Below, piece after piece: positions 1 to 64,000 of a DNA stretch of 64,000 nucleotides. The notes below the pieces were generated by a model. That model made no database searches and was not told the origin of the DNA. It saw only the letters and a program-made list of their open reading frames with translations. This DNA comes from Leptolyngbya sp. KIOST-1. GTDB taxonomy: Bacteria > Cyanobacteriota > Cyanobacteriia > Phormidesmidales > Phormidesmidaceae. The position numbers and the translations under genes were made by a program. The stretch is from NCBI RefSeq assembly GCF_000763385.1, contig NZ_JQFA01000005.1, positions 62,001-126,000 of the forward strand. The letters are read 5' to 3'. Every line of letters starts with the position of its first letter. Positions within the stretch are counted from its first letter, which is position 1.

Positions 1-1
1 G

Positions 2-1129
2 GGCGGCGCTACCAGCCACACGGCGATCATTGCGCGATCGCTCAACATCCCCGCCGTAGCCGGAACGGGCGTCGAAATTCTGGATCTACCCGAGGGGGCT
101 ACGGCCATCCTCGACGGCGACGGCGGCCAGCTCTACCCCCACCCCACCGAGGCGGATTTAGCCAAGGCACGGCAGGCTCAGGTAGAACGCGCCCAGCTCC
201 GCGACGTGGAGCAGCAGACCCGCTTCCAGCCCGCCATCACCACCGACGGCCACCGCATTGAAGTGGTGGCCAACATCGGTGGGCCAGCGGAGGCCGCCCC
301 CGCTATCAATGCCGGGGCCGAGGGGGTGGGGCTACTGCGAACGGAATTTCTCTTTCTCAACCGCAGCGCCCCCCCCAGCGAAGAGGAGCAGTACGAGGCC
401 CTGCGCCAGATGACTGACGCGCTCAACGGCCTGCCCCTGATCGTCCGCACCCTGGACATCGGCGGCGACAAGCATGTGCCCTACCTGAACCAGCCCGCCG
501 AGGACAACCCATTCCTGGGCATTCGCGGCCTGCGCCTGTGCCTGGAGCGGACGGATTTGTTTGAGACCCAGCTCCGGGCCATTCTGCGGGCGGCCTGGGG
601 TAGCTACATCCGGGTTATGTTCCCCATGGTGGCCACCCTGGAGGACATTCGCGCCGCCAAGACGGTGCTGGAGTCGGTGCGGGCGGCGACGGATGGCCCC
701 CCGGTGGAAGTCGGCATGATGGTAGAGGTGCCCAGCGCCGTGCTGATGGCGGCGGAGTTTGCCCAGGAGGTGGATTTTTTCTCGGTGGGCACTAACGACC
801 TCACCCAGTACCTGCTGGCGATGGATCGGGGCCACCCCACCCTGGCCAAGCAGGCCGATGCCCTGCACCCGGCTGTCCTGCGGGCGATCGCCCAGACCGT
901 CCAGGGCGCGGAGCGCTCCGGCAAATGGGTGGGCGTCTGCGGCGGCCTGGCGGGCGACCCCCAGGGGGCGGCCATTCTCGCCGGGCTAGGGGTGAAGGAA
1001 CTCAGCATGGATATCCCCAGCATTCCCAAGGTGAAGGCGCGGCTGCGGGGAGCCTCGATGAAGCAGATGCGGCGGTTGGCCCAACGCGCTCTAACCTGCC
1101 GCACCGCCGAGGAGGTGCGCGCCCTATGA
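2..1129 (+). CDS. PTS enzyme I, C-terminal part (start outside window)
   Basis: These are the last 375 residues of phosphoenolpyruvate-protein phosphotransferase, open from the first base of the window. Enzyme I takes phosphate from PEP onto a histidine and hands it to HPr in the cytoplasm. The first visible residues, GGATSHTAIIAR, are the phosphohistidine signature, with the active His sixth. The PEP-binding barrel follows with GLLRTEFLFL, LDIGGDK, GIRGLRLCL, FFSVGTNDLTQY and VCGGLAGDP, so the visible active site looks intact. The stop overlaps the fruK start by ATGA, which indicates translational coupling. In fructose systems this domain is often the end of an IIA-HPr-EI fusion; whether that holds here cannot be seen. 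Confidence 0.95.
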   Translation, partial: GGATSHTAIIARSLNIPAVAGTGVEILDLPEGATAILDGDGGQLYPHPTEADLAKARQAQVERAQLRDVEQQTRFQPAITTDGHRIEVVANIGGPAEAAPAINAGAEGVGLLRTEFLFLNRSAPPSEEEQYEALRQMTDALNGLPLIVRTLDIGGDKHVPYLNQPAEDNPFLGIRGLRLCLERTDLFETQLRAILRAAWGSYIRVMFPMVATLEDIRAAKTVLESVRAATDGPPVEVGMMVEVPSAVLMAAEFAQEVDFFSVGTNDLTQYLLAMDRGHPTLAKQADALHPAVLRAIAQTVQGAERSGKWVGVCGGLAGDPQGAAILAGLGVKELSMDIPSIPKVKARLRGASMKQMRRLAQRALTCRTAEEVRAL

Positions 1130-2082
1130 CCAATCCCCTCAGAACGCATCGGATTGCTACGGTGACGCTGAACCCGGCGATCGACCAGACGGTCTCGATT
1201 CCCAACTTTGCGGCCAATGCGGTCAACCGGGTGGCCTGGAAGCAGGACAACGCGGGGGGCAAGGGGGTGAATGTGGCCTCCTTCTTGGCCGAGGCGGGCC
1301 ATCGGGTCAGCGTCAGCGGCTTTTTGGGCCGCGAGAATGATGCCCCCTTCAAAACCCTGTTTCACCAGAAGCATATTGGGGATCACTTCGTTTACTTACC
1401 CGGTGAAACCCGCATCAACATCAAGATTGTGGACGACGCCCAGGGCCAGGTCACCGACATCAACTACCCCGGCCAGGCCCCCACCCACCAGGACGTAGAC
1501 GGTCTACGAAGCGTGATCCACGCCCTGGTGGGCCACTGCGACTGGTTTGTGTTTTCCGGCAGCGTGCCCGCCAATGTCTCCACCGAAATCTACGACGAGC
1601 TGATCGGCCCCCTCAAGGCCCAGGGCAAAACCGTGGTGCTCGACACCAGCGGCGACGCCCTGCGCTTTGGCCTGCCCGCCAAGCCCGACCTGATCAAGCC
1701 TAATCAGGCCGAACTGGAGGAGGTGCTGAACACCCGCCTGGAGAGCCACGGCGCGATCGTCGCCGCTGCCCGCGAGCTGATTGGCTCCGGCATCCGCTAC
1801 GTGGTGGTGTCCATGGGGGCCGAGGGAGCACTGTTCATCGATCGCACCCAGGCCTTCCACGCCCAGCCGCCCCCGGTGCCCATCAAAAGCACCGTCGGCG
1901 CGGGGGATGCCATGGTGGCGGGCACCGTAGCGGGGCTGGTCAGCGGCCAGTCGTTGTGGGAGTGCGCCAGCCTGGGCACCGCCTTCTCCATGGGAGCACT
2001 GGGGGAGATCGGGCCGAGGCTACCGCCAATGGAGAAAATTCTCGCCATGCAAAAGCTCGTCACCGTCCGGGAGGTCAGCTGA
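1126..2082 (+). CDS. fruK: 1-phosphofructokinase
   Basis: A 318-residue PfkB-family sugar kinase that phosphorylates fructose 1-phosphate to fructose 1,6-bisphosphate, the step after PTS uptake. The N-terminus TVTLNPAIDQT and the GGKGVNVA motif are typical of 1-phosphofructokinase and tagatose-6-phosphate kinase. The C-terminal STVGAGDAMVAG loop carries the catalytic Asp and anion hole. I chose the ATG that overlaps the enzyme I stop (ATGA); a longer open frame upstream is only shadow sequence of the enzyme I gene. The position between enzyme I and fruA decides for FruK rather than another PfkB kinase. Confidence 0.93.
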   Translation: MTNPLRTHRIATVTLNPAIDQTVSIPNFAANAVNRVAWKQDNAGGKGVNVASFLAEAGHRVSVSGFLGRENDAPFKTLFHQKHIGDHFVYLPGETRINIKIVDDAQGQVTDINYPGQAPTHQDVDGLRSVIHALVGHCDWFVFSGSVPANVSTEIYDELIGPLKAQGKTVVLDTSGDALRFGLPAKPDLIKPNQAELEEVLNTRLESHGAIVAAARELIGSGIRYVVVSMGAEGALFIDRTQAFHAQPPPVPIKSTVGAGDAMVAGTVAGLVSGQSLWECASLGTAFSMGALGEIGPRLPPMEKILAMQKLVTVREVS

Positions 2083-2138
2083 TCCCCACCCCTACCCCTC
2101 GTACGGGCGCACCGCAGTGCGCCCCAACTCATCCATCG

Positions 2139-2180
2139 CTAAAATCCAAAACCCAAAATCTAAAATCCAAAAGCCAAAAA
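2139..2180 (+). repeat. Short A-rich tandem repeat in the fruK-fruA gap
   Basis: The gap upstream of fruA holds imperfect copies of a unit close to CTAAAATCCAAAA, running almost to the fruA start. Degenerate AAATCC arrays of this kind are common between cyanobacterial genes (the short tandemly repeated repetitive class). No Shine-Dalgarno motif is visible between the array and the fruA ATG at 2186, so the A-rich tract may itself form the translation initiation region. Confidence 0.6.
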
Positions 2181-2185
2181 CGCCC

Positions 2186-3982
2186 ATGACCAAAATTGTT
2201 GCCATCACCGCCAGCCCCGCTGGCGAGGCCCATACCCAGATGGCGGCGGAAGCCCTCCGCCGCACCGCCCAGGCCCTCGGCCATGAGATTCTTGTCGAAG
2301 CCCAGGGGGGCAATGTCGTCACCGCCCTTGGCGACGAGGCTATTGCCCAGGCTGAGGTGGTGATTGTGGGGGCTGACGGGGCGGTGGAGCGCGATCGCTT
2401 CTCCGGCAAACCCGTCTACGCCGTCTCCACCAGCGAAGCCATCCGCAACACCGAAATGGTGATCCAGAGCGCCGTGGCCCTGGTGGGATACCGCCCCGCC
2501 CTGGGGGCGCTCAAAACCACGCCCCACCCCAACGACCCGCTGCCGGAGGACGTGGTGGCCCCAGAGACTACCGTTGCCAACAAGTTCTTCGTCGGCATCA
2601 CCTCTTGCCCCACGGGCATTGCCCACACCTTTATGGCCGCCGAGGCGCTGAAGCAGGGGGCCACTAAGCTGGGCCACGACATCAAAGTGGAAACCCAGGG
2701 CTCCGTGGGGGCGCAGAACGCCCTCACCGAAGACGACATCGCCCGCGCCGATGCGGTGATCATCGCCGCCGACACCCACGTGGATCTGTCGCGCTTTGGC
2801 GGCAAGCGCCTCTACCAGACCTCCACCAAGGCCGCCATCCACAGCGGCACCGATGTGGTGACGGCGGCGCTGGCTGCCCCAGTGGCGGGCGGCGGCCAAG
2901 GCGGCTCGGGCAGCTACATAGACGACGTGAACCGGGCCAAGGCCGAGCGCTCCGAAAGCCGTTCTGGCCCCTACAAGCACCTCCTCACTGGGGTCAGCTA
3001 CATGCTGCCGGTGATTGTGGCCGGGGGGTTGATCATAGCCCTGTCCTTTGTGTTTGGCATCAACCCCGAGCCCGGCACCTTTGGCGACGCGCTGATGCAG
3101 ATCGGCGGCGGCGCGGCCTTTGCGCTGATTGTGCCGGTGCTGTCGGGTTTTATTGCCTTTTCCATCGCCGATCGCCCCGGTTTGGCCCCCGGATTGATTG
3201 GCGGCATGCTGGCGGCGAATCTAGATATGGGCTTCCTCGGCGGCATTCTGGCGGGCTTTCTGGCCGGTTACGTGGCGCTGTTTGTGCGCGACAAGGTCAA
3301 ACTGCCCACCAACTTTGAGGGGCTGAAGCCCGTGCTGGTGATCCCGCTGCTAGCGACGCTGATCGTCGGGCTGCTGCTGGTCTACGTGTTTGGTGGGCCG
3401 GTGCGGTTCCTGATGGTGGGGCTGACCACTTACCTGGAGGGGCTGACCGGCACCAACGCCCTGCTGCTGGGGTTAATTCTGGGCGGCATGATGGCCATTG
3501 ACATGGGTGGCCCGGTCAACAAGGTGGCCTACACCTTTGCGGTGGGGCTGCTGACCACCAACCTCTACGCGCCCATGGCGGCGGTGATGGCGGCGGGCAT
3601 GACCCCGCCCCTGGGCCTGGCCCTGGCCACCTTTGTCTCGAAAAAATACTTCAACCAGGCGGAGCAGGAGGCGGGCAAAGTGGCCTCGGTGCTGGGCATC
3701 TCCTTTATTACCGAAGGGGCGATTCCCTTCGCCGCCAACGACCCTCTGCGGGTTATCCCCGCCTGCATTGCTGGGTCTGCCGTGGCCGGGGCGCTGTCGA
3801 TGGCCTTTGGCTGTACCCTGCGCGCCCCCCACGGCGGTATCTTTGTGCTGGCGATTCCCAACGCGGTGGAAAATGTGGGGCTGTATATTGTGGCGATCGC
3901 AGCGGGCACCCTGGTCACCGCCCTGGCCACCGTACAGCTCAAGCACTGGTTCCCCCGCAAAAAGGCGGTGGCTGAGGTCTAG
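2186..3982 (+). CDS. fruA: PTS fructose transporter subunit IIB'BC
   Basis: A 598-residue membrane permease that imports fructose and phosphorylates it to fructose 1-phosphate. Two IIB domains come first. In the first (about residues 1-100) the phosphocysteine position is Ser10, in ASPAGEAHT, so it is probably the non-catalytic IIB' domain. The second has the intact SCPTGIAHT site with Cys141. From about residue 225 the protein is a multi-span IIC domain with GGPVNKVAY and ISFITEGAIPFAA. I start at the ATG at 2186 because conserved IIB sequence begins there; an in-frame start at 2117 would add only translated A-rich repeat. It forms one operon with enzyme I and fruK. Confidence 0.95.
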   Translation: MTKIVAITASPAGEAHTQMAAEALRRTAQALGHEILVEAQGGNVVTALGDEAIAQAEVVIVGADGAVERDRFSGKPVYAVSTSEAIRNTEMVIQSAVALVGYRPALGALKTTPHPNDPLPEDVVAPETTVANKFFVGITSCPTGIAHTFMAAEALKQGATKLGHDIKVETQGSVGAQNALTEDDIARADAVIIAADTHVDLSRFGGKRLYQTSTKAAIHSGTDVVTAALAAPVAGGGQGGSGSYIDDVNRAKAERSESRSGPYKHLLTGVSYMLPVIVAGGLIIALSFVFGINPEPGTFGDALMQIGGGAAFALIVPVLSGFIAFSIADRPGLAPGLIGGMLAANLDMGFLGGILAGFLAGYVALFVRDKVKLPTNFEGLKPVLVIPLLATLIVGLLLVYVFGGPVRFLMVGLTTYLEGLTGTNALLLGLILGGMMAIDMGGPVNKVAYTFAVGLLTTNLYAPMAAVMAAGMTPPLGLALATFVSKKYFNQAEQEAGKVASVLGISFITEGAIPFAANDPLRVIPACIAGSAVAGALSMAFGCTLRAPHGGIFVLAIPNAVENVGLYIVAIAAGTLVTALATVQLKHWFPRKKAVAEV

Positions 3983-4046
3983 GGTGATTTTCAGAGCAGG
4001 TAGTACCTTCTAATATTACCCTGGCCGCCTTGGGGCAGCAATGCCT

Positions 4047-4092
4047 CCTACGACCCCGCTCAGGAAGCTTGTATCCTGAGCGGGGTCGTAGG
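4047..4092 (+). terminator. 19-bp perfect inverted repeat after fruA
   Basis: The arms CCTACGACCCCGCTCAGGA and its exact complement are separated by 8 bases, about 65 bp after the fruA stop. It would form a very stable GC-rich hairpin at the end of the fru operon. No T run follows, so it may terminate weakly or act mainly as a 3' end stabiliser. Confidence 0.5.
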
Positions 4093-4151
4093 CAGTAGGA
4101 AACTGTTTACCAGAAATAAACACCCGAGGTAACCAGGTAGGAGGTGGGAAT

Positions 4152-4707
4152 CTACGGGTCAAGCCCCCGGTAGAGGTCAGCCAGGGCAAAGGTGAGATTT
4201 AGACTGGTGAGGGTGACGCGATCGCCCTCATCGTACTGCACCGTTTCCCAGCTATCGATGGCCGTACGACGACGGCACTCCACCTGCTGACCATCCTGAG
4301 AAATCAACACGTATTCTTCCAGAGATTCAAGCTGCTGATAGTCCGCAAACTTTTCATCAATATCAAACCCCTAGGTACTAGTGGATAGCACCTCGACGAT
4401 CAGCTTAGGGAAGCGCTTGACGTAGCGATCGCTGCGATCGCGCGGATCGCAGGTGACAAAGGCATCGGGGTAGTAGTAAAACTCGTCGCGGTAGTTGACC
4501 TTGACGTTGCCTGAGTAGAACCGGCAGCCGGATGTCGCCCAAGTGGTTATCGATCAGCTTGAGCAGATTGAAGGCAATCCGGTCATGGTTGTCGGTGCCG
4601 CCCGCCATAGCATAGACCAGGCCGCGTCGATACTCATGGCGTAGATTGCTCTGGCGTTCGAGGTCAAGGTATTCGTCGGCACTGATGTAGTTTGGAACAG
4701 CAATCAT
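4152..4707 (-). pseudogene. Uma2-family (DUF820) endonuclease-like gene, broken
   Basis: The first part reads as a normal Uma2 protein (start MIAVPNYISADEYLDLE, then LRHEYRRGLVYAMAGG). Near 4526-4531 one extra base shifts the frame: the expected continuation CRFYSGNVKVNYRDEFYYYP lies in the next frame. Further on, an in-frame TAG interrupts the gene after EVLSTST, before the expected tail (KFADYQQLESLEEYVLIS). With one base removed the locus would encode 184 residues, the usual size for this family. The family has a PD-(D/E)XK nuclease-like fold, is strongly expanded in cyanobacteria and has no settled function. Two independent lesions point to a real pseudogene rather than a single sequencing error. 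Confidence 0.8.
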
Positions 4708-4896
4708 AGGGACGACCGAACTTGGACGATAGCGCTGCTGAGAGTGAGGGTGGTTTGGCTTAACTCTAGCGCAGGGCGACAGATCACAAAGACCATCTTG
4801 CGAGGGCCAGGCCGGGTCGCAGCGGGCAGCGATTATCGGCTCTGCCTACAGATTGTCGGTACAAGCTCTTTGCCTCTGCACAATGGTCATCCTAGA

Positions 4897-5361
4897 TCAG
4901 CCCAAGGGGCAGAAGAGAATGATCGCCCTGGAAGCGTCGTAGTAGTACTGATCGACAGAGCCCACCTTTTTGAAGCCCACGCTTTTGTAGAACCGGAGGG
5001 CGGCGGTGTTGTCGTCGTCCAGATCTACCATCAGCCCTCGGGCCTGGGCCGAACGGGCCTGGGCGCGCAGCTCCGCCATTAGCGCCGTGGCTACCCCCAG
5101 CCGTCGGTAGGTGGGGTGTACTGACAGGGCCTCCACCCACACCCGCCCCTCCTCCTCCAGGCCGCCCATGATTACCCCCAGGGGCAGATCGATGACCCGG
5201 GGCTGGCCGTAGGCCAAAAAGGCGATGTAGATGCCCCGGTCGAGGAAAAAGGCCAGCTTATCCGCAGAAATCCACTGTTCCACGTCCGCCAGGCCGGGGC
5301 GGGCGGCGGCGAGAATGGCGGGGGCGCTGTGGCAGCGCTCAATGGTGAATTGGGTGGGCAT
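4897..5361 (-). CDS. GNAT-family N-acetyltransferase
   Basis: A 154-residue single-domain acetyltransferase. The acetyl-CoA binding motif A is visible as VEALSVHPTYRRLGVATALM, followed by DLDDDNTAALRFYKSVGF, the usual C-terminal motif. The substrate cannot be read from the sequence. The start codon overlaps the stop of the upstream membrane protein by one base (TAATG), so both are probably made from one transcript with coupled translation. Because the upstream protein resembles an aminopropyltransferase, a polyamine or related amine is a possible substrate, but that is inference only. Confidence 0.85.
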   Translation of the reverse strand: MPTQFTIERCHSAPAILAAARPGLADVEQWISADKLAFFLDRGIYIAFLAYGQPRVIDLPLGVIMGGLEEEGRVWVEALSVHPTYRRLGVATALMAELRAQARSAQARGLMVDLDDDNTAALRFYKSVGFKKVGSVDQYYYDASRAIILFCPLG

Positions 5362-7442
5362 TAGTAATCATAGATGGAGCGATCGCCGCCACCGAAGGGT
5401 GCCCCCGCCCGCAGGGGCACCTGGGTATTAATCGTGCGGCGGATGCGAAACAGCACCGACCCGTAGCTGGCCTCCGCCAGGCCAATGTCGCCCTCCCGGT
5501 AGTTTACCGCCATGTACTTGCCCGTATAGAAGCCGCTGGCCCTGCTTTTCGTGTTGCGCAAAATCACGTAGCGCCAGCGCTCCCGGTCTTCCTCCACAAT
5601 CTCTACCTGGAGCCGTTGCAGCAGGTAGCGGGCGCGGTAGCGCTGGGCGCGGCGGTGCTCGAAGTTGATCAGGCCGGTGCCCCCCACCCGCAGCAGCGCC
5701 AGCCCCCGGCTGAGAAACAAAAAGAACGACTCGATGGTGAAGTCGGAGTCGGTGACAAACAGGTCGAAGCGGCGACTGGGGTCGTCCAGGTCTGGGGGCA
5801 GGGGGCGGCGCAGGTCGTGCTGCCAGAGGTCAATGGGCAGGTTCTCCTGCTGGGCGATGCCCTGGATCAGGGCGCAGGTGTAGGGGTCGACCTCCAGCAC
5901 GGTGGCGGCGATGCCCTGGCGGGCCAAAGACACCGACACCAGGTCGTCGTCCCCCACCAGCAGCACCTGCCGGGGGCGATCGCGCAGGATGCTCTCCACC
6001 TTTTTGAGGTGGGACTGGGGGGAGAGGGGGGCCTGGCCCAGGGTGTAGTCGAGCACCCGCCGCCGGGCCAGCAGCTGAATGGTGTCCTGGTAGGACGGGT
6101 TAGCGGGGGCGGAGCCGCGATGGGCGCTGTACACCTCGACCCCGTGGGCGTCGGGCTGGGCAAAGCCGCGCGATCGCACCCCATAGAGGGACAAATCAGG
6201 GGCGTTCCCAACTCCGCTGCCTGGGGGTCGGGCTGGGTCGCCTGCTGTTGAACTGTCCCCCTGCCCCGGCGACACCCCCAGGGCCAGCCGGTAGAGCAGC
6301 CGCAGGTTGTCGAGCTGGGTGGGCAAAATCTGGGTGGGCAGGTAGTCGTTGGCGTGGGTATCGACAATTCCCAGTCGGTTGTTGAGGTCATTAATAATGT
6401 AGACCCCCGATCGCAGCTCCAGATAGTCACCCCCCAGGGCGCTGGGGTCGAGCAGGTCGGTGTAGCGCAGCGCCATCGGGTTCCAGGCGGAGAGGGCGCG
6501 CCGGGCCGCCGCCTCGGCCACCAGACCGCTGCCGCCCGGGGCCATTGACCGCAGCAGGGTTTCCACCTGCCGCCGCCAGCGCCAGCCCTGGAACGGCAGG
6601 TAGCTGAGCAGCAGGGCGATCGCCCCACCCCCCAGCCCCACCGGGACCACCAGCCCGGCGGCGGTGGCCCCCCAGTTCACCGCCAGCGGAAACGAGCTGT
6701 CTTGCAGCACAATCGCTTCCGACCAGTCAAACTGGCCGACGCTGGTGCGGCCCGCCGCCTGCCAGTCGGCCCGCACCACGTAGCCCGTAGCGGGGTCAAA
6801 GTCGTAGTTCTCATCCCCCACATCGAGCTGCCACTGGCCGGTGGGGTCGTACTCGGTGTTGGCTACGGTGCGGGAATAGGGTTGCTCCAGGGCCAGGTGC
6901 AGGCTATCCACCGCCCGCAGCGGCCCCAGCCGCGCCGCCCTCGGCCCCTGCACCACAAAGGTATTGCCCAAAATCGGGTGGCGGGTTTCGATGCCTGCGG
7001 CGGTGGGGTCGATGCGAAACCAGATGTAGTCGAAGGTGTAGTAGTCGCGGGCGATCGCGGGGCCGTCGTAGGTGCCGTTCAGGTAGGCGCGGGTGGTGGC
7101 GTCGGTCTGCACATCAAATACAAAGCGCTCCGCCATGCTGCCGCCATCGCTGTCGGAGTAGCGAAAATCAGAGGTCACCCGCCAGGAGACCACGTTGCCC
7201 GCCACATTAGTAATGGTGTAAGTGCGGCGATCGCGCTCCTCCTCGCGATAGCCCCGGTACTCGCCAGTGCGGCCCCGCAGCCGGGTGGTGGTCTGCAGGG
7301 TGAAGGTTTCCCCCACCCGGTAGGTGGGATCGGGGACAGGCTGGGCGATCGCGGCCCCGTTTGCCACTGTTACGATGAAACCCAGCAGCAGCCCCAGCAG
7401 CACCGCCCCCAGAGAGCGACGAACGATCGAGCGCTCAACCAT
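5361..7442 (-). CDS. Membrane-anchored protein with BpsA-like (branched polyamine synthase) C-terminal domain
   Basis: A 693-residue protein of unusual design. Residues 10-33 form a signal peptide or first anchor, about 34-258 are hydrophilic with beta-type sequence and probably periplasmic, and 260-284 are a second membrane span. About 285-693 would then lie in the cytosol. The C-terminal part matches the N4-bis(aminopropyl)spermidine synthase fold (DUF43). It has VLLVGDDDLVSVSLA (GDDD at 497-500), a helix-linked VLEVDP, then HDLRRPLP, FDLFVTDSDFT (564-569) and FLSRGLALL. In archaeal BpsA the last motif is TDPPxT, so the PP pair is changed here and catalysis is uncertain. The gene is coupled to the downstream acetyltransferase. 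Function is not established. Confidence 0.75.
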   Translation of the reverse strand: MVERSIVRRSLGAVLLGLLLGFIVTVANGAAIAQPVPDPTYRVGETFTLQTTTRLRGRTGEYRGYREEERDRRTYTITNVAGNVVSWRVTSDFRYSDSDGGSMAERFVFDVQTDATTRAYLNGTYDGPAIARDYYTFDYIWFRIDPTAAGIETRHPILGNTFVVQGPRAARLGPLRAVDSLHLALEQPYSRTVANTEYDPTGQWQLDVGDENYDFDPATGYVVRADWQAAGRTSVGQFDWSEAIVLQDSSFPLAVNWGATAAGLVVPVGLGGGAIALLLSYLPFQGWRWRRQVETLLRSMAPGGSGLVAEAAARRALSAWNPMALRYTDLLDPSALGGDYLELRSGVYIINDLNNRLGIVDTHANDYLPTQILPTQLDNLRLLYRLALGVSPGQGDSSTAGDPARPPGSGVGNAPDLSLYGVRSRGFAQPDAHGVEVYSAHRGSAPANPSYQDTIQLLARRRVLDYTLGQAPLSPQSHLKKVESILRDRPRQVLLVGDDDLVSVSLARQGIAATVLEVDPYTCALIQGIAQQENLPIDLWQHDLRRPLPPDLDDPSRRFDLFVTDSDFTIESFFLFLSRGLALLRVGGTGLINFEHRRAQRYRARYLLQRLQVEIVEEDRERWRYVILRNTKSRASGFYTGKYMAVNYREGDIGLAEASYGSVLFRIRRTINTQVPLRAGAPFGGGDRSIYDY

Positions 7443-7812
7443 AGCCAGTTTCAGTCAACTACCGTGCCCTTATAGCACCGCAGACGGGCAGACAGGCGAT
7501 CGCCGCAGCAAACCGCAAGACTTTCCCGCCGTCATCCGTCCGCCGTAGGGATTAGCCAGCACCCAAGAAAGACTAATACTCTGCGGCAGAAGCCAGCCAA
7601 CCGTTCCTGACACCCGACACCTGACACCTGACACCCCCAGCAAAAGCTGCTCTACCTCTGCTAGCCCGTCCTAACGTCTCCTTGTCATTGTCATCAGAAA
7701 AAACAATTGCCAACCCAGTCCAATTTCTCAGACAGAAATGGTACAGTTTGCCTATAGAGTTTTTTCGATGCCAAATCAATTTTCATTTACCTGAATCAAT
7801 TTAGGAGTTGAG
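7443..7812. other. Divergent intergenic region upstream of bicA
   Basis: A 370-bp gap between two divergently transcribed genes. It holds the heptamer array at 7607-7634, an AT-rich stretch near 7685-7800 that is the likely bicA promoter area, and the AGGAG ribosome site at 7803-7807. I see no convincing -35/-10 pair and no further gene. Confidence 0.5.
7607..7634 (+). repeat. Four tandem heptamers (CTGACAC)
   Basis: Three copies of CTGACAC and one CCGACAC stand head to tail about 180 bp upstream of bicA. Heptamer arrays of this type are a known cyanobacterial repeat class. No regulatory role can be inferred from sequence alone. Confidence 0.75.
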
Positions 7813-9522
7813 GTGCTGGCGATGGGCATCACAAATCGCATTAACTTTCGCAATCTGCGTGGAGACGCTTTTGGGGGCGTTACCGCCGCAGTAATTGCCT
7901 TGCCAATGGCCCTGGCCTTTGGGGTCGCCTCGGGGGCCGGGGCCGCTTCGGGTCTCTACGGGGCCGTGATTGTTGGTTTCTTTGCGGCGCTGTTTGGGGG
8001 CACGCCGACGCTAATTTCAGAACCCACGGGCCCAATGACCGTGGTGTTTACCGCCGTCATTGCCCAGTTGATCGCGTCAGACCCCGAAAACGGCATGGCT
8101 ATGGCCTTTACGGTCGCCATGCTGGCCGGTCTGTTTCAGATTATCTTTGGCGTACTCAAGCTGGGGCGCTACGTCACCCTGATGCCCTACCCGGTGATTT
8201 CGGGCTTTATGTCGGGCATCGGCATCATCCTGATCATTCTGCAGCTGGGGCCATTTTTGGGCCACGCCACCCCCAGGGGCGGTGTGGTCGGCACCCTGAC
8301 CAGTCTGCCGGGAATGGTGAGCACCCTCGATCCGGCGGAGGTAGCCCTGGGGGCCTTTGCCCTGGCGGTGCTGTTTCTCATGCCCAAACGGTTTGGTCGC
8401 TGGGTGCCGCCGCAGCTGCTGGTGCTGGTGGTCGGCACTCTGCTGGCCCTGACCGTGTTTGCCGGGGCCGATCTGCGGCTGATTGGCGAGATTCCCACCG
8501 GGTTGCCGTCTCTGCAACTGCCTGTGTTTGGGGCCGATCAGCTCAGGGTCATGCTGGTGGATGGTCTGGTGCTGGGGATGCTGGGCTGTATTGACGCCCT
8601 GCTGACGGCGATGATTGCCGACAGCATCACCCGCACCCAGCACGACTCCAACAAAGAGCTAATCGGCCAGGGGATTGGCAACCTGATGTCGGGCCTGTTT
8701 GGCGGTATGCCGGGGGCCGGGGCCACCATGGGTACGGTGGTGAACATTCAGGCCGGGGGCCGCACGGCACTTTCGGGTCTGATCCGGGCCGGCATTCTGC
8801 TGGTGGTGGTACTGTGGGCCGCCCCGCTGACCCGAGAGATTCCCCTGGCGGTGCTGGCGGGGATTGCGGTCAAGGTCGGTTTCGACATTCTCGACTGGAG
8901 CTTTTTGAAGCGGGCCCACCAGGTGTCGTGGAAAGGCACCGCCATCATGTACGGCGTTATGTTTCTGACGGTGTTCGTGGACCTGATTGTGGCGGTGGGT
9001 GTGGGCGTGTTCATTGCCAACGTGCTCACCATCGAACGGCTCACCAAGCTCCAGTCTGACCAGGTGAAGGCAATCAACGACTTCGACGAAGATGTGCCCA
9101 TGAACGCCGAGGACAAGGCGCTGATCGACCAGGCCAATGGCCGAGTGCTGTTGTTTCACCTCAGCGGCCCGATGATCTTTGGGGTGGCGCGGGCAATTTC
9201 CCAGGAGCACACCGCCATGGATGCCCACGATGTGCTGATTGTGGATTTGCAGGATGTGCCCCACCTGGGGGTAACTGCCGCCCTGGCTCTGGAAAACGCC
9301 ATTCAGGATGCCAGCGATGCCGGTCGGCCCGTGTTCTTGGCCGGGGCGCGGGGCAAGACCCTGAGTCGGCTCGAAAAGCTTGGAGTGCTGCGATTTGTGC
9401 CCCCTGACCACCTGGTGACGACCCGCACTGAGGCCCTGCGCGCAGCCCTACGGCTGTTGGCGGCCCAGGACGGGATAGAGCCTCCCGCCGTTGCCCTAGA
9501 ACCTGGGACGGCAACGCTTTAG
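7813..9522 (+). CDS. bicA: SulP-type sodium-dependent bicarbonate transporter BicA
   Basis: A 569-residue inner-membrane SulP transporter with a C-terminal STAS domain. The sequence follows the characterised Synechococcus BicA closely, including the N-terminal INFRNLRGDAFGGVTAAVIA, TLISEPTGPMTVV, GMLGCIDALLTAM and GAGATMGTVVNIQAGGRT. Residues from about 440 form the STAS domain (VLLFHLSGPMIFGVARAI, VPHLGVTAALALE). BicA is a low-affinity, high-flux, sodium-coupled bicarbonate importer of the carbon-concentrating mechanism. AGGAG at 7803-7807 lies 5 bases before the GTG at 7813, which supports that start; ATG at 7822 is the alternative. Antiporter genes follow, consistent with sodium recycling. 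Confidence 0.93.
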   Translation: MLAMGITNRINFRNLRGDAFGGVTAAVIALPMALAFGVASGAGAASGLYGAVIVGFFAALFGGTPTLISEPTGPMTVVFTAVIAQLIASDPENGMAMAFTVAMLAGLFQIIFGVLKLGRYVTLMPYPVISGFMSGIGIILIILQLGPFLGHATPRGGVVGTLTSLPGMVSTLDPAEVALGAFALAVLFLMPKRFGRWVPPQLLVLVVGTLLALTVFAGADLRLIGEIPTGLPSLQLPVFGADQLRVMLVDGLVLGMLGCIDALLTAMIADSITRTQHDSNKELIGQGIGNLMSGLFGGMPGAGATMGTVVNIQAGGRTALSGLIRAGILLVVVLWAAPLTREIPLAVLAGIAVKVGFDILDWSFLKRAHQVSWKGTAIMYGVMFLTVFVDLIVAVGVGVFIANVLTIERLTKLQSDQVKAINDFDEDVPMNAEDKALIDQANGRVLLFHLSGPMIFGVARAISQEHTAMDAHDVLIVDLQDVPHLGVTAALALENAIQDASDAGRPVFLAGARGKTLSRLEKLGVLRFVPPDHLVTTRTEALRAALRLLAAQDGIEPPAVALEPGTATL

Positions 9523-9729
9523 GGACCCCTGCTGGGGTATTGCCCTGGGGCCAGGGTTTGCCAGCACAAAGCAGCGCACCGCTCGAACCCCAGGGTAAGA
9601 CTTTCCCTATCCAGTCAAGGGTGCATTGCAGCTTTCTTCCCGATTGAGGGTGGTTAGTTCTAGCTGGGTAGCCGCACATGCACCCTACCTATGTTTTCCG
9701 CGTTGAAACGATTGATTTAGGAGGTATTG

Positions 9730-11121
9730 ATGCTGAATTCCGTAGTGTCTTCTATGGGGGCGTGGCCGCTGCTGGCCGCTGCTCCGGAGGCCGACACCGG
9801 GCCGATGGTGCTGGCTGGGGTGTTGCTCAGCCTGGTGGTGATCTATGTGGCCAGCAAGCTGGGCGGCGAACTGTCTAAGCTGCTCGACCTGCCGCCGGTG
9901 CTGGGAGAGCTGGTGGCCGGGGTGGTTGTTGGGGTATCGGCCCTGCACCTGATTATGTTTCCCGAGAGTGGGGCCACCGCCGCCGATTCCCAGCTGATGG
10001 GGCTGTTGCAGTGGCTGGGCGGGCTCACCCCCGAGGCGGCAGTAGAGGTCTTCCGCAGCCAGAGCGAGGTAGTCTCGGTGCTGGCGGAGCTAGGGGTAAT
10101 TATTCTGCTGTTTGAGATCGGCCTGGAGTCGGACCTGCGAGAGCTGCAAAAGGTGGGCTCCCAGGCGGCGATCGTGGCGGTAGTGGGGGTAGCGGCTCCC
10201 TTTGCCCTGGGCACAGCGGGGCTGATGGCGCTGTTCCACGTGCCGACGATTCCGGCAATTTTTGCCGGGGCGGCGCTGACGGCGACCAGCATTGGCATTA
10301 CCTCAAAGGTGCTGTCGGAAATTGGCCAGCTGAAGTCCGCTGAGGGCCAAATCATTGTCGGCGCGGCGGTGATTGACGATGTGCTGGGCATTATCGTGCT
10401 GGCGGTGGTGGCCAGTCTGGCCAAGACCGGCGAGGTGGATGTGCTGAATGTGGTGTACCTGATTGTCAGCGCCACGGGGTTCCTGCTGGGGGCAATTTTC
10501 CTGGGTAAGTTTTTCAATACGTCTTTTGTGGCGATCGCAGACAAGCTGCAAACCCGCGGCAACCTGGTGATTCCAGCGATTACCTTTGCCTTTCTGATGG
10601 CCTTTTTCGCCAACGTGATTCACCTGGAGGCCATTTTGGGGGCCTTTGCGGCGGGTCTGGTGCTGGATGAAACCGACAAGCGCAAGGAACTCGATCGCCA
10701 GATAATGCCCATCGCTGACATTCTGGTGCCCATCTTCTTTGTTACGGTGGGAGCCAAGGCCGACCTGGGGGTGCTGAACCCCGCCGTGGCGGCCAACCGG
10801 GAGGGCCTGGTAATTGCCGTGTTCCTGCTGGCGGTAGCGATCGTGGGCAAGGTGATCACGGGCTGGACGGCCTTTGGTCAGCCGTTGAATAAGCTGGCGA
10901 TCGGTATCGGCATGGTGCCTCGGGGCGAGGTGGGGCTGGTGTTTGCGGGCATTGGCTCGGCCAGCGGGGTGCTGACGAAGCCCCTGGAGGCAGCGATTAT
11001 CATCATGGTGATTGCCACCACGTTTCTGGCTCCGCCGTTTTTGCGGATTGCCTTTAAGGGCAGTGAGGCGGAGGCGATCGCCGCAGAGGCGGCCCCCGAA
11101 CCCGCCGACGTGGCGTCCTAA
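9730..11121 (+). CDS. CPA2-family cation/proton antiporter (NapA/KefB type)
   Basis: A 463-residue integral membrane protein with about 12 spans. The antiporter core is visible as LPPVLGELVAGVVVG, IILLFEIGLESDL, AALTATSIGITSKVL and GAAVIDDVLGIIVLA. The Asp-Asp pair in the last motif is the ion-binding signature of electrogenic CPA2 exchangers such as NapA. Later ILGAFAAGLVLDE and GMVPRGEVGLVFAGIG also fit the family. AGGAGGT at 9719-9725 sits 4 bases before the ATG at 9730; a TTG at 9727 is too close to it. No RCK or TrkA domain is attached. Placement between bicA and mrp suggests sodium export, although potassium cannot be excluded. Confidence 0.88.
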   Translation: MLNSVVSSMGAWPLLAAAPEADTGPMVLAGVLLSLVVIYVASKLGGELSKLLDLPPVLGELVAGVVVGVSALHLIMFPESGATAADSQLMGLLQWLGGLTPEAAVEVFRSQSEVVSVLAELGVIILLFEIGLESDLRELQKVGSQAAIVAVVGVAAPFALGTAGLMALFHVPTIPAIFAGAALTATSIGITSKVLSEIGQLKSAEGQIIVGAAVIDDVLGIIVLAVVASLAKTGEVDVLNVVYLIVSATGFLLGAIFLGKFFNTSFVAIADKLQTRGNLVIPAITFAFLMAFFANVIHLEAILGAFAAGLVLDETDKRKELDRQIMPIADILVPIFFVTVGAKADLGVLNPAVAANREGLVIAVFLLAVAIVGKVITGWTAFGQPLNKLAIGIGMVPRGEVGLVFAGIGSASGVLTKPLEAAIIIMVIATTFLAPPFLRIAFKGSEAEAIAAEAAPEPADVAS

Positions 11122-11308
11122 CGGTGTCTGCCTAGTTAGTCGCCGTAGGCTGGGCACGGCCCACCATTGAAGAGGTTGTTTTGCTGAAATCACCTCAATA
11201 GTCTTTGGTCGGGTTGATTTTGCAGTTGGTTTTGCGGCGCACAGTTGGGGGTTAAAGCCAGATCTGCTGCTGGGGCCATTTCGCTGGCCCCAGACCCCCG
11301 GCTCCGCG

Positions 11309-11372
11309 CGTCCTACGGCCTACGAGAAGGACGTCGCCCCTGAGGGGCGCAAACCAAAATCGGCCGTCCTTC
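11309..11372 (+). promoter_or_regulatory. Mutually exclusive hairpins in the mrp leader
   Basis: The segment GAAGGACG (11326-11333) can pair fully with CGTCCTTC (11365-11372), enclosing a small hairpin GCCCC-TGA-GGGGC (11336-11348). Six bases of the same segment, AGGACG, can instead pair with CGTCCT at 11309-11314. The two pairings exclude each other, as in attenuators and riboswitches. The pattern is seen directly; regulation is inferred. Confidence 0.35.
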
Positions 11373-11467
11373 ACCTCACGGAAAGGACTGATCGATCATC
11401 GGTTTAAACCCCTGTTCTGCCAACCGACTGGTAGGCGGCTTTAAACCCTGAAGTCATCCACCACTTT

Positions 11468-11573
11468 TACCCATCCACCCGCCCCCCCATCCACTCGCCT
11501 ACCCACCTACCCATCCACCCACCTACTCATCCACTCGCCCACCCACCTGCCCACCCCCTACCCATCCACTCAA
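11468..11573 (+). repeat. Cytosine-rich degenerate repeat abutting mrpC
   Basis: About 105 bp of near-periodic CCCACC, TACCCATCC and CACTCGCC blocks with almost no guanine, ending two bases before the mrpC ATG. No Shine-Dalgarno motif is present in it. Strand asymmetry this strong could affect transcription, RNA structure or replication slippage. Confidence 0.7.
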
Positions 11574-11574
11574 A

Positions 11575-11910
11575 ATGCTCCACGCCTGCGTTTACGCCAC
11601 AATCCTGCTAGGTTTCTTCGGCATCATCTTTAAGGAGAACCTGGTGATGAAAATCATTGCTATGGATGTCATGAGCACCGGGGCGATCGCGCTGTTTGTG
11701 CTGGTGGCGGCCAGAACCGGGATGCGGACCCCGATTGTGGGCTTCTTGCCGGAGGAGGGCTATGCCGACCCGGTGCCCCAAGCGGTGATTTTGACGGCGA
11801 TCGTGATTGGGTTTTCGATTCAGGCGCTGATGCTGGTGGGGGTCATGAAGCTAGCCCGCGACAACCCCACCCTCGAGACCCGCGCTATTGAGGAGGAGTA
11901 CCGGCGATGA
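11575..11910 (+). CDS. mrpC: Mrp antiporter subunit C (NuoK-like)
   Basis: A 111-residue membrane protein with three predicted spans, homologous to NuoK of complex I and to MrpC/MnhC. It is a small structural subunit of the multi-subunit sodium/proton antiporter. Visible features are LLGFFGIIFKENLVMKIIAMDVMSTG and a second half ILTAIVIGFSIQALMLVGVMKLAR. The ATG at 11575 is chosen because the first span begins there, although it has no ribosome site. A good AAGGAG stands inside the gene (11631-11636), before GTG/ATG codons at 11644-11647, but starting there would remove the first span. The stop overlaps the next start by ATGA. Confidence 0.85.
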   Translation: MLHACVYATILLGFFGIIFKENLVMKIIAMDVMSTGAIALFVLVAARTGMRTPIVGFLPEEGYADPVPQAVILTAIVIGFSIQALMLVGVMKLARDNPTLETRAIEEEYRR

Positions 11911-13364
11911 GCGAATTTACGATTCTCTGGATCGCCCTACCCCTGTTCATCGGCTTCAGCATTCACCTGCTGCCTCCGGCGGCCCGGCTGCTCACTCTGG
12001 GGGTGCCGCTGCTCTCTGGGGCCTACGCCACGGCGGTCTTTCTCCAGCCTGCGCCCCTCTATCTAAGCCTGCTGGACAGCTTCGGGGTGGCGCTGCGGGC
12101 CGATCAGCTCAGCGCCTGGTTTATTCTCACCAATGCCCTGGTGACAGCGGTGGTGCTGATCTACAGCTGGAATAGCCCCAAAACCGACTTCTTTTATACC
12201 CAGCTGATCGTGCTCCACGGCAGCGTCAACGCCACCTTTGTCTGTGCCGATCTGATCAGCCTCTACGTGGCCCTGGAGGTGGTGGGCATGACCACCTTTT
12301 TGCTGATTGCCTACCCCCGCACCGACCGGACCCTGTGGGTCGGTCTTCGGTACCTGTTCATCAGCAATGTCGCCATGCTGTTTTATCTGGTGGGGGCCGT
12401 GCTGGTCTACCGCACCCACCAGTCCTTTGCCTTTGAAGGGCTGCGCGGTGTCCCCGCCGAGGCCCCGGCGCTGATTTTGATGGGGCTATTGACCAAGGGC
12501 GGCATTTTTGTCTCAGGGCTGTGGCTGCCCGCTACCAACACCGCCGCCGAGAGCCAAATCTCGGCCATGATGTCAGGGGCCGTGGAAAAAGCCGGGGTGT
12601 TTCCGCTGCTGCGGATCTCCCTGGTGCTGGAGGAGTTTGAGCCGATTGTGCAGGCGTTTGGGATGGCGACGGCGGTGCTGGGGGTGACCTATGCCCTGGC
12701 CGCGTCCGACGCCAAGCGGGTGCTGGCCTGTAGCACCCTCTCGCAGCTGGGTTGGCTGCTGGTGGCCCCGGCAGTGGCGGGCTTCTACGCCCTGGCCCAC
12801 GGTCTGGCCAAGGCGGCGCTCTTTCTTACGGTGGGGCAGTTTCCCCAGCGCGACCTGGCCACCCTGCGGCAGCAGCCCATGCCCACCGCCCTGTGGCTGC
12901 CACTCACCCTGGGCGGTCTCTCGATTTCGGGAGCCCCTCTGCTGGCCGGGTTTGGGGCCAAGACCCTGACCCTGGAGGCGTTGGGGCTGGGGCCAGAGCT
13001 GGTGATGAACGGCGCGGCGATCGGTACAGCGGCGGTATACGCCAAGCTGATTGGCCTACCCCACCAAGACGGCCCACCGGCACCGGGGTGGACACCGCCA
13101 TCGCCGGGTATGGGACTGGCCGCAGGCCTGCTGCTGGGGGGGGCGATCGCGGCCAACGTCGCCTACCTCGACGCCTACACCTGGCCCAAGCTACTCAAGG
13201 CCGTGGGGCTGATCGCGGCGGGATGGTTTGTCTACGGCCAGCTGCGACAGCGGGTGGCGCTGGAGCTGCCCCCTGGCCCGGAGGGGTTTGACCATTTGCT
13301 GGGAGGCATGGGTGTGATGTTAGTTGTGCTGTTTTGGATGGTGTGGTCATGGTCAGTTATCTAG
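11907..13364 (+). CDS. mrpD: Mrp antiporter subunit D, first copy (NuoL/M/N-like)
   Basis: A 485-residue, roughly 14-span protein of the complex I antiporter-subunit family. It probably carries one proton channel of the Mrp complex. Typical segments are DLISLYVALEVVGMTTFLLIAY, with the conserved Glu of the channel, and LLTKGGIFVSGLWLPATNTAAE, with the conserved Lys. SDAKRVLACSTLSQLGW and AHGLAKAALFLTVGQ also match. It is followed by a closely similar second copy, so both likely arose by tandem duplication. The ATG overlaps the mrpC stop. Confidence 0.9.
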   Translation: MSEFTILWIALPLFIGFSIHLLPPAARLLTLGVPLLSGAYATAVFLQPAPLYLSLLDSFGVALRADQLSAWFILTNALVTAVVLIYSWNSPKTDFFYTQLIVLHGSVNATFVCADLISLYVALEVVGMTTFLLIAYPRTDRTLWVGLRYLFISNVAMLFYLVGAVLVYRTHQSFAFEGLRGVPAEAPALILMGLLTKGGIFVSGLWLPATNTAAESQISAMMSGAVEKAGVFPLLRISLVLEEFEPIVQAFGMATAVLGVTYALAASDAKRVLACSTLSQLGWLLVAPAVAGFYALAHGLAKAALFLTVGQFPQRDLATLRQQPMPTALWLPLTLGGLSISGAPLLAGFGAKTLTLEALGLGPELVMNGAAIGTAAVYAKLIGLPHQDGPPAPGWTPPSPGMGLAAGLLLGGAIAANVAYLDAYTWPKLLKAVGLIAAGWFVYGQLRQRVALELPPGPEGFDHLLGGMGVMLVVLFWMVWSWSVI

Positions 13365-13452
13365 GCTGTTATCCAGGCGCAGCAGCCCGTATTGTCCCCG
13401 CGCCAGCTGAGCAAAGCCCAGGGGGGCAACCGGAGCCCCAGGAGCGGTGCCC

Positions 13453-14898
13453 ATGACCAACATCACGATTGTTTGGGTAGCACTGCCCTTCTTCATCGGG
13501 TTTACGGTGTACCTGTTTCCCCAAACGGCGCGTCTGCTCACCCTGGCTGTGACGCTGGCCTCGCTGGCCTATGCAGCGGCTCTATTTGGCCAGCCCGGTC
13601 CCATCGATCTGCACCTGCTGGATAGCTTTGGCGTCACCCTGCTGGCCGATCAGCTCAGCGCCTATTTTATTCTCACCAATGCCCTGGTGACGGCGGCCGT
13701 GATTCTCTACTGCTGGGACACCGGCAAGACGGCCTTTTTTTACACCAAAGCGATCATTCTCCACGGCAGCATCAATGCGACCTTTATCTGCGCCGACTTT
13801 ATTAGCCTCTACGTGGCCCTGGAGGTGATTGGCATTGCGGCATTTTTGCTGATTGCCTATCCGCGCCAGAACCGCACCCTGTGGGTGGCCCTGCGCTACC
13901 TGTTCATCAGCAACACGGCGATGCTGTTTTACCTGGTAGGGGCGGTGCTGGTGTACCAGGCCCACCAGTCCTTTGCCTTCACGGGCCTGCGCGGTGCCCC
14001 CATAGAAGCGGTGGTATTGATTGTGCTGGGCCTGCTGGTGAAGGGGGGGGTGTTCGTGTCGGGGCTATGGCTGCCCCTCACCCACGCCGAGGCCGAAAGC
14101 CCCGTGTCGGCCCTGCTGTCGGGGGTCGTGGTGAAAGCCGGGGTATTTCCCCTGGTGCGCTTTGCCCTGCTGGTGGAGGAGATTGACCCCCTGGTGCGGC
14201 TGTTTGGGGTGGCTACGGCGGTGCTGGGGGTAGTCTACGCCCTGGTCGAAACCGACGCCAAGCGCGTGCTGGCCCTGAGCACGGTTTCCCAGGTGGGCTG
14301 GGTGATGGCGGCCCCCCCAGTGGCCGGAGTCTACGCCCTGGCCCACGGGCTGGTCAAGGCGGCGCTGTTTTTGACCGTGGGCAACCTGCCCAGCCGCGAT
14401 CTGACGGTGCTTGAGCAGCGGCCCATGGCCACCAGTCTGTGGCTGCCGCTGCTGGTAGGCAGTCTGGCGATCGCAGGCCTACCGCTGTTTGTCGGCTTTG
14501 GGGCCAAGGCCCTGACGCTGGAGTACGCCCTTCCCTGGCAGGGTAGACCCCTGGGTCTGGCGGCCTTGGGTACGGCGGTGATCTACGCCAAGTTTATGGT
14601 GCTGCCCCACCAGCCCAGCGGCAAACCCACCACCAACCCAGGGCTGTGGACAGCACTGGTGCTGCTGCTGGGGGCGCTCATTCTCTCCAACGTGGTCTAT
14701 CTAGATGCCTACAACGGGCCAAAGCTGCTGGCGGCGCTGGCCACCATCGGCGGTGGTCTGGCCATTCATCTGCTGCTGATAAAGCGGGTGAAGGTCGCCT
14801 TACCTCGGGGGCTGGAAGACTTTGAGCACCTGATTGGCGGCATGAGTTTGACCTTAGTCGTGTTGTTCTGGATGGTGTGGTCATGGCTGGCTATCTAA
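13453..14898 (+). CDS. mrpD: Mrp antiporter subunit D, second copy (NuoL/M/N-like)
   Basis: A 481-residue paralogue of the preceding gene, alike over its whole length (for example LADQLSAYFILTNALVTAAV against RADQLSAWFILTNALVTAVV). The channel Glu in LYVALEVIGIAAF and the Lys in LLVKGGVFVSGLW are both kept, so both copies look functional. AGGAG at 13440-13444 is 8 bases before the ATG at 13453, which is better than the GTG at 13447. In Bacillus-type Mrp the second antiporter-like unit is the N-terminal part of a large MrpA; here the second D probably fills that place (inference). It overlaps mrpE by 16 bases. Confidence 0.9.
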   Translation: MTNITIVWVALPFFIGFTVYLFPQTARLLTLAVTLASLAYAAALFGQPGPIDLHLLDSFGVTLLADQLSAYFILTNALVTAAVILYCWDTGKTAFFYTKAIILHGSINATFICADFISLYVALEVIGIAAFLLIAYPRQNRTLWVALRYLFISNTAMLFYLVGAVLVYQAHQSFAFTGLRGAPIEAVVLIVLGLLVKGGVFVSGLWLPLTHAEAESPVSALLSGVVVKAGVFPLVRFALLVEEIDPLVRLFGVATAVLGVVYALVETDAKRVLALSTVSQVGWVMAAPPVAGVYALAHGLVKAALFLTVGNLPSRDLTVLEQRPMATSLWLPLLVGSLAIAGLPLFVGFGAKALTLEYALPWQGRPLGLAALGTAVIYAKFMVLPHQPSGKPTTNPGLWTALVLLLGALILSNVVYLDAYNGPKLLAALATIGGGLAIHLLLIKRVKVALPRGLEDFEHLIGGMSLTLVVLFWMVWSWLAI

Positions 14899-15272
14899 AC
14901 CTGCTGCTGCGGTTGTTAATCTGGTTTTTGCTCACCGCTGACCTGAGCTGGGCAAACATTTTGATCGGGGTAACGGTGTCGGTGCTGCTGCCACGGGGGG
15001 TAACCAACCCCGGCACGCTGAAGGACTGGCTACGCACCCTGGGGGAGGTGGTGGTGGCCATTCCCCAGGCCTACGCCGAAGCCGTGGAAATTATGGTGCG
15101 GCCTCACCGCCACGAGGTGGTGACGATCGATCGCGCCAAACCCCGCCGCACCCCCAGCCTGCTGTTCCTTGATATCTTTTTGATCACCTTCACCCCCAAA
15201 ACCATCGTGCAGCACTACCGCGAGCAGGGCTGGTACGAGGTGCACCGCATTAGCCGGAGGCCCAACCCATGA
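14883..15272 (+). CDS. mrpE: Mrp antiporter subunit E
   Basis: A 129-residue protein with two N-terminal membrane segments (LNLLLRLLIWFLLTADLSWANILIG) and a hydrophilic C-terminal half. MVRPHRHEVVTIDRAKP and ITFTPKTIVQHYREQGWYEVHRI match the MrpE/MnhE family. The ATG at 14883 lies inside the end of the second mrpD, and the stop overlaps mrpF by ATGA, so translation is coupled on both sides. An in-frame GTG at 14877 is a less likely start. Confidence 0.85.
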   Translation: MAGYLNLLLRLLIWFLLTADLSWANILIGVTVSVLLPRGVTNPGTLKDWLRTLGEVVVAIPQAYAEAVEIMVRPHRHEVVTIDRAKPRRTPSLLFLDIFLITFTPKTIVQHYREQGWYEVHRISRRPNP

Positions 15273-15529
15273 CCCTAATTTTGATTGCCATGATTGGCGC
15301 ACTGCTGATTCCCATGGTTGAGGCGCTGCAGGACGAAGACATTTGGCAGCGGATGCTGGCCTTTGCCAGTATCGCCACCAAGACCTCGGTGATGATCCTG
15401 GTGATTGCCGTTCTGCAGGACGACTGGATGATCGGCGTGGTGGGGGTGATCATTCTCAGCGTGGGCAATGCGGCACTGATGTTGCTGGCCCAAATTATCA
15501 AGCGGGTCAACGACGTGATGGATCGGTGA
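15269..15529 (+). CDS. mrpF: Mrp antiporter subunit F
   Basis: An 86-residue protein with three membrane spans (about residues 3-18, 32-50 and 55-78). Size, topology and place between mrpE and mrpG identify it as the small F subunit; sequence similarity alone would be weak. The start overlaps the mrpE stop. Confidence 0.75.
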   Translation: MTLILIAMIGALLIPMVEALQDEDIWQRMLAFASIATKTSVMILVIAVLQDDWMIGVVGVIILSVGNAALMLLAQIIKRVNDVMDR

Positions 15530-15623
15530 GGGTCGTTATGGGATTGCTTTATAACGTGAAATGCAGCTCGGGACGTGAGGTTGGAACCCACTTTATACGA
15601 ACAGTTTTAGCAGGAGACTCAGC

Positions 15624-15905
15624 ATGATCAATTTTCTCAGCTACACCTGCATCGCTGTGGGCCTGGTGTTTTGGTACTGGGGCACCTGGCCGCTGCTGGG
15701 GCGACGGTCGGTGCTCTACAAGCTCCACGGGCTGTCGGTGGCCGACACCCTGGGATCGATGGCGATCATCGTGGGGCTGCTGCTGCGCATTCCCGAGGAA
15801 TGGCCGCTGCTGGTGCTGGGGCTGATCTCCCTGGCCATCTGGAATACGGTACTGGGCTACGTGCTGGCCTACTGCTCAACGGGGGACAGTAGCTATGATG
15901 CCTAA
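15624..15905 (+). CDS. mrpG: Mrp antiporter subunit G
   Basis: A 93-residue membrane protein of the MnhG/PhaG family with three spans. The family pattern is visible in GLVFWYWGTWPLLGR, then VLYKLHGLSVADTLGSMAIIVGLLL, then LGLISLAIWNTVLGYVLAYC. AGGAG at 15611-15615 serves the ATG at 15624. A 94-base gap separates it from mrpF, the only real gap inside the operon, and I see no gene there. The end overlaps the next gene by 11 bases. Confidence 0.83.
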   Translation: MINFLSYTCIAVGLVFWYWGTWPLLGRRSVLYKLHGLSVADTLGSMAIIVGLLLRIPEEWPLLVLGLISLAIWNTVLGYVLAYCSTGDSSYDA

Positions 15906-16545
15906 CTACATCTATGCAATTGTGCTGCTGCTGCCCCTGGCGGCAACGATGGTAATCGTGCAGCAAAACCCCTACCAGGCAATGGTGATGCGGGGAATTT
16001 TGGGGGCGGTGGCGGCCCTGGTCTACGCCATGCTGGGGGGAGCCGATGTGGCTCTGACCGAGGCCCTGGTGGGTACGATGCTGGCGGTCACCCTCTGCGC
16101 GGTGGCGGTGCGATCTTCGCTGGTAATGCGCCTGGGGGTGCTGGAGGAGGACCGCGTCAAAGACGGCCTGGAATGGCAACCGCTGCTCGACTACCTGCGG
16201 GCGATGCTCAAGCGCTACCAGCTGCGGCTGGAGCTGGTGCCCTACGCCGACAAAGCGGCACTGCAACAGGCTCTGGCGGAAAAGGCCATTCACAGCAGCT
16301 GCCTGAGCCTGGGGGCGTTGGGCTGGAGCAGCGGGGACGAGCCAGAGGCAGAACACCACCACTCGGCAAAGTCGCTGGATCAGGCTCCCTATCAGCTGAT
16401 TACCCGAGTGCCGCGCCTCTACGAAATATTTTCCCTGGAGCTGCCGCCGGTAATGGCGGAGGTCACCATGGCCAAAGGCGATCGCCAGCAGATGGCAACC
16501 CCCAACGTATTGCCCCCCGAAGGCTTGATGGAGGAAAAGCAATGA
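15895..16545 (+). CDS. MrpA-like small subunit (DUF4040 domain plus cytosolic tail)
   Basis: A 216-residue protein. The first 75 or so residues form two or three spans of the DUF4040 type (AMVMRGILGAVAALVYAMLGGADVALTEALVGTMLAV), the domain found near the end of large MrpA proteins and in MbhD. The remaining 140 residues are hydrophilic and not obviously related to a known domain. In cyanobacteria the A subunit is reduced to this piece and the operon order is C-D-D-E-F-G-A-B, as seen here. ATG at 15895 or 15898 are both possible starts. Confidence 0.75.
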   Translation: MMPNYIYAIVLLLPLAATMVIVQQNPYQAMVMRGILGAVAALVYAMLGGADVALTEALVGTMLAVTLCAVAVRSSLVMRLGVLEEDRVKDGLEWQPLLDYLRAMLKRYQLRLELVPYADKAALQQALAEKAIHSSCLSLGALGWSSGDEPEAEHHHSAKSLDQAPYQLITRVPRLYEIFSLELPPVMAEVTMAKGDRQQMATPNVLPPEGLMEEKQ

Positions 16546-17207
16546 AGTGGGTTTATCTAGTAGCCGGGGCACTGCTGTTTATCAAAATGGTGGTGTTTCC
16601 TGACCCCGTGGCCGAGGGGCTGGAAGTGCAGATCGCCGAGGCGGTTGCCACCGAGAGCGCTGTGCCCAATGCAGTATCGGGCATCATCCTTCGCAACCGT
16701 CTCTACGACACCATCTTTGAGGTCGTGGTGTTTACCATCGCCGTTATGGGGGCCAAGTATTTGCTGGCCGACGAAACCCCTACGGCAGCGTTCTATAGCT
16801 TCACCGATGAGCCATCTATTGTGCTGGCGCGGCTGGGGGCCACCATCGCGGCCCTGGTGGGGATTGAGCTGGCGATTCGCGGCCACCTCAGCCCCGGCGG
16901 TGGGTTTGCGGCGGGGGTGGCGGGTGGCACCGCGATCGGGCTAATTGCCATCACCGCCGCCTCGCCGGAGTGGATGCAGGCGATCTACGAACGCTGGCAC
17001 GCGGCCACCTGGGAGAAGGTGTCGGTGCTGGTATTTATTGCCCTGTCAGTGTTTACCCTCATGGGCTTTAGCCTACCTTCGGCGCAGTTTGGCACCCTGC
17101 TCAGCGGCGGCATGATTCCTCTGTTGAATGTGCTGGTGGCGCTCAAGGTGGCCCTGGGGTCCTGGGCGGTGACGCTGCTGTTTATTCGCTACCGGGGGCT
17201 GTTGTAA
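16542..17207 (+). CDS. mrpB: Mrp antiporter subunit B
   Basis: A 221-residue MnhB-family membrane protein. An N-terminal span (WVYLVAGALLFIKMVVF) and the segment ILRNRLYDTIFEVVVFTIAVMGAKYLL precede the MnhB core LSPGGGFAAGVAGGTAIGL. The last part FGTLLSGGMIPLLNVLVALKVALG is also typical. GAGGAAAAG just upstream is the ribosome site, and the ATG overlaps the stop of the previous gene (ATGA); a longer open frame upstream is shadow sequence. It is the last recognisable subunit of the complex. Confidence 0.88.
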   Translation: MKWVYLVAGALLFIKMVVFPDPVAEGLEVQIAEAVATESAVPNAVSGIILRNRLYDTIFEVVVFTIAVMGAKYLLADETPTAAFYSFTDEPSIVLARLGATIAALVGIELAIRGHLSPGGGFAAGVAGGTAIGLIAITAASPEWMQAIYERWHAATWEKVSVLVFIALSVFTLMGFSLPSAQFGTLLSGGMIPLLNVLVALKVALGSWAVTLLFIRYRGLL

Positions 17208-17885
17208 TTGCCGGGGCGGTTAGGCGATCGCTGGCATACCCTGTGGCGCAGCCTGCACCTGCCTGCGCCAGCGGTTCTAGGGCAGCTGTGCGATCGCTAC
17301 ACCGAACCCCACCGCGCTTACCACACCCTGCAGCACCTGAGGGACTGCCTGGCCTGGTGCGATCGCAGCACTCCCTGTCTCCAGGATCCAGCCGCGGTGG
17401 AACTGGCCCTCTGGTTCCACGATGGGATTTACGATCCCCACTGCACAGACAATGAGGAACAGAGCGCAGACTGGGCGGTGCGGGTGATTGCCAGCGTCGG
17501 TGGTAGCCTCCGGCTGCAGCAGACGGTGCACGGCATGATTTTGGCCACCAGGCACCACAATTCTTCCCCTGGGGGCGACATCGGCGCCGTTCTGGATAGC
17601 GACCTGGCCATCCTGGGCGCATCCCCCTGCCGCTTTAAGCAGTATGAAGCCCAAATTCGCCAGGAGTATGCCTGGGTGCCTGAGGCGGTGTTTCGCCACA
17701 GACGAGCTGAGCTGATGCGCGCCTTTCTGGCCCGCCCCGCGATTTTTGGCCTTGATTTTTTCCGGTCCCGACTGGAGCAGCAGGCGCGCCATAATCTGCA
17801 AGCTTCCCTGGCCGCTCTACAGAAAACCTCTAGACCTCCAGCGACGCCTGCAATGGGGGGCGATCAGGTCAGTAAAGGGCGATAA
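17208..17885 (+). CDS. HD-superfamily predicted metal-dependent phosphohydrolase
   Basis: A 225-residue protein of the COG4339 type. The metal-binding pattern is visible: YTEPHRAYHTLQHL, then LALWFHDGIYDPHCTDNEEQSA, then MILATRHHN and a later VLDSDLAILG. These supply the His, His-Asp and Asp ligands expected for an HD hydrolase. The substrate is unknown. The only start that gives full length is the TTG directly behind the mrpB stop; this suggests co-transcription, but the start is uncertain. Nothing in the sequence links it functionally to the antiporter. Confidence 0.75.
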   Translation: MPGRLGDRWHTLWRSLHLPAPAVLGQLCDRYTEPHRAYHTLQHLRDCLAWCDRSTPCLQDPAAVELALWFHDGIYDPHCTDNEEQSADWAVRVIASVGGSLRLQQTVHGMILATRHHNSSPGGDIGAVLDSDLAILGASPCRFKQYEAQIRQEYAWVPEAVFRHRRAELMRAFLARPAIFGLDFFRSRLEQQARHNLQASLAALQKTSRPPATPAMGGDQVSKGR

Positions 17886-18191
17886 AAACGCGAACCTCCC
17901 CAGGGCCATTCACCGGCCCCAACGGCCAGTGAGACCTTCCTATCTGATCCTGAATCTTATCGGTATACCCCCGGTTTGTCGGGGCGTTGCAGGGCAATGC
18001 TCCCTGGAAGGTATCGGGTTTGAATCGGGGTTGGGTGACGCGGGTTTAGGATGACCTGAGGGCAAAAGCCCCAGCGCCGGGTTGCCAACGTCTGCCTTTG
18101 GGGTGAGAGCTACTCCTTTCCAGAGAGGGATTGAGATAACCTGCGATCGCCTTAGCCTGATAGAAGAAACCTGACTTAGAGGTCAAATATT
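17886..18191. other. Intergenic region, no gene seen
   Basis: A 306-bp gap between the HD protein and a small gene. It contains several short GC-rich palindromes but no clear terminator, RNA gene or coding frame. Confidence 0.4.
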
Positions 18192-18383
18192 ATGGCAGAG
18201 GATAAAAGCAAGGCTAAGAGCAGCAGCGAAGAGCAAGATGGGTATAACACGCCTATCGATCCTATGCAGCGCCACACCGGCATGTACGAAGCTGGCGATG
18301 GCAAAGACGAAGCCCAGCCCGAGGGTGGCAGCAGCAACACAGGTGTAGAAGGCGCTCCTAACCAGGGTACCGAAAAGCGCTAA
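18192..18383 (+). CDS. Small hydrophilic protein of unknown function
   Basis: A 63-residue protein rich in Glu, Lys, Ser and Gly, without hydrophobic segments or cysteines, so probably disordered and soluble. It starts with ATG after an AT-rich stretch and is followed within 40 bases by a strong terminator that fits a single-gene transcript. I do not recognise the family. Codon use resembles its neighbours. The terminator and clean position between other genes favour a real gene, but no motif proves it. Confidence 0.55.
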   Translation: MAEDKSKAKSSSEEQDGYNTPIDPMQRHTGMYEAGDGKDEAQPEGGSSNTGVEGAPNQGTEKR

Positions 18384-18421
18384 AGCCCCAGCTTGAAAGC
18401 TTAACTGGTAGTGGTGTTTTG

Positions 18422-18452
18422 AAGCGATCGCAGCAGCTGCGATCGCTTTTTT
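18422..18452 (+). terminator. Intrinsic terminator built from two HIP1 sites
   Basis: The stem AAGCGATCGCA pairs with TGCGATCGCTT around a 5-base loop and is followed by six T. Each arm contains a complete HIP1 octamer. It ends the small-gene transcript; the opposite gene at 18467 converges on it. Confidence 0.8.
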
Positions 18453-18466
18453 CGTGCGGGTTTCGG

Positions 18467-19756
18467 CTAGGGCTGCGCCAGATCGAGCTCTGCTGTCAGC
18501 CAGTCGATAAACTGCCGCGCCGCCCGACCCGATCGGCCATTGTGGCGGGTGGCCCACTGTAGCGCCCGGGCGGTGAGGTCGTCGTCGGCTAGCGTGAGGT
18601 TAGCCTGCTGGGCCAGGTGCCGGACAATGGCCAGGTAAGTGGGCTGGTCGGCGGGCTCGAAGGTGAGGGTGAGCCCAAAGCGATCGCTAAAGGACAGCTT
18701 TTCCTGCACCGTGTCCCAGGCCTGCACTTCGTCCTGATCGCTGGGGCGGGGGCGATCGCTAAAAAATTCCCGCACCAGATGGCGACGGTTGGAGGTGGCA
18801 TAGACCACCACATTGGCAGGACGGGCCGTGGCGCTGCCCTCCAGCACTACCTTGAGCGCTTTAAAGGTGTCGTCGTCCTCCTCAAATGAGAGGTCATCCA
18901 CAAAAATGATGAACCGCTGCGGCCGCGATCGCAAATCCTCCACAATCTGGGGCAGAGCCCGCAGATCGCCCTTGGCCACCTCCACCAGCCGCAGCCCCTG
19001 GGGCGCGTACTCGTTCACCAGCGCCTTCACCAGCGAGGACTTACCCGACCCCCGACTGCCGTAGAGCAGCACGTTGAGGGCGCGGTAGCCCTTCAGCAGG
19101 GCCAGGGTATTTTGCACCAGCTGCTGGCGGGGGTGGTCGTAGGCAGTGAGCTGGTCCAGGCCAATGGGATCGGGGTCGGCAATGCCCCGCAGCGCGCCGT
19201 CCCGCCAGCTCAAAGCGCGGTACTGGGCCAGTAGCCCGGCCCCGTGGCGGCGGTAGTGGGCCGCCAGCGCGGCAATGGCCCCCGCCCAGGGCGAGGCGGG
19301 CGGCAGCGGCAGCGGCGAGGGCGCAGCTGAGGCCGTGGCCCAGGCTACCGGGGGCTGGGGTAGAGCGGCGATCGCCCCCACCCACCCAGCCACCTGCTCG
19401 CCACTGAGATGGTACAGCGCCTGGAGCCGCTCCAGGTCGTGGCGGGCGGCGGCAACCAGGGCGGTGGGCAGATGGTTAAAATCCTGGGCCTGGGCCTGGG
19501 TCGTAAACGGATTCTCGGCATAGGCAATCTGGCACAGCAGATAGGTGCCCCAGCTATAGCCCGTGCTGGCCAGGGCCTGAAACCAGGTGGCGTAGGCTTT
19601 AAGCACCGGGGTGGCCTCTCCCCCCTGCAGCGCCCGCAGTAGCGCGTCAAAGGCCTGGCCAACGGGGTTGTGGAAGGCGCTGCCGTAGAGCAAGAGAGCG
19701 TCGAGGCACTGGCGGTAGCGCTGCACGTCCCCCTGGGCGGCGGCTAAATCTGGCAT
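18467..19756 (-). CDS. DUF815-family AAA-type ATPase
   Basis: A 429-residue cytosolic protein with an N-terminal helical region (about 1-190) and a C-terminal ATPase. The Walker A motif GSRGSGKS is at residues 233-240, Walker B FIIFVDD ends at 288, and VYATSNRRHLV is the sensor-1 region. The family is widespread and its substrate is unknown. The gene lies 15 bases downstream of the DUF1825 gene on the same strand, so the two are probably co-transcribed. Confidence 0.88.
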   Translation of the reverse strand: MPDLAAAQGDVQRYRQCLDALLLYGSAFHNPVGQAFDALLRALQGGEATPVLKAYATWFQALASTGYSWGTYLLCQIAYAENPFTTQAQAQDFNHLPTALVAAARHDLERLQALYHLSGEQVAGWVGAIAALPQPPVAWATASAAPSPLPLPPASPWAGAIAALAAHYRRHGAGLLAQYRALSWRDGALRGIADPDPIGLDQLTAYDHPRQQLVQNTLALLKGYRALNVLLYGSRGSGKSSLVKALVNEYAPQGLRLVEVAKGDLRALPQIVEDLRSRPQRFIIFVDDLSFEEDDDTFKALKVVLEGSATARPANVVVYATSNRRHLVREFFSDRPRPSDQDEVQAWDTVQEKLSFSDRFGLTLTFEPADQPTYLAIVRHLAQQANLTLADDDLTARALQWATRHNGRSGRAARQFIDWLTAELDLAQP

Positions 19757-19770
19757 AGGAAAAAATCCAA

Positions 19771-20088
19771 TTATGCCTCGATCTCGGCCTTCATGCGCTC
19801 CAGGGTTTGCTGCATCTGCTGAAACATCATGTCGGGGGTCATGCCAAACTGACCCAGCTGGGTCTTGAGCTGCTCGACGGTCATTTTGGCCATGAAGTCC
19901 TCGGACAGCTCAAAGCGCTTCATAAAGATGTGGTAGCGATCCATCATCGCCTCCATCTGGGCGATGTACATCTTCTTGCCCTCGCGGTCGAACTTGCCGT
20001 AATTCCCCCCCAGCTGCACCAGTGACTGGTAATCCTGAAACAGCTGCATGGCCTCTTGCTGGACAATATCTGAATCAAAAAATCCCAT
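19771..20088 (-). CDS. DUF1825-family conserved cyanobacterial protein
   Basis: A 105-residue, mostly helical soluble protein. The sequence MGFFDSDIVQQEAMQLFQDY and LSEDFMAKMTVEQLKTQL are hallmarks of DUF1825, found in nearly all cyanobacteria and plant relatives. No function is established. It is divergent from ebfC across about 256 bp that should hold both promoters. Confidence 0.88.
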   Translation of the reverse strand: MGFFDSDIVQQEAMQLFQDYQSLVQLGGNYGKFDREGKKMYIAQMEAMMDRYHIFMKRFELSEDFMAKMTVEQLKTQLGQFGMTPDMMFQQMQQTLERMKAEIEA

Positions 20089-20344
20089 GGTTCTATGCGT
20101 TTTACGCTGAGCGCTATGGTCAATACCCTCGTCACACCCAGAAGGAGAACCCAGACGGCAAACCAGAGTGGTTGTGTATCGAGACTTTCAATACTAAAAG
20201 CCTAAGGTTTGGGCGAGCCCCCGGCCAAGGGTAGATAACCCTACTTAATCTCTGCGATTTTGTCGCTGGGAGTTAGAATCGTAGAGCTGATTGCCGCCAC
20301 CCACTTGGCCGCTGCCAGCACGCCGTACGTTCGAGAGAAACTCC

Positions 20345-20689
20345 ATGTCACAAGGTCAAGGGTTTGGGTTTGGGTTAGGCAAGATGAAGGAGCTGACCGA
20401 AGCCTTCAAAAAAGCCCAGCAGATTCAAGAGGGGGCCAAGCAGCTGCAGGAAGAACTGGAGCAAATGGAGATTGAGGGCGAGTCGGGCGGCGGCCTGGTC
20501 AAGGTGACCATGAGCGGCAACCAGGAGCCCAAGGGCGTGACGATTGCCCCCGAAGCCCTCAACGAAGGGGCCGAGGTGCTCTCCGACCTGGTGGCGGCGG
20601 CGATGAAAGATGCCTACGAAAAATCGACGGCCACCATGCGCGATCGCATGGAGCTACTCACCGGCGGCCTCAACCTGCCCGGTCTCTAG
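20345..20689 (+). CDS. ebfC: YbaB/EbfC-family nucleoid-associated protein
   Basis: A 114-residue DNA-binding protein. An N-terminal Gly/Phe-rich stretch is followed by the coiled helix [20 protein letters not shown] and the conserved [16 protein letters not shown] strand segment. Family members form tweezer-like dimers and coat DNA. The ATG at 20345 is used because family sequence begins there; the reading frame is open further upstream without similarity. It is followed after 12 bases by the phosphatase gene. Confidence 0.92.
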
Positions 20690-20701
20690 GCCTCGAACGC
20701 C

Positions 20702-21190
20702 ATGACCACTCGTCTTTTGTTCGTCTGCCTGGGCAACATCTGCAGATCGCCCTCAGCTGAAAACATCATGAATTACCTGATTGCTCAGCGGCAGCTGGGC
20801 AATCGAGTGGTGTGCGACTCGGCGGGCACCGCCAGCTACCATGTGGGCAGCCCTCCCGATCGCCGCATGGCTCAGGCCGCCAGGGCCAGAGGCCTTGAAC
20901 TGGTGGGGTGCGCCCGCCAGTTCGAAGTTGCCGATTTCGAACGCTTCGACCACATTCTAGCCATGGACCGGCAGAACTACCGCGACATTGTGGCCCTCGA
21001 CCCGGCCAGCCAGCACACCGAGAAGGTGCGGTTGATGTGTGACTTTTGCCGCACCCATCCCGATCGCGACGTGCCCGACCCCTACTACGGGGGGGCCGAA
21101 GGGTTCACCTACGTGATTGAACTGCTGTTCGATGCCTGTGAGGGGTTCCTCGATCACATCTTTGACCACCCGGTGGTACCCTCTCGCTAG
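20702..21190 (+). CDS. Low-molecular-weight protein tyrosine phosphatase
   Basis: A 162-residue soluble phosphatase. The P-loop FVCLGNICRSPSAE gives the CX5R active site, and VPDPYYGGAEGF carries the general-acid Asp. Full length for the family. Such enzymes act on phosphotyrosine proteins or on arsenate in some bacteria; the sequence does not distinguish these. It is probably co-transcribed with ebfC. Confidence 0.92.
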   Translation: MTTRLLFVCLGNICRSPSAENIMNYLIAQRQLGNRVVCDSAGTASYHVGSPPDRRMAQAARARGLELVGCARQFEVADFERFDHILAMDRQNYRDIVALDPASQHTEKVRLMCDFCRTHPDRDVPDPYYGGAEGFTYVIELLFDACEGFLDHIFDHPVVPSR

Positions 21191-21205
21191 CAAGCTGGTA
21201 ATCCT

Positions 21206-22942
21206 GTGACGCTCAACAGTCCTGCCCCTCGGCAACCATCGATACCGTTTGCCCGATCGTGGCGGCGGCGCTGTTTGGCATGGCTGCTGGGGCTGGCGGG
21301 GGCGCTGGCAACGGCCACCCCCGGTCAGGCGGCAGAGGCGCTGCTGGTGTCCTACGGCATTCTGGAGCGCTCGATTCCGATCGCCGATCTGGAGCGGTTT
21401 GCCACCACCGGAGAGCTCACTACCCAGCTGCAGATCTACCGTCGGCAGCTCCAGATCACCGACGACCAGCTCAGCCAAATTCGCGAGGTTCTAGTCACCC
21501 CGGCCAGTATCAGCGCGGTGGGGGTGGCCCAGTTCCTCTACACCGAGCAGGGTATCCTGCTGCTGGAGCAGGTGAGCCGGGTGGTGCAAACGCCGGTGCG
21601 CCAGGCCAACGTGCAGGCGCTGCGGGGGGCGCTGATTCTGGCGGCGGCCGACCCTGAGACCGGCTTTACCCTGCTCAACGTGCTTAAAACCTACCCCACG
21701 GTTGCTATCCGCATCGATCTGGCCGAGGGACTGGCGATCGCCCAGGAGATCAATCAGGCCATTTTGCAGTCGGAGGCGGCCTTTGAGCAGGTGCAGACCC
21801 TGGCCCGCCAGCAGGCCGAGGCCAACCCGGTCGATGTGGGAGCCCTGCTACAGCTGATCGAGAGCGAGCGCCGGTATGGCATCGATTTAATTCAAGTGGT
21901 AGTGCCGGGGCTGCCTCGGCCGGCGCTGCTCTATCTGCCCCAGGTGCAGCCAGGCGGGCCGCCGGTACCGCCCGGCGGCTTTCCCTTGGTGGTCATTTCC
22001 CACGGACTGGGGGGCACCCGCGACAGCTACAGCTACCTGGCCGAATACCTGGTGACTGGGGGGATTGCCGTCGCTACCCTGGAGCACCCCGGCAGCAACG
22101 ATCAGCAGCTCTACGCGCTGCTGGCGGGCCAGTCGGATGCGGTGGTGCAGGACGAAGAATTTTTGCGCCGTCCCCGCGATGTGTCGCTCACCCTCAACGC
22201 CCTGGAAAACCTCAGCCGCAACCCTTCTGTGATTCAAAATCAGCTCGACCTGAGCCGGGTGGGGGTGGTGGGGCAATCCTTTGGCGGCTACACGGCCCTG
22301 GCCCTGGCCGGAGCCAGCTTTGACCTGGCCAGGCTGGCGGCGGCCTGTCCCCCCGGCACCCTCTCCTTCAATCCCTCCCTGTTGCTCCAGTGTCAGGCCC
22401 TGCGCCTGGGCAACCCCGGCAACAGCTTAGTCGATCCCAGGGTGAGGTCAATCTTTGTCATGAATCCGGTGGGCAGCGTGCTGTTTGGGCCGACGGGGTA
22501 CAGTCAGCTCGACCTGCCGGTGATGGTGGTGGCGGGCACCGCCGACACCGTGGCACCAGCGTTTCCAGAACAGATCGAACCCTTTAGCTGGCTGACCACC
22601 CCCGATCGCTACCTGCTGTTGATCAGCCGGGGTACCCACTTTTCCACCATCGGCGATGTGGTCGCAGGCGATCAGCCCCTGCCCATTCCTCCCGACATTA
22701 TTGGGCTGCGCCCCGAGCTGGTGTGGGCCTACATGCAGGTGCTGGGGCTGGCCTACTTCAAGCTTACTCTGGAGGGCGACCAGCGGTTTCGCCCTGCCCT
22801 CCAGGCGGCCTTTGCCAACGCCATCCAAACAGATCCCTACGAGCTGAGCCTGATCAGCCCTCTCCCTATCGCCCCGGCAGCCCCCCCCTCGGACCCCGCG
22901 TTCGAGGGTGACGATCCCCCCGCTGCGCCCCTGGCTCCCTAG
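21206..22942 (+). CDS. Exported alpha/beta hydrolase with DUF1400 N-terminal domain
   Basis: A 578-residue protein. It begins with a signal peptide (RRRCLAWLLGLAGALATATPGQAA). A DUF1400 region (about 45-185) follows, as in cyanobacterial secreted lipase-like proteins. The hydrolase domain shows HGLGGTRDSYSYLAEYL (oxyanion region), nucleophile GQSFGGY, Asp in VAGTADTVAP and His in SRGTHFST. All three catalytic residues are therefore present. The tail is Pro/Ala-rich. The GTG start at 21206 is the only one giving the whole signal peptide. The substrate is unknown, possibly a lipid or ester in the periplasm. Confidence 0.85.
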   Translation: MTLNSPAPRQPSIPFARSWRRRCLAWLLGLAGALATATPGQAAEALLVSYGILERSIPIADLERFATTGELTTQLQIYRRQLQITDDQLSQIREVLVTPASISAVGVAQFLYTEQGILLLEQVSRVVQTPVRQANVQALRGALILAAADPETGFTLLNVLKTYPTVAIRIDLAEGLAIAQEINQAILQSEAAFEQVQTLARQQAEANPVDVGALLQLIESERRYGIDLIQVVVPGLPRPALLYLPQVQPGGPPVPPGGFPLVVISHGLGGTRDSYSYLAEYLVTGGIAVATLEHPGSNDQQLYALLAGQSDAVVQDEEFLRRPRDVSLTLNALENLSRNPSVIQNQLDLSRVGVVGQSFGGYTALALAGASFDLARLAAACPPGTLSFNPSLLLQCQALRLGNPGNSLVDPRVRSIFVMNPVGSVLFGPTGYSQLDLPVMVVAGTADTVAPAFPEQIEPFSWLTTPDRYLLLISRGTHFSTIGDVVAGDQPLPIPPDIIGLRPELVWAYMQVLGLAYFKLTLEGDQRFRPALQAAFANAIQTDPYELSLISPLPIAPAAPPSDPAFEGDDPPAAPLAP

Positions 22943-23010
22943 GTTAAAACTCCCCAGGTTCAAACCCTCTCCTCTCCTGCTATGCTCCCTGATATGGTCT
23001 TAACGGCGGT

Positions 23011-23466
23011 ATGAGTTCTGGCACTGTATCGGCTGCGATCATTGGCTGGCGAGAGTGGGTAGCCCTGCCGGGGCTGGGGGTTCCAGCGATCAAGGCCAAG
23101 ATCGATACCGGCGCGCGATCGTCGGCGCTGCACGCCTTTGACGTGGAGCGGTTCGAGCAGGCAGGCCGCGCCATGGTGCGCTTTCAGGCCCACCCCCTGC
23201 AGCGCAACGACGACTACCTCATCACAGCGGTGGCGGTGCTGCTGGAAGAGCGTGAGGTGCGCAATTCGGGGGGGCAGGCAGAGCTGCGACCGGTGATCGA
23301 AACCCAGGTACAGGTGGGCCAGGCCGTCTGGACCATCGAGCTGACCCTGACCAATCGCGACGAGATGGGGTTTCGCATGCTGCTGGGGCGGCAGGCGGTG
23401 CGCCGTCGCTACCTGGTGGATCCGGGCCGATCGTACCTGCAGCCCCTGCCCGTCCCCCCCGCCTGA
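23011..23466 (+). CDS. RimB-like retropepsin-type protease (DUF785)
   Basis: A 151-residue protein of the family often annotated ATP-dependent zinc protease. The retropepsin-like active site is IKAKIDTGARSSALHAFD, and the C-terminal MGFRMLLGRQAVRRRYLVDPGRSY is the family signature. In Pseudomonas the homologue RimB works with RimK in modifying ribosomal protein S6. Here it directly precedes rimK, which supports the same pairing. A separate RimA gene was not seen nearby. Confidence 0.85.
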   Translation: MSSGTVSAAIIGWREWVALPGLGVPAIKAKIDTGARSSALHAFDVERFEQAGRAMVRFQAHPLQRNDDYLITAVAVLLEEREVRNSGGQAELRPVIETQVQVGQAVWTIELTLTNRDEMGFRMLLGRQAVRRRYLVDPGRSYLQPLPVPPA

Positions 23467-23514
23467 TTCCCGATTTCCCCCTAAACTATCCCCGAGGATG
23501 ACTCCTGAAGCGCT

Positions 23515-24420
23515 ATGAAGATTGCGATTTTATCCAGGGACGCCACCCTCTACTCAACCCGACGACTGAAACAGGCAGGGGAAGAGCGTGGCCACGAAAT
23601 GCAGGTAATCGACCACCTGCGCTGCTACATGAATATCACCTCCCATCAGCCCAAGGTCATGTACCAGAGCCAGCCGCTGGTGGACATTGAGGCGGTGATC
23701 CCCCGGATTGGGGCATCGAACACGTTCTACGGTACGGCGGTGGTGCGGCAGTTTGAAATCATGGGGGTGTTTACCGCCAATACCTCAATGGCCATCTCGC
23801 GATCGCGCGACAAACTGCGATCGCTACAAATCATGGCTCGCCGGGGCATCGGCCTGCCGGTGACAGGCTTTGCCCACTCCACCAAGGACATCGACGGCCT
23901 GGTGGATATCGTTGGCGGTGCTCCCCTGGTGATCAAGCTGCTGGAAGGCACCCAGGGCATCGGCGTGGTGCTGGCCGAAACTCAGCAGGCGGCCAAGTCG
24001 GTGATCGAGGCCTTTCGCGGCCTCGACGCCAACATTCTGGTGCAGGAATTTATCAAAGAGGCGGGGGGCATGGACATCCGCTGCTTTGTGATCGGCGACA
24101 AGGTGGTGGCCGCCATGAAGCGCCAGGGAGCCCCCGGTGAGTTTCGATCCAACCTGCACCGGGGCGGCTCGGCCAGCCGGGTGCGCCTCACCCCCGAGGA
24201 GCGCAGCACCGCCATTCGCGCCGCCAAAGCCATGGGCCTGCGGGTGGCCGGGGTGGACCTGCTGCGCTCCAACCACGGTCCGGTGGTGATGGAGGTCAAC
24301 TCATCCCCCGGCCTGGAGGGAATTGAAAAAGCCACCGATATCGATGTGGCAGGCAAGATCATCGACTTTGTGGTCAAACACGCGGCCCCCGGCAAAGACC
24401 GCGATCGCATTAAGTACTAG
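23515..24420 (+). CDS. rimK: RimK-type alpha-L-glutamate ligase
   Basis: A 301-residue ATP-grasp ligase. Escherichia coli RimK adds glutamates to the end of ribosomal protein S6. The sequence is full length and begins [18 protein letters not shown] as in RimK, with ATP-grasp segments [38 protein letters not shown] and [23 protein letters not shown] and [20 protein letters not shown] also fit. It follows the RimB-like gene by 48 bases. Whether S6 is the target in this organism is not known. Confidence 0.92.
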
Positions 24421-24460
24421 TCCTTGACCAACCTGATTGTGACAGGCTCCAACGGTCTAA

Positions 24461-24519
24461 CGGTGCAGGGTACACGGTGTACGGTTTAAGGACTGCCGGG
24501 AACCGTACACCGTGCACCG
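24461..24519. repeat. Inverted repeat between rimK and htrA
   Basis: The 14-base arm CACGGTGTACGGTT (24473-24486) is matched by its exact complement at 24501-24514, and outer arms CGGTGC/GCACCG extend the structure with an interior bulge. The repeat lies 180 bp upstream of the protease start. It may terminate the rim transcript or regulate htrA; no T run follows. Confidence 0.6.
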
Positions 24520-24698
24520 TGAGCCCCACTAACCTGTCATCTTTGGCTTGGCAGACTACTAGTCCCTGGTCTTGCCACCGAATTGGCACAGTGAACGGCG
24601 GTAAAGTGTCACAGCTTCGCCATGGTCATGCCATGCAGACGCAATACCATACCTTTACTGTTGTCAATATCATGCGAGATTCAAGCGAGGTAACAGCA

Positions 24699-26015
24699 AT
24701 GACAAGGCAGGCTTCTGGGCGTACCTCTGGGCAGGGCTCTGACCAGGCTTCTGGGCGTAAATTGCGGCCAGGGGCTCGGTCGCTGGCCCTGGTGCTCTTG
24801 GGTGCAGGAATAGCCACCGCTGGCGGGCAAGCCCTCAGCGGTCTGGGGCAGCCTACCGGGGCCGAGGCTCCCACCGCCACCCCCGTTTTTTGGGACAACG
24901 GCTTTTGGAATAGCAGTGAACAGGCTCCTCCGGCCGCCAACATTCAGGCCCAGGCTCCCCAGTCCAGCGGCGTTAATGTGGCTGTGGCCCCTTCGCTGTC
25001 TAGCCCCAACCTGATTGCCGACATTGTGGGGCGCGTAGAACCGTCGGTTGTGCGCATCGACGCTGCCCGTACGGTGCAGACCAGTCTGCCGCCCATGTTT
25101 CAGGACCCCTTCTTCCGCCAGTTCTTTGGCAACAACCTGCCGGCGCCCCAGCGGCAGCAGGTGCAGCGGGGCGTGGGCTCTGGGTTCATCACCTCCGCAG
25201 ACGGCCGCATCATCACCAATGCCCACGTTGTGGCCGGAGCTAACGAGGTCCAGGTCACCCTGTCCGACGGGCGCACCTTCAGGGGTCGGGTGGTGGGTGC
25301 CGACTCGGTGACCGACATTGCCGTGATTCAAATCGATGCGCAGAACCTGCCCACGGTCTCGATCAGCGACTCCGACCGGATTCGGCCCGGGGAGTGGGCG
25401 ATCGCCATTGGCAATCCCCTGGGCCTCGACAGCACCGTAACCGCCGGCATCATCAGCGCCACGGGGCGCTCCAGCCGCCAGGTGGGGGTGCCCGACAAGC
25501 GGGTCGACTTCATTCAAACCGATGCCGCCATCAACCCCGGCAACTCTGGAGGCCCGCTGCTCAACCTCAACGGCGAGGTAATCGGTGTCAACACCGCCAT
25601 TATCCAGGGGGCTCAGGGGCTGGGCTTTGCCATTCCCATCAACACCGTGCAGCGCATCAGCGCCGAACTGATTCAGAATGGCCGGGTTGAGCACGCCTAC
25701 CTGGGCATTCAAATGGTGAATCTGACCCCGGAGCTGCGCCAGAACATCAACAGCAACCCCAACCGATCCTTCTCTGTTGATACAGACTCTGGCGTCCTGA
25801 TTGGGCGCGTTCTGCCCAACTCCCCGGCCGCTCAGGGGGGTCTGCGAGAGGGCGATATCATTACGGCGGTTGAGGGTCGCCCCGTGACTGAGAGCATTGC
25901 TGTTCAGCAGGCCGTGGAGCGCTCCCGGGTGGGACAAAACCTGTCCCTCACCCTGCGGCGCGGTGGTCGCGAGCAGACCGTCACGGTGCGTCCCGGCAAC
26001 ATCCCCAACCAGTAA
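24699..26015 (+). CDS. HtrA/HhoA-type trypsin-like serine protease
   Basis: A 438-residue protease for damaged exported proteins. A basic N-terminus precedes one hydrophobic anchor (RSLALVLLGAGIATAGG), then a low-complexity linker. The catalytic triad is visible: His in IITNAHVV, Asp in TDIAVIQ and Ser in NPGNSGGPLL. One PDZ domain follows (GVLIGRVLPNSPAAQGGLREGDIITAVEG). Cyanobacteria carry HtrA, HhoA and HhoB; which one this is cannot be decided. GAGG at 24687-24690 is 8 bases before the ATG at 24699, so I prefer that start over the ATG at 24672 and the long upstream open frame. Confidence 0.92.
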   Translation: MTRQASGRTSGQGSDQASGRKLRPGARSLALVLLGAGIATAGGQALSGLGQPTGAEAPTATPVFWDNGFWNSSEQAPPAANIQAQAPQSSGVNVAVAPSLSSPNLIADIVGRVEPSVVRIDAARTVQTSLPPMFQDPFFRQFFGNNLPAPQRQQVQRGVGSGFITSADGRIITNAHVVAGANEVQVTLSDGRTFRGRVVGADSVTDIAVIQIDAQNLPTVSISDSDRIRPGEWAIAIGNPLGLDSTVTAGIISATGRSSRQVGVPDKRVDFIQTDAAINPGNSGGPLLNLNGEVIGVNTAIIQGAQGLGFAIPINTVQRISAELIQNGRVEHAYLGIQMVNLTPELRQNINSNPNRSFSVDTDSGVLIGRVLPNSPAAQGGLREGDIITAVEGRPVTESIAVQQAVERSRVGQNLSLTLRRGGREQTVTVRPGNIPNQ

Positions 26016-26062
26016 TGCATCTACCCGGCTCCGTTCAGGTTGCTGAGCGGAGTTGATGCAGG

Positions 26063-26091
26063 GGGCGCGGCAGACTGCCGCGCCCTTTTTT
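26063..26091 (+). terminator. Strong intrinsic terminator of the htrA-type gene
   Basis: GGGCGCGGCAG and its complement CTGCCGCGCCC form a hairpin with a minimal loop, followed by six T, 48 bases after the stop. A clear rho-independent terminator. Confidence 0.92.
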
Positions 26092-26112
26092 CTGGTTTGC
26101 GCTCAATCCGGC

Positions 26113-26469
26113 TCAGGCGGAACTGTTCGGGGCAGCCAGCATTTCAATGTGCAGTTCGGGCATCAGTCGCTTCAGGTTTTTGAGCGATCGCGTCTGCCAG
26201 AGAATGCCCTCAGAGCCGCGAAAGCTGAGCCGGGTGGTGCCGCGATCGCGCACCTTGACCACAAACATCGACAGCATGCTGATGCCCGAACTGTTGAGAA
26301 ACTCTAGCTGGTGCAAGTCAACCGTACAGGCCTCCTCCATCGCCGCCGCCAGCAGCAGATCCATGACGGGTTGGTAAGCCTCGATACCGTCCAGCCGCAG
26401 AAACCCCTCCATTACAACAGTGGCCGTTTCTGCCTGGTAGTACACGCGGTAGTCTTCAGTTTCAATCAT
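26113..26469 (-). CDS. STAS-like regulatory protein (Slr1659-type)
   Basis: A 118-residue protein of STAS/anti-sigma-antagonist type. The segment CTVDLHQLEFLNSSGISMLSMFVVKV is the STAS core; the Ser pair in LNSSGI sits where antagonists are phosphorylated. I name the Synechocystis Slr1659 family from memory. The ATG at 26469 begins conserved sequence. A TTG at 26595 overlaps the upstream stop (TTGA) and would add 42 residues without visible similarity. It is the last gene of a four-gene signalling operon and is the likely output that is switched by phosphorylation. Confidence 0.72.
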   Translation of the reverse strand: MIETEDYRVYYQAETATVVMEGFLRLDGIEAYQPVMDLLLAAAMEEACTVDLHQLEFLNSSGISMLSMFVVKVRDRGTTRLSFRGSEGILWQTRSLKNLKRLMPELHIEMLAAPNSSA

Positions 26470-26591
26470 GGGATCAGGCGCTATGGCAGGGATTGACAGT
26501 GAACTCAGGCCAGGAAAACCGTTGGGGCCAGGCATGGGGGTAACTACACGCTGGGACGTGCCTATTCCCCTACAAAATACCGATGTTTGGG

Positions 26592-27212
26592 TCAAAATGC
26601 TGATTTGAGGTAGAGGTAGGCCTGCACATCCACCTGGGTAAACTCCGGTAGCCCCGGGTTGGGGCTAAATCCCCAGCCAAACTCCACGCCGTAGTCACAC
26701 ATCATGGTCAAGAAGCCCATGTGGGAATCCCCTTCGCCCATCGCCGTCTTTTCCAGCTGTTGGGCAAACAGAGTATCCAGGTCGGCGGCGCTCAAAATGC
26801 TCTGAATAAACCCCATAAACTGCTCGGCCGCTCCTGGCTCAACCAGGTTGAGCGACTGAAATACAATGTAGTCCTCGTAGAGAAACAGCGAAATGCTGAT
26901 CGGCTCGGGGGAGCGATCGGCGTGGTACTTGATCGCATTTTCGAGCAGTTCGTTGGCGATGTAGCTGATCGCTGACTTGACCGTATCCCGCTGCATCAGA
27001 TCCTCATCAGCACCGCCCTTCTGGGGGCTGCCCGGAAAAAAGGTGGCAAAGTAGTCGCCCAGAAAATCGGCCGATAGACCGTAGTTGCGCCACCGCTGCT
27101 GCCGCGCCGAAGCCGAGGGCGAAAAGCAAATGGTGAGGTATTCTTTGCTGTGGTCTAAGCAGGTGGCGAAGCGGCCAAATTGATTAGACACAGAGGCAGA
27201 CGTAGACATCAT
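26592..27212 (-). CDS. Kinase-like ATPase domain protein (Slr1658/SiaB-type)
   Basis: A 206-residue protein. The motif AISYIANELLENAIKYHAD resembles the N box of GHKL ATPases, as in RsbW-type serine kinases. The rest is not strongly conserved, and clear G boxes are not seen. I believe it belongs with Synechocystis Slr1658 and the DUF6272/SiaB kinases; this is a family judgement, not a search. ATG at 27212 is used; a TTG at 27260 overlapping the upstream stop by TTGA is an alternative. Position between the cyclase and STAS genes suggests it phosphorylates the STAS partner. Confidence 0.65.
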   Translation of the reverse strand: MMSTSASVSNQFGRFATCLDHSKEYLTICFSPSASARQQRWRNYGLSADFLGDYFATFFPGSPQKGGADEDLMQRDTVKSAISYIANELLENAIKYHADRSPEPISISLFLYEDYIVFQSLNLVEPGAAEQFMGFIQSILSAADLDTLFAQQLEKTAMGEGDSHMGFLTMMCDYGVEFGWGFSPNPGLPEFTQVDVQAYLYLKSAF

Positions 27213-27256
27213 AAAATCAGTCCCTACAGGGAAAAGCAAACGATGAATAGAGGCGG

Positions 27257-28135
27257 TCAAACACTGGCCGAGAAAATTTGGTTTTTTCCCAGCCGCTTAG
27301 CCTGATACAGCTGCTCGTCGGCCCGTTGCAGCAGATCGGCGCTACTGGTGTGGGGTTGGGGAATGGTGCCAGCGACGCCGATGCTGACTGTAACCACCGG
27401 GGCCACAGTGGAAAACTGATGGGGAATCCGCAACCCTAAGACTTCCCGCTGGATGCGCTGGGCTACCACCTGGGCCTCGGCCAGGGTGGTGCGAGGCAAA
27501 ATAGCCACAAATTCCTCCCCCCCGTAGCGGGCCACCATATCGCTGGCGTGGTGCAGGCAGTGGCGCAGCACAGTGGCCACCTGCACCAGGCAGGTGTCTC
27601 CCGCCAGGTGGCCGTAGGTGTCGTTGTAGATCTTAAAGGCGTCGAGGTCGCAGAGAATTACCGCCAGCGGACTTTGCTCCCGCGCCATGTCCTGCCACTG
27701 CTGCACCAGGTACTCATCAAACCGGCGGCGGTTATGAATTTGGGTCAGCCCGTCGATGTCGGCGCGCACCATGGCAGCGCAAAACTTTTGGTGCCACTGG
27801 GTGTCGAGGGTATCGCCATGCTCCATGATGGTGTGCATGATGATCTCCAGATCGGCCTTTTGGCGCGAGATTAGATCCACCAGGGTTTTGAGGGTGGCCT
27901 CGGCCCGCAGGCGCTCAGCCATCTCGGCCTGGAGGCGCTGGTTGGTGCTGTGCAGATCGGCCTCGATCAGGTCGCCGTGTTCAGCGGTGGTCAGCAGGGC
28001 GATGCGGAGGTCTTCGTTCTCCTGGCGCAGCTGCTGATTGTCCTGGCGCAGCTGCTCGTTTTCCCGAAGCACCTCGGGTAGGTCCAATAGAGACGGGGGA
28101 TCAGTGGACGGGTCGGGGGCCATGGTAGGGGGCAT
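27257..28135 (-). CDS. Diguanylate cyclase with N-terminal coiled coil
   Basis: A 292-residue soluble protein. Residues about 20-105 are heptad-like and Gln/Glu-rich (LRENEQLRQDNQQLRQEN), giving a coiled coil for dimerisation. The GGDEF domain follows with ICDLDAFKIYNDTYGH-type sequence and the active loop RYGGEEF at residues 203-209, so c-di-GMP synthesis is expected. The usual RxxD inhibitory site before the loop is absent (HASD). There is no membrane or sensory domain, so input should come through the coiled coil or from operon partners. ATG at 28135 or 28123 may be used. Confidence 0.9.
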   Translation of the reverse strand: MPPTMAPDPSTDPPSLLDLPEVLRENEQLRQDNQQLRQENEDLRIALLTTAEHGDLIEADLHSTNQRLQAEMAERLRAEATLKTLVDLISRQKADLEIIMHTIMEHGDTLDTQWHQKFCAAMVRADIDGLTQIHNRRRFDEYLVQQWQDMAREQSPLAVILCDLDAFKIYNDTYGHLAGDTCLVQVATVLRHCLHHASDMVARYGGEEFVAILPRTTLAEAQVVAQRIQREVLGLRIPHQFSTVAPVVTVSIGVAGTIPQPHTSSADLLQRADEQLYQAKRLGKNQIFSASV

Positions 28136-28183
28136 CGGTAGGACAAAGGTCAGGGTTGGGGTCAGGGTTTAGGGGCAAACCAA

Positions 28184-30274
28184 CTAGGCGCGGCGTTTGA
28201 GGACCACCAGGGTGATGTCGTCATAGACGGTATGACCTTTCACATGGGCTTGGACATCCTCGATCACGGCGGCCTCGATCGCCTGGGCGGAACCGTTCCA
28301 GGCGCGCTGCACGGTGGCAACCAGGCGATCGAGGCCGTAGAATTCGCGCTGGCTGTTTTCAGCTTCAGTGATGCCGTCGCTGTAGAGCACCACGCCATCG
28401 CCCACCGCCAGGGTCAGGCGGTACTGGGCCACAAAGGGGGTGATGTCCGCAATCAAACCGACGGGGTAGCCCAGGTCCAGGGTGTCGACCCGCTCGGCCC
28501 TGCCGTTGCGCACCACAATCACCTCCTCGTGCTGGCCACTGATGGTGAGCGTTCCCTCGCAATAGTCAAGCAGAGCTAGGGAGAGGTGGCGCTGCGACCC
28601 CATTCGCAGTCGGTTTTGATAGAGCACGGTATTGAGCGCCTGAAAGGCTTTAGCCGGATCGAGGTTGCCCCGCTGTACCCCCAGCGCCTGCAGGGTCCGC
28701 ACGGCGGTTTGAGCCATAATCATCAGCACGCCGCTCTCCAGACCGTGGCCGGTGACATCGCCGATGGCCAGCATAGCCTGGCCCGGGTGCTCGTCGTCCG
28801 ACAAAACGTCGTAGTAGTCGCCCCCCACCTCGGTGGCGGCATCCATAAACCCGGCTATCTCCAGATCGGCGATCGCCGCCAGTTCCTCGGGCCGGGGCAG
28901 CACCATACGCTGAATCTGGCGGGCTACCGACAGTTCGGCACTCATGCGGCTGTTGTCGGCCTGGAGAGCCTGGTTGAGGCTGGTGATTTCGGCGTTGGCG
29001 GCCCGCAGGGCAGCCTCGGCCTGCTGTCGCTGGGCCACCTCCTGGCGCAGCTGGGTCAGGGCCTGCTCCAGCCGCTGCGATTGCTGCTCCAGTTCCCAGC
29101 TGGACTGCACACAGGTAGATACCTCCCCCAGCATCTCCACCACCACCGCCGCTGTGGGAAAGTCCTGATCCTCCATCCCCAGCCAGGGCTGAGGGCGGAT
29201 GGGGCCAGGGCTGGAGTAGACAATCCGAAACTGACCGTCGACCTGGGCCTGCCCCACATGACAGCGCTTTTGCAGGTGGTGGTTGGGCTCGCAGCAGACG
29301 GTGCCACTGGGGGCGGCCCAGCGCTGGTGGTAGGCGGCCTGGCGCACCGGGTCGGTGGCGGTGGTTTGGGCGGCGATGACGGCAGCCCGCCACAGGTAAA
29401 CCTGGGTGTAGGCGGCCTCAATGGAGTCAGTGGTGACGCGATCGCTCCCATAGCGCTGCTTAAAGCGCGCCACAAAGCTCTGGTTGGCAGCGGTTTCCAG
29501 GCTTTGAAAGTAGCTCCAGCAGGCATAGTGTCCGGCCGCTGCCGCGCCAATCTGTCGCAGCTCCAGCTCACCGATGCTGACGGTCAGAATAGGAATGCGA
29601 TCGGGGCTGAGCCCCTGGGCCTGGCACTGGCGATAAAACGGCAGGTTGCTGGCGCCATTCAGGGTGCTGAACACAGCATCGGGCTGGGCCGCCAAAATTG
29701 CTTCAACCGTATCGCTAAAGTCAGTCGCTCCCAGGGGCAGGTAGGTTTCGGCCACAATGCTGCCCTGGCGGTGTTTGAGCTGGCCCTTCAGCACTTTGTG
29801 AGTAACGCGGGGGAACAGGTGGTCAGACCCCAGCAAAAACAGGCGGCGGTAGCCCTGGCCCAGCAACCAGTCCAGGGCTGGCTCCACCTGCTGGTTGAGG
29901 CAGGACCCGGTATAAAACACCCAGGGCGACTGCTCTAAGCCCTCGTAGTGGACGGGGTACCAGAGCAGGCAATTGTGGGCCTCCAGCACCGGCAGCACCG
30001 CCTTGCGACTCATGGAGGTCCAGCCGCCAAAAATTGCGTCTACCCTGTTTACCGTCAGCAGGTGTTGCGCGGCGGCGGCAAAGCCACCGGGGTCGGAGGC
30101 CCCGTCCCCAATCTGGGGGATGATCGGGCGGCCCAGCACCCCTCCAGCCTGGTTGATTTCGTCAATGGCCATCAGAGCGGCGTCTACCAGGGGAGCCTCG
30201 CTGAACGCCATCGGCCCGGTTATAGAGTGGAGAACGCCCACCCGAATGGGGGCAGTCGATGTTGGCTGTGTCAT
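28184..30274 (-). CDS. UrtA-like ligand-binding domain fused to PP2C/SpoIIE phosphatase
   Basis: A 696-residue protein. About residues 8-375 match urea/short-chain-amide binding proteins (IRVGVLHSITGPMAFSEAPL, then INQAGGVLGRPI, FGGWTSMSRKAVLPVLE and LLWYPVHYEG). About 385-470 are a Gln-rich coiled coil. The rest is a PP2C phosphatase of the RsbU/SpoIIE type, with VGGDYYD (483-489), GDVTGHG (505-511), YSDGITEA and VYDDITLVV (Asp685). Metal-binding Asp residues are present. No signal peptide or membrane span exists, so the binding domain should sense a ligand inside the cell. It heads an operon with a diguanylate cyclase, a kinase-like protein and a STAS protein. Confidence 0.88.
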   Translation of the reverse strand: MTQPTSTAPIRVGVLHSITGPMAFSEAPLVDAALMAIDEINQAGGVLGRPIIPQIGDGASDPGGFAAAAQHLLTVNRVDAIFGGWTSMSRKAVLPVLEAHNCLLWYPVHYEGLEQSPWVFYTGSCLNQQVEPALDWLLGQGYRRLFLLGSDHLFPRVTHKVLKGQLKHRQGSIVAETYLPLGATDFSDTVEAILAAQPDAVFSTLNGASNLPFYRQCQAQGLSPDRIPILTVSIGELELRQIGAAAAGHYACWSYFQSLETAANQSFVARFKQRYGSDRVTTDSIEAAYTQVYLWRAAVIAAQTTATDPVRQAAYHQRWAAPSGTVCCEPNHHLQKRCHVGQAQVDGQFRIVYSSPGPIRPQPWLGMEDQDFPTAAVVVEMLGEVSTCVQSSWELEQQSQRLEQALTQLRQEVAQRQQAEAALRAANAEITSLNQALQADNSRMSAELSVARQIQRMVLPRPEELAAIADLEIAGFMDAATEVGGDYYDVLSDDEHPGQAMLAIGDVTGHGLESGVLMIMAQTAVRTLQALGVQRGNLDPAKAFQALNTVLYQNRLRMGSQRHLSLALLDYCEGTLTISGQHEEVIVVRNGRAERVDTLDLGYPVGLIADITPFVAQYRLTLAVGDGVVLYSDGITEAENSQREFYGLDRLVATVQRAWNGSAQAIEAAVIEDVQAHVKGHTVYDDITLVVLKRRA

Positions 30275-30435
30275 GGCTAGATTGGCTCTGGTACGCCTAA
30301 ACCCCCGTACACGTAGATAGACTGTGAGCCATGCAACCCATGGTTTTGTGTATTTCGACCTAGGGTGCCCAAACCGAGCCCAAAAGCTACCCTCCGGTCA
30401 CAATTAGTTTTAGGTAGAGAAAACCTTTGATTTCC

Positions 30436-31098
30436 ATGCCCTTGTCTGCACCCGCCCCAACCTCACAGCCTGGACAGCCACCCTTTGGTCTGATGCTGTT
30501 TACCCGCTACCCCGAACCGGGCCGTACCAAAACCCGCCTGATACCCCAGCTGGGGGCGATGGGGGCGGCGGCGGTGCAGCGCCAGATGACCGAGTATGTG
30601 CTGGGGCAGGTGCAGGTCGCCGCCCAGCAATTGCCCCTGGCCGTGGAGGTTCACTTTGCCGGTGGGAATGGGGAGCAGATGCAGGCCTGGCTGGGGGTAG
30701 CGGGAGTTTACTACCCCCAGGCCCAGGGGGGACTGGGCGATCGCCTGATCGCTGCCTTTAGCCAAAGTTTTGACCAGGGCCGACCGGGGGCGATCGCCAT
30801 TGGCAGCGATTGCCCTGCCCTGACGGCCCGCCACCTGGGAATGGCGATCGAGGCGCTGCACCAGGTGGATGTCGTGCTTGGCCCCGCCACCGACGGCGGC
30901 TACTACCTGATTGGCCTGCGGCAGCTTAACCGGGCGCTGTTTGCCGCGATCGACTGGGGCACCGACCGGGTGCTGGAGCAGACCCTCGCTGCCGCTAAGG
31001 CCCAGGGCCTCAGCGTAGAGCTACTGCCCCCCCTCACCGACATCGATCGGCCCGAGGATCTGCCCCAGTGGGAGGCGATCGTGGGCGGGTCGGGCTGA
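30436..31098 (+). CDS. TIGR04282-type glycosyltransferase (DUF2064)
   Basis: A 220-residue GT-A-like protein. LMLFTRYPEPGRTKTRLIPQLG gives the nucleotide-binding start, GSDCPAL and VVLGPATDGGYYLIGL the core, and LPPLTDIDRPEDL the tail. This family is annotated as arsenosugar biosynthesis-associated. The partner family TIGR04283 is encoded 1.3 kb away on the opposite strand, which supports the assignment. ATG at 30436 is chosen over a TTG nine bases earlier. Activity on arsenosugars has not been shown for this protein. Confidence 0.87.
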   Translation: MPLSAPAPTSQPGQPPFGLMLFTRYPEPGRTKTRLIPQLGAMGAAAVQRQMTEYVLGQVQVAAQQLPLAVEVHFAGGNGEQMQAWLGVAGVYYPQAQGGLGDRLIAAFSQSFDQGRPGAIAIGSDCPALTARHLGMAIEALHQVDVVLGPATDGGYYLIGLRQLNRALFAAIDWGTDRVLEQTLAAAKAQGLSVELLPPLTDIDRPEDLPQWEAIVGGSG

Positions 31099-31117
31099 GG
31101 TTTGCCGAGGCCTTGAC

Positions 31118-31636
31118 CTACTCCTCGGCGGCAGGGGGAGAATGGGGCAGGGCAGCCAGCCCTGGCCTGAGCAGCAGCCCCCAGCACCGGTTGTAGGGGT
31201 GTACCACCGATGTGGGTTGCCCCGCCTGGACGAGCGATCGCCCGTCGTTGGCCCACTGAAAAAGGGACCCGGCCAGGTTGTATACCTGGGTGTAGCCCGC
31301 CGCCTTTAGCTGAGCCGCCAGCCGAGCCGATCGATATCCCACCGAGCAGTAGGCCACAATCGGGCGATCGCGGGCTAGGTCCAGGGCCAGCGCGGCCTTC
31401 AGGTCGGGGGCAGAGTAGGCTCCAGGCAGATGGCTAACCGCAAATTCATCGTCTCGGCGTACATCGAGCAAAATAGGTATAGGGGCGTTGCCCTGGCTCA
31501 ACCAGTGGTCAAGATTCTGGGGCGTCAGGCTGGACACCTCCGGAAAGGATCGCTGTATCCAGTGCTTTATCCCCCACCAGGCTACCGGGCGGGCAGCGGC
31601 CCACAGCCGGGGGGGGAACGTCGAGAGGACAGGCAT
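31118..31636 (-). CDS. Rhodanese-domain protein
   Basis: A 172-residue protein with one rhodanese domain. DVRRDDEFAVSHLPGAYSAP starts the domain, and VAYCSVGYRSARLA contains the active Cys loop, followed by YNLAGSLFQWAND. The reaction is transfer of sulfane sulfur; the acceptor is unknown. It converges on the glycosyltransferase gene and runs divergently from the DUF547 gene. An ATG at 31663 would overlap the DUF547 start on the other strand, so the ATG at 31636 is preferred. Rhodaneses often accompany this glycosyltransferase pair (my recollection). Confidence 0.85.
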   Translation of the reverse strand: MPVLSTFPPRLWAAARPVAWWGIKHWIQRSFPEVSSLTPQNLDHWLSQGNAPIPILLDVRRDDEFAVSHLPGAYSAPDLKAALALDLARDRPIVAYCSVGYRSARLAAQLKAAGYTQVYNLAGSLFQWANDGRSLVQAGQPTSVVHPYNRCWGLLLRPGLAALPHSPPAAEE

Positions 31637-31661
31637 TACGCGCAGAGGCAGGAGACAGGCC

Positions 31662-32376
31662 ATGCTAGATTTTACCCCCTGGAATACCTTGCTTCAGACC
31701 TACGTGGACGACCAGGGGCGGGTTGACTACGCCCGCTGGCAACAGCAGGCCCAACCGGAGCTGGAGACCTGGCTGGCCTCGCTCCCCAACAGCCTCGATG
31801 GCCTGGCGCCAGAGGACTCCCTGGCGCTTTTAATCAACCTCTACAACTTTAATCAACCTCTACAACGCCCTCACCATTCAGCAGGTGCTGAAGCACTACC
31901 CTATCGAGTCAGTGTTGCCGCGGGTGTTGGGGCTGCCCAACTGGCTGGCCTTCTGGCGCTTTTTTAGCCGCTCCGTCTACCCGCTCGACGGTAGAGCCAT
32001 CAGCTTAAACCACCTGGAACACGACCTGCTGCGGCCCCAGTTCAAAGAGCCACGCATTCACTTTGCCCTCGTCTGTGCCTCGGGCAGCTACCCCATTCTG
32101 CGCAACGAAGCCTACTGGCCCGACATCGTCGAGGCCCAGCTCGAAACCGACGCCCACCGCTTCATCCATAACCCTGCCAAGGTGCGCTACGACAGCGAGG
32201 CCGGAGTGCTCTACTGCAGCAAAATTTTTAAATGGTACCGAGAAGACTTCTTGCGGGTAGCTCCCTCAGTGACGAATTACATCGGCACCTACCTCAACCT
32301 CAGCCCGTCGCCGTCTGCCCCGATCGAGGTGCGCCACCTCCCCTACGACTGGAGCCTGAACCGGCAGCCGGGGTGA
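31662..32376 (+). pseudogene. DUF547 protein, frame broken by a 19-bp tandem duplication
   Basis: The gene begins at ATG 31662, behind AGGAG at 31650-31654, and reads MLDFTPWNTLLQTYVDDQGRV. After LALLINLYN it meets two identical copies of TTTAATCAACCTCTACAAC (31829-31847 and 31848-31866). The duplication adds 19 bases and shifts the frame. The rest of the DUF547 domain (LKHYPIESVLPRVLGLPNW, IHFALVCASGSYP, YCSKIFKWYREDF) continues in another frame to 32376. Removing one copy restores 231 residues, the normal family length, so the change looks recent. DUF547 is of unknown function; a catalytic Cys is suspected in some members. Confidence 0.85.
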
Positions 32377-32401
32377 GGGGATGAAGGGGCATGCCCCGCC
32401 C

Positions 32402-33145
32402 CTACCGCACCTCCTCATAAAACTGCTTCAGGGCAACAGCCGGGACCCCCAACGCCCAGAGCAATCCGATCATCAGGTAGATGGCGTTGGCCTTGAGGGC
32501 ACCCCAGGCGGCTACCCGACGGTCAGAGCACTGCACCACCCGGCTGAGCTGACGCAGGCGCCCTCGACGGCAGAGTTTGAGGCACAGATCGGCCTCTTCC
32601 ATGATCGGCATAGCCGGGTCGAAACCGCCACAGGCGTGAAAATCGGCGCGGCGGCAAAACATCACCTGGTCGCCAAACAGCAGCCGCAGCCCCCGCCCAA
32701 AGAACAGGTGGGGTCGAAACAGCAGCGGCGCGTAGTAGGTTTTGACCGCATTGTGCAGCGAGATGCCCCAGCGGGTTGTTTCAGCTCCCGCCATGAGTGA
32801 CACAAAGCCGCCCCCAGCCACCGCCGGGTCATCCAGAGTACTCTGGACGAGCTTGACCAGGTCGTCGGGCACCAGGGTATCGGCGTGGAGAAAGCAGAGG
32901 ATGTCGCTCTCAGCGGCCTCGGTCCCCAGGTTCATCTGCACCGATCGCCCCCGCGCCGGAGCATGAATGACGCGCAGAGGCAGGCAGCTGGCCCAGGTCT
33001 GGGCGATCGCCACGGTGCGATCGCCGCTGCCGCCATCTACCACCAAAATCTCAGCAGGCGACGGATTGAGGCTTTCCAGCACGCCCAGGGTGCGGCCCAA
33101 ACAGGCGGCCTCGTTCCAGGTAGGAATGATGATCGAAACAGACAT
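32402..33145 (-). CDS. TIGR04283-type glycosyltransferase (GT2)
   Basis: A 247-residue family 2 glycosyltransferase. MSVSIIIPTWNEAACLGRTL begins the GT-A fold, VDGGSGDRT is the nucleotide site, and FLHADTLVP supplies the metal-binding motif. A C-terminal hydrophobic stretch (IYLMIGLLWALGVPAVAL) may touch the membrane. The family is linked with arsenosugar biosynthesis, as is the DUF2064 protein nearby. No arsM-like methyltransferase or radical SAM arsS is seen in the window, so the pathway assignment rests only on this pair. Confidence 0.87.
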   Translation of the reverse strand: MSVSIIIPTWNEAACLGRTLGVLESLNPSPAEILVVDGGSGDRTVAIAQTWASCLPLRVIHAPARGRSVQMNLGTEAAESDILCFLHADTLVPDDLVKLVQSTLDDPAVAGGGFVSLMAGAETTRWGISLHNAVKTYYAPLLFRPHLFFGRGLRLLFGDQVMFCRRADFHACGGFDPAMPIMEEADLCLKLCRRGRLRQLSRVVQCSDRRVAAWGALKANAIYLMIGLLWALGVPAVALKQFYEEVR

Positions 33146-33314
33146 ATGGCCAAATTCTCAACTCGGAGCCGCCATTCCAACTGCCCGAAGCCAGAGAAGG
33201 GGCGCAGTGGGCATGGGATAGGCGATCGCTGTCCCCTGTAATCCTAAGGTCTAGGCTGCTGACCTTGCCACCAACCAAAAAGTCGAATTTTGATGGCTTA
33301 AGCACCGTCTTGGG

Positions 33315-33323
33315 TGCTATATT
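33315..33323 (+). promoter_or_regulatory. Extended -10 promoter of tRNA-His
   Basis: TGC followed by TATATT stands 15 bases before the tRNA, the form of an extended -10 element. A well-spaced -35 hexamer is not visible. Confidence 0.45.
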
Positions 33324-33338
33324 GAAAAACGCAATTGT

Positions 33339-33412
33339 GGCGGGTGTAGCCAAGTGGTTAAGGCAGTGGATTGTGGTTCCACCATTCGTGGGTTCGATTC
33401 CCATCATCCGCC
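33339..33412 (+). tRNA. tRNA-His (anticodon GTG)
   Basis: The cloverleaf folds with acceptor arms GCGGGTG/CATCCGC (one G-U pair). The anticodon stem GTGGA/TCCAC encloses TTGTGGT, and the T arm GTGGG-TTCGATT-CCCAT follows. The extra G at position -1, opposite discriminator C73, is the identity element of tRNA-His. The 3' CCA is not encoded. Confidence 0.95.
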
Positions 33413-33492
33413 CTGTTTCTGAAGAACGCTAAACAAGCATTCTTGGCAGGATTTTTGGAACAGATACCGTTCCAATCCTTCAGCTCCCTACG

Positions 33493-33530
33493 GCGAAACT
33501 CTGTTTATCCAAGGATAAACAGAGTTTCGC
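33493..33530. terminator. 18-bp inverted repeat between tRNA-His and ispG
   Basis: GCGAAACTCTGTTTATCC and its exact complement are separated by two bases. The hairpin lies between two converging transcripts and could end both. No T tract directly follows on either strand. Confidence 0.55.
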
Positions 33531-33587
33531 TGTCTATAAGCCCGTAGTCCCCCAGGGAAGACTTTTGGTCAAAATCGATAACACATC

Positions 33588-34817
33588 CTAGGGATCTACC
33601 CAGCGTCCATCGGCTTTAATCAGGTTGATTAGCTCCGCTACGCCCTGATCTTCTGGCACCTTCTTAATCTCGTCGCGGCCACGGTACAGCGAGATATAGC
33701 CAGGGGTTTTGCCCACGTAACCGTAGTCAGCATCAGCCATTTCGCCAGGGCCATTGACAATACAACCCATCACCGCAATATCGAGCCCGGTTAGGTGCTT
33801 GGTGGCTTCGCGCACCTCGTGGAGCACGTCTTCGAGATTGAACAGGGTACGACCGCAGGACGGGCAGGCCACGTATTCCACCATGGTTTTGCGCAGCCCC
33901 AGGGCCTGCAAAATGCTGTAGCAGACCGGAATCTCCTTCTCAGGCGCTTCGGTGAGTGAGACGCGAATGGTGTCGCCAATGCCCTGGGCCAGCAAGGTGG
34001 CAATACCTGCCGTCGACTTGATGCGGCCATACTCCCCGTCGCCCGCTTCGGTGACCCCCAAGTGCAGGGGGTAGTCCATCCCCAGCTCGTCCATGCGATG
34101 GGCCATCAGCCGGTAGGCGGCCACCATCACCGGCACCCGCGACGCCTTCAGGGACACGACCAGGTTGCGAAAGTCGAGAGACTCACAGATGCGAATGAAC
34201 TCCAGGGCGCTCTCCACCATACCCTCGGGGGTGTCGCCGTAGGTGAACAGCATGCGCTCGGCCAGCGACCCGTGGTTGACGCCAATCCGCATTGACTTGC
34301 CCTGGTCGCGCAGGGAGACCACCAGGGGCTCTAAAGTTTCGCGAATTTTGCTGCCGATGGCGTCAAATTCGGATTGGGAGTAGTCGGTACGGCCCGCCTG
34401 GGGCTTTTCAAACACGTAGAGGCCAGGGTTGATGCGCACCTTGTCAACGTGTTTGGCCACTTCCAGAGCGATCTTCATGCCGTTGTGGTGCACGTCAGCC
34501 ACCAGGGGTACGGGCTGGTAGGTGTCTGCCAAAATTTTGCGAATGTCGGCCAGAGCTTTGGCGTGGGCCATGCTGGGCACCGTCACCCGCACAATTTCAC
34601 AACCGATCTCGTGCAGGCGGCGAATGGCAGCGGCGGCCCCTTGGATGTCGAGGGTGTCTTCGTTGATCATTGACTGCACCACTACCGGGTGACCGCCGCC
34701 AATGGTAACGCTGCCCACCGGCACCGGGCGGGTTTTGCGGCGATGGATGGTGGTGTCGAAGGGGTCAAAGGCGGGGGTAGCGGAGGTCGGGGAAATAGGG
34801 TTGGGAAGCGTTTGCAT
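33588..34817 (-). CDS. ispG: 4-hydroxy-3-methylbut-2-enyl diphosphate synthase
   Basis: A 409-residue enzyme of the MEP isoprenoid pathway, converting methylerythritol cyclodiphosphate to HMBPP with electrons from ferredoxin. [14 protein letters not shown] and the TIM-barrel part [16 protein letters not shown] mark the N-terminal domain. The cluster ligands are in [16 protein letters not shown] and [19 protein letters not shown]. Length is normal for the short bacterial form. No isoprenoid gene neighbours it. Start ATG at 34817 gives the usual cyanobacterial N-terminal extension. Confidence 0.96.
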
Positions 34818-35229
34818 AGCCTTTGCTCAATGGTTGCCGGTGCTGATTAACAGGGTTTGTAGCGATTGCACGCTCTACCTCCCAGAGTGCCACAGAATGG
34901 CAATTCAGAGATGTTAGAGCCACAAAAACTGCCCGTCGCTGTAATCCAGAATTCATGGTTGACCAGAACTGATGCCATGCCTAAGGCTTCTGGTCCAAAT
35001 TCCTTTACTGCCAGCTTTACCACGCCCAACTCAGGAAGCAGCCTGGGGCGTGTCATCAAATTGTGGCCAAGAGGCGGGTATATCAGGCCTTGCCATGCCC
35101 GACCCAAAAGCCAGGCTAGGGGCTGTAATCCTTGATTTATGAGCGTTTGGCAGCTAATTGATGACAGCCCCTAGGGGTATGACAATTAATTTTTGGTCCA
35201 TCGCTAATTGTGGATGCAAGGGGGTGGGA
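34818..35229. other. Intergenic region upstream of ispG
   Basis: A 412-bp gap. The right half is taken by a copy of the dispersed repeat (35045-35171); the rest, with AT-rich patches near 34900-34970, is the probable ispG promoter region. No gene is seen. Confidence 0.5.
35045..35171 (+). mobile_element. Dispersed MITE-like element, copy 1
   Basis: A 127-bp unit with ends GGGGCGTGTCATCAAATT and AATTGATGACAGCCCC, which are imperfect inverted repeats of each other. Its interior (CCCGACCCAAA, GAGCGTTTGGCAGCTAATTG) recurs at 41873-41997 and, reversed, at 58423-58545. It has no coding capacity, so any mobility would need a transposase elsewhere. Confidence 0.7.
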
Positions 35230-35853
35230 CTACCACCCACCCGTACCCCACTCCCGACTCTGCTCGGGGGCGGCAGCGATGGGTATGGCCCGGGGCACGT
35301 CCTGAATTACCTGCACCTGGATAATTTGGTTGGGGGCGATGACAACGGTCTGGGGCGAGGTGCCGACCACTGTAGTGGCTCCGACCAGGGCACCACCAAT
35401 CAGGCCAATGCCGCTAAAGCCCGTCACCAGCATCAGGGCCAGGGCCCCCAGGCCGGCCCCAGCGGCCATCCGAGGACTGCTGACCTCAGGGCTGCCCACC
35501 ATGTACTCGGTGGTGCTGGCAAAGTCCACCCGCTGCCCGGCCGGGGAAATCAGCATGGTGCTCACCCAGCGCTGTCCCTCGGGGGTCGGCTCAAACTGGC
35601 CGATTAGCTGGCTGCCCGCCGGAGCGACAATGCCGTTGGTGATGGGGTCGCGGAGGTCGTGGGCCAGCAGCAGCACCTGGCTTTGGCTGGAGCCGGTGTT
35701 GAGATCGAGGGGCTCGCTACCTACGTAGCGCAGCTGCAGAATGGTGCCTGCTGCCACCAGAGTATCAGGGGAGAGGGGGCGCTCCGGGGGGAGTGGGGTT
35801 AATGACCTGGGGCAGGGCGGCCTGGTCACCGCTGTCCGGCAGCGGGCTGCCAA
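35230..35853 (-). CDS. C-terminal part of split AMIN-domain protein
   Basis: From about 35780 downward this frame encodes ERPLSPDTLVAAGTILQLRY, LLLAHDLRDPITNGIVAPAGSQLIGQF and a hydrophobic Gly/Ala stretch (MAAGAGLGALALMLV). It resembles the TrbI-like C-terminal region found at the end of several cyanobacterial AMIN proteins. The first 25 or so residues of the open frame overlap the neighbouring gene and are probably not natural protein. Joined with the AMIN part after removal of one base, the whole reads as one 673-residue protein. As it stands, an independent start for this part is doubtful. Confidence 0.6.
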   Translation of the reverse strand: MAARCRTAVTRPPCPRSLTPLPPERPLSPDTLVAAGTILQLRYVGSEPLDLNTGSSQSQVLLLAHDLRDPITNGIVAPAGSQLIGQFEPTPEGQRWVSTMLISPAGQRVDFASTTEYMVGSPEVSSPRMAAGAGLGALALMLVTGFSGIGLIGGALVGATTVVGTSPQTVVIAPNQIIQVQVIQDVPRAIPIAAAPEQSREWGTGGW

Positions 35854-37252
35854 ACAAGATTGGCTCTCCGGCGGCCGCTAAGACCAGCGAGCTATCGGGA
35901 GGAACCACGCTGCCCTGGCTGGTGGTGGTGGGGGCGGCGGGTACGGCCAGCAGATTGGGATCGGTGCCGGTGACTTCAACGGGCACCGAGGCTACGGGCG
36001 GGGGTTCCTGGCTGATAACGGGGCTACTGGGGGTGGGGCTGCTGGGAGTGGAGCTGCTAGGGGTGAACTGGGGGGCGATCGCGGACTCCGTGGCCAGGTC
36101 GGGCAAGCTCGGCGGCTCGGCCGTCAGCGCCACCGCCGGAGTGCTGACCTCGGGGCTGGGGGCATCAGGCGGATCGGCGGCGATCGCCTCTGGCTGCACG
36201 GCGGGCTGGGCTGGGGTCGGCAGCTCCGGTGGTGTTACCGCGATCGGGACTCCGCTGGTTTCGCTATCGATGGTGGGCAGGGGCTGGGACTCGGGCTGTT
36301 CGGCGGGCTGGGTGGCCACGGCCTCCGCAGGCACCGGGGCTCCAGCGACAGGGGTGGCCGGGGCCGTGCCGGGGGTGGCTGGGGGTTCCTGGGTCAGCAC
36401 CGGAGCGGCACTAGCGGCGGAGGCCGGAACGGACGCAGTGGCGATCCCACCCGGCTGGACCGGGGCCCCGGCCGCAGGCGGTTCTAGCTCGGCTGGGCTG
36501 GCGGTCTGGGGTGCGGTGGCGACGGGGCCCACGGCGGCATCGAGTTCGGCCAGGCTGGGGACCGTCACCTGCTCCCCCGGTCGGCCCAGGTTGAAGGGAT
36601 CGACGGGCAGGGTTTCGGGCAGGTTCGCCAGGCTGTTGACATCGCTGGGCAGCATCAGGTTGGCGGCTGAAGTGCTCAGTCGCCCGGTCCCGGCAGCGGG
36701 AAAGCCCAGCCGTGGGTCATTGCCTGGAATGACGGGCAGCTCCACAATCATGGCTGGATTGGCCCCACTGCCGGGGACAGCCGCCAGCGGGGTCGCCCCT
36801 GGAACGGTGGCCAGGGCAGTGAGCACCCAGCGGGTTTGATCCCCAGCGGCGATCGCAACCAGGCTGGCTCCCTCTGCCGCCAGCACGGCGTTATCGGCCA
36901 GCTCCAGCACTATCACCGTGGCGCCGTCAACCGGGCTGAGGTGCACTCGGCTCACGGCTCCGCTATAGGTCTGGGACGAAGCGATCGCCCCCAGTTGGGT
37001 CTGGGGCAGCGTCAGCACAATTCGGGCCGGGTTGGCCTCGACGGTGTACTGGGGAGTGATGCCGCTAGGCAACGTCAGGGTCAGCTGCTGCGTGGCCGGG
37101 TCAAACTGCCAGGCGGCAAGGGTATCGGCCCGGGCCGCAGGGCTGATCACCAGCAGGGTAGACACCATTAAGCCTGTCCCTGCCCAGCCCCCGAGACGAT
37201 GGGCGATCGCCCCTGGGCCGGTCAATGCGAATGGTTGATTGGCGTGTTCCAT
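35765..37252 (-). CDS. AMIN-domain exported protein, probably truncated by a frameshift
   Basis: A 495-residue protein. A signal peptide (GLMVSTLLVISPAARA) is followed by an AMIN domain (about 45-150: AWQFDPATQQLTLTLPSG, NPARIVLTLPQTQLG), which targets proteins to the cell envelope or septum. The rest is a Pro/Ala/Thr-rich linker to the stop at 35765. The stop lies in a frame reached at a run of six G (35786-35791 on the plus strand). With five, the frame would run on into the next feature. GAGGGGGA lies before the ATG at 37252, preferred over the ATG at 37276. Confidence 0.78.
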   Translation of the reverse strand: MEHANQPFALTGPGAIAHRLGGWAGTGLMVSTLLVISPAARADTLAAWQFDPATQQLTLTLPSGITPQYTVEANPARIVLTLPQTQLGAIASSQTYSGAVSRVHLSPVDGATVIVLELADNAVLAAEGASLVAIAAGDQTRWVLTALATVPGATPLAAVPGSGANPAMIVELPVIPGNDPRLGFPAAGTGRLSTSAANLMLPSDVNSLANLPETLPVDPFNLGRPGEQVTVPSLAELDAAVGPVATAPQTASPAELEPPAAGAPVQPGGIATASVPASAASAAPVLTQEPPATPGTAPATPVAGAPVPAEAVATQPAEQPESQPLPTIDSETSGVPIAVTPPELPTPAQPAVQPEAIAADPPDAPSPEVSTPAVALTAEPPSLPDLATESAIAPQFTPSSSTPSSPTPSSPVISQEPPPVASVPVEVTGTDPNLLAVPAAPTTTSQGSVVPPDSSLVLAAAGEPILFGSPLPDSGDQAALPQVINPTPPGAPPLP

Positions 37253-37671
37253 GGGTTTTGTCCCCCTCTGGTGCATGGTGTGATGTGAACCTGGTGTGAC
37301 CTGGAGCAGGCGATCGCTGCGTGTTGGCTAAACGCTAGATGCAGCGTAAGCGTCCACTCTCGATCGCCTAAATGCAGCGTGAACCCAAAGCCTAACTAAG
37401 GATACGCACAATTTTGAGAATTTCAAGGGGGCTGAGCATTTCCAGGGACATGGGACCAGCGGGCCGCTGAGCTGGGCCAAAACGCGGATGTAAAGGCATT
37501 GGGGGAACTTGTCAAAGAGCGATCGCGTCGCGGGAGAAGAGAGAGACGTTTGAGTCCTGGGTCGAGCAACGCTGGGAATGAAACAACGCTGAGGCTTGGT
37601 CCAATTCCTAGCCGCCGGGGCACCCTGGGCAAAGATGTACACCTACGCCAATTGACTGGAGGCAGCACACC
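37253..37671. other. Divergent intergenic region between AMIN and COP23 genes
   Basis: A 419-bp gap that must hold both promoters. The nonamer ATGCAGCGT occurs twice (37339-37347 and 37372-37380), 33 bp apart, close to three helical turns, which could be a paired protein-binding site. No gene is seen. Confidence 0.4.
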
Positions 37672-38373
37672 ATGGCCGGTTCTACGACCGCTACGTTTGT
37701 GAAGTTACTAAGGGGTGGATTGGCCACCGCGCTCCTTTTGGGGCCATTGGCGGGGGTAGGGCAGGCCCAAACAGAGACCGGCACGCCCGAAACGCCCCCG
37801 GCAGAGGCCGATAGCACCCCGCGCTTCACCTGTCAGCTCCAAAACGGCCAGTACACGGTCATGTACGCCCCTACCAGCCAGCCAGGGCAGGTCTACCCCT
37901 GGGCCGTGCCCCAGGACATGGGCAGCGCCTGGCCCGCCGATCGCCGCTGTGCGGAAATTAGCGCCCGCCTGGAGCGCTATCGCCCCGACGGCATGCTGGC
38001 CCTGGAAACCTCGGTGGAAAATGGCTACAACACCGTCTGTGTGACCACCGAAGCGGTGTCCGGCTGTCGGATTGTGTTTACGGTGCCCCAGGGGCAAGAT
38101 CCGGCCCTGACGCGCGATCGCGTGTTTGACAACCTGACCGTTGCTGACCGGGGCGACCAAACCCAGGGGGTGACCACCTTTACCGGCGGCAACAGCGACA
38201 TCCTGGACCAGATCGGCAGCGTGCTGGGGTTGCCGGGCGCAATGTCCCCCAGCCGTCGTACCAACGGCATTTACCTCAAGCCCTTCCTCGACCCTGCTGA
38301 TGGCGGTACCGGGGCTCGCCTGAGCGGCGGCCGTCCCGCCGGTCGGCCCCTCAACCCCGACGCCTTTCGCTAG
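37672..38373 (+). CDS. COP23-domain exported protein
   Basis: A 233-residue protein. A signal peptide (LLRGGLATALLLGPLAGVGQA) is followed by a short acidic linker and a COP23 domain, seen in RFTCQLQNGQYTVMY, WAVPQDMGSAWPADRRCAEISARLE and NTVCVTTEAVSGCRIVFTVP. The domain is named after a circadian-oscillating protein of Cyanothece; its function is unknown. Four cysteines in the domain could form disulfides, consistent with a periplasmic place. The C-terminal 50 residues are Gly/Pro-rich. Confidence 0.8.
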   Translation: MAGSTTATFVKLLRGGLATALLLGPLAGVGQAQTETGTPETPPAEADSTPRFTCQLQNGQYTVMYAPTSQPGQVYPWAVPQDMGSAWPADRRCAEISARLERYRPDGMLALETSVENGYNTVCVTTEAVSGCRIVFTVPQGQDPALTRDRVFDNLTVADRGDQTQGVTTFTGGNSDILDQIGSVLGLPGAMSPSRRTNGIYLKPFLDPADGGTGARLSGGRPAGRPLNPDAFR

Positions 38374-38647
38374 GGAGCTCAAGCCATCTGGAGCGATCCT
38401 GGGCTGGGAGAATGGGGCACTCAGCCCTGGCCCGAGGCAGGATCGTTCTGGGCAGGAGCCTCCTGGGTAAAGGCGGGAACGGCGATCAGTCCACCATTTG
38501 CTGGGCGAAGGATAGATCAAAAATAAAATTTGCAGGGCGGCAAACAGGCAGGCGGCAAACCCACTCCCGTCGCTGGAGAATTGCCACCGATCGCTGGGCA
38601 AGCAGCCCGGCTTCGTGGTAATCAGAAGGCAGTAACACCGTGGTGCT

Positions 38648-39535
38648 ATGTTCATCCCTCCGGGTTTTATCCAGCGATCGGCTGTCTTCGACCAGGGCAC
38701 GGTGGCCTATGTCGAGGCCGATCCCGGTTTCTGGCCTGAGCCGCCGTCGACATCGGTGCCCCTGCTGTTTGTCCACGGGTTTGGGGGTGGTTCATCCAGC
38801 TTTGAGTGGTCCAAGGTCTATCCAGCCTTTGCGGCAGAGCACCCGGTGCTGGCCCCGGACCTGATCGGCTGGGGCCAGTCCGACCATCCGGACCGCCCCC
38901 TCACCACCGCCGACTACCTGGCCCTGCTAGAGGCCATGGTGACACAACTCTGCCCACAGCCCCCCGTGGTGATAGCCTCCTCCCTCAGTGCCGCCATGGT
39001 GGTACGAGGGGCTGTCAACCACCCCGATCGCCTGCGGGGGCTAATTCTAGTGACTCCTGCCGGACTGGCGGATTTCGGCCAATCCCCCCGAGCGGCCTTT
39101 GTCAACCAGATCGTCAACCTGCCCCTGGTCGATCAGCTGATCTATCGGGGAGCGATCGCCACCAGCGAGGGCATTCGCCTGTTTTTGGCCCAGCGTCAGT
39201 TTGCCGACCCCAGCAAAATTTCTGAAGATATGGTGGCGGCCTACCTCGAGTCGGCTCAGCAGCCCAGGGCCGAGGTCGCTGCCCTCGCTTTTGTCCGGGG
39301 CGATCTAAGTTTTGATCTGGCCCCCTACCTGACCCAGCTGACTACTCCCACCGTTATGCTTTGGGGCGAAATGGCCCAGTTTACTCCGGTGGAAATGGGT
39401 CGCCGTCTGACGGCCCTCAACCCCATCGCTACTCGGCTGGAGGTGCTGCCCGGAGTGGGGCTAACCCCCCAGCTGGAGCAACCGGGGCTGACCATCGGGC
39501 TGATTCAGCAATGTCTAAGTGATTGGGTGGCTTAG
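38648..39535 (+). CDS. Alpha/beta-fold hydrolase with altered catalytic motifs
   Basis: A 295-residue protein with the hydrolase fold: LLFVHGFGGGSSSFEW (oxyanion loop), LAPDLIGWGQSDHP, and a lid region. The nucleophile elbow reads VIASSLSAAM instead of GxSxG. Near the end, where a His normally precedes PxxExP, the sequence is PGVGLTPQLEQP, so the catalytic His seems to be Leu. The protein may use other residues or have lost hydrolysis. Function is not known. It stands alone between convergent or unrelated genes. Confidence 0.8.
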   Translation: MFIPPGFIQRSAVFDQGTVAYVEADPGFWPEPPSTSVPLLFVHGFGGGSSSFEWSKVYPAFAAEHPVLAPDLIGWGQSDHPDRPLTTADYLALLEAMVTQLCPQPPVVIASSLSAAMVVRGAVNHPDRLRGLILVTPAGLADFGQSPRAAFVNQIVNLPLVDQLIYRGAIATSEGIRLFLAQRQFADPSKISEDMVAAYLESAQQPRAEVAALAFVRGDLSFDLAPYLTQLTTPTVMLWGEMAQFTPVEMGRRLTALNPIATRLEVLPGVGLTPQLEQPGLTIGLIQQCLSDWVA

Positions 39536-39632
39536 CCAGCGGTCAGGGCAGAGTCGTGGGACCGCTATTCGACAATAGGGACAAGTAGGAGAAATTTTGC
39601 AAAAACTTTGCTCTGTCAGCGTTGGGACAGGA

Positions 39633-40760
39633 TTATTGCAGACTGGGCAAGCCCCCAGTCAGCAGATTGCCCTCCGGGTCTATGAACCCCCACAGGTTGT
39701 CCACCTGTACCCGCGCCCGCCCCTCCACGAACGGTCCAGCGTTGCTGTACTCCGGTTCTACCACCCAGTCTCCCCGGCGGTTAATAAAGCCGTAGCGCCC
39801 GTCTTGCTGCACAACGGCTAACCCCTCGGAAAAGTCGGCGGCGTAGGCAAACTGAGGGGCAATCACCACGTCCCCCGTGCGGTCAAGGTAGCCCCACTGG
39901 CCATCGATCAGCACGGCGGCCAGCCCCTCCGAAAAGTCGGAGGCAAAGGAGAGCGTCGGCTCAATTACCGGGGTGCCAGCCGTGTCGATAAAGCCAAAGG
40001 TGCGCCCCTGGCGCACCCGCGCCAGCCCCTCCGAAAAGCTAAAGGCTCCGTCGTAGCGGGGGGCAACGGCCATGGTGCCGCTGGGGTCGATGTAGCCGTA
40101 GAGCCCGTCTACCCTGGCCACCGCCAGGGACTCAGAAAAGCTCCAGGCATTGCTCAGGGTCAGGGGGATGGCAAGGCGGCCGTCGGGGTCAACGTAGCCG
40201 TAGTCGTCACCCAGCTTGACCAGGGCACGACCGTCGACAAAGCGCTCGGCCAGGTCAAACTGGGGCTCAATCACCCACTCGCCCTCGGGGTTGATGTAGC
40301 CGTACTTAGTGCCCCCCTGCACCGCCGCTAACCCCTCAGAAAAGGACTTGGCCTGGCGAAACTGCACCGGAATGGCCCATTCTCCCTGACGGTTCAGGTA
40401 GCCGAGGTACAACCCCACCTGGGCGACGGCCAGCCCCTCAGCGTAGTCGGCGGCCACGGTTACGTTGCTGTCGGCGATGCGGACGTCGAGCTTGCCCTCG
40501 CGATCGATGTAGCCCAGCCGCGATTTCAGCCGCACCAGGGCCACCCCTTCGGCAAAGTTTGACACCGTATCAAAAAGCAGAGGGCTGGTCATGGCGCTGG
40601 CCAGAGCGACGGGCTGAGGGTTTATGAACTGTAGCATTGTCGTGGCCTGTTGCGATGGGCGATCGCGGTTTTCGGCCAGCGGAGCACAGGCGGCCAGAAC
40701 TACACACCCCAGCCCAATCAAGCCACATCCCCGCCCCCAGGCTCTGTGCGATCGCGCCAT
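39633..40760 (-). CDS. WG-repeat lipoprotein
   Basis: A 375-residue exported protein. The hydrophobic start ends in VLAAC (Cys near residue 25), a lipobox, so it is probably a lipoprotein. About seven WG/KWG repeats follow, each near 45 residues, with the recurring pattern YGYIDPxG and FSEGLAVVQ. Such repeats form beta-rich scaffolds and are thought to mediate binding. No enzyme motif is visible. Confidence 0.87.
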   Translation of the reverse strand: MARSHRAWGRGCGLIGLGCVVLAACAPLAENRDRPSQQATTMLQFINPQPVALASAMTSPLLFDTVSNFAEGVALVRLKSRLGYIDREGKLDVRIADSNVTVAADYAEGLAVAQVGLYLGYLNRQGEWAIPVQFRQAKSFSEGLAAVQGGTKYGYINPEGEWVIEPQFDLAERFVDGRALVKLGDDYGYVDPDGRLAIPLTLSNAWSFSESLAVARVDGLYGYIDPSGTMAVAPRYDGAFSFSEGLARVRQGRTFGFIDTAGTPVIEPTLSFASDFSEGLAAVLIDGQWGYLDRTGDVVIAPQFAYAADFSEGLAVVQQDGRYGFINRRGDWVVEPEYSNAGPFVEGRARVQVDNLWGFIDPEGNLLTGGLPSLQ

Positions 40761-40968
40761 TGCTTCCCCTCAGCGTTTGCAAAATGCCTAAAACAACCCT
40801 TCTTCCTTTTTCACCATGACGGATCTTTTTGCCATCGGGGAGGAATTTTAAGAAAAGCTCAGGTTGCTGGGCCAAAATCTATCCATAGGAGCATCGCGTC
40901 AGAGCCACAACGCCTCAAACCTGGCTCCTCTTTAAGCTGGGCAAGGGGCTCTGCCCTGCTAATCGCTA

Positions 40969-41796
40969 TCAGTCACTCAGGTTTAGGGTCAGCTGGGCCG
41001 GGTGCAGTTCCCGGTAGAGGGCTTCCAGGTCGCGGCGGCGGTACATGTGGCGGTTGCCCCGCCGCGAGGTGCGCCGCTCACAGCCGCAGGCGTCAAGTCT
41101 TTGCTGTAGCTCCATGCGAGGGTGGTCAAACACCTTGGCCGCCTCCCGCAGAGGAACCCACTGCTCCTCGAACTGCTGCCGCAAGGCCTGATCTGAGGTG
41201 TGGCTAAGGCGCTCCAGCAATAGGTTAGCCAGCAGCCAACAGGCTTTGGTATCGGCCATGGCCCGATGCGATCGCCCCACATCAAAGCCAAAATGCTGCA
41301 CCAGCTGAGGCAGACTGCGGGATGGCAAGTCCGCCAGCAGTAGCCGCGACAAAATCACCGTGCAAAACTGCTGAGCCGCAGGGCGCTTAAACCCCTGGCC
41401 CAGCCGCTGATACTCAGCCTGAATAAAGCTATAGTCAAAGGCCAGGTTGTGGCCGGTCAGCACCCCCTGGTCGAGGGGCGATCGCAGCGCCTGCCAGACG
41501 CTGTCGGCATCGGTACCCTGCTCAACCATGGCGGTGGTAATGCCCGTCAGCCTGGTGATGGTAGCGGGTACCCGCACCTGAGCGTTGACCAAAAACGTCG
41601 CCTCGTAGGTAATCCCCTGCTCCAGCGAACCCTGCACTACCGCAATCTCGATCACTCTGGCATCGGGCGGGCGAGACCCGGTGGTTTCTACATCCACCAC
41701 GGTCAGAGTCGTTTCGGGCAACTGGCGATAGTAGGCCAGCAATTGATCCGTAAAAAGCGCAGACTGAGCCATGCCGCCCACCGACACAGGAACCAT
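40969..41796 (-). CDS. DnaQ-type 3'-5' exonuclease (DEDDh)
   Basis: A 275-residue protein with the exonuclease motifs in order: ExoI LTVVDVETTGSRP, ExoII GHNLAFDYSFIQAEY and ExoIII HRAMADTKACWLL. The final His-Asp spacing is that of the DEDDh group, as in the proofreading subunit of DNA polymerase III and in oligoribonuclease-like enzymes. About 90 C-terminal residues with basic patches (RLDACGCERRTSRRGNRHMYRR) are outside the domain and may bind nucleic acid. The start may be the ATG at 41796 or at 41772. Confidence 0.88.
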   Translation of the reverse strand: MVPVSVGGMAQSALFTDQLLAYYRQLPETTLTVVDVETTGSRPPDARVIEIAVVQGSLEQGITYEATFLVNAQVRVPATITRLTGITTAMVEQGTDADSVWQALRSPLDQGVLTGHNLAFDYSFIQAEYQRLGQGFKRPAAQQFCTVILSRLLLADLPSRSLPQLVQHFGFDVGRSHRAMADTKACWLLANLLLERLSHTSDQALRQQFEEQWVPLREAAKVFDHPRMELQQRLDACGCERRTSRRGNRHMYRRRDLEALYRELHPAQLTLNLSD

Positions 41797-41872
41797 AGTG
41801 CACTACCGCAGGGAACCCTCCTAGGGTGCCACATTTTGCCCTTTGCATTTTGAACTCTGCGTAGCGGCCCTA

Positions 41873-41997
41873 GGGCTTGTCATCAATTGTGGTCGAAAGC
41901 CCGGTGTATCAAGCTTTGCAACCCCCGACCCAAACGACAGGCCAGGGACTGTAACCCTTAATTTTTGAGCGTTTAGGCAGCTAATTGATGACAGCCC
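41873..41997 (+). mobile_element. Dispersed MITE-like element, copy 2
   Basis: A 125-bp unit with ends GGGCTTGTCATCAATT and AATTGATGACAGCCC, inverted apart from one extra T. The same orientation as copy 1, and the central CCCGACCCAAAC is shared. It fills most of the gap between two same-strand genes and starts within CCCTAGGGC. Confidence 0.72.
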
Positions 41998-42019
41998 CCA
42001 GACCGTGCCAGCGCCCAAT

Positions 42020-43069
42020 TCAGCTGTCTTCGGAGGCAGGCCGACGGCGTAGACGGACAAAGCGCTCCTTGAGCACCAGCCACAGGAAGGGAAAGTCGTC
42101 TAGCAGGTAACGCTTCCACAGCCGCCCGGGCTCAGTGCTCAGCCGGTAGAGCCACTCTAACCCTAGCTTGCTCAGCAGCTCTGGGGCCCGAGGCTTGTTG
42201 CCCGCCTCAAAATCGATGGCGGCCCCTACGGCTAGAAAAATATCGATATTGGGCAACTGGTCGCGGTACTTGGCAATCCACTTCTCCTGCTTAGGTGCCC
42301 CTACCCCCACCACCAGGACGTTGGCGGGTGACTGACGAATCATCTCTAGAATGCGCTCGCACTCCGCCTCATCTTTTTCAAAGCCAAAGGACGGCGAGTG
42401 AGCCTGCACAATAATTTGGCGGCCGATGCGCGCATTGATGCGCTCCATGGCCAGGGCCGCAACCCCTTCAGCCCCCCCCATCAAAAAGATCTTAATCGCC
42501 TCGTTGTGGCGATGGTGTTCGCAGAACATCGGGAACAAATCGGAACCCGAAATCTTAGCCTTTAGCGGCGTACCTAAAAACTTTGAGGCAAACATCAACA
42601 CCTGGCTATCACAGACGCGGTAATCAGCCTGGCTGTAGGCCCGGACAAAATCCATGTCTTTTTGCAGCTTCATCAGGTGATCGACGTTGGGGGTAAACAC
42701 GACACCCCGCTTGAGCTGACTTAAAAAGTCATTGACCGAAATATTGTCGATGGGAATGCTGAGAATTTCGACCTGAGTCTGAATGCGCTCGTACTGCTGC
42801 TTGCGCAGTTCGCGGGCCGTGGACTCCAGGGCTGCCTTGCGAAACTGCCGATAGAGCTGCCTGACCTCGGTAGCAGGCACGTTTGGGCCCACCTGTAGGA
42901 CCGTGGCCTCAGGCTCAGTAGGGTCGCTGGAGGCGACCAGCCGCACATCGTCACTCATCGATTCTTGGCTGAGAGTGTCTTTAATCACCCTATTACTGCC
43001 CCCTGAGCTGCCGTTGACCGCGTGATCAATAGCTGGTGCGAAAACATGTCCAGTAGATTGTGGCTCCAT
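42020..43069 (-). CDS. WecG/TagA/CpsF-family glycosyltransferase
   Basis: A 349-residue enzyme of the GT26 family, which adds N-acetylmannosamine-type sugars to undecaprenyl-linked N-acetylglucosamine in envelope polymers. The core starts at about residue 100 (VEILSIPIDNISVNDFL). Typical motifs are VFTPNVDHLMKLQKD, AKISGSDLFPMFC and the signature GVGAPKQEKWIAKY. About 95 extra N-terminal residues, charged and low in hydrophobics, precede it; family members usually have about 250 residues. The protein lacks a membrane span and should act peripherally at the inner membrane. Confidence 0.88.
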   Translation of the reverse strand: MEPQSTGHVFAPAIDHAVNGSSGGSNRVIKDTLSQESMSDDVRLVASSDPTEPEATVLQVGPNVPATEVRQLYRQFRKAALESTARELRKQQYERIQTQVEILSIPIDNISVNDFLSQLKRGVVFTPNVDHLMKLQKDMDFVRAYSQADYRVCDSQVLMFASKFLGTPLKAKISGSDLFPMFCEHHRHNEAIKIFLMGGAEGVAALAMERINARIGRQIIVQAHSPSFGFEKDEAECERILEMIRQSPANVLVVGVGAPKQEKWIAKYRDQLPNIDIFLAVGAAIDFEAGNKPRAPELLSKLGLEWLYRLSTEPGRLWKRYLLDDFPFLWLVLKERFVRLRRRPASEDS

Positions 43070-43666
43070 AAGGATAGTCCAATACCTAGAACTAGAGAGA
43101 TAACCGCTTGACTACAGTGCTGAGGCCACTGTCAGCCCAATTTCAGGTTGTTTCTCCCATACCGGCCTCTCCATAGTTCAAGTTTTACAGCAGATGCGAT
43201 CATGGCTACAGGCTAACTCAGAGTAATAAAAACGACTACTCATATCAGTATGTTTGCGGAAGCAGTCAGGGCGATCGCCGGATGATTTCTGGACCTGGGG
43301 TAAGTCCCCGCTTGACTTGCTCAGTCGGTTCGCCAATCCTTGGGGATGGCTCATTCATCCTAGGGTAGGGTGCGAGAAAGCACGGAGATTCGCAGCGGAG
43401 TTCATAAAAGCTGAATACCTTTGTAAAGCTAGACATTGCCCCTGAGCTTTCCCGTGATAGCTATGGTTAGGACCGTTGTTGAGCAGACAAACCTGCCCTA
43501 AAACCGGGATGCCGCCCCTGATCCTTATAAAATTGAGTCGGTAGCTGTTTAAGCTGTTGTCTTGTTCACTCCCCTGAGCGGGACGTTGCTTTAAGGCCGG
43601 TCATTCGTCTGTAACGGCGGGCTACGTACAGATTACCCCCAGTGCCCTATAAACCTGGCATTCCCC
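43070..43666. other. Long intergenic region upstream of the flavodiiron gene
   Basis: A 597-bp divergent gap with lower GC in places and HIP1-like sites. I see no convincing coding frame, RNA or hairpin with a T run. It probably holds the promoters of both flanking genes and perhaps upstream regulatory sites for the flavodiiron gene. Confidence 0.45.
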
Positions 43667-45379
43667 ATGACTTCTCCTCCCCGCGATGTTCAGCTTTACG
43701 CTATGGCAGCCGGTACGACCGTATTTCGCTGCCGCAGTTGGAATCGCCTGCAGTTTGAGATTGAATACGGACTTGAACGAGGAACTACGGCAAATAGCTA
43801 CCTCATCCAGGCCGATCGCACCGCCCTGATTGACCCGCCGGGCGAGTCCTTTGGCGAGATATTTTTGGCGGCGCTAGAGCGCAATATCGATCTCTATCAG
43901 CTCAACTACATTGTCCTGGGGCATATCAATCCCAACCGTGCCGAAACTTTAAAGATTTTGCTAAGACGGTTGCCAGATGTCACAGTAGTGTGCTCAAACC
44001 CAGCGGCCCTGGCCCTCAAGGATCTGCTACCCGATGCGTCGCCCCGGCTGCGGGTGGTGCGCAGTGGCGACGATCGCCTCGATCTGGGGCAGGGGCATCT
44101 GCTTCAGTTTGAACTCATTCCGACGCCGCGCTATCCCGGTGGGCTGGCCACCTTTGACCCCTATTCTGGTGTGCTCTACTCCGACAAATTTTTTGGGGCC
44201 CACCGCTGCGACGATGCGGTTTTTGACCTCAGCTGGCAGGATCTGCTGGAAGATCGGCGTTACTATTTCGACTGTCTGTTTGCGGCCAGCACCCGCCAGG
44301 TGCTGGCCGCCCTGGGCCGACTGACCCTGCTGCCCTTTCAAGTGTTGGCCCCGGGCCATGGGCCGGTGGTGCGCTATAGCCCTCGAGAGCTGATGCAGAG
44401 CTACCGGGACTGGGGCCAGGCCCAAACGACCCAGGATCTCTCCGTAGCGCTCATCTACGCGTCGGCCTACGGCAATACGGCCACCATTGCCCAGGCGCTG
44501 GCGCGGGGCATCACCAAAGCCGGGGTGTCGGTGGAGTCGATCAATGCCGAGCAGGCCCACCCCGAGGACATCAAGGCCGCTGTGGAGACCTCAGCGGGAT
44601 TTTTAATGGGGTCGCCCACCCTGGGTGGCCATGCCCCTACCCCAATGCAGACAGCCCTGGGCATCGTGCTCTCAACCGCCTCTAAGACTCAGCTGGCCGG
44701 GGTGTTTGGGTCCTTTGGTTGGAGTGGCGAAGCCATCGACCTACTGGAGAATAAGCTCAAAGACGGTGGCTACAGTCTGGGGTTTGAATCAATTCGGGTC
44801 AAGTTCAAGCCCACCGATGTCACCCTCAAGTACTGCGAAGAGGTGGGTACCGACTTTGCCCAGGCTTTGAAAAAGGCCAAGCGGGCCAAGCAACCCCGCA
44901 CCCCAGCCTCGGCGGTGGAGCAGGCGGTGGGGCGCATCGTCGGGTCGCTGTGTATCGTGACCGCCCGCCAAGGCGAGGTGTCGAGCGCCATGCTCGCCTC
45001 CTGGGTGTCCCAGGCCTCCTTTGCGCCGCCGGGGTTCACGGTGGCGGTGGCCAAGGATCGTGCCATTGAGTCACTGCTGTATCCCGGCCATGGCTTTGTG
45101 CTAAATATTTTGGCAGAGGGGCGGCACCTGGGGCCGATGAAGCATTTTCTCAAGCCCTTTGCCCCCGGCGAAGACCGCTTTGCGGCGGTGGATACCGAGG
45201 TGGCTGAGAATGGTGCGCCAATTCTCACCGAGGCGATCGCGTACCTGGAGTGCACCGTCGACCAGCGCATGGAGTGTGGTGACCACTGGCTGGTCTATGC
45301 CACGGTACAGGCCGGCCGAGTCCTGGACGGCGACGGCAAAACCGCCGTTCACTACCGCAATACTGGTACACACTATTAA
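43667..45379 (+). CDS. Flavodiiron protein, Flv1-type
   Basis: A 570-residue protein with three parts: metallo-beta-lactamase-like domain (about 20-255), flavodoxin domain (about 258-405, ALIYASAYGNTATIAQALARG) and C-terminal flavin reductase (about 425-570), the cyanobacterial class C layout. Such proteins reduce oxygen at the acceptor side of photosystem I or II. The first iron motif HxExDH reads HINPNR at 86-91, so Glu, Asp and the second His are replaced. This is the Flv1/Flv2 pattern, in which the partner Flv3/Flv4 keeps the ligands. No partner gene lies in the window. Flv1 rather than Flv2 is a judgement from memory. Confidence 0.82.
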   Translation: MTSPPRDVQLYAMAAGTTVFRCRSWNRLQFEIEYGLERGTTANSYLIQADRTALIDPPGESFGEIFLAALERNIDLYQLNYIVLGHINPNRAETLKILLRRLPDVTVVCSNPAALALKDLLPDASPRLRVVRSGDDRLDLGQGHLLQFELIPTPRYPGGLATFDPYSGVLYSDKFFGAHRCDDAVFDLSWQDLLEDRRYYFDCLFAASTRQVLAALGRLTLLPFQVLAPGHGPVVRYSPRELMQSYRDWGQAQTTQDLSVALIYASAYGNTATIAQALARGITKAGVSVESINAEQAHPEDIKAAVETSAGFLMGSPTLGGHAPTPMQTALGIVLSTASKTQLAGVFGSFGWSGEAIDLLENKLKDGGYSLGFESIRVKFKPTDVTLKYCEEVGTDFAQALKKAKRAKQPRTPASAVEQAVGRIVGSLCIVTARQGEVSSAMLASWVSQASFAPPGFTVAVAKDRAIESLLYPGHGFVLNILAEGRHLGPMKHFLKPFAPGEDRFAAVDTEVAENGAPILTEAIAYLECTVDQRMECGDHWLVYATVQAGRVLDGDGKTAVHYRNTGTHY

Positions 45380-45647
45380 GCTGCGTGAACGACTGGCGCT
45401 GAATTGACTACGCCAGAACTGAATATGCTACGAGTAAGGATACTGCCCAAAGGGCTGAGCGGCTGAGCCGGAGCACGTTTCGGCCTGCTATGGGGCCTAG
45501 GATCTTAGGCCTGGTGGGTCAGGGCAACGCAGTTGTGGCGCCGGTAGTTTGGGTTTATTAAGCCTGGAGTGCCGGGGTGATTTGGTCTGGTTTGGCCCCT
45601 TCCGCCGACTGCAACGTTAAGCAAACTGCTTTAAAGTTACAAAGTGT

Positions 45648-47084
45648 ATGCCCGTTGTTTCTCACTGCTCCGATCGCGGTCAAACGCTGCAATCGGTCCA
45701 TCGGTTTTTAGAGCGTCGGCTCGCTCAGGTAAAGCAGACCCATCAGCCCCAGCTGGTGACCCTGAGTTTTGACATTCCCCCGGTGGACCCGCTGCTGGTG
45801 CTGGCCCGGTTGGCTCCCCGCAGCGATCGCCACCTGTACCTGGAAAACCCCGTCGCTCAAACCTCCATGGTCGGCTTTGGCACCGCGCTGGCTTACGAAA
45901 CCGCAGGGGTGGATCGGTTTGCCCAGGCGCGTCAGTATATTGAGCAGTGGCGGGGCAAAACCCACCGCTACAGCGAAGCAGGGGTAGCTGCTTCCCTCAG
46001 CGGGGCCGACTGGGCCCGATTTTTTTGCGCGTTTACCTTTTTTGCCGACCCGTGCGGTGGCGAGGTCACTTTCCCGGCGGCCCTGGTAGTGCTGCCCCAG
46101 TGGCAGCTGGTGCGTCAGGGTTCCCAGGGGGTGCTGACCCTCAACCACCTGGTGACGGCAACCACCGGTCTGGAGACCCTCCTGGACGGTCTGGCCAACC
46201 AGCTGCGATCGGTGGATCGTCTGGGCAATACCCTCTGGCAAGATCCTCGGCCCTCAGCCAGGTTAACGGTGCAGCCCACCACCGAGGCGGGTCAGCGCTT
46301 CAAAGCGGCGGTCAACCGAGCGCTGGGGTATATGACCCAAAACCCGGTTCAGAAAATTGTGCTGGCCCATGCCCTGGACTGGGTCAGCGCCGACCCCGTT
46401 CAGCCCCTGGCCGCCCTGGGCTGCCTGCGACAGCGCTATCCCGACTGCCATATTTTTTCGGTAGGGCAGGGCAATGGCAAGACCTTTATGGGGGCCAGCC
46501 CGGAGCGGTTGCTGAGTTTGACCCAGGGACAGCTAATTACCGATGCGCTGGCGGGGTCGGCTCCCCGGGGGGCCCACCGCCGCCAGGATGACCGCCTGGC
46601 CCAGGGGCTGCTGCACAATCCCAAGGAGCGGGGCGAGCACCGCCTGGTGGTGGAGTTTCTGGCGCGGCAGCTGGCGGGGGTGGGGCTACAGCCCCAGTAT
46701 CAGCCCTGGCCGGGGGTGCGGCGGCTCTCCAATATTCAGCATTTGCACACGCCGATGCGGGCCCGAGTTCCCCGCCACATTCACCCGCTGCACATTGTGG
46801 CGGCACTCCACCCTACCCCGGCCGTGGCGGGCGTTCCCACCCGGGAGGCGTGCGATCAAATTTTGCGCTTTGAGGATTTCGATCGGGGTCTGTATGCCGC
46901 GCCGCTGGGGTGGGTAGGGGCCAACGGTGACAGCGAATTTGTGGTGGGCATTCGCTCGGCGCTGGTGACGAAAACCTGGGTGCGGCTGTACGCTGGGGCT
47001 GGTATTGTGGCAGGGTCCGATGCCGATCGCGAGTGGGCCGAGATCAAGCTCAAGCTGCGCGCCCTGGGCGAGTCGCTGGTGTAG
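45648..47084 (+). CDS. menF: Isochorismate synthase (MenF-type)
   Basis: A 478-residue chorismate-utilising enzyme. It makes isochorismate, the first step to phylloquinone. The C-terminal chorismate-binding domain shows KIVLAHALDWVSADPV, FMGASPERLLSLTQGQLITDALAGSAPRG, NPKERGEHRLVVEF and IQHLHTPMRARVP. The following menD, 24 bases downstream, settles its pathway. Confidence 0.93.
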   Translation: MPVVSHCSDRGQTLQSVHRFLERRLAQVKQTHQPQLVTLSFDIPPVDPLLVLARLAPRSDRHLYLENPVAQTSMVGFGTALAYETAGVDRFAQARQYIEQWRGKTHRYSEAGVAASLSGADWARFFCAFTFFADPCGGEVTFPAALVVLPQWQLVRQGSQGVLTLNHLVTATTGLETLLDGLANQLRSVDRLGNTLWQDPRPSARLTVQPTTEAGQRFKAAVNRALGYMTQNPVQKIVLAHALDWVSADPVQPLAALGCLRQRYPDCHIFSVGQGNGKTFMGASPERLLSLTQGQLITDALAGSAPRGAHRRQDDRLAQGLLHNPKERGEHRLVVEFLARQLAGVGLQPQYQPWPGVRRLSNIQHLHTPMRARVPRHIHPLHIVAALHPTPAVAGVPTREACDQILRFEDFDRGLYAAPLGWVGANGDSEFVVGIRSALVTKTWVRLYAGAGIVAGSDADREWAEIKLKLRALGESLV

Positions 47085-47108
47085 CCCCTCTGCCCCTGAC
47101 CTCCATCC

Positions 47109-48920
47109 ATGACCTTTGACTTTCGCAACACAAATACCCTCTGGGCCTCGGTGCTGGTGGCTACCCTGGTGCGCCTGGGGTTAGAGACCGCCGTAATTTC
47201 CCCCGGCTCGCGCTCCGCTCCGCTCACCCTGGCCCTGGCCCAGCACCCCGACGTTGAGGTGGTGCCTGTGCTCGATGAGCGCTCGGCGGCCTTTTTTGCC
47301 CTGGGGGTAGCGCGGCGAACGGGGCTGCCGGTGGCGCTGGTATGCACCTCGGGCACGGCCGGAGCCAACTACTACCCCGCCGTCATTGAGGCGAAGGAGA
47401 GCCGTATTCCTCTGCTGTTGCTGACCGCCGATCGCCCACCGGAGCTGCGCGACTGCGCCTCGGGCCAGACCATCGATCAGCAGCGGCTGTTTGGGTCATT
47501 TCCCAACTGGTACGCCGAGCTGGCGGTGCCCGTGGCGACCGAGCCCATGCTGCGCTACCTACGACAGACCCTAGGACAGGCCTGGGGCCGATCGCTCTAC
47601 CCGGTGCCTGGGCCTGTGCACCTCAACTGTCCCCTGCGCGACCCCCTGGCCCCTATGGCGGACGATTCGGCGGTGGGCCTGAAGCAGGTGCTGGACGAGG
47701 GCTTTTTAGCGACCGTTGCAGCCCCAGCCAGGACCGCAGGGGAGTACAGCCTCGCCGTTACGCCGCTGCTGGAAATTTGGCGAACGTGCGATCGCGGCCT
47801 GATTGTTGCTGGCCCGGCCCAGCCCGTCGAGCCGCTGGCCTACTGTAAAGCGGTGGCGGCCCTGGCCGCCTACCTGGGCTGGCCGGTGCTGGCGGAGGGG
47901 CTGTCTCCCCTCCGCCAGGCCGCCCTCCTCAATCCCTACCTGGTCAGCACCTACGACCTGGCCCTGGGTGAACCGGAGGGGGTGGCCCAGGCGGCCCAGG
48001 CCCTGGTGCCGGAGCAGGTGATCCAGATGGGGCCGCTGCCGACCAGCAAGCGCCTGCGCGAGTGGCTGCAAACCACCCAGCCTCGCCGCTGGGTAATCGA
48101 CCCCCTGGGGGCCAACCTCGACCCCCTCCACGGTCCAGCCACCGCCGTGCCCCTGGCCCCCGAGAACCTGGGGAGCGCCATCGCCACCCTCCAGCCCCGC
48201 CCGCCGAAGTGGAGCACAGACCAAGGCAGCCCCTACTTGCAGCAGTGGCTGACCCTGGAGCGCAGACTGCGCCACCACCTGGATACCGCTCTGGGCGGGC
48301 TGGAGGAGAGCTTTGAGGGCAAGGTACCCTGGCTGCTGGCCCGCTGCTTGCCGTCGGGGACCCCCCTGGTAATCGCCAACAGTATGCCGATCCGCGATGT
48401 GGAGTGGTTTTGGCCGCCGGGCGATCGCGCCCTGCGCCCCTACTGCAACCGGGGGGCCAACGGCATCGATGGTACGCTGTCCACCGCTTTGGGCATCGCC
48501 CACGGCGGCCCGCCCACGGTGCTGCTGACGGGCGACCTGGCGCTGCTGCACGACACCAACGGCTGGCTCAGCCTGCCCCGCCTGCGGGGGCACCTGAGCG
48601 TGGTGGTGATCAACAACCGGGGCGGCGGCATCTTTGAGCGGTTGCCGATTGCCACCGCCTCAGCCCCCGGCGACACCTGGTTTGAGGACTGTTTTACGAC
48701 GCCTCAAACCGTTGATCTCAGCCGCCTCTGCGCTGCCTACGGGGTCAACTACGAGCGGGTTTTCACCTGGAGCCAGTTGGAGGCCAGCCTTAGCACCCTG
48801 CCTGAGCGCGGGGCGCGGCTGCTGGAGGTACAGTGCGATCGCAAGCAGTCCAACCACATCCGGCAACAGCTGCTGACCCCGCCAGCCCAGCTGCTCCAGC
48901 TCGGAATAGACACGCCGTAA
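47109..48920 (+). CDS. menD: SEPHCHC synthase
   Basis: A 603-residue thiamine-diphosphate enzyme that joins isochorismate and 2-oxoglutarate in menaquinone/phylloquinone synthesis. The N-terminal domain begins FRNTNTLWASVLVATL and has AVISPGSRSAPLTLAL and TSGTAGANYYPAVIEA. The C-terminal cofactor domain has NRGANGIDGTLSTALGIA, TGDLALLHDTNGWL and VVINNRGGGIFERLPIA. Length is normal. It is co-transcribed with menF. Confidence 0.95.
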   Translation: MTFDFRNTNTLWASVLVATLVRLGLETAVISPGSRSAPLTLALAQHPDVEVVPVLDERSAAFFALGVARRTGLPVALVCTSGTAGANYYPAVIEAKESRIPLLLLTADRPPELRDCASGQTIDQQRLFGSFPNWYAELAVPVATEPMLRYLRQTLGQAWGRSLYPVPGPVHLNCPLRDPLAPMADDSAVGLKQVLDEGFLATVAAPARTAGEYSLAVTPLLEIWRTCDRGLIVAGPAQPVEPLAYCKAVAALAAYLGWPVLAEGLSPLRQAALLNPYLVSTYDLALGEPEGVAQAAQALVPEQVIQMGPLPTSKRLREWLQTTQPRRWVIDPLGANLDPLHGPATAVPLAPENLGSAIATLQPRPPKWSTDQGSPYLQQWLTLERRLRHHLDTALGGLEESFEGKVPWLLARCLPSGTPLVIANSMPIRDVEWFWPPGDRALRPYCNRGANGIDGTLSTALGIAHGGPPTVLLTGDLALLHDTNGWLSLPRLRGHLSVVVINNRGGGIFERLPIATASAPGDTWFEDCFTTPQTVDLSRLCAAYGVNYERVFTWSQLEASLSTLPERGARLLEVQCDRKQSNHIRQQLLTPPAQLLQLGIDTP

Positions 48921-48962
48921 TGTAATCCCGTTGCCCAGCGAGCCGGGGTAAGACCTCTAGAC

Positions 48963-50063
48963 TCAGGTTTTCTTCGCCTGGGGAAGCCAAAAGGTAAACT
49001 CGCTCCCCTCCCCCAGCTGGCTTTTCACCTCAATTTTGCCCCCCTGCACCTCCACCAGGCGACGACAGATGGTCAGGCCCAGACCGGTTCCTCCAGAACT
49101 GCGGTTGCGGGAGCGATCGGCCCGCCAAAACCGTTCAAACACGTAGGGTACATCTTCTTCGGCGATGCCAATGCCGGTATCGGCCACGCTGACGTAAACT
49201 CGCTCGGGTTCCGCCCAGGCGTTCACCGTCACCGATCCCTTTTCGGTGTAGCGCAGCGCATTGCCCAACAGATTGATCAAAATTTGCTCAATCCGGCTGG
49301 GATCAGCATTGACCGAAGGCAGATCCGGCGGACACTGGAGGGTGATGGCGACCCGATCGCTGCTGACAAACTGATCGCTGAAGGGGTGCACCACCGCCGC
49401 CAGCAGAGGGCACAGGGCAACCGTTTGGGCCTGAATCGGTAGGTAGCCCGCCTCCAGCTTGGAGAGCTCCTGCAGGTCGTTGACCAGGCGCTGAAGGCGG
49501 GTGGTTTCTCCCGCCAGCCGCTGGTAAAGCTCGGGCTCAGGGCTCACGGTGCCGTCGGCTAAACCCTCCAGGTAACCGTGGATAATGGTCAGGGGCGTAC
49601 GCAATTCGTGGGTGAGGTCGCCGATCAGCTCGCGCCGATGTTCCTCCACCCCCTCCAGGTCAGCGGCCATCCGGTTAAAGCTGTTGGCCAAGCGCTGAAT
49701 TTCCAGGATCTCTGACGGCGGGACACGGGAGTCCAGGCGGCCAGAGGCAAACGATCGCGTCACCTCAGTCATCTGGTCCAGGGGTCGAATGATGCGCCTC
49801 GACACCCAGTAGCTCAGCCCGCCCGCCGTGCCGCCACCGACCAAAATAGCCCACAGCATGCCCCGGCTCCAGGCCGCTTCAAACCCCTTCACCAGCTGGG
49901 TTCGGCGCTGCACGCTGAGCACCCCGTTCTCGTAGCGCTCCAGCGAAACGACAAACAGACGGGGGGTGTAGAGACGGCCAATCACCGCCAGGGTCAAAAT
50001 GCCAATTCCCATCACCGCCAGGTGAGAGAAAAACAGGCGACTCCGTAGACTAACTTTGGCCAT
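48963..50063 (-). CDS. HAMP-domain sensor histidine kinase
   Basis: A 366-residue membrane kinase. Two spans (about residues 12-32 and 68-88) enclose a short periplasmic loop of about 40 residues. A HAMP domain (RRIIRPLDQMTEVTRSFASG) precedes HisKA with phosphoacceptor His in LIGDLTHELRTPLTIIHGYL and a catalytic domain with LLGNALRYTEKG, VADTGIGIAEED and GGTGLGLTICRR. All ATP-binding boxes are present. No response regulator is adjacent, so it is an orphan in this window. ATG at 50063 is preferred over an in-frame ATG two codons earlier. Confidence 0.92.
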   Translation of the reverse strand: MAKVSLRSRLFFSHLAVMGIGILTLAVIGRLYTPRLFVVSLERYENGVLSVQRRTQLVKGFEAAWSRGMLWAILVGGGTAGGLSYWVSRRIIRPLDQMTEVTRSFASGRLDSRVPPSEILEIQRLANSFNRMAADLEGVEEHRRELIGDLTHELRTPLTIIHGYLEGLADGTVSPEPELYQRLAGETTRLQRLVNDLQELSKLEAGYLPIQAQTVALCPLLAAVVHPFSDQFVSSDRVAITLQCPPDLPSVNADPSRIEQILINLLGNALRYTEKGSVTVNAWAEPERVYVSVADTGIGIAEEDVPYVFERFWRADRSRNRSSGGTGLGLTICRRLVEVQGGKIEVKSQLGEGSEFTFWLPQAKKT

Positions 50064-50215
50064 AGACAAAAACGCAGGGCTGAGCCAGGGCAGGGGAGGT
50101 CAGACCTCTAGGCTAGATCAGGAGGCAGAGTTCCAACCAAAGACCTATCGCAGGTTTTAGAGCGACAGGCCCAAAGCTGCGATCGCCCCCTGGCAAAAAC
50201 AGAACCGGAGGGCGC

Positions 50216-50443
50216 TCAGGCTGGAGTTTGCTGCAAATCAGGCTGTTCTTCCGGCAAAATTGCCCCGTCTACGGGGCAGACCTGGAGGCAAATGCCGCAG
50301 TCAATGCAGGTGGAAAAGTCAATCCAGTACCAGTCGGTGCCCTTGGTATTTTTGCCCGGCCCCTCATGGATACAGGCTACCGGACAGGCATCGACGCAGT
50401 CGGCTACCCCTTCACAGACGTTTGTCACAATGGTGTGGGCCAC
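50216..50443 (-). CDS. Bacterial-type ferredoxin with two iron-sulfur cluster motifs
   Basis: A 75-residue soluble electron carrier. The second motif CIDCGICLQVCPVDGAI gives a normal 4Fe-4S site; the first, CEGVADCVDACPVACI, has longer first spacing, as in 7Fe or dicluster ferredoxins. The insert HEGPGKNTKGTDWYWID between them is typical of a cyanobacterial group of such proteins. Partner enzymes cannot be named. Confidence 0.87.
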   Translation of the reverse strand: MAHTIVTNVCEGVADCVDACPVACIHEGPGKNTKGTDWYWIDFSTCIDCGICLQVCPVDGAILPEEQPDLQQTPA

Positions 50444-50592
50444 AGGCTCTCCTTACCAGGGCAAAACAACTTAGCAGCGCAAGCCAACAACCAGGGAATT
50501 TCTGTTTCCCCAGTGTGGACATATTGGACTGTTTCCGCTACGACCCTTTTGCCATCGAGCCTTCGGGTCAGGGGCGGCAGCCATCCCCTACG

Positions 50593-51855
50593 TTAGTTCA
50601 GGGCTTCAATATCTGGCAACCCGTCGGGGCCAATCCAGGCAATGCGGCTGATGTGGCGCTGGCGGGCCAGGGCGCGGGTGGCGGCGGGCGATTCATCGGT
50701 GGCCAGGTGGACCTCGGCCCGTACCAGGCTGGCCGAGGAGCGCAGGGTTTGGGCGTAGGTAAAGGCTGCCGCCGCCGCCTGGGGTGCGGTGGGGACCACC
50801 AGCCAGTCGCTGGGGGGAGTGTCCTGCGGCAGCTGTCCGGCGGGCAGCAGCGCCTGGTGCAGCGCCTCGATGTTGAGCACAAAGCCAATCCCCGGGAACC
50901 CCTGACCCTGACCCTGAAACACCCCCAGCAGGTTGTCGTAGCGGCCGCCCTGGCCAAGGACCTGGCACCCCTGGGCGGGGCCGGTGACTACTTCAAAGAC
51001 CAGACCGGTGTAGTAGTCGAAGGGCTGAATCAAGCTCAGGTCTAGGGTTAGGGCTGGGGCAGCGCGATCGCCCCCTGGGGCCAGTCGGCTGGCTGGCTGG
51101 GCCTGGGTGACCTCGCGCACCAGGGCCACCAGCGACTTGAGCCGCTCCACCGCCGCCTGGGTATCACCGTCCAGAGGCAGCTGCCCCAGGGACTGGAGGA
51201 CGTCCTCGGGGTGGCCCCGTAGGTCCAGCAGGTTGAGGGCATGCCGGTGTAGCTCTGGGGGCAGTTCCATCGCCTCCAGGGCTACCCGGTCGAGGTTGGC
51301 CAGGGCCTGCCGCACGGCCTGCCGCTGGTCGGCGGCAAAAGGGGCCAGCAGCGCCTGGGTCAGCTGGGCATCCCCCAAAATTAGACACCAGGAGTCGAGG
51401 TGCAGGTGGTGGAGACAATCCAGCAGTAGCAGCACAATCTCGGCATCGGCCACCGTGGCCCCTGCTCCCAGCAGTTCTACCCCGGCCTGGTAGAACTCCT
51501 GCTGGCCGCCGTGGCTGGTCTCGGTGGCCTGGCGAAAGACATTGGCGTTGTAGTAGAGGCGCTGGGGGTAGGTCACCCTGGCCAGGCGGGTCACGGCGGT
51601 CCGGGCGATCGAGGCGGTAAGCTCAGGCCGCAGTCCCAGGCGCTTGCCGGCCACGGGCTGAAGCTCAATCACAGCGGCCTGATCAATCGCTCCGCCCGCC
51701 ATCAGCGTATCCATCCGCTCCACGGTGGAGGTGATGATGCGGTGATAGCCCCAGCGCTGAAAAACTTGCTCCAGGCGATTTTCAATCCAGTGTTTTTGAG
51801 CGACATCCAGGGGCAGCAGGTCGCGCGCTCCGGCAGGGGGTTGGTAGGCGATCAC
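50593..51855 (-). CDS. hisZ: ATP phosphoribosyltransferase regulatory subunit
   Basis: A 420-residue paralogue of histidyl-tRNA synthetase. HisZ joins short HisG to form the first enzyme of histidine synthesis. YQPPAGARDLLPLDVAQKHW and LRPELTASIARTAVTRL resemble class II synthetase motifs. The C-terminal region from about 320 lacks a good anticodon-binding pattern and the HisRS signature motifs are weak, which favours HisZ. The ATG overlaps the stop of the J-domain gene (ATGA). Confidence 0.82.
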   Translation of the reverse strand: MIAYQPPAGARDLLPLDVAQKHWIENRLEQVFQRWGYHRIITSTVERMDTLMAGGAIDQAAVIELQPVAGKRLGLRPELTASIARTAVTRLARVTYPQRLYYNANVFRQATETSHGGQQEFYQAGVELLGAGATVADAEIVLLLLDCLHHLHLDSWCLILGDAQLTQALLAPFAADQRQAVRQALANLDRVALEAMELPPELHRHALNLLDLRGHPEDVLQSLGQLPLDGDTQAAVERLKSLVALVREVTQAQPASRLAPGGDRAAPALTLDLSLIQPFDYYTGLVFEVVTGPAQGCQVLGQGGRYDNLLGVFQGQGQGFPGIGFVLNIEALHQALLPAGQLPQDTPPSDWLVVPTAPQAAAAAFTYAQTLRSSASLVRAEVHLATDESPAATRALARQRHISRIAWIGPDGLPDIEALN

Positions 51856-52805
51856 TTTTTCTTTCCTCCAAACAGACCAAAGAAACCACCGCCTTTGTCA
51901 GAGGCTCCCTTGTTGGCTGGTTTAGCGCTGGAGGCTTTGGCGTTGGTCTTGGCTCCACCGGAGGCCGCCCCAGCGGATCGATCGACTCGGGCCTGAACAG
52001 TTTTGGCTCGTTCGTCGTTAGGGTCAATTTCTAACGCTCGCTTGGCATGGATGCGGGCCATGGTGCCCTGACCGGCCTTGAGGTAAAGGGCCGATAGATA
52101 GCTGTGGCAATTGACGTCGTTGGGATAGACTTTGACCGCTTCGCGGAGCTCCAGAATGGCGCGGCTGTAGTCTTTGTTCAGCTCGTACTCCTGGGCTCGG
52201 TTGATGTAGCTGCCCAGAATAGCGGCCTGGTTTTGGCGCGGCGTGGGGGGCGGGGGAGGGGCAGCGGTGGCTGGCTGCGATCGCGTCGCCGGCCGAGCGG
52301 ACGTGACCGGGGCACTGGCTGGAGTGCCTGCATCCCCGCTGCTGCGGTACAGATAAATCACATTTAGCTCGCTCAACGTGCCCATCACCTCCGTGAGGGA
52401 CTCGAGCTGGTCGAACTGCTGCGCGGCCAGACCGGTGACCGCCTGGCGATAGGCGGCATCGAGGTGGGGCGCTTTGAGCAGATCCTGGGCGGTTGTCGAG
52501 GTCACGGCGGGGGCCTTGCCGCCGCGGCGGAGGGTCTGGCCCTTGAGCTTGAGCATCAGTCCGTGCTCGGTGCTCGATTTTTCCTGGCTCAGGGCTTCGT
52601 AGGCGGGGTTGACCAGTTTTGAGAGAACTTCGCTGGCCCGCTGGGCCTCCTCGGGAGAAGACCCTGACAAACTGTCGGGATGTAGCCTGCGGGCAATGGC
52701 TAGGTAGCGCTTGCGGACGGCTTTGGCATCGGCAGTAATGGGCACCCCCAGCACCGCGTGATGGTCGTCAAAGTCAGCTTGAAACAGCCCTTGTTCTGGT
52801 TTCAT
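51852..52805 (-). CDS. J-domain protein with TPR-like repeats
   Basis: A 317-residue protein. An N-terminal J domain (about 10-75) carries the HPD motif in IARRLHPDSLSG, so it can stimulate an Hsp70. After a Pro/Ala-rich linker, about 190-275 contains TPR-like helices (AQEYELNKDYSRAILELREAVKVYPND, KRALEIDPND). The tail is Lys/Ala-rich with a GGGFFGLFGGKKK end. AGGTGA just upstream favours the ATG at 52805; GTG at 52811 is an alternative. It is coupled to hisZ, though a functional link is not obvious. Confidence 0.85.
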   Translation of the reverse strand: MKPEQGLFQADFDDHHAVLGVPITADAKAVRKRYLAIARRLHPDSLSGSSPEEAQRASEVLSKLVNPAYEALSQEKSSTEHGLMLKLKGQTLRRGGKAPAVTSTTAQDLLKAPHLDAAYRQAVTGLAAQQFDQLESLTEVMGTLSELNVIYLYRSSGDAGTPASAPVTSARPATRSQPATAAPPPPPTPRQNQAAILGSYINRAQEYELNKDYSRAILELREAVKVYPNDVNCHSYLSALYLKAGQGTMARIHAKRALEIDPNDERAKTVQARVDRSAGAASGGAKTNAKASSAKPANKGASDKGGGFFGLFGGKKK

Positions 52806-52936
52806 AGTCACCTACTGCAGGGACGGCCTAGGAAAAGTACGTCAATGGATACAGGGGGTAAAGGGCTCCTTACTCTACCCAGCCAACCTCAGTTTAACCA
52901 GCTCCAGCCGTTTTTATTGGCAGAGGTGAGCTAAAC

Positions 52937-53791
52937 TCACGCCCCAGGGTTGGGCCCTTCGAGTAAGGGCGGCAGCTCCAGGGGCTTAATTTGGCCCAGG
53001 GTATGGCTCATAGCCTGGTGAAGGTGGCCGTTGGTGGCCAGCAGCCGACCAGCCATTACGTCGATGGGGGTGCCGTCGTAGGCGGTGACTTTGCCGCCCG
53101 CCTCCCGCACCAGGGCAATGCCTGCGGCAATATCCCAGGGGGCCAGGCCGCGCTCCCAGTAGCCGTCCAACCGCCCGCAGGCCACGTAGGCCAGATCAAT
53201 GGCAGCCGCCCCGCCGCGGCGGACCCCCTGGGTCAGATGGGTGAAGTGGCAAAATTCGGCATAGTTGTTGTCTGCGGTTTCGCGGCGATCGTAGGCAAAC
53301 CCGGTTACCAGGAGGCTTTGGGCCAGGTGCTCTGTCTTGGAAACATGAATTGGGCGGCGGTTGAGCGTGGCCCCCAACCCAGCCGCGGCGCGAAATAAAT
53401 CGCGATGGATGGGGTCGTAAATGACGCCCAAAACCGGCTCTCCCTCGGCCAGCAGGCCAATGGAAACCGCACAGAAGGGGTACTGGTGGGTGTAGTTGGT
53501 GGTGCCGTCGAGGGGATCGATCGCCCAGAGCAGACTGGCCTCGCGATCGCGAATCACCCCCGATTCTTCGGCCAAAATACCGTGGTTGGCAGGCAGGTGC
53601 CGTTCCAGCACCGCCATCACCGCCGCCTCGGCTCCCCGGTCAGCCTCGGTGACCAGGTCGCCCGATCGCCCCTTTTCATCAATGTGGCTGAGGTTGCCCC
53701 AGTGGTGCTGGAGCACAGCTCCGGCGGCCAGGGCGGCCTCGGTGGCACTGTCGAGCCACCGCTGTAGATCGGATGCAGGGGGAAGCGGCAT
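52937..53791 (-). CDS. Inositol monophosphatase-family phosphatase
   Basis: A 284-residue metal-dependent phosphatase. The motifs are LVTEADRGAEAAVM, LAEESGVIRD, WAIDPLDGTTNYTHQYPF (metal site) and LAPWDIAAGIALVREAGGKVT. The family includes inositol-1-phosphatase, fructose-1,6-bisphosphatase and PAP phosphatase; the substrate is open. An upstream in-frame start at 53818 is less likely because the added residues are hydrophobic and unconserved. Confidence 0.9.
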   Translation of the reverse strand: MPLPPASDLQRWLDSATEAALAAGAVLQHHWGNLSHIDEKGRSGDLVTEADRGAEAAVMAVLERHLPANHGILAEESGVIRDREASLLWAIDPLDGTTNYTHQYPFCAVSIGLLAEGEPVLGVIYDPIHRDLFRAAAGLGATLNRRPIHVSKTEHLAQSLLVTGFAYDRRETADNNYAEFCHFTHLTQGVRRGGAAAIDLAYVACGRLDGYWERGLAPWDIAAGIALVREAGGKVTAYDGTPIDVMAGRLLATNGHLHQAMSHTLGQIKPLELPPLLEGPNPGA

Positions 53792-53851
53792 AGGAAACAG
53801 AGGGCTGAAATTTAGCAACTAAAGAGTGGGTAGAGGGGGGAGGTTCAGCCC

Positions 53852-54220
53852 TCAATCGTCTTCCAGCGGTAGACCCCTGCGCACCTTGCCCTTGCCAAAG
53901 TAACGACCAAACTGCAGTTCGTACACCTCGTCCTCGTCCTGGGTTTCGGCCCGCAGATCGCTGCGGGGATAGCTCACGCACAGCAGCGCGTACCCCTGAC
54001 GGCGCAGGTCGGGGGATAGCCCCATGGCCTCGGGCTGCTCGACTTCGCCCTCGAGCAGGCGCACGGCGCAGGCGGTGCAGGCTCCATTGCGGCAGGCAAA
54101 CGGCAGCTCTACCCCCTGGCTCTCAGCCGACTGGAGAATGTAGCGGTCCTCGGGCACCTCTACGGTGTAGAAACGCCCGGTCTGGCGATGGTGAATGGTA
54201 ACGGTGTGGGTACGAACCAT
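53852..54220 (-). CDS. 2Fe-2S ferredoxin of FdC2 type
   Basis: A 122-residue plant-type ferredoxin. The cluster is bound by CRNGACTAC and a distal Cys in ALLCVSYPRSD. The C-terminal extension (YELQFGRYFGKGKVRRGLP) is characteristic of the FdC2 group of cyanobacteria and plants, which has a higher potential than photosynthetic ferredoxin and an unclear partner. It is probably independent of the neighbouring phosphatase gene. Confidence 0.82.
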   Translation of the reverse strand: MVRTHTVTIHHRQTGRFYTVEVPEDRYILQSAESQGVELPFACRNGACTACAVRLLEGEVEQPEAMGLSPDLRRQGYALLCVSYPRSDLRAETQDEDEVYELQFGRYFGKGKVRRGLPLEDD

Positions 54221-54372
54221 GGGGTCGGGGAAGTGGCGCTAGGGGAACGGGCAGGATAAGGCGATCGCCGCAGTGTCTGCCTTTCCATGGTCGCACGAAA
54301 AATTGTCCCTGGGCAAATTTGGCCACCTCATCCCAGAATCCGCCCTGGCCCCTGTTATCGCGCTCCATTGTT

Positions 54373-54381
54373 TGCTACGAT
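54373..54381 (+). promoter_or_regulatory. Extended -10 promoter of tRNA-Ser
   Basis: TGC followed by TACGAT stands 31 bases upstream of the tRNA, the same arrangement as at tRNA-His. The -35 region is weak. Confidence 0.35.
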
Positions 54382-54412
54382 AGCCTCTCGGTGGTGTTGA
54401 ACCACTCCCCCT

Positions 54413-54499
54413 GGAGAGATGGCCGAGCGGTTGAAGGCGCAGCACTGGAAATGCTGTTTAGGGGTGACTCTAACGAGGGTTCGAATCCCTCTCTCTCCG
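54413..54499 (+). tRNA. tRNA-Ser (anticodon GGA)
   Basis: Acceptor arms GGAGAGA/TCTCTCC fold with discriminator G. The anticodon stem CAGCA/TGCTG encloses CTGGAAA, giving GGA. A long variable arm, as required for serine, precedes the T arm GAGGG-TTCGAAT-CCCTC. The CCA end is not encoded. Confidence 0.95.
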
Positions 54500-54515
54500 T
54501 TTTAGATATATCTTG

Positions 54516-56432
54516 TTAGTGCCACTGCCCGGTGTTGGTGGGTACTGCGCTGCGGCGTCTGGTCTGACGGCGTTGGCTGGCCAGGCGTTCCAGGCTGAGC
54601 GAGATCACCCCCAGGGTGACCAAAATGACGCCCATCCACTGAATAAAAAGCAGGGTGGACTTTTCACCGGGGGTGATAATGTAAGCCAGCAGCGCCGTAA
54701 CCACTGGCCCACTGGCGGCCACAATCGAGGCCTGGGAAGCACCCAGCAGCTTGACGCCGTAGTTATTGAACAAATACCCCAGCAGGGTCAGCAGTCCCAG
54801 CAGCCCGGCTCCAATGTAGAGGTTCAGGGGTTGGTTAGGTTGGCCAGGGTCCAGCCCAAAGAACGTGCCAACGATCAAGATGAGACTGGTGAGGATAAAG
54901 ATCGTCGAAAACTGCATCAGGCTGACCGAAACCGGGTGTAGCCGCTTAAAGCTAAGCTGCATGGCGATCAAAAAGAGCGCAAAGGCGACGCTGGCCAGGA
55001 GAGCCGCGCCCACGCCCCAGAGCGACACGCCGCTGCCGGTCAGATCGCTATAGATCCGCGGTAGGGCCGTAAACACAATGCCCATGCTGATGGCAAACAT
55101 GACCACCAACCGCAGTGGGGTGGGGCGATCGCCAAACAGAAACCAGGCCAGGGGTACCGTGATCAGCGGGTACATAAACAGCAGCGTCACCGCGACCCCC
55201 GGGCCGACATCGGCAATAGCTTTGTAAATCAGCACCTGGGACAGAAACAAAAAACTGCCGCTGGCCACGACCTGCGCCAGGGGTCGGCGGTCGGGGTTCT
55301 GGAAGAGTTGCCGCAGATCGCCCCCTACTCGGGGGTAGAGGCGTGGGGCTACCAGAGCCAGCAGGGGCACCACCACTACCATTCGCAGCCACAGCAGCAG
55401 CAGGGAGTTGGGAATGGTGAGGGGCAGCACTGATTCAATGGGCAATTGCCCTAAAAGCTGTCCTCCATAGCCAATGACGCCGACGATGACGTTGTGCAGC
55501 GAAAGAGCCAGGGTCGACAGCACCACCAGGATCAGTCCCAACTGAAGCTGGGATTGGGTGGGAGGGCTGCTCCGCTCAGAGACCGGGGCTCCTGGGGAGG
55601 CAATCCCCGCCGGGCCAACTCCTAAAGAACTGGCCTGGGGCTGGGACCGAGGACGAGCCTGGGCCGCGCCGGGCGGACCGGGGTCAGGCGAGGGCTGGCG
55701 CTGGTCCACCGAGGCAGCCGAACCCGGATGGGGCCGCGGACTGCGGTAGGTCCTGGGGGGCAGGGTCAGTCCGGCAGGGGTTGCCTCCGAGAGCGGCAGG
55801 CTATAGCCGGTTTGGGCCGGTGGCGATGTCATCTGTCCCTGGAGTTGCTGGCTCAGCCTGGCCACCAGGGCTTCTAGAATGGCTTCTCCCTGCTGCTCTA
55901 CGCTCTGCATGCGATTGATCTGCTGCGAGAGGTTGCTGTGGTAGCTGGTCAAATCCTGCTGAATCGAATTGAAGGTGTTCTGAAGGGTTGCATCCAGGTC
56001 GGACAGCCCCTGGATGGCATGGGCTGACGGAGCCAGCCCCTCGATCTGGGGGAGGCTGGGCATACCCCTGGGATGAGCTTGGGCCAGGGCCGTCTCTAGC
56101 CGCCCCTGCAAATGGGTGGCCAGAGCCACCGCCAGTCGTTTGGCCCAGGCCTGCTGCTGGGCAATCTGCTGCTGCGACAGACCTTCAGCGTAGGTGGTTT
56201 GGAGCTGCTGATGCTGACCCCGTAGGACCTCGTAGTCCCCTTCCAGGGCTTCGATGTCGGCCATCAGCCGCTGCTTTTTGGCCTGGAGATGGGCAATATC
56301 GTTGGACAGGTCGTCCGCAACTTGATGACGCAGCACCTCCAGGTCTTGCCCCAGCACCCGCAAAATGGCCTCAGCTGACCGGGTGTCCGGCTGGGGAGTA
56401 GAAGAATCAGGTAGATGGTCAGAGGGCCCCAT
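54516..56432 (-). CDS. EamA/DMT-family transporter with long N-terminal coiled coil
   Basis: A 638-residue protein. Residues about 20-205 form a coiled-coil region (HLQAKKQRLMADIEALEGDYEVL, QQLQTTYAEGLSQQQIA). A Pro/Ser-rich linker (about 205-285) follows, then about ten membrane spans in two EamA repeats (NVIVGVIGYGGQLLGQ; DVGPGVAVTLLFMYPLITVPLAWFL; LGASQASIVAASGPVVTALLAYI). The transported compound is unknown. The coiled coil should lie in the cytosol and is not usual for this transporter class. The reading frame extends 51 codons further, into the region before a divergent gene; ATG at 56432 is chosen because conserved sequence seems to begin there. Confidence 0.8.
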   Translation of the reverse strand: MGPSDHLPDSSTPQPDTRSAEAILRVLGQDLEVLRHQVADDLSNDIAHLQAKKQRLMADIEALEGDYEVLRGQHQQLQTTYAEGLSQQQIAQQQAWAKRLAVALATHLQGRLETALAQAHPRGMPSLPQIEGLAPSAHAIQGLSDLDATLQNTFNSIQQDLTSYHSNLSQQINRMQSVEQQGEAILEALVARLSQQLQGQMTSPPAQTGYSLPLSEATPAGLTLPPRTYRSPRPHPGSAASVDQRQPSPDPGPPGAAQARPRSQPQASSLGVGPAGIASPGAPVSERSSPPTQSQLQLGLILVVLSTLALSLHNVIVGVIGYGGQLLGQLPIESVLPLTIPNSLLLLWLRMVVVVPLLALVAPRLYPRVGGDLRQLFQNPDRRPLAQVVASGSFLFLSQVLIYKAIADVGPGVAVTLLFMYPLITVPLAWFLFGDRPTPLRLVVMFAISMGIVFTALPRIYSDLTGSGVSLWGVGAALLASVAFALFLIAMQLSFKRLHPVSVSLMQFSTIFILTSLILIVGTFFGLDPGQPNQPLNLYIGAGLLGLLTLLGYLFNNYGVKLLGASQASIVAASGPVVTALLAYIITPGEKSTLLFIQWMGVILVTLGVISLSLERLASQRRQTRRRSAVPTNTGQWH

Positions 56433-56558
56433 GGGTATCTGTCTCGTTAGGATGCGATCATCGACTGCGACGGTAAGGGCCTGCATGGCTGCACCGTCGC
56501 GAATGCTAGTATTGTGCTCAAAAAATTCAAAAAGATCTCTAGTAGAGCCACATTTAGC

Positions 56559-58352
56559 ATGGCTGGACAGAGCCCAACGCTGCAATCCATCGGTGAATTT
56601 TTAACGGCCAGGCTGTCTAAGCGCATTGCCTACTGGGTGTTTTTGAGCATTGTCGTGATTGAGGCCGTGATTTTGGTGCCCTCGGTAATGCGGCGCGAGT
56701 GGGAGCTGCTGAACTCCCTCCGATCGCTGTCTACAGCTCAGGTCGCAGGCCGTCTCAATGCCGCTACCCTGGCCAGCCTTGAGGACGAGATGCTGATCGA
56801 CCACCTCCAGGGGCTGGAAACCAATCAAGTCATCCTGGGGGGGGCAATCTACGACCAGTATGGCGCTCGGGTGGGCAGCTTTGGCGAAGCACCCCAGCTG
56901 ACCCTGGCCGAGAGCGAGCAGCGCTGGCGTCCCGATCGCTACTACCGCCGCCAGCACCGCTACGACGCCCCCTGGGACATGCCGCCCCTGCGCGGTCGCT
57001 ACGTGCTGATTGTGCGCCACGACGCCCGGGGAGTGCAGCGGGAGTTTTTCGCCTTTGTGGGGCGCATTCTCGGGCTGGTGGTCATTATTTCTATATTTGT
57101 GACCGGGGCCACCCTGGTGGTGCTGCGGCAACTGCTGATCAAACCGATTATGCTGCTGCGGCAGGATTTGATCGCCGCCGGTCGGGCCATTGGCGATGAC
57201 TGCGACCCCCAAGCCCTGGCCTTTGCGTCGCTGCCCTACGCCAGCGCCGATGAGTTGGGGGATGTCATCGTCGCCTTTGAGCAAATGTTTGGGCAGATTA
57301 CCGCTGCCGTGGCGACCCGCAAGCAGAGCGAAACCCGCTTTCGCACCCTGGTCGAGCAGGCGGTGGACGCATTTTTTGTGGTCGATGCCGGTGGACGGGT
57401 TCGGGACGTGAACCAGAACGCCTGCGATAGCCTGGGCTACAGCCGCGATGAACTGCTGCGCCTGAGCGTGACCGAGATTCAAACCACCTATAGCCAGAGC
57501 GACTTTGAGGCCATTTGGCAGCAGCTCAGACCCGGGGCACCGCTAACCCTTGAGGGCTGGCACCAGCGCAAGGATGGCCTGGGCTTTCCGGTGGAGGTAC
57601 GGCTGGGGGTGCTTGACCTGGGCGGCGATCGCTACGGGCTGGCCCTGGCCCGCGACATTCGCGATCGCAGGGCCTCCGAAGCGGCCCAGGCTCGCCTGGC
57701 CGAAATCGGCGAGCTGGCAGCCATGATTGTCCACGAGGTGCGCAGTCCGCTGACCACGGTACTGCTGGGGCTGAATGCGTTTCGATCCCTGGATCTGCCC
57801 GATCGCTATCAGCGTCGCCTGGCCCTGGCGCTAGAGGAGTCTGAGCGGCTGCAAAAACTGCTCAACAGCATTTTGATGTATTCGCGCGATCCGGCCCTGG
57901 TGCTGGAGCCGATCGACATCAACAGCTTTGTGCAGCATCTGGCCGCCACCCTGGGGCAGAATGAGGGCGATCGCTTGCCGGCTCTGGCCGTAAAAACCCT
58001 GCCTTACCGGGTAATTGTCAGTGGCGATCGCGACAAGCTCAAGCAGGTGTTCATCAACCTGTTGACCAATGCCCGTGAGGCCTGCACCGCCACCGGAGCT
58101 ATTACCTGGGCGGTGCGACCACCCGCGGCCGGACAGGTGTTCATCACCGTTCACAACGATGGGGAGCCCATCGCGCCCGAGGTCTTGCCCAAGCTAACCC
58201 AGCCGTTCTTCACCACCAAAGCCTCGGGCAACGGTCTGGGGTTAGCCATCACCAAGCGCATTGTCGAGGCCCATCAGGGGCAACTGAGCATTTCCTCCAG
58301 CCAGGATGGGACCGAAGTGACGGTAGCGCTCCCCCTGACCAGCGCCACCTGA
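56559..58352 (+). CDS. PAS-domain sensor histidine kinase
   Basis: A 597-residue membrane kinase. A first span (YWVFLSIVVIEAVILVPS), a periplasmic part of about 110 residues and a second span (ILGLVVIISIFVTGATLVVL) precede a HAMP-like linker and a PAS domain (FRTLVEQAVDAFFVVDAGGRV). The HisKA motif MIVHEVRSPLTTVLLGL has the His followed by Glu-Val. ATPase boxes are LLTNAREAC and FFTTKASGNGLGLAITKRI. A GTG at 56514 would add 15 residues; the ATG is preferred but neither has a strong ribosome site. No response regulator is adjacent. Confidence 0.87.
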   Translation: MAGQSPTLQSIGEFLTARLSKRIAYWVFLSIVVIEAVILVPSVMRREWELLNSLRSLSTAQVAGRLNAATLASLEDEMLIDHLQGLETNQVILGGAIYDQYGARVGSFGEAPQLTLAESEQRWRPDRYYRRQHRYDAPWDMPPLRGRYVLIVRHDARGVQREFFAFVGRILGLVVIISIFVTGATLVVLRQLLIKPIMLLRQDLIAAGRAIGDDCDPQALAFASLPYASADELGDVIVAFEQMFGQITAAVATRKQSETRFRTLVEQAVDAFFVVDAGGRVRDVNQNACDSLGYSRDELLRLSVTEIQTTYSQSDFEAIWQQLRPGAPLTLEGWHQRKDGLGFPVEVRLGVLDLGGDRYGLALARDIRDRRASEAAQARLAEIGELAAMIVHEVRSPLTTVLLGLNAFRSLDLPDRYQRRLALALEESERLQKLLNSILMYSRDPALVLEPIDINSFVQHLAATLGQNEGDRLPALAVKTLPYRVIVSGDRDKLKQVFINLLTNAREACTATGAITWAVRPPAAGQVFITVHNDGEPIAPEVLPKLTQPFFTTKASGNGLGLAITKRIVEAHQGQLSISSSQDGTEVTVALPLTSAT

Positions 58353-58422
58353 GTCGCCTATTTCGCTGACCAGGGGGAGGACTTCAGTCGGCCAGCCCCT
58401 GGGCCGATGGCCGACTCATAGA

Positions 58423-58545
58423 GTCTGTTATCAATTAGCTGCCAAACGCCCAAAAATGAAGGGTTACAGCCCCTAGCCTGGTGTTTGGGTCGGGCGTGGC
58501 AAAGCTGGATATACCGAGCTTTTAGCCTCAATTGATGAGGCGCCC
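58423..58545 (-). mobile_element. Dispersed MITE-like element, copy 3
   Basis: A 123-bp copy in reverse orientation relative to copies 1 and 2. Its ends are more diverged (TCTGTTATCAATTAGCTGCC at the left, CAATTGATGAGGCGCCC at the right). It abuts the stop codon of the next gene: the TAG on the minus strand is at 58547-58545. It lies between two converging genes. Confidence 0.68.
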
Positions 58546-58907
58546 TAGAAAGCGTCCAGGTCGAGGGCTTTAGACCCCCCCTCTTCGATTAGCAGCAAAA
58601 TTCTGCCCAGCTGGGACCAGATCAGCAAGCCGCACAGCAGGGTCATGGGGGCCCCCATGGCATAGGCCGCTTTGGTCGAAAAGCCAAAGAGCTCGATCCC
58701 GGAGGCTAAAAACACGCACACGCCAGCACAGATACCGAAGAAGGGAACCTGGAGCTGTGGCCCCCGCAGCGTTGCCAAAATGCGGGTAGACCGTTTGCTG
58801 TTCCATTCGCTAACCGACTGCTGTAGTGCGGTGCTAAAGGCATAGCCCGAAGTCACCGCAGCCAAAAAACCAGCCAGAAGTAAAACGTAGGGCGGTTGTG
58901 AGTACAC
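58545..58907 (-). CDS. Small membrane protein of unknown function
   Basis: A 120-residue protein with three or four hydrophobic segments (YVLLLAGFLAAVTSGYAF; VPFFGICAGVCVFLASGIELFGF; AYAMGAPMTLLCGLLIWSQL). I do not recognise a named family; similar small proteins are common in cyanobacteria. Its stop codon sits at the edge of the dispersed repeat, so the last residues may have been altered by that insertion. Confidence 0.7.
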   Translation of the reverse strand: MYSQPPYVLLLAGFLAAVTSGYAFSTALQQSVSEWNSKRSTRILATLRGPQLQVPFFGICAGVCVFLASGIELFGFSTKAAYAMGAPMTLLCGLLIWSQLGRILLLIEEGGSKALDLDAF

Positions 58908-59034
58908 AGGCTTAAAAACCGAAACAATAATTTACTTCCCCTGATTATAGGGGAGAGCTGCTCCTCAACCGACAGGTTTTTCGGGTAAATAGCAGTGGCA
59001 ACCCTTGCCTGCAAGGCCAAGCCTGGATCTATGA

Positions 59035-60741
59035 TCAGGGTTGCAGTGCCTGGCGCAGACCGCCGACCACTGGCACCAGTTGTTCAGCCCGCTCCAGGGA
59101 ATAGTTCGTCAGGGCTCCCCAGGCAACCCCCAGCACCCGATCGAAGGTGATATCGTCTTTGACCAGGGTCCAGAGTCGCTGCACCTCCTGGGTATGGAGC
59201 CGGTCGTCCTCCGTGAGAGCCAGGACAAGCATTTGGCGCAGGTGCACGCCCTCCTCAGACATCAGGTACCGCAGGCCCAGCCCGGCAGTGGGCAGCAGGT
59301 CAAAGCCAGTGTCGCCGCGGGCGATCGCCAGCATGTTTTCCAACCGCTGCCACTGCAGCTGACCGTCCTGAAACAGCACCTCCAGCAGCCGCTGCCGGAG
59401 AGCCGGGGTTTCGCCCAGCAGCAGGCGGCGAGCCACGTAGGGGTAGGCCACATTGATAATCTTGAAGTCGGGATTGAGGCTCAAGGCCAGGCCCTCCTGG
59501 GTCACCAGGGAGCGAATGATCAGGGCAAACTTAGCCGGTACCCGAAACGGATACTCGTACATCAGCTCCGAAAACTGATCAGTAACCGTTTTAAAGTTAA
59601 AGTCGCTGACCCTGGAGCCCAGGGCATCGCCCAGTACTCGATTGAGGGCCGGCACAATGGGGCCGAGGTCGGTTTCGGGAGTTAAAAAGCCCAGTTTGAC
59701 AAAATCCTGCCCCAGACTCTCAAAGTCCTGGTTGATCAGGTGCACGACAGCATCGACCAGGGTTTCCTTGGTAATCTGATCGAGCTGATCCATCATGCCG
59801 AAGTCGATGTAGGCCATCCGGCCATCGGCCATCGCAAACAGGTTGCCCGGGTGGGGGTCGGCGTGGAAGAAGCCAAACTCCAGCAGTTGGCGCAGCCCTG
59901 CCGTAACGCCAATTTCAATTAGACGATTGGGGTCCAGATTGTCTCGCTGCAGCGCTGCGGTGTCGGTGAGCTTACAGCCGTCAATCCACTCCAGGGTGAG
60001 CACCCGCTGACTACAGTAGGGCCAGTAGATGATCGGCACTTTGACGGTGGGATCCTCCTTAAAGTTGGCGGCAAACCGCTCCGCATTGCGGCCCTCATTG
60101 AGGTAGTCGATCTCCTCAAACAGCTTGGTGCCAAACTCATCGACGATCAGGGTCAGGTCGTGCCCCAGGTTGAGGGGCAAAAACCGGCCCAGCCAGCTGG
60201 CGGCCCAGCGCATCAGGTAGAGATCGCGGCACAGGACCGGACGCAGATTCGGTCGCTGCACCTTCACAGCCACCTCTTCGCCGGAAAACAGCCGCCCCCG
60301 ATACACCTGCCCCAAGCTTGCCGCCGCTACCGGCAGCGGCGAGAGCTGGCTGAAAATTTCCTGGGGACTGTAGTCCAGCTCCGCCTCAACAATGGCCATC
60401 GCCTCGGCGGTTGGAAAAGGCGGCAGCTGGTCCTGGAGCTTGGTCAGCTCGTCGAGAAAATCCTGCCGCACCAGGTCGGGCCGAGTGGAAAGGGCCTGGC
60501 CGACTTTAATAAAGGTGGGGCCCAAATTGGTGAGCACCTGCCGCAGCTGGGCGGCGCGGCGCGGACGGTTTTGAGCTTCCTGCTTCAGCCAGCGGTCCGT
60601 CTGGAGGCCCAGCACAAAGGTGCCCAGCCACCAGGAAATCTGCAAGACCCGCCAGCCCAGGGTGATCAATCGCCAGCGGAAGTAGCGGGCGATCGCCCCT
60701 GCATCGTAGGTGCCCAATAAAGCTGGATCTGTCGCTGCCAC
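59035..60741 (-). CDS. ABC1/UbiB-family atypical kinase (AarF-like)
   Basis: A 568-residue protein. The family-specific KxGQ motif is FIKVGQALSTRPDLV, followed by the Ala-rich loop AAASLGQVYRG and invariant Lys in VAVKVQRPNL. The catalytic part is FFHADPHPGNLFAMADGRMAYIDFGMM. Members in cyanobacteria and chloroplasts affect quinone and lipid metabolism; the substrate here is unknown. The last 60 residues may form membrane-associated helices. A divergent 261-bp gap lies beyond its start. Confidence 0.92.
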   Translation of the reverse strand: MAATDPALLGTYDAGAIARYFRWRLITLGWRVLQISWWLGTFVLGLQTDRWLKQEAQNRPRRAAQLRQVLTNLGPTFIKVGQALSTRPDLVRQDFLDELTKLQDQLPPFPTAEAMAIVEAELDYSPQEIFSQLSPLPVAAASLGQVYRGRLFSGEEVAVKVQRPNLRPVLCRDLYLMRWAASWLGRFLPLNLGHDLTLIVDEFGTKLFEEIDYLNEGRNAERFAANFKEDPTVKVPIIYWPYCSQRVLTLEWIDGCKLTDTAALQRDNLDPNRLIEIGVTAGLRQLLEFGFFHADPHPGNLFAMADGRMAYIDFGMMDQLDQITKETLVDAVVHLINQDFESLGQDFVKLGFLTPETDLGPIVPALNRVLGDALGSRVSDFNFKTVTDQFSELMYEYPFRVPAKFALIIRSLVTQEGLALSLNPDFKIINVAYPYVARRLLLGETPALRQRLLEVLFQDGQLQWQRLENMLAIARGDTGFDLLPTAGLGLRYLMSEEGVHLRQMLVLALTEDDRLHTQEVQRLWTLVKDDITFDRVLGVAWGALTNYSLERAEQLVPVVGGLRQALQP

Positions 60742-61002
60742 TGCGCCTACTTGCCCCCTACGTCACAGTTACGTCTCTGTACGGTGCGGCCCAAATTGAC
60801 GGGGTCGATCGCGGACCCACTGACGCCAACAACAGCTGTTGCGGCCAACGAGGATCGAAAACCCCTGAGTTGGGTTAATTCACCTTTAATAATAGTATAG
60901 AAAACTACAAACAACCTTGACGAGTCTGTCCCAACGTTCCAACGCCAGGGGCTAGGGGCTGGCGCCCCGCCGGACTGAGGCTGGATTGGCCCAGCTTGGG
61001 GA

Positions 61003-62160
61003 TCAGCAGTATTGAGTCGCCTTGAAGCCCACCTGGGCCAGGGTGTCCTTCAGGGTTTGAACAACTTGGGTTTGGGCGGCTTCTCCCAGCTCGGGAAACA
61101 TGGGTAGCGACAGCACCTGGTGGGCCGCAGTTTCGGCCTCGGGCAGGTCACCGGGTTTATAGCCGAGGTGGCTGTAGACCGGCTGCAAATGGAGCGGTAC
61201 GGGGTAGTAGACCATGCAGATCACCCCGGCCTCGCGCAGGAGCTGCTGCACCTGATTGCGCTCCTGTCCTGCGGCGGTGGCCTGGGGCAGCCTCAGGGTG
61301 TACTGGTTCCAGACCGAGCGCCCGAAGGTCACTGGCTGTGGGCAAACGATTTCGTCAATGGGCTCCAGCAGGCTATGGTAGCGCTCGGCGACGGCCCTGC
61401 GCTGCTGGTTCCAGGTGTCGAGGTGACGCAGCTTGATGGCTAGAATGGCCGCTTGAACGGAGTCTAGGCGGCTGTTTACCCCGATCGCCTCGTGGTGATA
61501 CTTGACCCGGCTGCCGTGCTCTCCCAGCATCCGGGCGGTGGCAGCAAGATTTTCATCCTCGGTAGTCAGGGCCCCGCCGTCGCCACAGCCCCCCAGGTTT
61601 TTGGTCGGAAAGAAGCTAAAGCAGCCCACATGGCCGATGCAGCCGACCTGCTGCCCCATCCACTCGGCACCGGTAGCCTGGGCGCAGTCTTCGATCACCT
61701 TCAGGTCGTAGCGTGTAGCCAGATCCATCACCGGCCCCATATCCACGGGCCGACCAAACAGGTGCACGGGCATGATCGCTCGGGTGCGATCGCCGATGGC
61801 AGCCTCAATCTTGGCCACATCTAAATTGAATGTGCTGGGATCAATATCGACAAAGACTGGCGTTGCCCCTACCGCACTGATGGCCTCTGCCGTGGCAATA
61901 AAGGTAAACGGCGAGGTAATGACTTCGTCTCCGGGGCCAATATTTAGCGATCGCAGCGCCAGATACAGAGCGTCAGTGCCAGAATTACACACAATGCAGT
62001 GCTCGGTGCCGACGTAGTTACCAAAGGCCTGGGCAAAGGTGCCGACGATGGGGCCGTTGATGTACTGTCCAGAAGCTAGCACCTCTGCTACGGCAGCATT
62101 GACGTCAGATTGAATGGTCCGAAACTGCTCCGTAAGATCGACAGGAGGAATTACACTCAC
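61003..62160 (-). CDS. DegT/DnrJ/EryC1/StrS-family aminotransferase
   Basis: A 385-residue PLP enzyme. CNSGTDALYLALRSLNIGPGDEVIT and FVDIDPSTFNLD mark the N-terminal part, VIEDCAQATGAEW the PLP-phosphate region. SFFPTKNLGGCGDGGAL contains the PLP Lys. Such enzymes transfer amino groups to keto-sugars for surface polysaccharides. No nucleotide-sugar gene is adjacent, so the sugar is unknown. Confidence 0.92.
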   Translation of the reverse strand: MSVIPPVDLTEQFRTIQSDVNAAVAEVLASGQYINGPIVGTFAQAFGNYVGTEHCIVCNSGTDALYLALRSLNIGPGDEVITSPFTFIATAEAISAVGATPVFVDIDPSTFNLDVAKIEAAIGDRTRAIMPVHLFGRPVDMGPVMDLATRYDLKVIEDCAQATGAEWMGQQVGCIGHVGCFSFFPTKNLGGCGDGGALTTEDENLAATARMLGEHGSRVKYHHEAIGVNSRLDSVQAAILAIKLRHLDTWNQQRRAVAERYHSLLEPIDEIVCPQPVTFGRSVWNQYTLRLPQATAAGQERNQVQQLLREAGVICMVYYPVPLHLQPVYSHLGYKPGDLPEAETAAHQVLSLPMFPELGEAAQTQVVQTLKDTLAQVGFKATQYC

Positions 62161-62290
62161 TCGCTCACACTCATCTAGTGGATAGGCCTAGTTTACCCTA
62201 CCCCATGGCTGCATCGGAGTCCGAGAGAGCCCAGGGGTAGGCACCGGCCCATCCCCCCTATCTACCGCTGCGCCAACCCAGGAGAATGCC

Positions 62291-63430
62291 TTGACTGACT
62301 TGCCCATTTTTTCCCACGCCCCCGATTTTGCCCAGGATAGGTCTCCCCAGGCCGATCAGGCTCGCTGGATGCGGCGCTGTCTGGAACTGGCGCGCCGGGC
62401 CGCCGGCCAAACCGCCCCTAACCCAATGGTCGGGTGCGTTGTGCTGAACCAGGGGCTGGTGGTGGGGGAAGGGTTCCACCCAGGGGCTGGACACCCCCAC
62501 GCCGAGGTGTTTGCCCTGGCTCAGGCGGGCGATCGGGCCAGAGACTCCACCCTCTTCGTCAACCTGGAGCCCTGCAACCACACCGGTCGCACGCCCCCCT
62601 GTACCGAGGCCGTGATCAAAGCGGGGGTGCGTCGGGTGGTGGTCGGCATGGTCGATCCAGACCCCAGGGTGTCTGGCACGGGTATTCAGCGCCTGCAGCA
62701 GGCCGGTATCGAGGTTGAAGTCGGGGTAGAAGCAGCCGCCTGCCAGCGCCTCAATGAAGCGTTTATTCAGCGGGTCACCCGCCAGCGCCCCCTGGGGCTG
62801 CTGAAATATGCCATGACCCTGGACGGCAAAATTGCGGCCACGGGCGGTCACAGCGCCTGGGTAACTGGACCGATGGCCCGAGCCGCCGTTCATCAGCTGC
62901 GCTCAACCTGTGATGCGGTAGTGGTAGGGGGCAATACGGTCCGCCGCGACAACCCTCAGCTGACCAGCCACGGGCAAAGTGCCCACAACCCGCTCCGGGT
63001 GGTGATGAGCCGCGAACTCGAATTGCCTGCCCAGGCCCATCTATGGTCCGTAGAGGTGGCGCCAACGGTGGTGTTTACCGCCACCGCAGCCGACCCAGCC
63101 AGGCAAGAGCGGCTGGTCGCCCAGGGAGTAGAGGTGGTGACCCTTCCGGCCTTGAACCCCCGCCTGGTCACCGAGGCGCTGTATCAACGGGGCTGTGCCG
63201 CCGTGCTGTGGGAGTGCGGCGGACGGCTCTCCGCCCAAGCCATCGCAGATGGTGTTATCGACAAGCTATGGGCCTTTGTCGCGCCCAAGCTGGTGGGGGG
63301 CGACGCCGCCCCCGGACCCGTGGGGGACCTGGGAATTCGGCACATGGGGCAGGCACTCACCCTGGAGCGCACCACCTGGCGCACCCTGGGGGACGACCTA
63401 CTGCTGGAGGCGTACCTGGTTCAGAACTAG
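62291..63430 (+). CDS. ribD: Bifunctional riboflavin biosynthesis deaminase/reductase
   Basis: A 379-residue enzyme with an N-terminal deaminase and C-terminal reductase, acting on the second and third steps of riboflavin synthesis. Zinc ligands are in GAGHPHAEVFAL and EPCNHTGRTPPCTEAVI. The reductase half includes KYAMTLDGKIAATGGHSAWVTG and VVGGNTVRRDNP. TTG at 62291 is the likely start, since AGGAGA lies a few bases upstream; an ATG at 62286 is out of frame and stops at once. Confidence 0.93.
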   Translation: MTDLPIFSHAPDFAQDRSPQADQARWMRRCLELARRAAGQTAPNPMVGCVVLNQGLVVGEGFHPGAGHPHAEVFALAQAGDRARDSTLFVNLEPCNHTGRTPPCTEAVIKAGVRRVVVGMVDPDPRVSGTGIQRLQQAGIEVEVGVEAAACQRLNEAFIQRVTRQRPLGLLKYAMTLDGKIAATGGHSAWVTGPMARAAVHQLRSTCDAVVVGGNTVRRDNPQLTSHGQSAHNPLRVVMSRELELPAQAHLWSVEVAPTVVFTATAADPARQERLVAQGVEVVTLPALNPRLVTEALYQRGCAAVLWECGGRLSAQAIADGVIDKLWAFVAPKLVGGDAAPGPVGDLGIRHMGQALTLERTTWRTLGDDLLLEAYLVQN

Positions 63431-63441
63431 GGGATTCAGGG

Positions 63442-63810
63442 CTAGGGATAAATACGGACCAGCCGGGGAAGGTCGTAGATGAGCTCCCGACTGCGCATGA
63501 ACCCGTCCAGCGTCAGGCGCAGGTCGTCCTTACCGCGAAATGACTCCAGCCGCCGGGAGACCTCGCCCTGGTCAAACAGCAGCAGCGTGGGCAAATTGGA
63601 AAGCCGGTAGGTATTGGCCAACCGCAGATTTTCGTCAGCATTGACATCGACCAGCCGCACCTGGTCGTCCCATTCGGCCTGAAAACTTTGCAAAACTGGG
63701 GTAATTAGCTTACAGAGCCCGCACCAGGGAGCCCAAAAATGGACGAGAACAGGCAGCTCAGACTCAAGTACGACTGTTCTAAACGTGGCTTCGCCAACAG
63801 ACATTAACAT
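63442..63810 (-). CDS. Thioredoxin-family protein
   Basis: A 122-residue protein with one thioredoxin fold. The active site is FWAPWCGLCKLI (CGLC, not the common CGPC). The cis-Pro is in LSNLPTLLLF. The C-terminal tail is about 15 residues longer than E. coli thioredoxin. It ends 12 bases from the convergent ribD. Role in the redox network is not specified by the sequence. Confidence 0.9.
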   Translation of the reverse strand: MLMSVGEATFRTVVLESELPVLVHFWAPWCGLCKLITPVLQSFQAEWDDQVRLVDVNADENLRLANTYRLSNLPTLLLFDQGEVSRRLESFRGKDDLRLTLDGFMRSRELIYDLPRLVRIYP

Positions 63811-64000
63811 TGGTTATATAAAAGGAGCTTGACTAACCGTCTGGGATCCCCTCTCAGGAGCACCCACGGAAAACTGTAGCGTTCGACTGTAACGTTTGAG
63901 GGTAATGAGAAAATATTATGTTTGCTATTGGGATCATTGTAGACCAGTTGAGAATGGAAGTTAATGGGCAAAAATAACGATTGTGCCAAATTCCTAACAC

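Follow-up and report, generated by a model that had tools for sequence, protein, structure and literature searches.

The window analysed here is a 64,000-nucleotide stretch of a 6.3-Mb genome from a Nodosilinea-type cyanobacterium (for example, near N. nodulosa PCC 7104), and it contains a tightly packed minus-strand cluster running in the order PP2C, GGDEF, GHKL-like and STAS. Gene calls and Pfam/NCBIfam domains confirmed the position and order of these four genes as proposed in an earlier, sequence-only reading. The first gene (28184..30274) encodes a 696-aa UrtA–PP2C fusion phosphatase that is predicted to be cytosolic (P0001), the second (27257..28135) a 292-aa diguanylate cyclase with a coiled-coil stalk carrying EHGD motifs (P0002), the third (26592..27260) a putative slr1658-family kinase with a GHKL fold (P0003) and the fourth (26113..26595) an slr1659-family STAS protein (P0004); all of these, and the features within them, lie on the minus strand. 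A strong 13-pair hairpin resembling a plus-strand terminator (26060..26088, by pattern match only) lies between the STAS gene and the convergent gene of a trypsin-like protease.

P0001 combines a UrtA/AmiC-type ligand-binding domain (residues 10-367, minus strand 29174..30247) with a SpoIIE/PP2C phosphatase domain (residues 497-694, minus strand 28193..28786), joined by a predicted coiled coil. The binding domain matched Peripla_BP_5 (1e-133) and the UrtA-like model TIGR03407, and aligns to solved UrtA and AmiC; at 449 bits versus a TIGR03407 cut-off of 493, however, P0001 falls below the level of UrtA itself. The phosphatase domain (3e-35) retains its metal-binding Asp motifs GGDYYD, GDVTGHG, SDG and DDIT. 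No membrane helix was found in P0001, in which no 19-residue stretch is sufficiently hydrophobic, and a hidden signal peptide was ruled out because no upstream start codon leaves space for one, bearing out the claim of an input domain without an export signal. AmiC of P. aeruginosa, a regulator of amidase expression with a UrtA-like binding fold (175 bits to P0001), is a protein of its own that acts on AmiR, whereas in P0001 the binding domain is fused to the phosphatase. Many sensors are attached to the PP2C, the UrtA-like input being one among them. Coiled-coil linkers are a known signal route to PP2C domains, and in RsbU/RsbP-type proteins a coiled coil links the sensor to PP2C and dimerises the phosphatase; unlike P0001, these proteins are described with no mention of a UrtA-like input in the relevant passages of that source (PMC12143880).

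The sequence-only reading had described this input as amide- or urea-binding, of which the UrtA/AmiC-type domain stands and urea has become doubtful. The urea pocket is defined from Prochlorococcus UrtA, where Gln144 and Tyr190 hydrogen-bond urea and are important for affinity (PMC10392092). We distinguished fusions encoded in the operon (type A) from those unlinked to it (type B). Type A fusions keep seven of the nine urea-pocket residues; the exceptions are Gln144 and Tyr190, replaced in 6/6 cases by His (in P0001, His109 at 29948..29950 and His152 at 29819..29821, both minus strand), such that two of the four urea-hydrogen-bonding residues have changed, both to His. Urea is therefore an unsafe reading of the ligand, weakened as the plain ligand of P0001 by this pair of histidines, and the residues suggest that the type A input domain may bind something else. 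A rival view of the input only, with urea itself as the signal sensed in the cytosol, draws on the family of the domain, its missing export signal, the seven retained residues and the Gln and Tyr kept in type B fusions and, where the positions are readable, in UrtA–PP2C fusions of other families. Set against the two substitutions in every type A fusion, P0001 included, we consider it doubtful (PMC10392092). Speculatively, type B fusions could feed a urea signal into the same switch in trans.

P0002 is a GGDEF protein (Pfam, 5e-53) whose catalytic domain (residues 125-286, minus strand 27278..27763) has an intact GGEEF active-site motif and HASD at the I-site position. Its helical stalk, at approximately residues 22-120 (minus strand 27776..28072), consists of two strongly conserved repeats that follow the pattern DLxIxLxTTxEHGDxIExxL at a spacing of about 53 residues, with EHGD at residues 52-55 (minus strand 27971..27982) and 105-108 (minus strand 27812..27823). 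The module had no match in Pfam or the PDB, and homology to the SiaD stalk or to any solved structure was rejected on that basis. We regard the tandem EHGD coiled-coil module found here as new and undescribed. The sequence-only reading had pointed to a coiled coil and a lost RxxD inhibitory site; the coil is present and P0002 lacks RxxD, but the loss is lineage-specific, since 51 of 85 coil-GGDEFs retain RxxD, and it was discarded as a hallmark of the system. A single clade of coil-GGDEF catalytic domains was likewise unsupported: the GGDEF-domain tree has 12 label changes, a number far below that for shuffled labels.

The coil, which reads EHGD or, in other clades, EHSD/EHAD, is closely tied to slr1658. 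Of 48 GGDEFs near slr1658, 46 carried it, versus 1 of the 36 GGDEFs of this genome, and slr1658 occurred in 96 of 100 genomes with an EHGD coil (Fisher 2e-52, uncorrected for kinship and with related genomes not independent). Two of the four exceptions are 61% and 69% complete genomes, and one rests on a borderline match. Coil proteins and slr1658 occur together in one family (f23), mostly without linkage. A search covering the whole genomes of the non-cyanobacterial loci placed the best coil match in the kinase locus in 9/10 cases, with a weak match only in the tenth (G394). Other proteins headed by the coil beside kinase/STAS pairs are class III cyclases with PAS domains, histidine kinases, and PAS-only or HAMP proteins. 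Among the PAS-containing class III cyclases, those with an EHGD coil include L080:9380-11254, L083:36-1868, L181:3785-5605 and L182:2933-5626; such genes lie just 3' of the STAS gene, with the coil-GGDEF on the opposite, upstream side.

The cluster had been presented as a candidate undescribed system; its third and fourth proteins belong to named families, and a Slr1658 mutant phenotype has been published. P0003 exceeded the curated slr1658 cut-offs (NF052618, 216 bits versus 200; NF047703, 193 bits versus 100) and matched DUF6272, to which SiaB presumably belongs, only weakly (21.3 bits, cut-off 26.6); 49 of 52 kinase relatives matched DUF6272, at best with 6e-8. In the kinase N-box, NELLEN (residues 103-108, minus strand 26937..26954), the residues N, E, L, E and N do not vary across 52 relatives. 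In our reading of the alignment, a conserved Asn138 occupies the usual position of the GHKL G1-box Asp and, because of this replacement, the putative kinase activity is not assured. An AlphaFold2 model from 52 aligned relatives was confident (mean pLDDT 85), and its closest solved structures were SpoIIAB, RsbW and UsfX, at moderate similarity (TM 0.37/0.54).

P0004 exceeded the cut-off of the slr1659 superfamily (NF047705, 134 bits versus 100), also matched STAS_2 weakly and had no match to the SiaC family PF09345; 14 of its 56 relatives matched Pfam SiaC weakly (best 4e-5). Its model, from 56 aligned relatives, was also confident (mean pLDDT 86), with SiaC as the best PDB match (6kko_C, E 3e-4) and again third (7e6g_E), followed by SpoIIAA/RsbV types, at moderate fold similarity (TM 0.55/0.67). 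The listed starts of both genes are probably too early, with predicted true starts at M17 of the kinase (ATG at 27212) and M43 of the STAS protein (ATG at 26469, giving 118 aa). These later starts are supported by comparison with relatives and by the models, in which the first ~20 residues of the kinase and the first ~40 of the STAS protein are low-confidence. The presumed phosphorylation site of P0004 is an NSSG motif (residues 101-104, minus strand 26284..26295) at the start of helix 102-118, where such a site would be expected. Nearly all loci checked retain the first serine of the motif, and a few have Leu or Ala in place of the second. STAS residue 110 is Met alongside G-type coils (45/46) and Lys/Arg alongside S/A-type (EHSD/EHAD) coils (29/35), a pattern that we rejected as independent proof of contact since it tracks clade.

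Slr1658 and Slr1659 of Synechocystis PCC 6803 belong to the same protein families as P0003 and P0004. As relayed in one later source, Slr1658 is described as a putative two-component gene, and its mutant shows raised pgr5 expression and a poor recovery after iron starvation (Zer et al. 2018, via PMC7555055). Among open-licence papers, we found none on a link between slr1658/slr1659 and c-di-GMP, on an output protein or on the EHGD stalk.

We searched for the same gene set elsewhere and found slr1658 in 137 of 390 class-level genomes. Across the 131 slr1658 loci with gene surroundings read, slr1659 adjoined slr1658 in 118, the pair was accompanied by a co-directional coil-GGDEF in 46 (15 families), and all four genes occurred together in 24 (8 families). 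The sequence-only reading had proposed the four genes as one system, and this co-occurrence check places their association far above chance. All 32 loci with a GGDEF directly upstream fell into one clade of the tree (SH-aLRT 97), which also holds eight loci with the GGDEF downstream and seven without one. Four-gene sets outside the cyanobacteria were found in Thioalkalivibrio, Ectothiorhodospiraceae and Halothiobacillus (Gammaproteobacteria) and in Bryobacteraceae (Acidobacteriota), and in Synechocystis salina a coil-GGDEF adjoins the slr1658/slr1659 pair.

UrtA–PP2C fusions follow the module closely within the genus, where a fusion of type A or B was present in 8/8 genomes with this clade's coil-GGDEF module and 0/20 without it. 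Another family has a fusion with all module components (L163), while in L230 the fusion is split into two open reading frames by a likely frameshift, and in L211 and L129 it accompanies the module with no GGDEF neighbour. Two genomes, G010 (L062) and G025 (L063), retain the cyclase, kinase and STAS genes and lack the neighbouring operon phosphatase; at L063, the gene that usually flanks the phosphatase directly adjoins the cyclase. Type B fusions (L068:8702-10792, also L064-L067, L069 and L070), located elsewhere in the genus, are ~68% identical, have a canonical urea pocket and are confined to genomes in which the coil-GGDEF module is also present. Most lie near an 895-aa gene, which we considered as a second module and rejected; its sequence reads as a ClpB-like chaperone, so no second module is seen there. 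UrtA-like domains were also observed in large open frames of 916-1163 aa at L013, L014 and L015 (G044, G030 and G045), of which that of G044 also has a PP2C match and the other two resemble different sensor proteins. In cyanobacterium SBLK (L302:6619 onward), a UrtA-like-domain gene comes after slr1658-slr1659.

The sequence-only reading had likened the cluster to SiaABCD of Pseudomonas, and this logic is well supported by the conserved gene order, the SiaC and SpoIIAB/RsbW folds and the repeated stalk motif. Both systems encode a PP2C phosphatase, a kinase, a STAS-like protein and a stalked diguanylate cyclase together, and in both the cyclase stalk carries two repeated motifs. Unphosphorylated SiaC binds and activates SiaD, the SiaC phosphosite loop inserting between the helices of a stalk with two similar SiaC-binding motifs, and binding turns pentameric SiaD into an active dimer (PMC8457831). 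The systems differ in that slr1658/slr1659 subfamilies and another phosphatase input are used here, in the spacing of the stalk motifs (~53 residues for EHGD versus 32 for S50/Q54 and S82/Q86 of SiaD) and in the sharing of the EHGD stalk with other enzymes. P0002 likewise scored 141 bits against a cut-off of 290 for the SiaD equivalog NF038266, with the GGDEF domain alone matching. The kinase and STAS models have the folds of a SpoIIAA/SpoIIAB-type pair (SpoIIAB/RsbW and SiaC/SpoIIAA matches, respectively), and the module would work like SiaABCD as a distant relative, not a member. Diguanylate cyclases are also controlled by the STAS partner switches HsbA-HsbD of P. aeruginosa and BgrSTUWV-BgrR of S. 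meliloti, whose components, as described where they are cited, differ from those here (PMC8457831).

Gene content, domains, folds, gene order and the near-exclusive linkage of the coil to the kinase and STAS genes are computed results, and we read them, at a probability of about 0.7, as a partner-switching module that sets c-di-GMP through docking of the STAS protein on the EHGD stalk. We infer the phosphorylation steps, the docking, the sign of control and the ligand as follows. The cytosolic UrtA/AmiC-like domain would bind a small molecule and, via the coiled-coil linker, control the PP2C domain, which would dephosphorylate the STAS protein at its NSSG serine, with the GHKL-fold kinase re-phosphorylating it. 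The STAS protein, most likely when unphosphorylated as in SiaC, would then dock on the two EHGD repeats, fix the GGDEF dimer and turn on c-di-GMP synthesis. This docking is proposed because SiaD has two SiaC-docking stalk motifs and SiaC is the nearest fold to P0004. Counterpoints to the switch are the Asn at the kinase G1-box, the phosphatase-less G010 and G025, the moderate fold matches and the lack of a SiaD-stalk match.

A different arrangement would have the kinase dock on the stalk and hold the cyclase off until dephosphorylated STAS protein pulls it away, in the manner of anti-sigma factor release in SpoIIAA/SpoIIAB-type switches. In the one natural fusion found (L299, a Chromatiales genome), the partner of coil-GGDEF is the kinase rather than STAS, and the structures matched by the kinase fold are partner-sequestering anti-sigma factors; in SiaC–SiaD, the closest functional precedent, it is nevertheless the STAS-like protein that binds the stalk (PMC8457831). 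The fusion also does not tell which part docks where, and we judge kinase docking to be unlikely. That the STAS/kinase pair controls a sigma factor, the classic target of STAS/GHKL pairs, or something else, with the cyclase an independent co-travelling gene, would suit the many slr1658/slr1659 loci with no GGDEF neighbour but is quite improbable, as at such loci the pair is often accompanied by another EHGD/EHSD-coil protein and the coil and slr1658 co-occur genome-wide even when unlinked.

Because the EHGD stalk bears cyclases, histidine kinases and PAS proteins in relatives, it looks like the general receiver of the switch. Whether the EHGD coil is the general docking domain of slr1658/slr1659 switches we consider evenly balanced; one signal would then set both c-di-GMP and a cyclic mononucleotide where the STAS gene is flanked on one side by a coil-GGDEF and on the other by a coil-class III cyclase (for example, L080, L083, L181 and L184). 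If true, the output of Slr1658 in Synechocystis would be an EHGD-coil enzyme. The model proposes a concrete output for slr1658/slr1659, a widespread pair with unexplained mutant effects in cyanobacteria, and names the NSSG motif and EHGD repeats as the putative, likely contact surface. On this model, cyanobacteria and other phyla would join Pseudomonas and Sinorhizobium as groups with diguanylate cyclases under partner-switch control, and a single docking stalk would be seen to serve cyclic-di-nucleotide, cyclic-mononucleotide and histidine-kinase outputs alike. For Nodosilinea, the model further includes a cytosolic sensor of a small molecule, which may link nutrient state to c-di-GMP.
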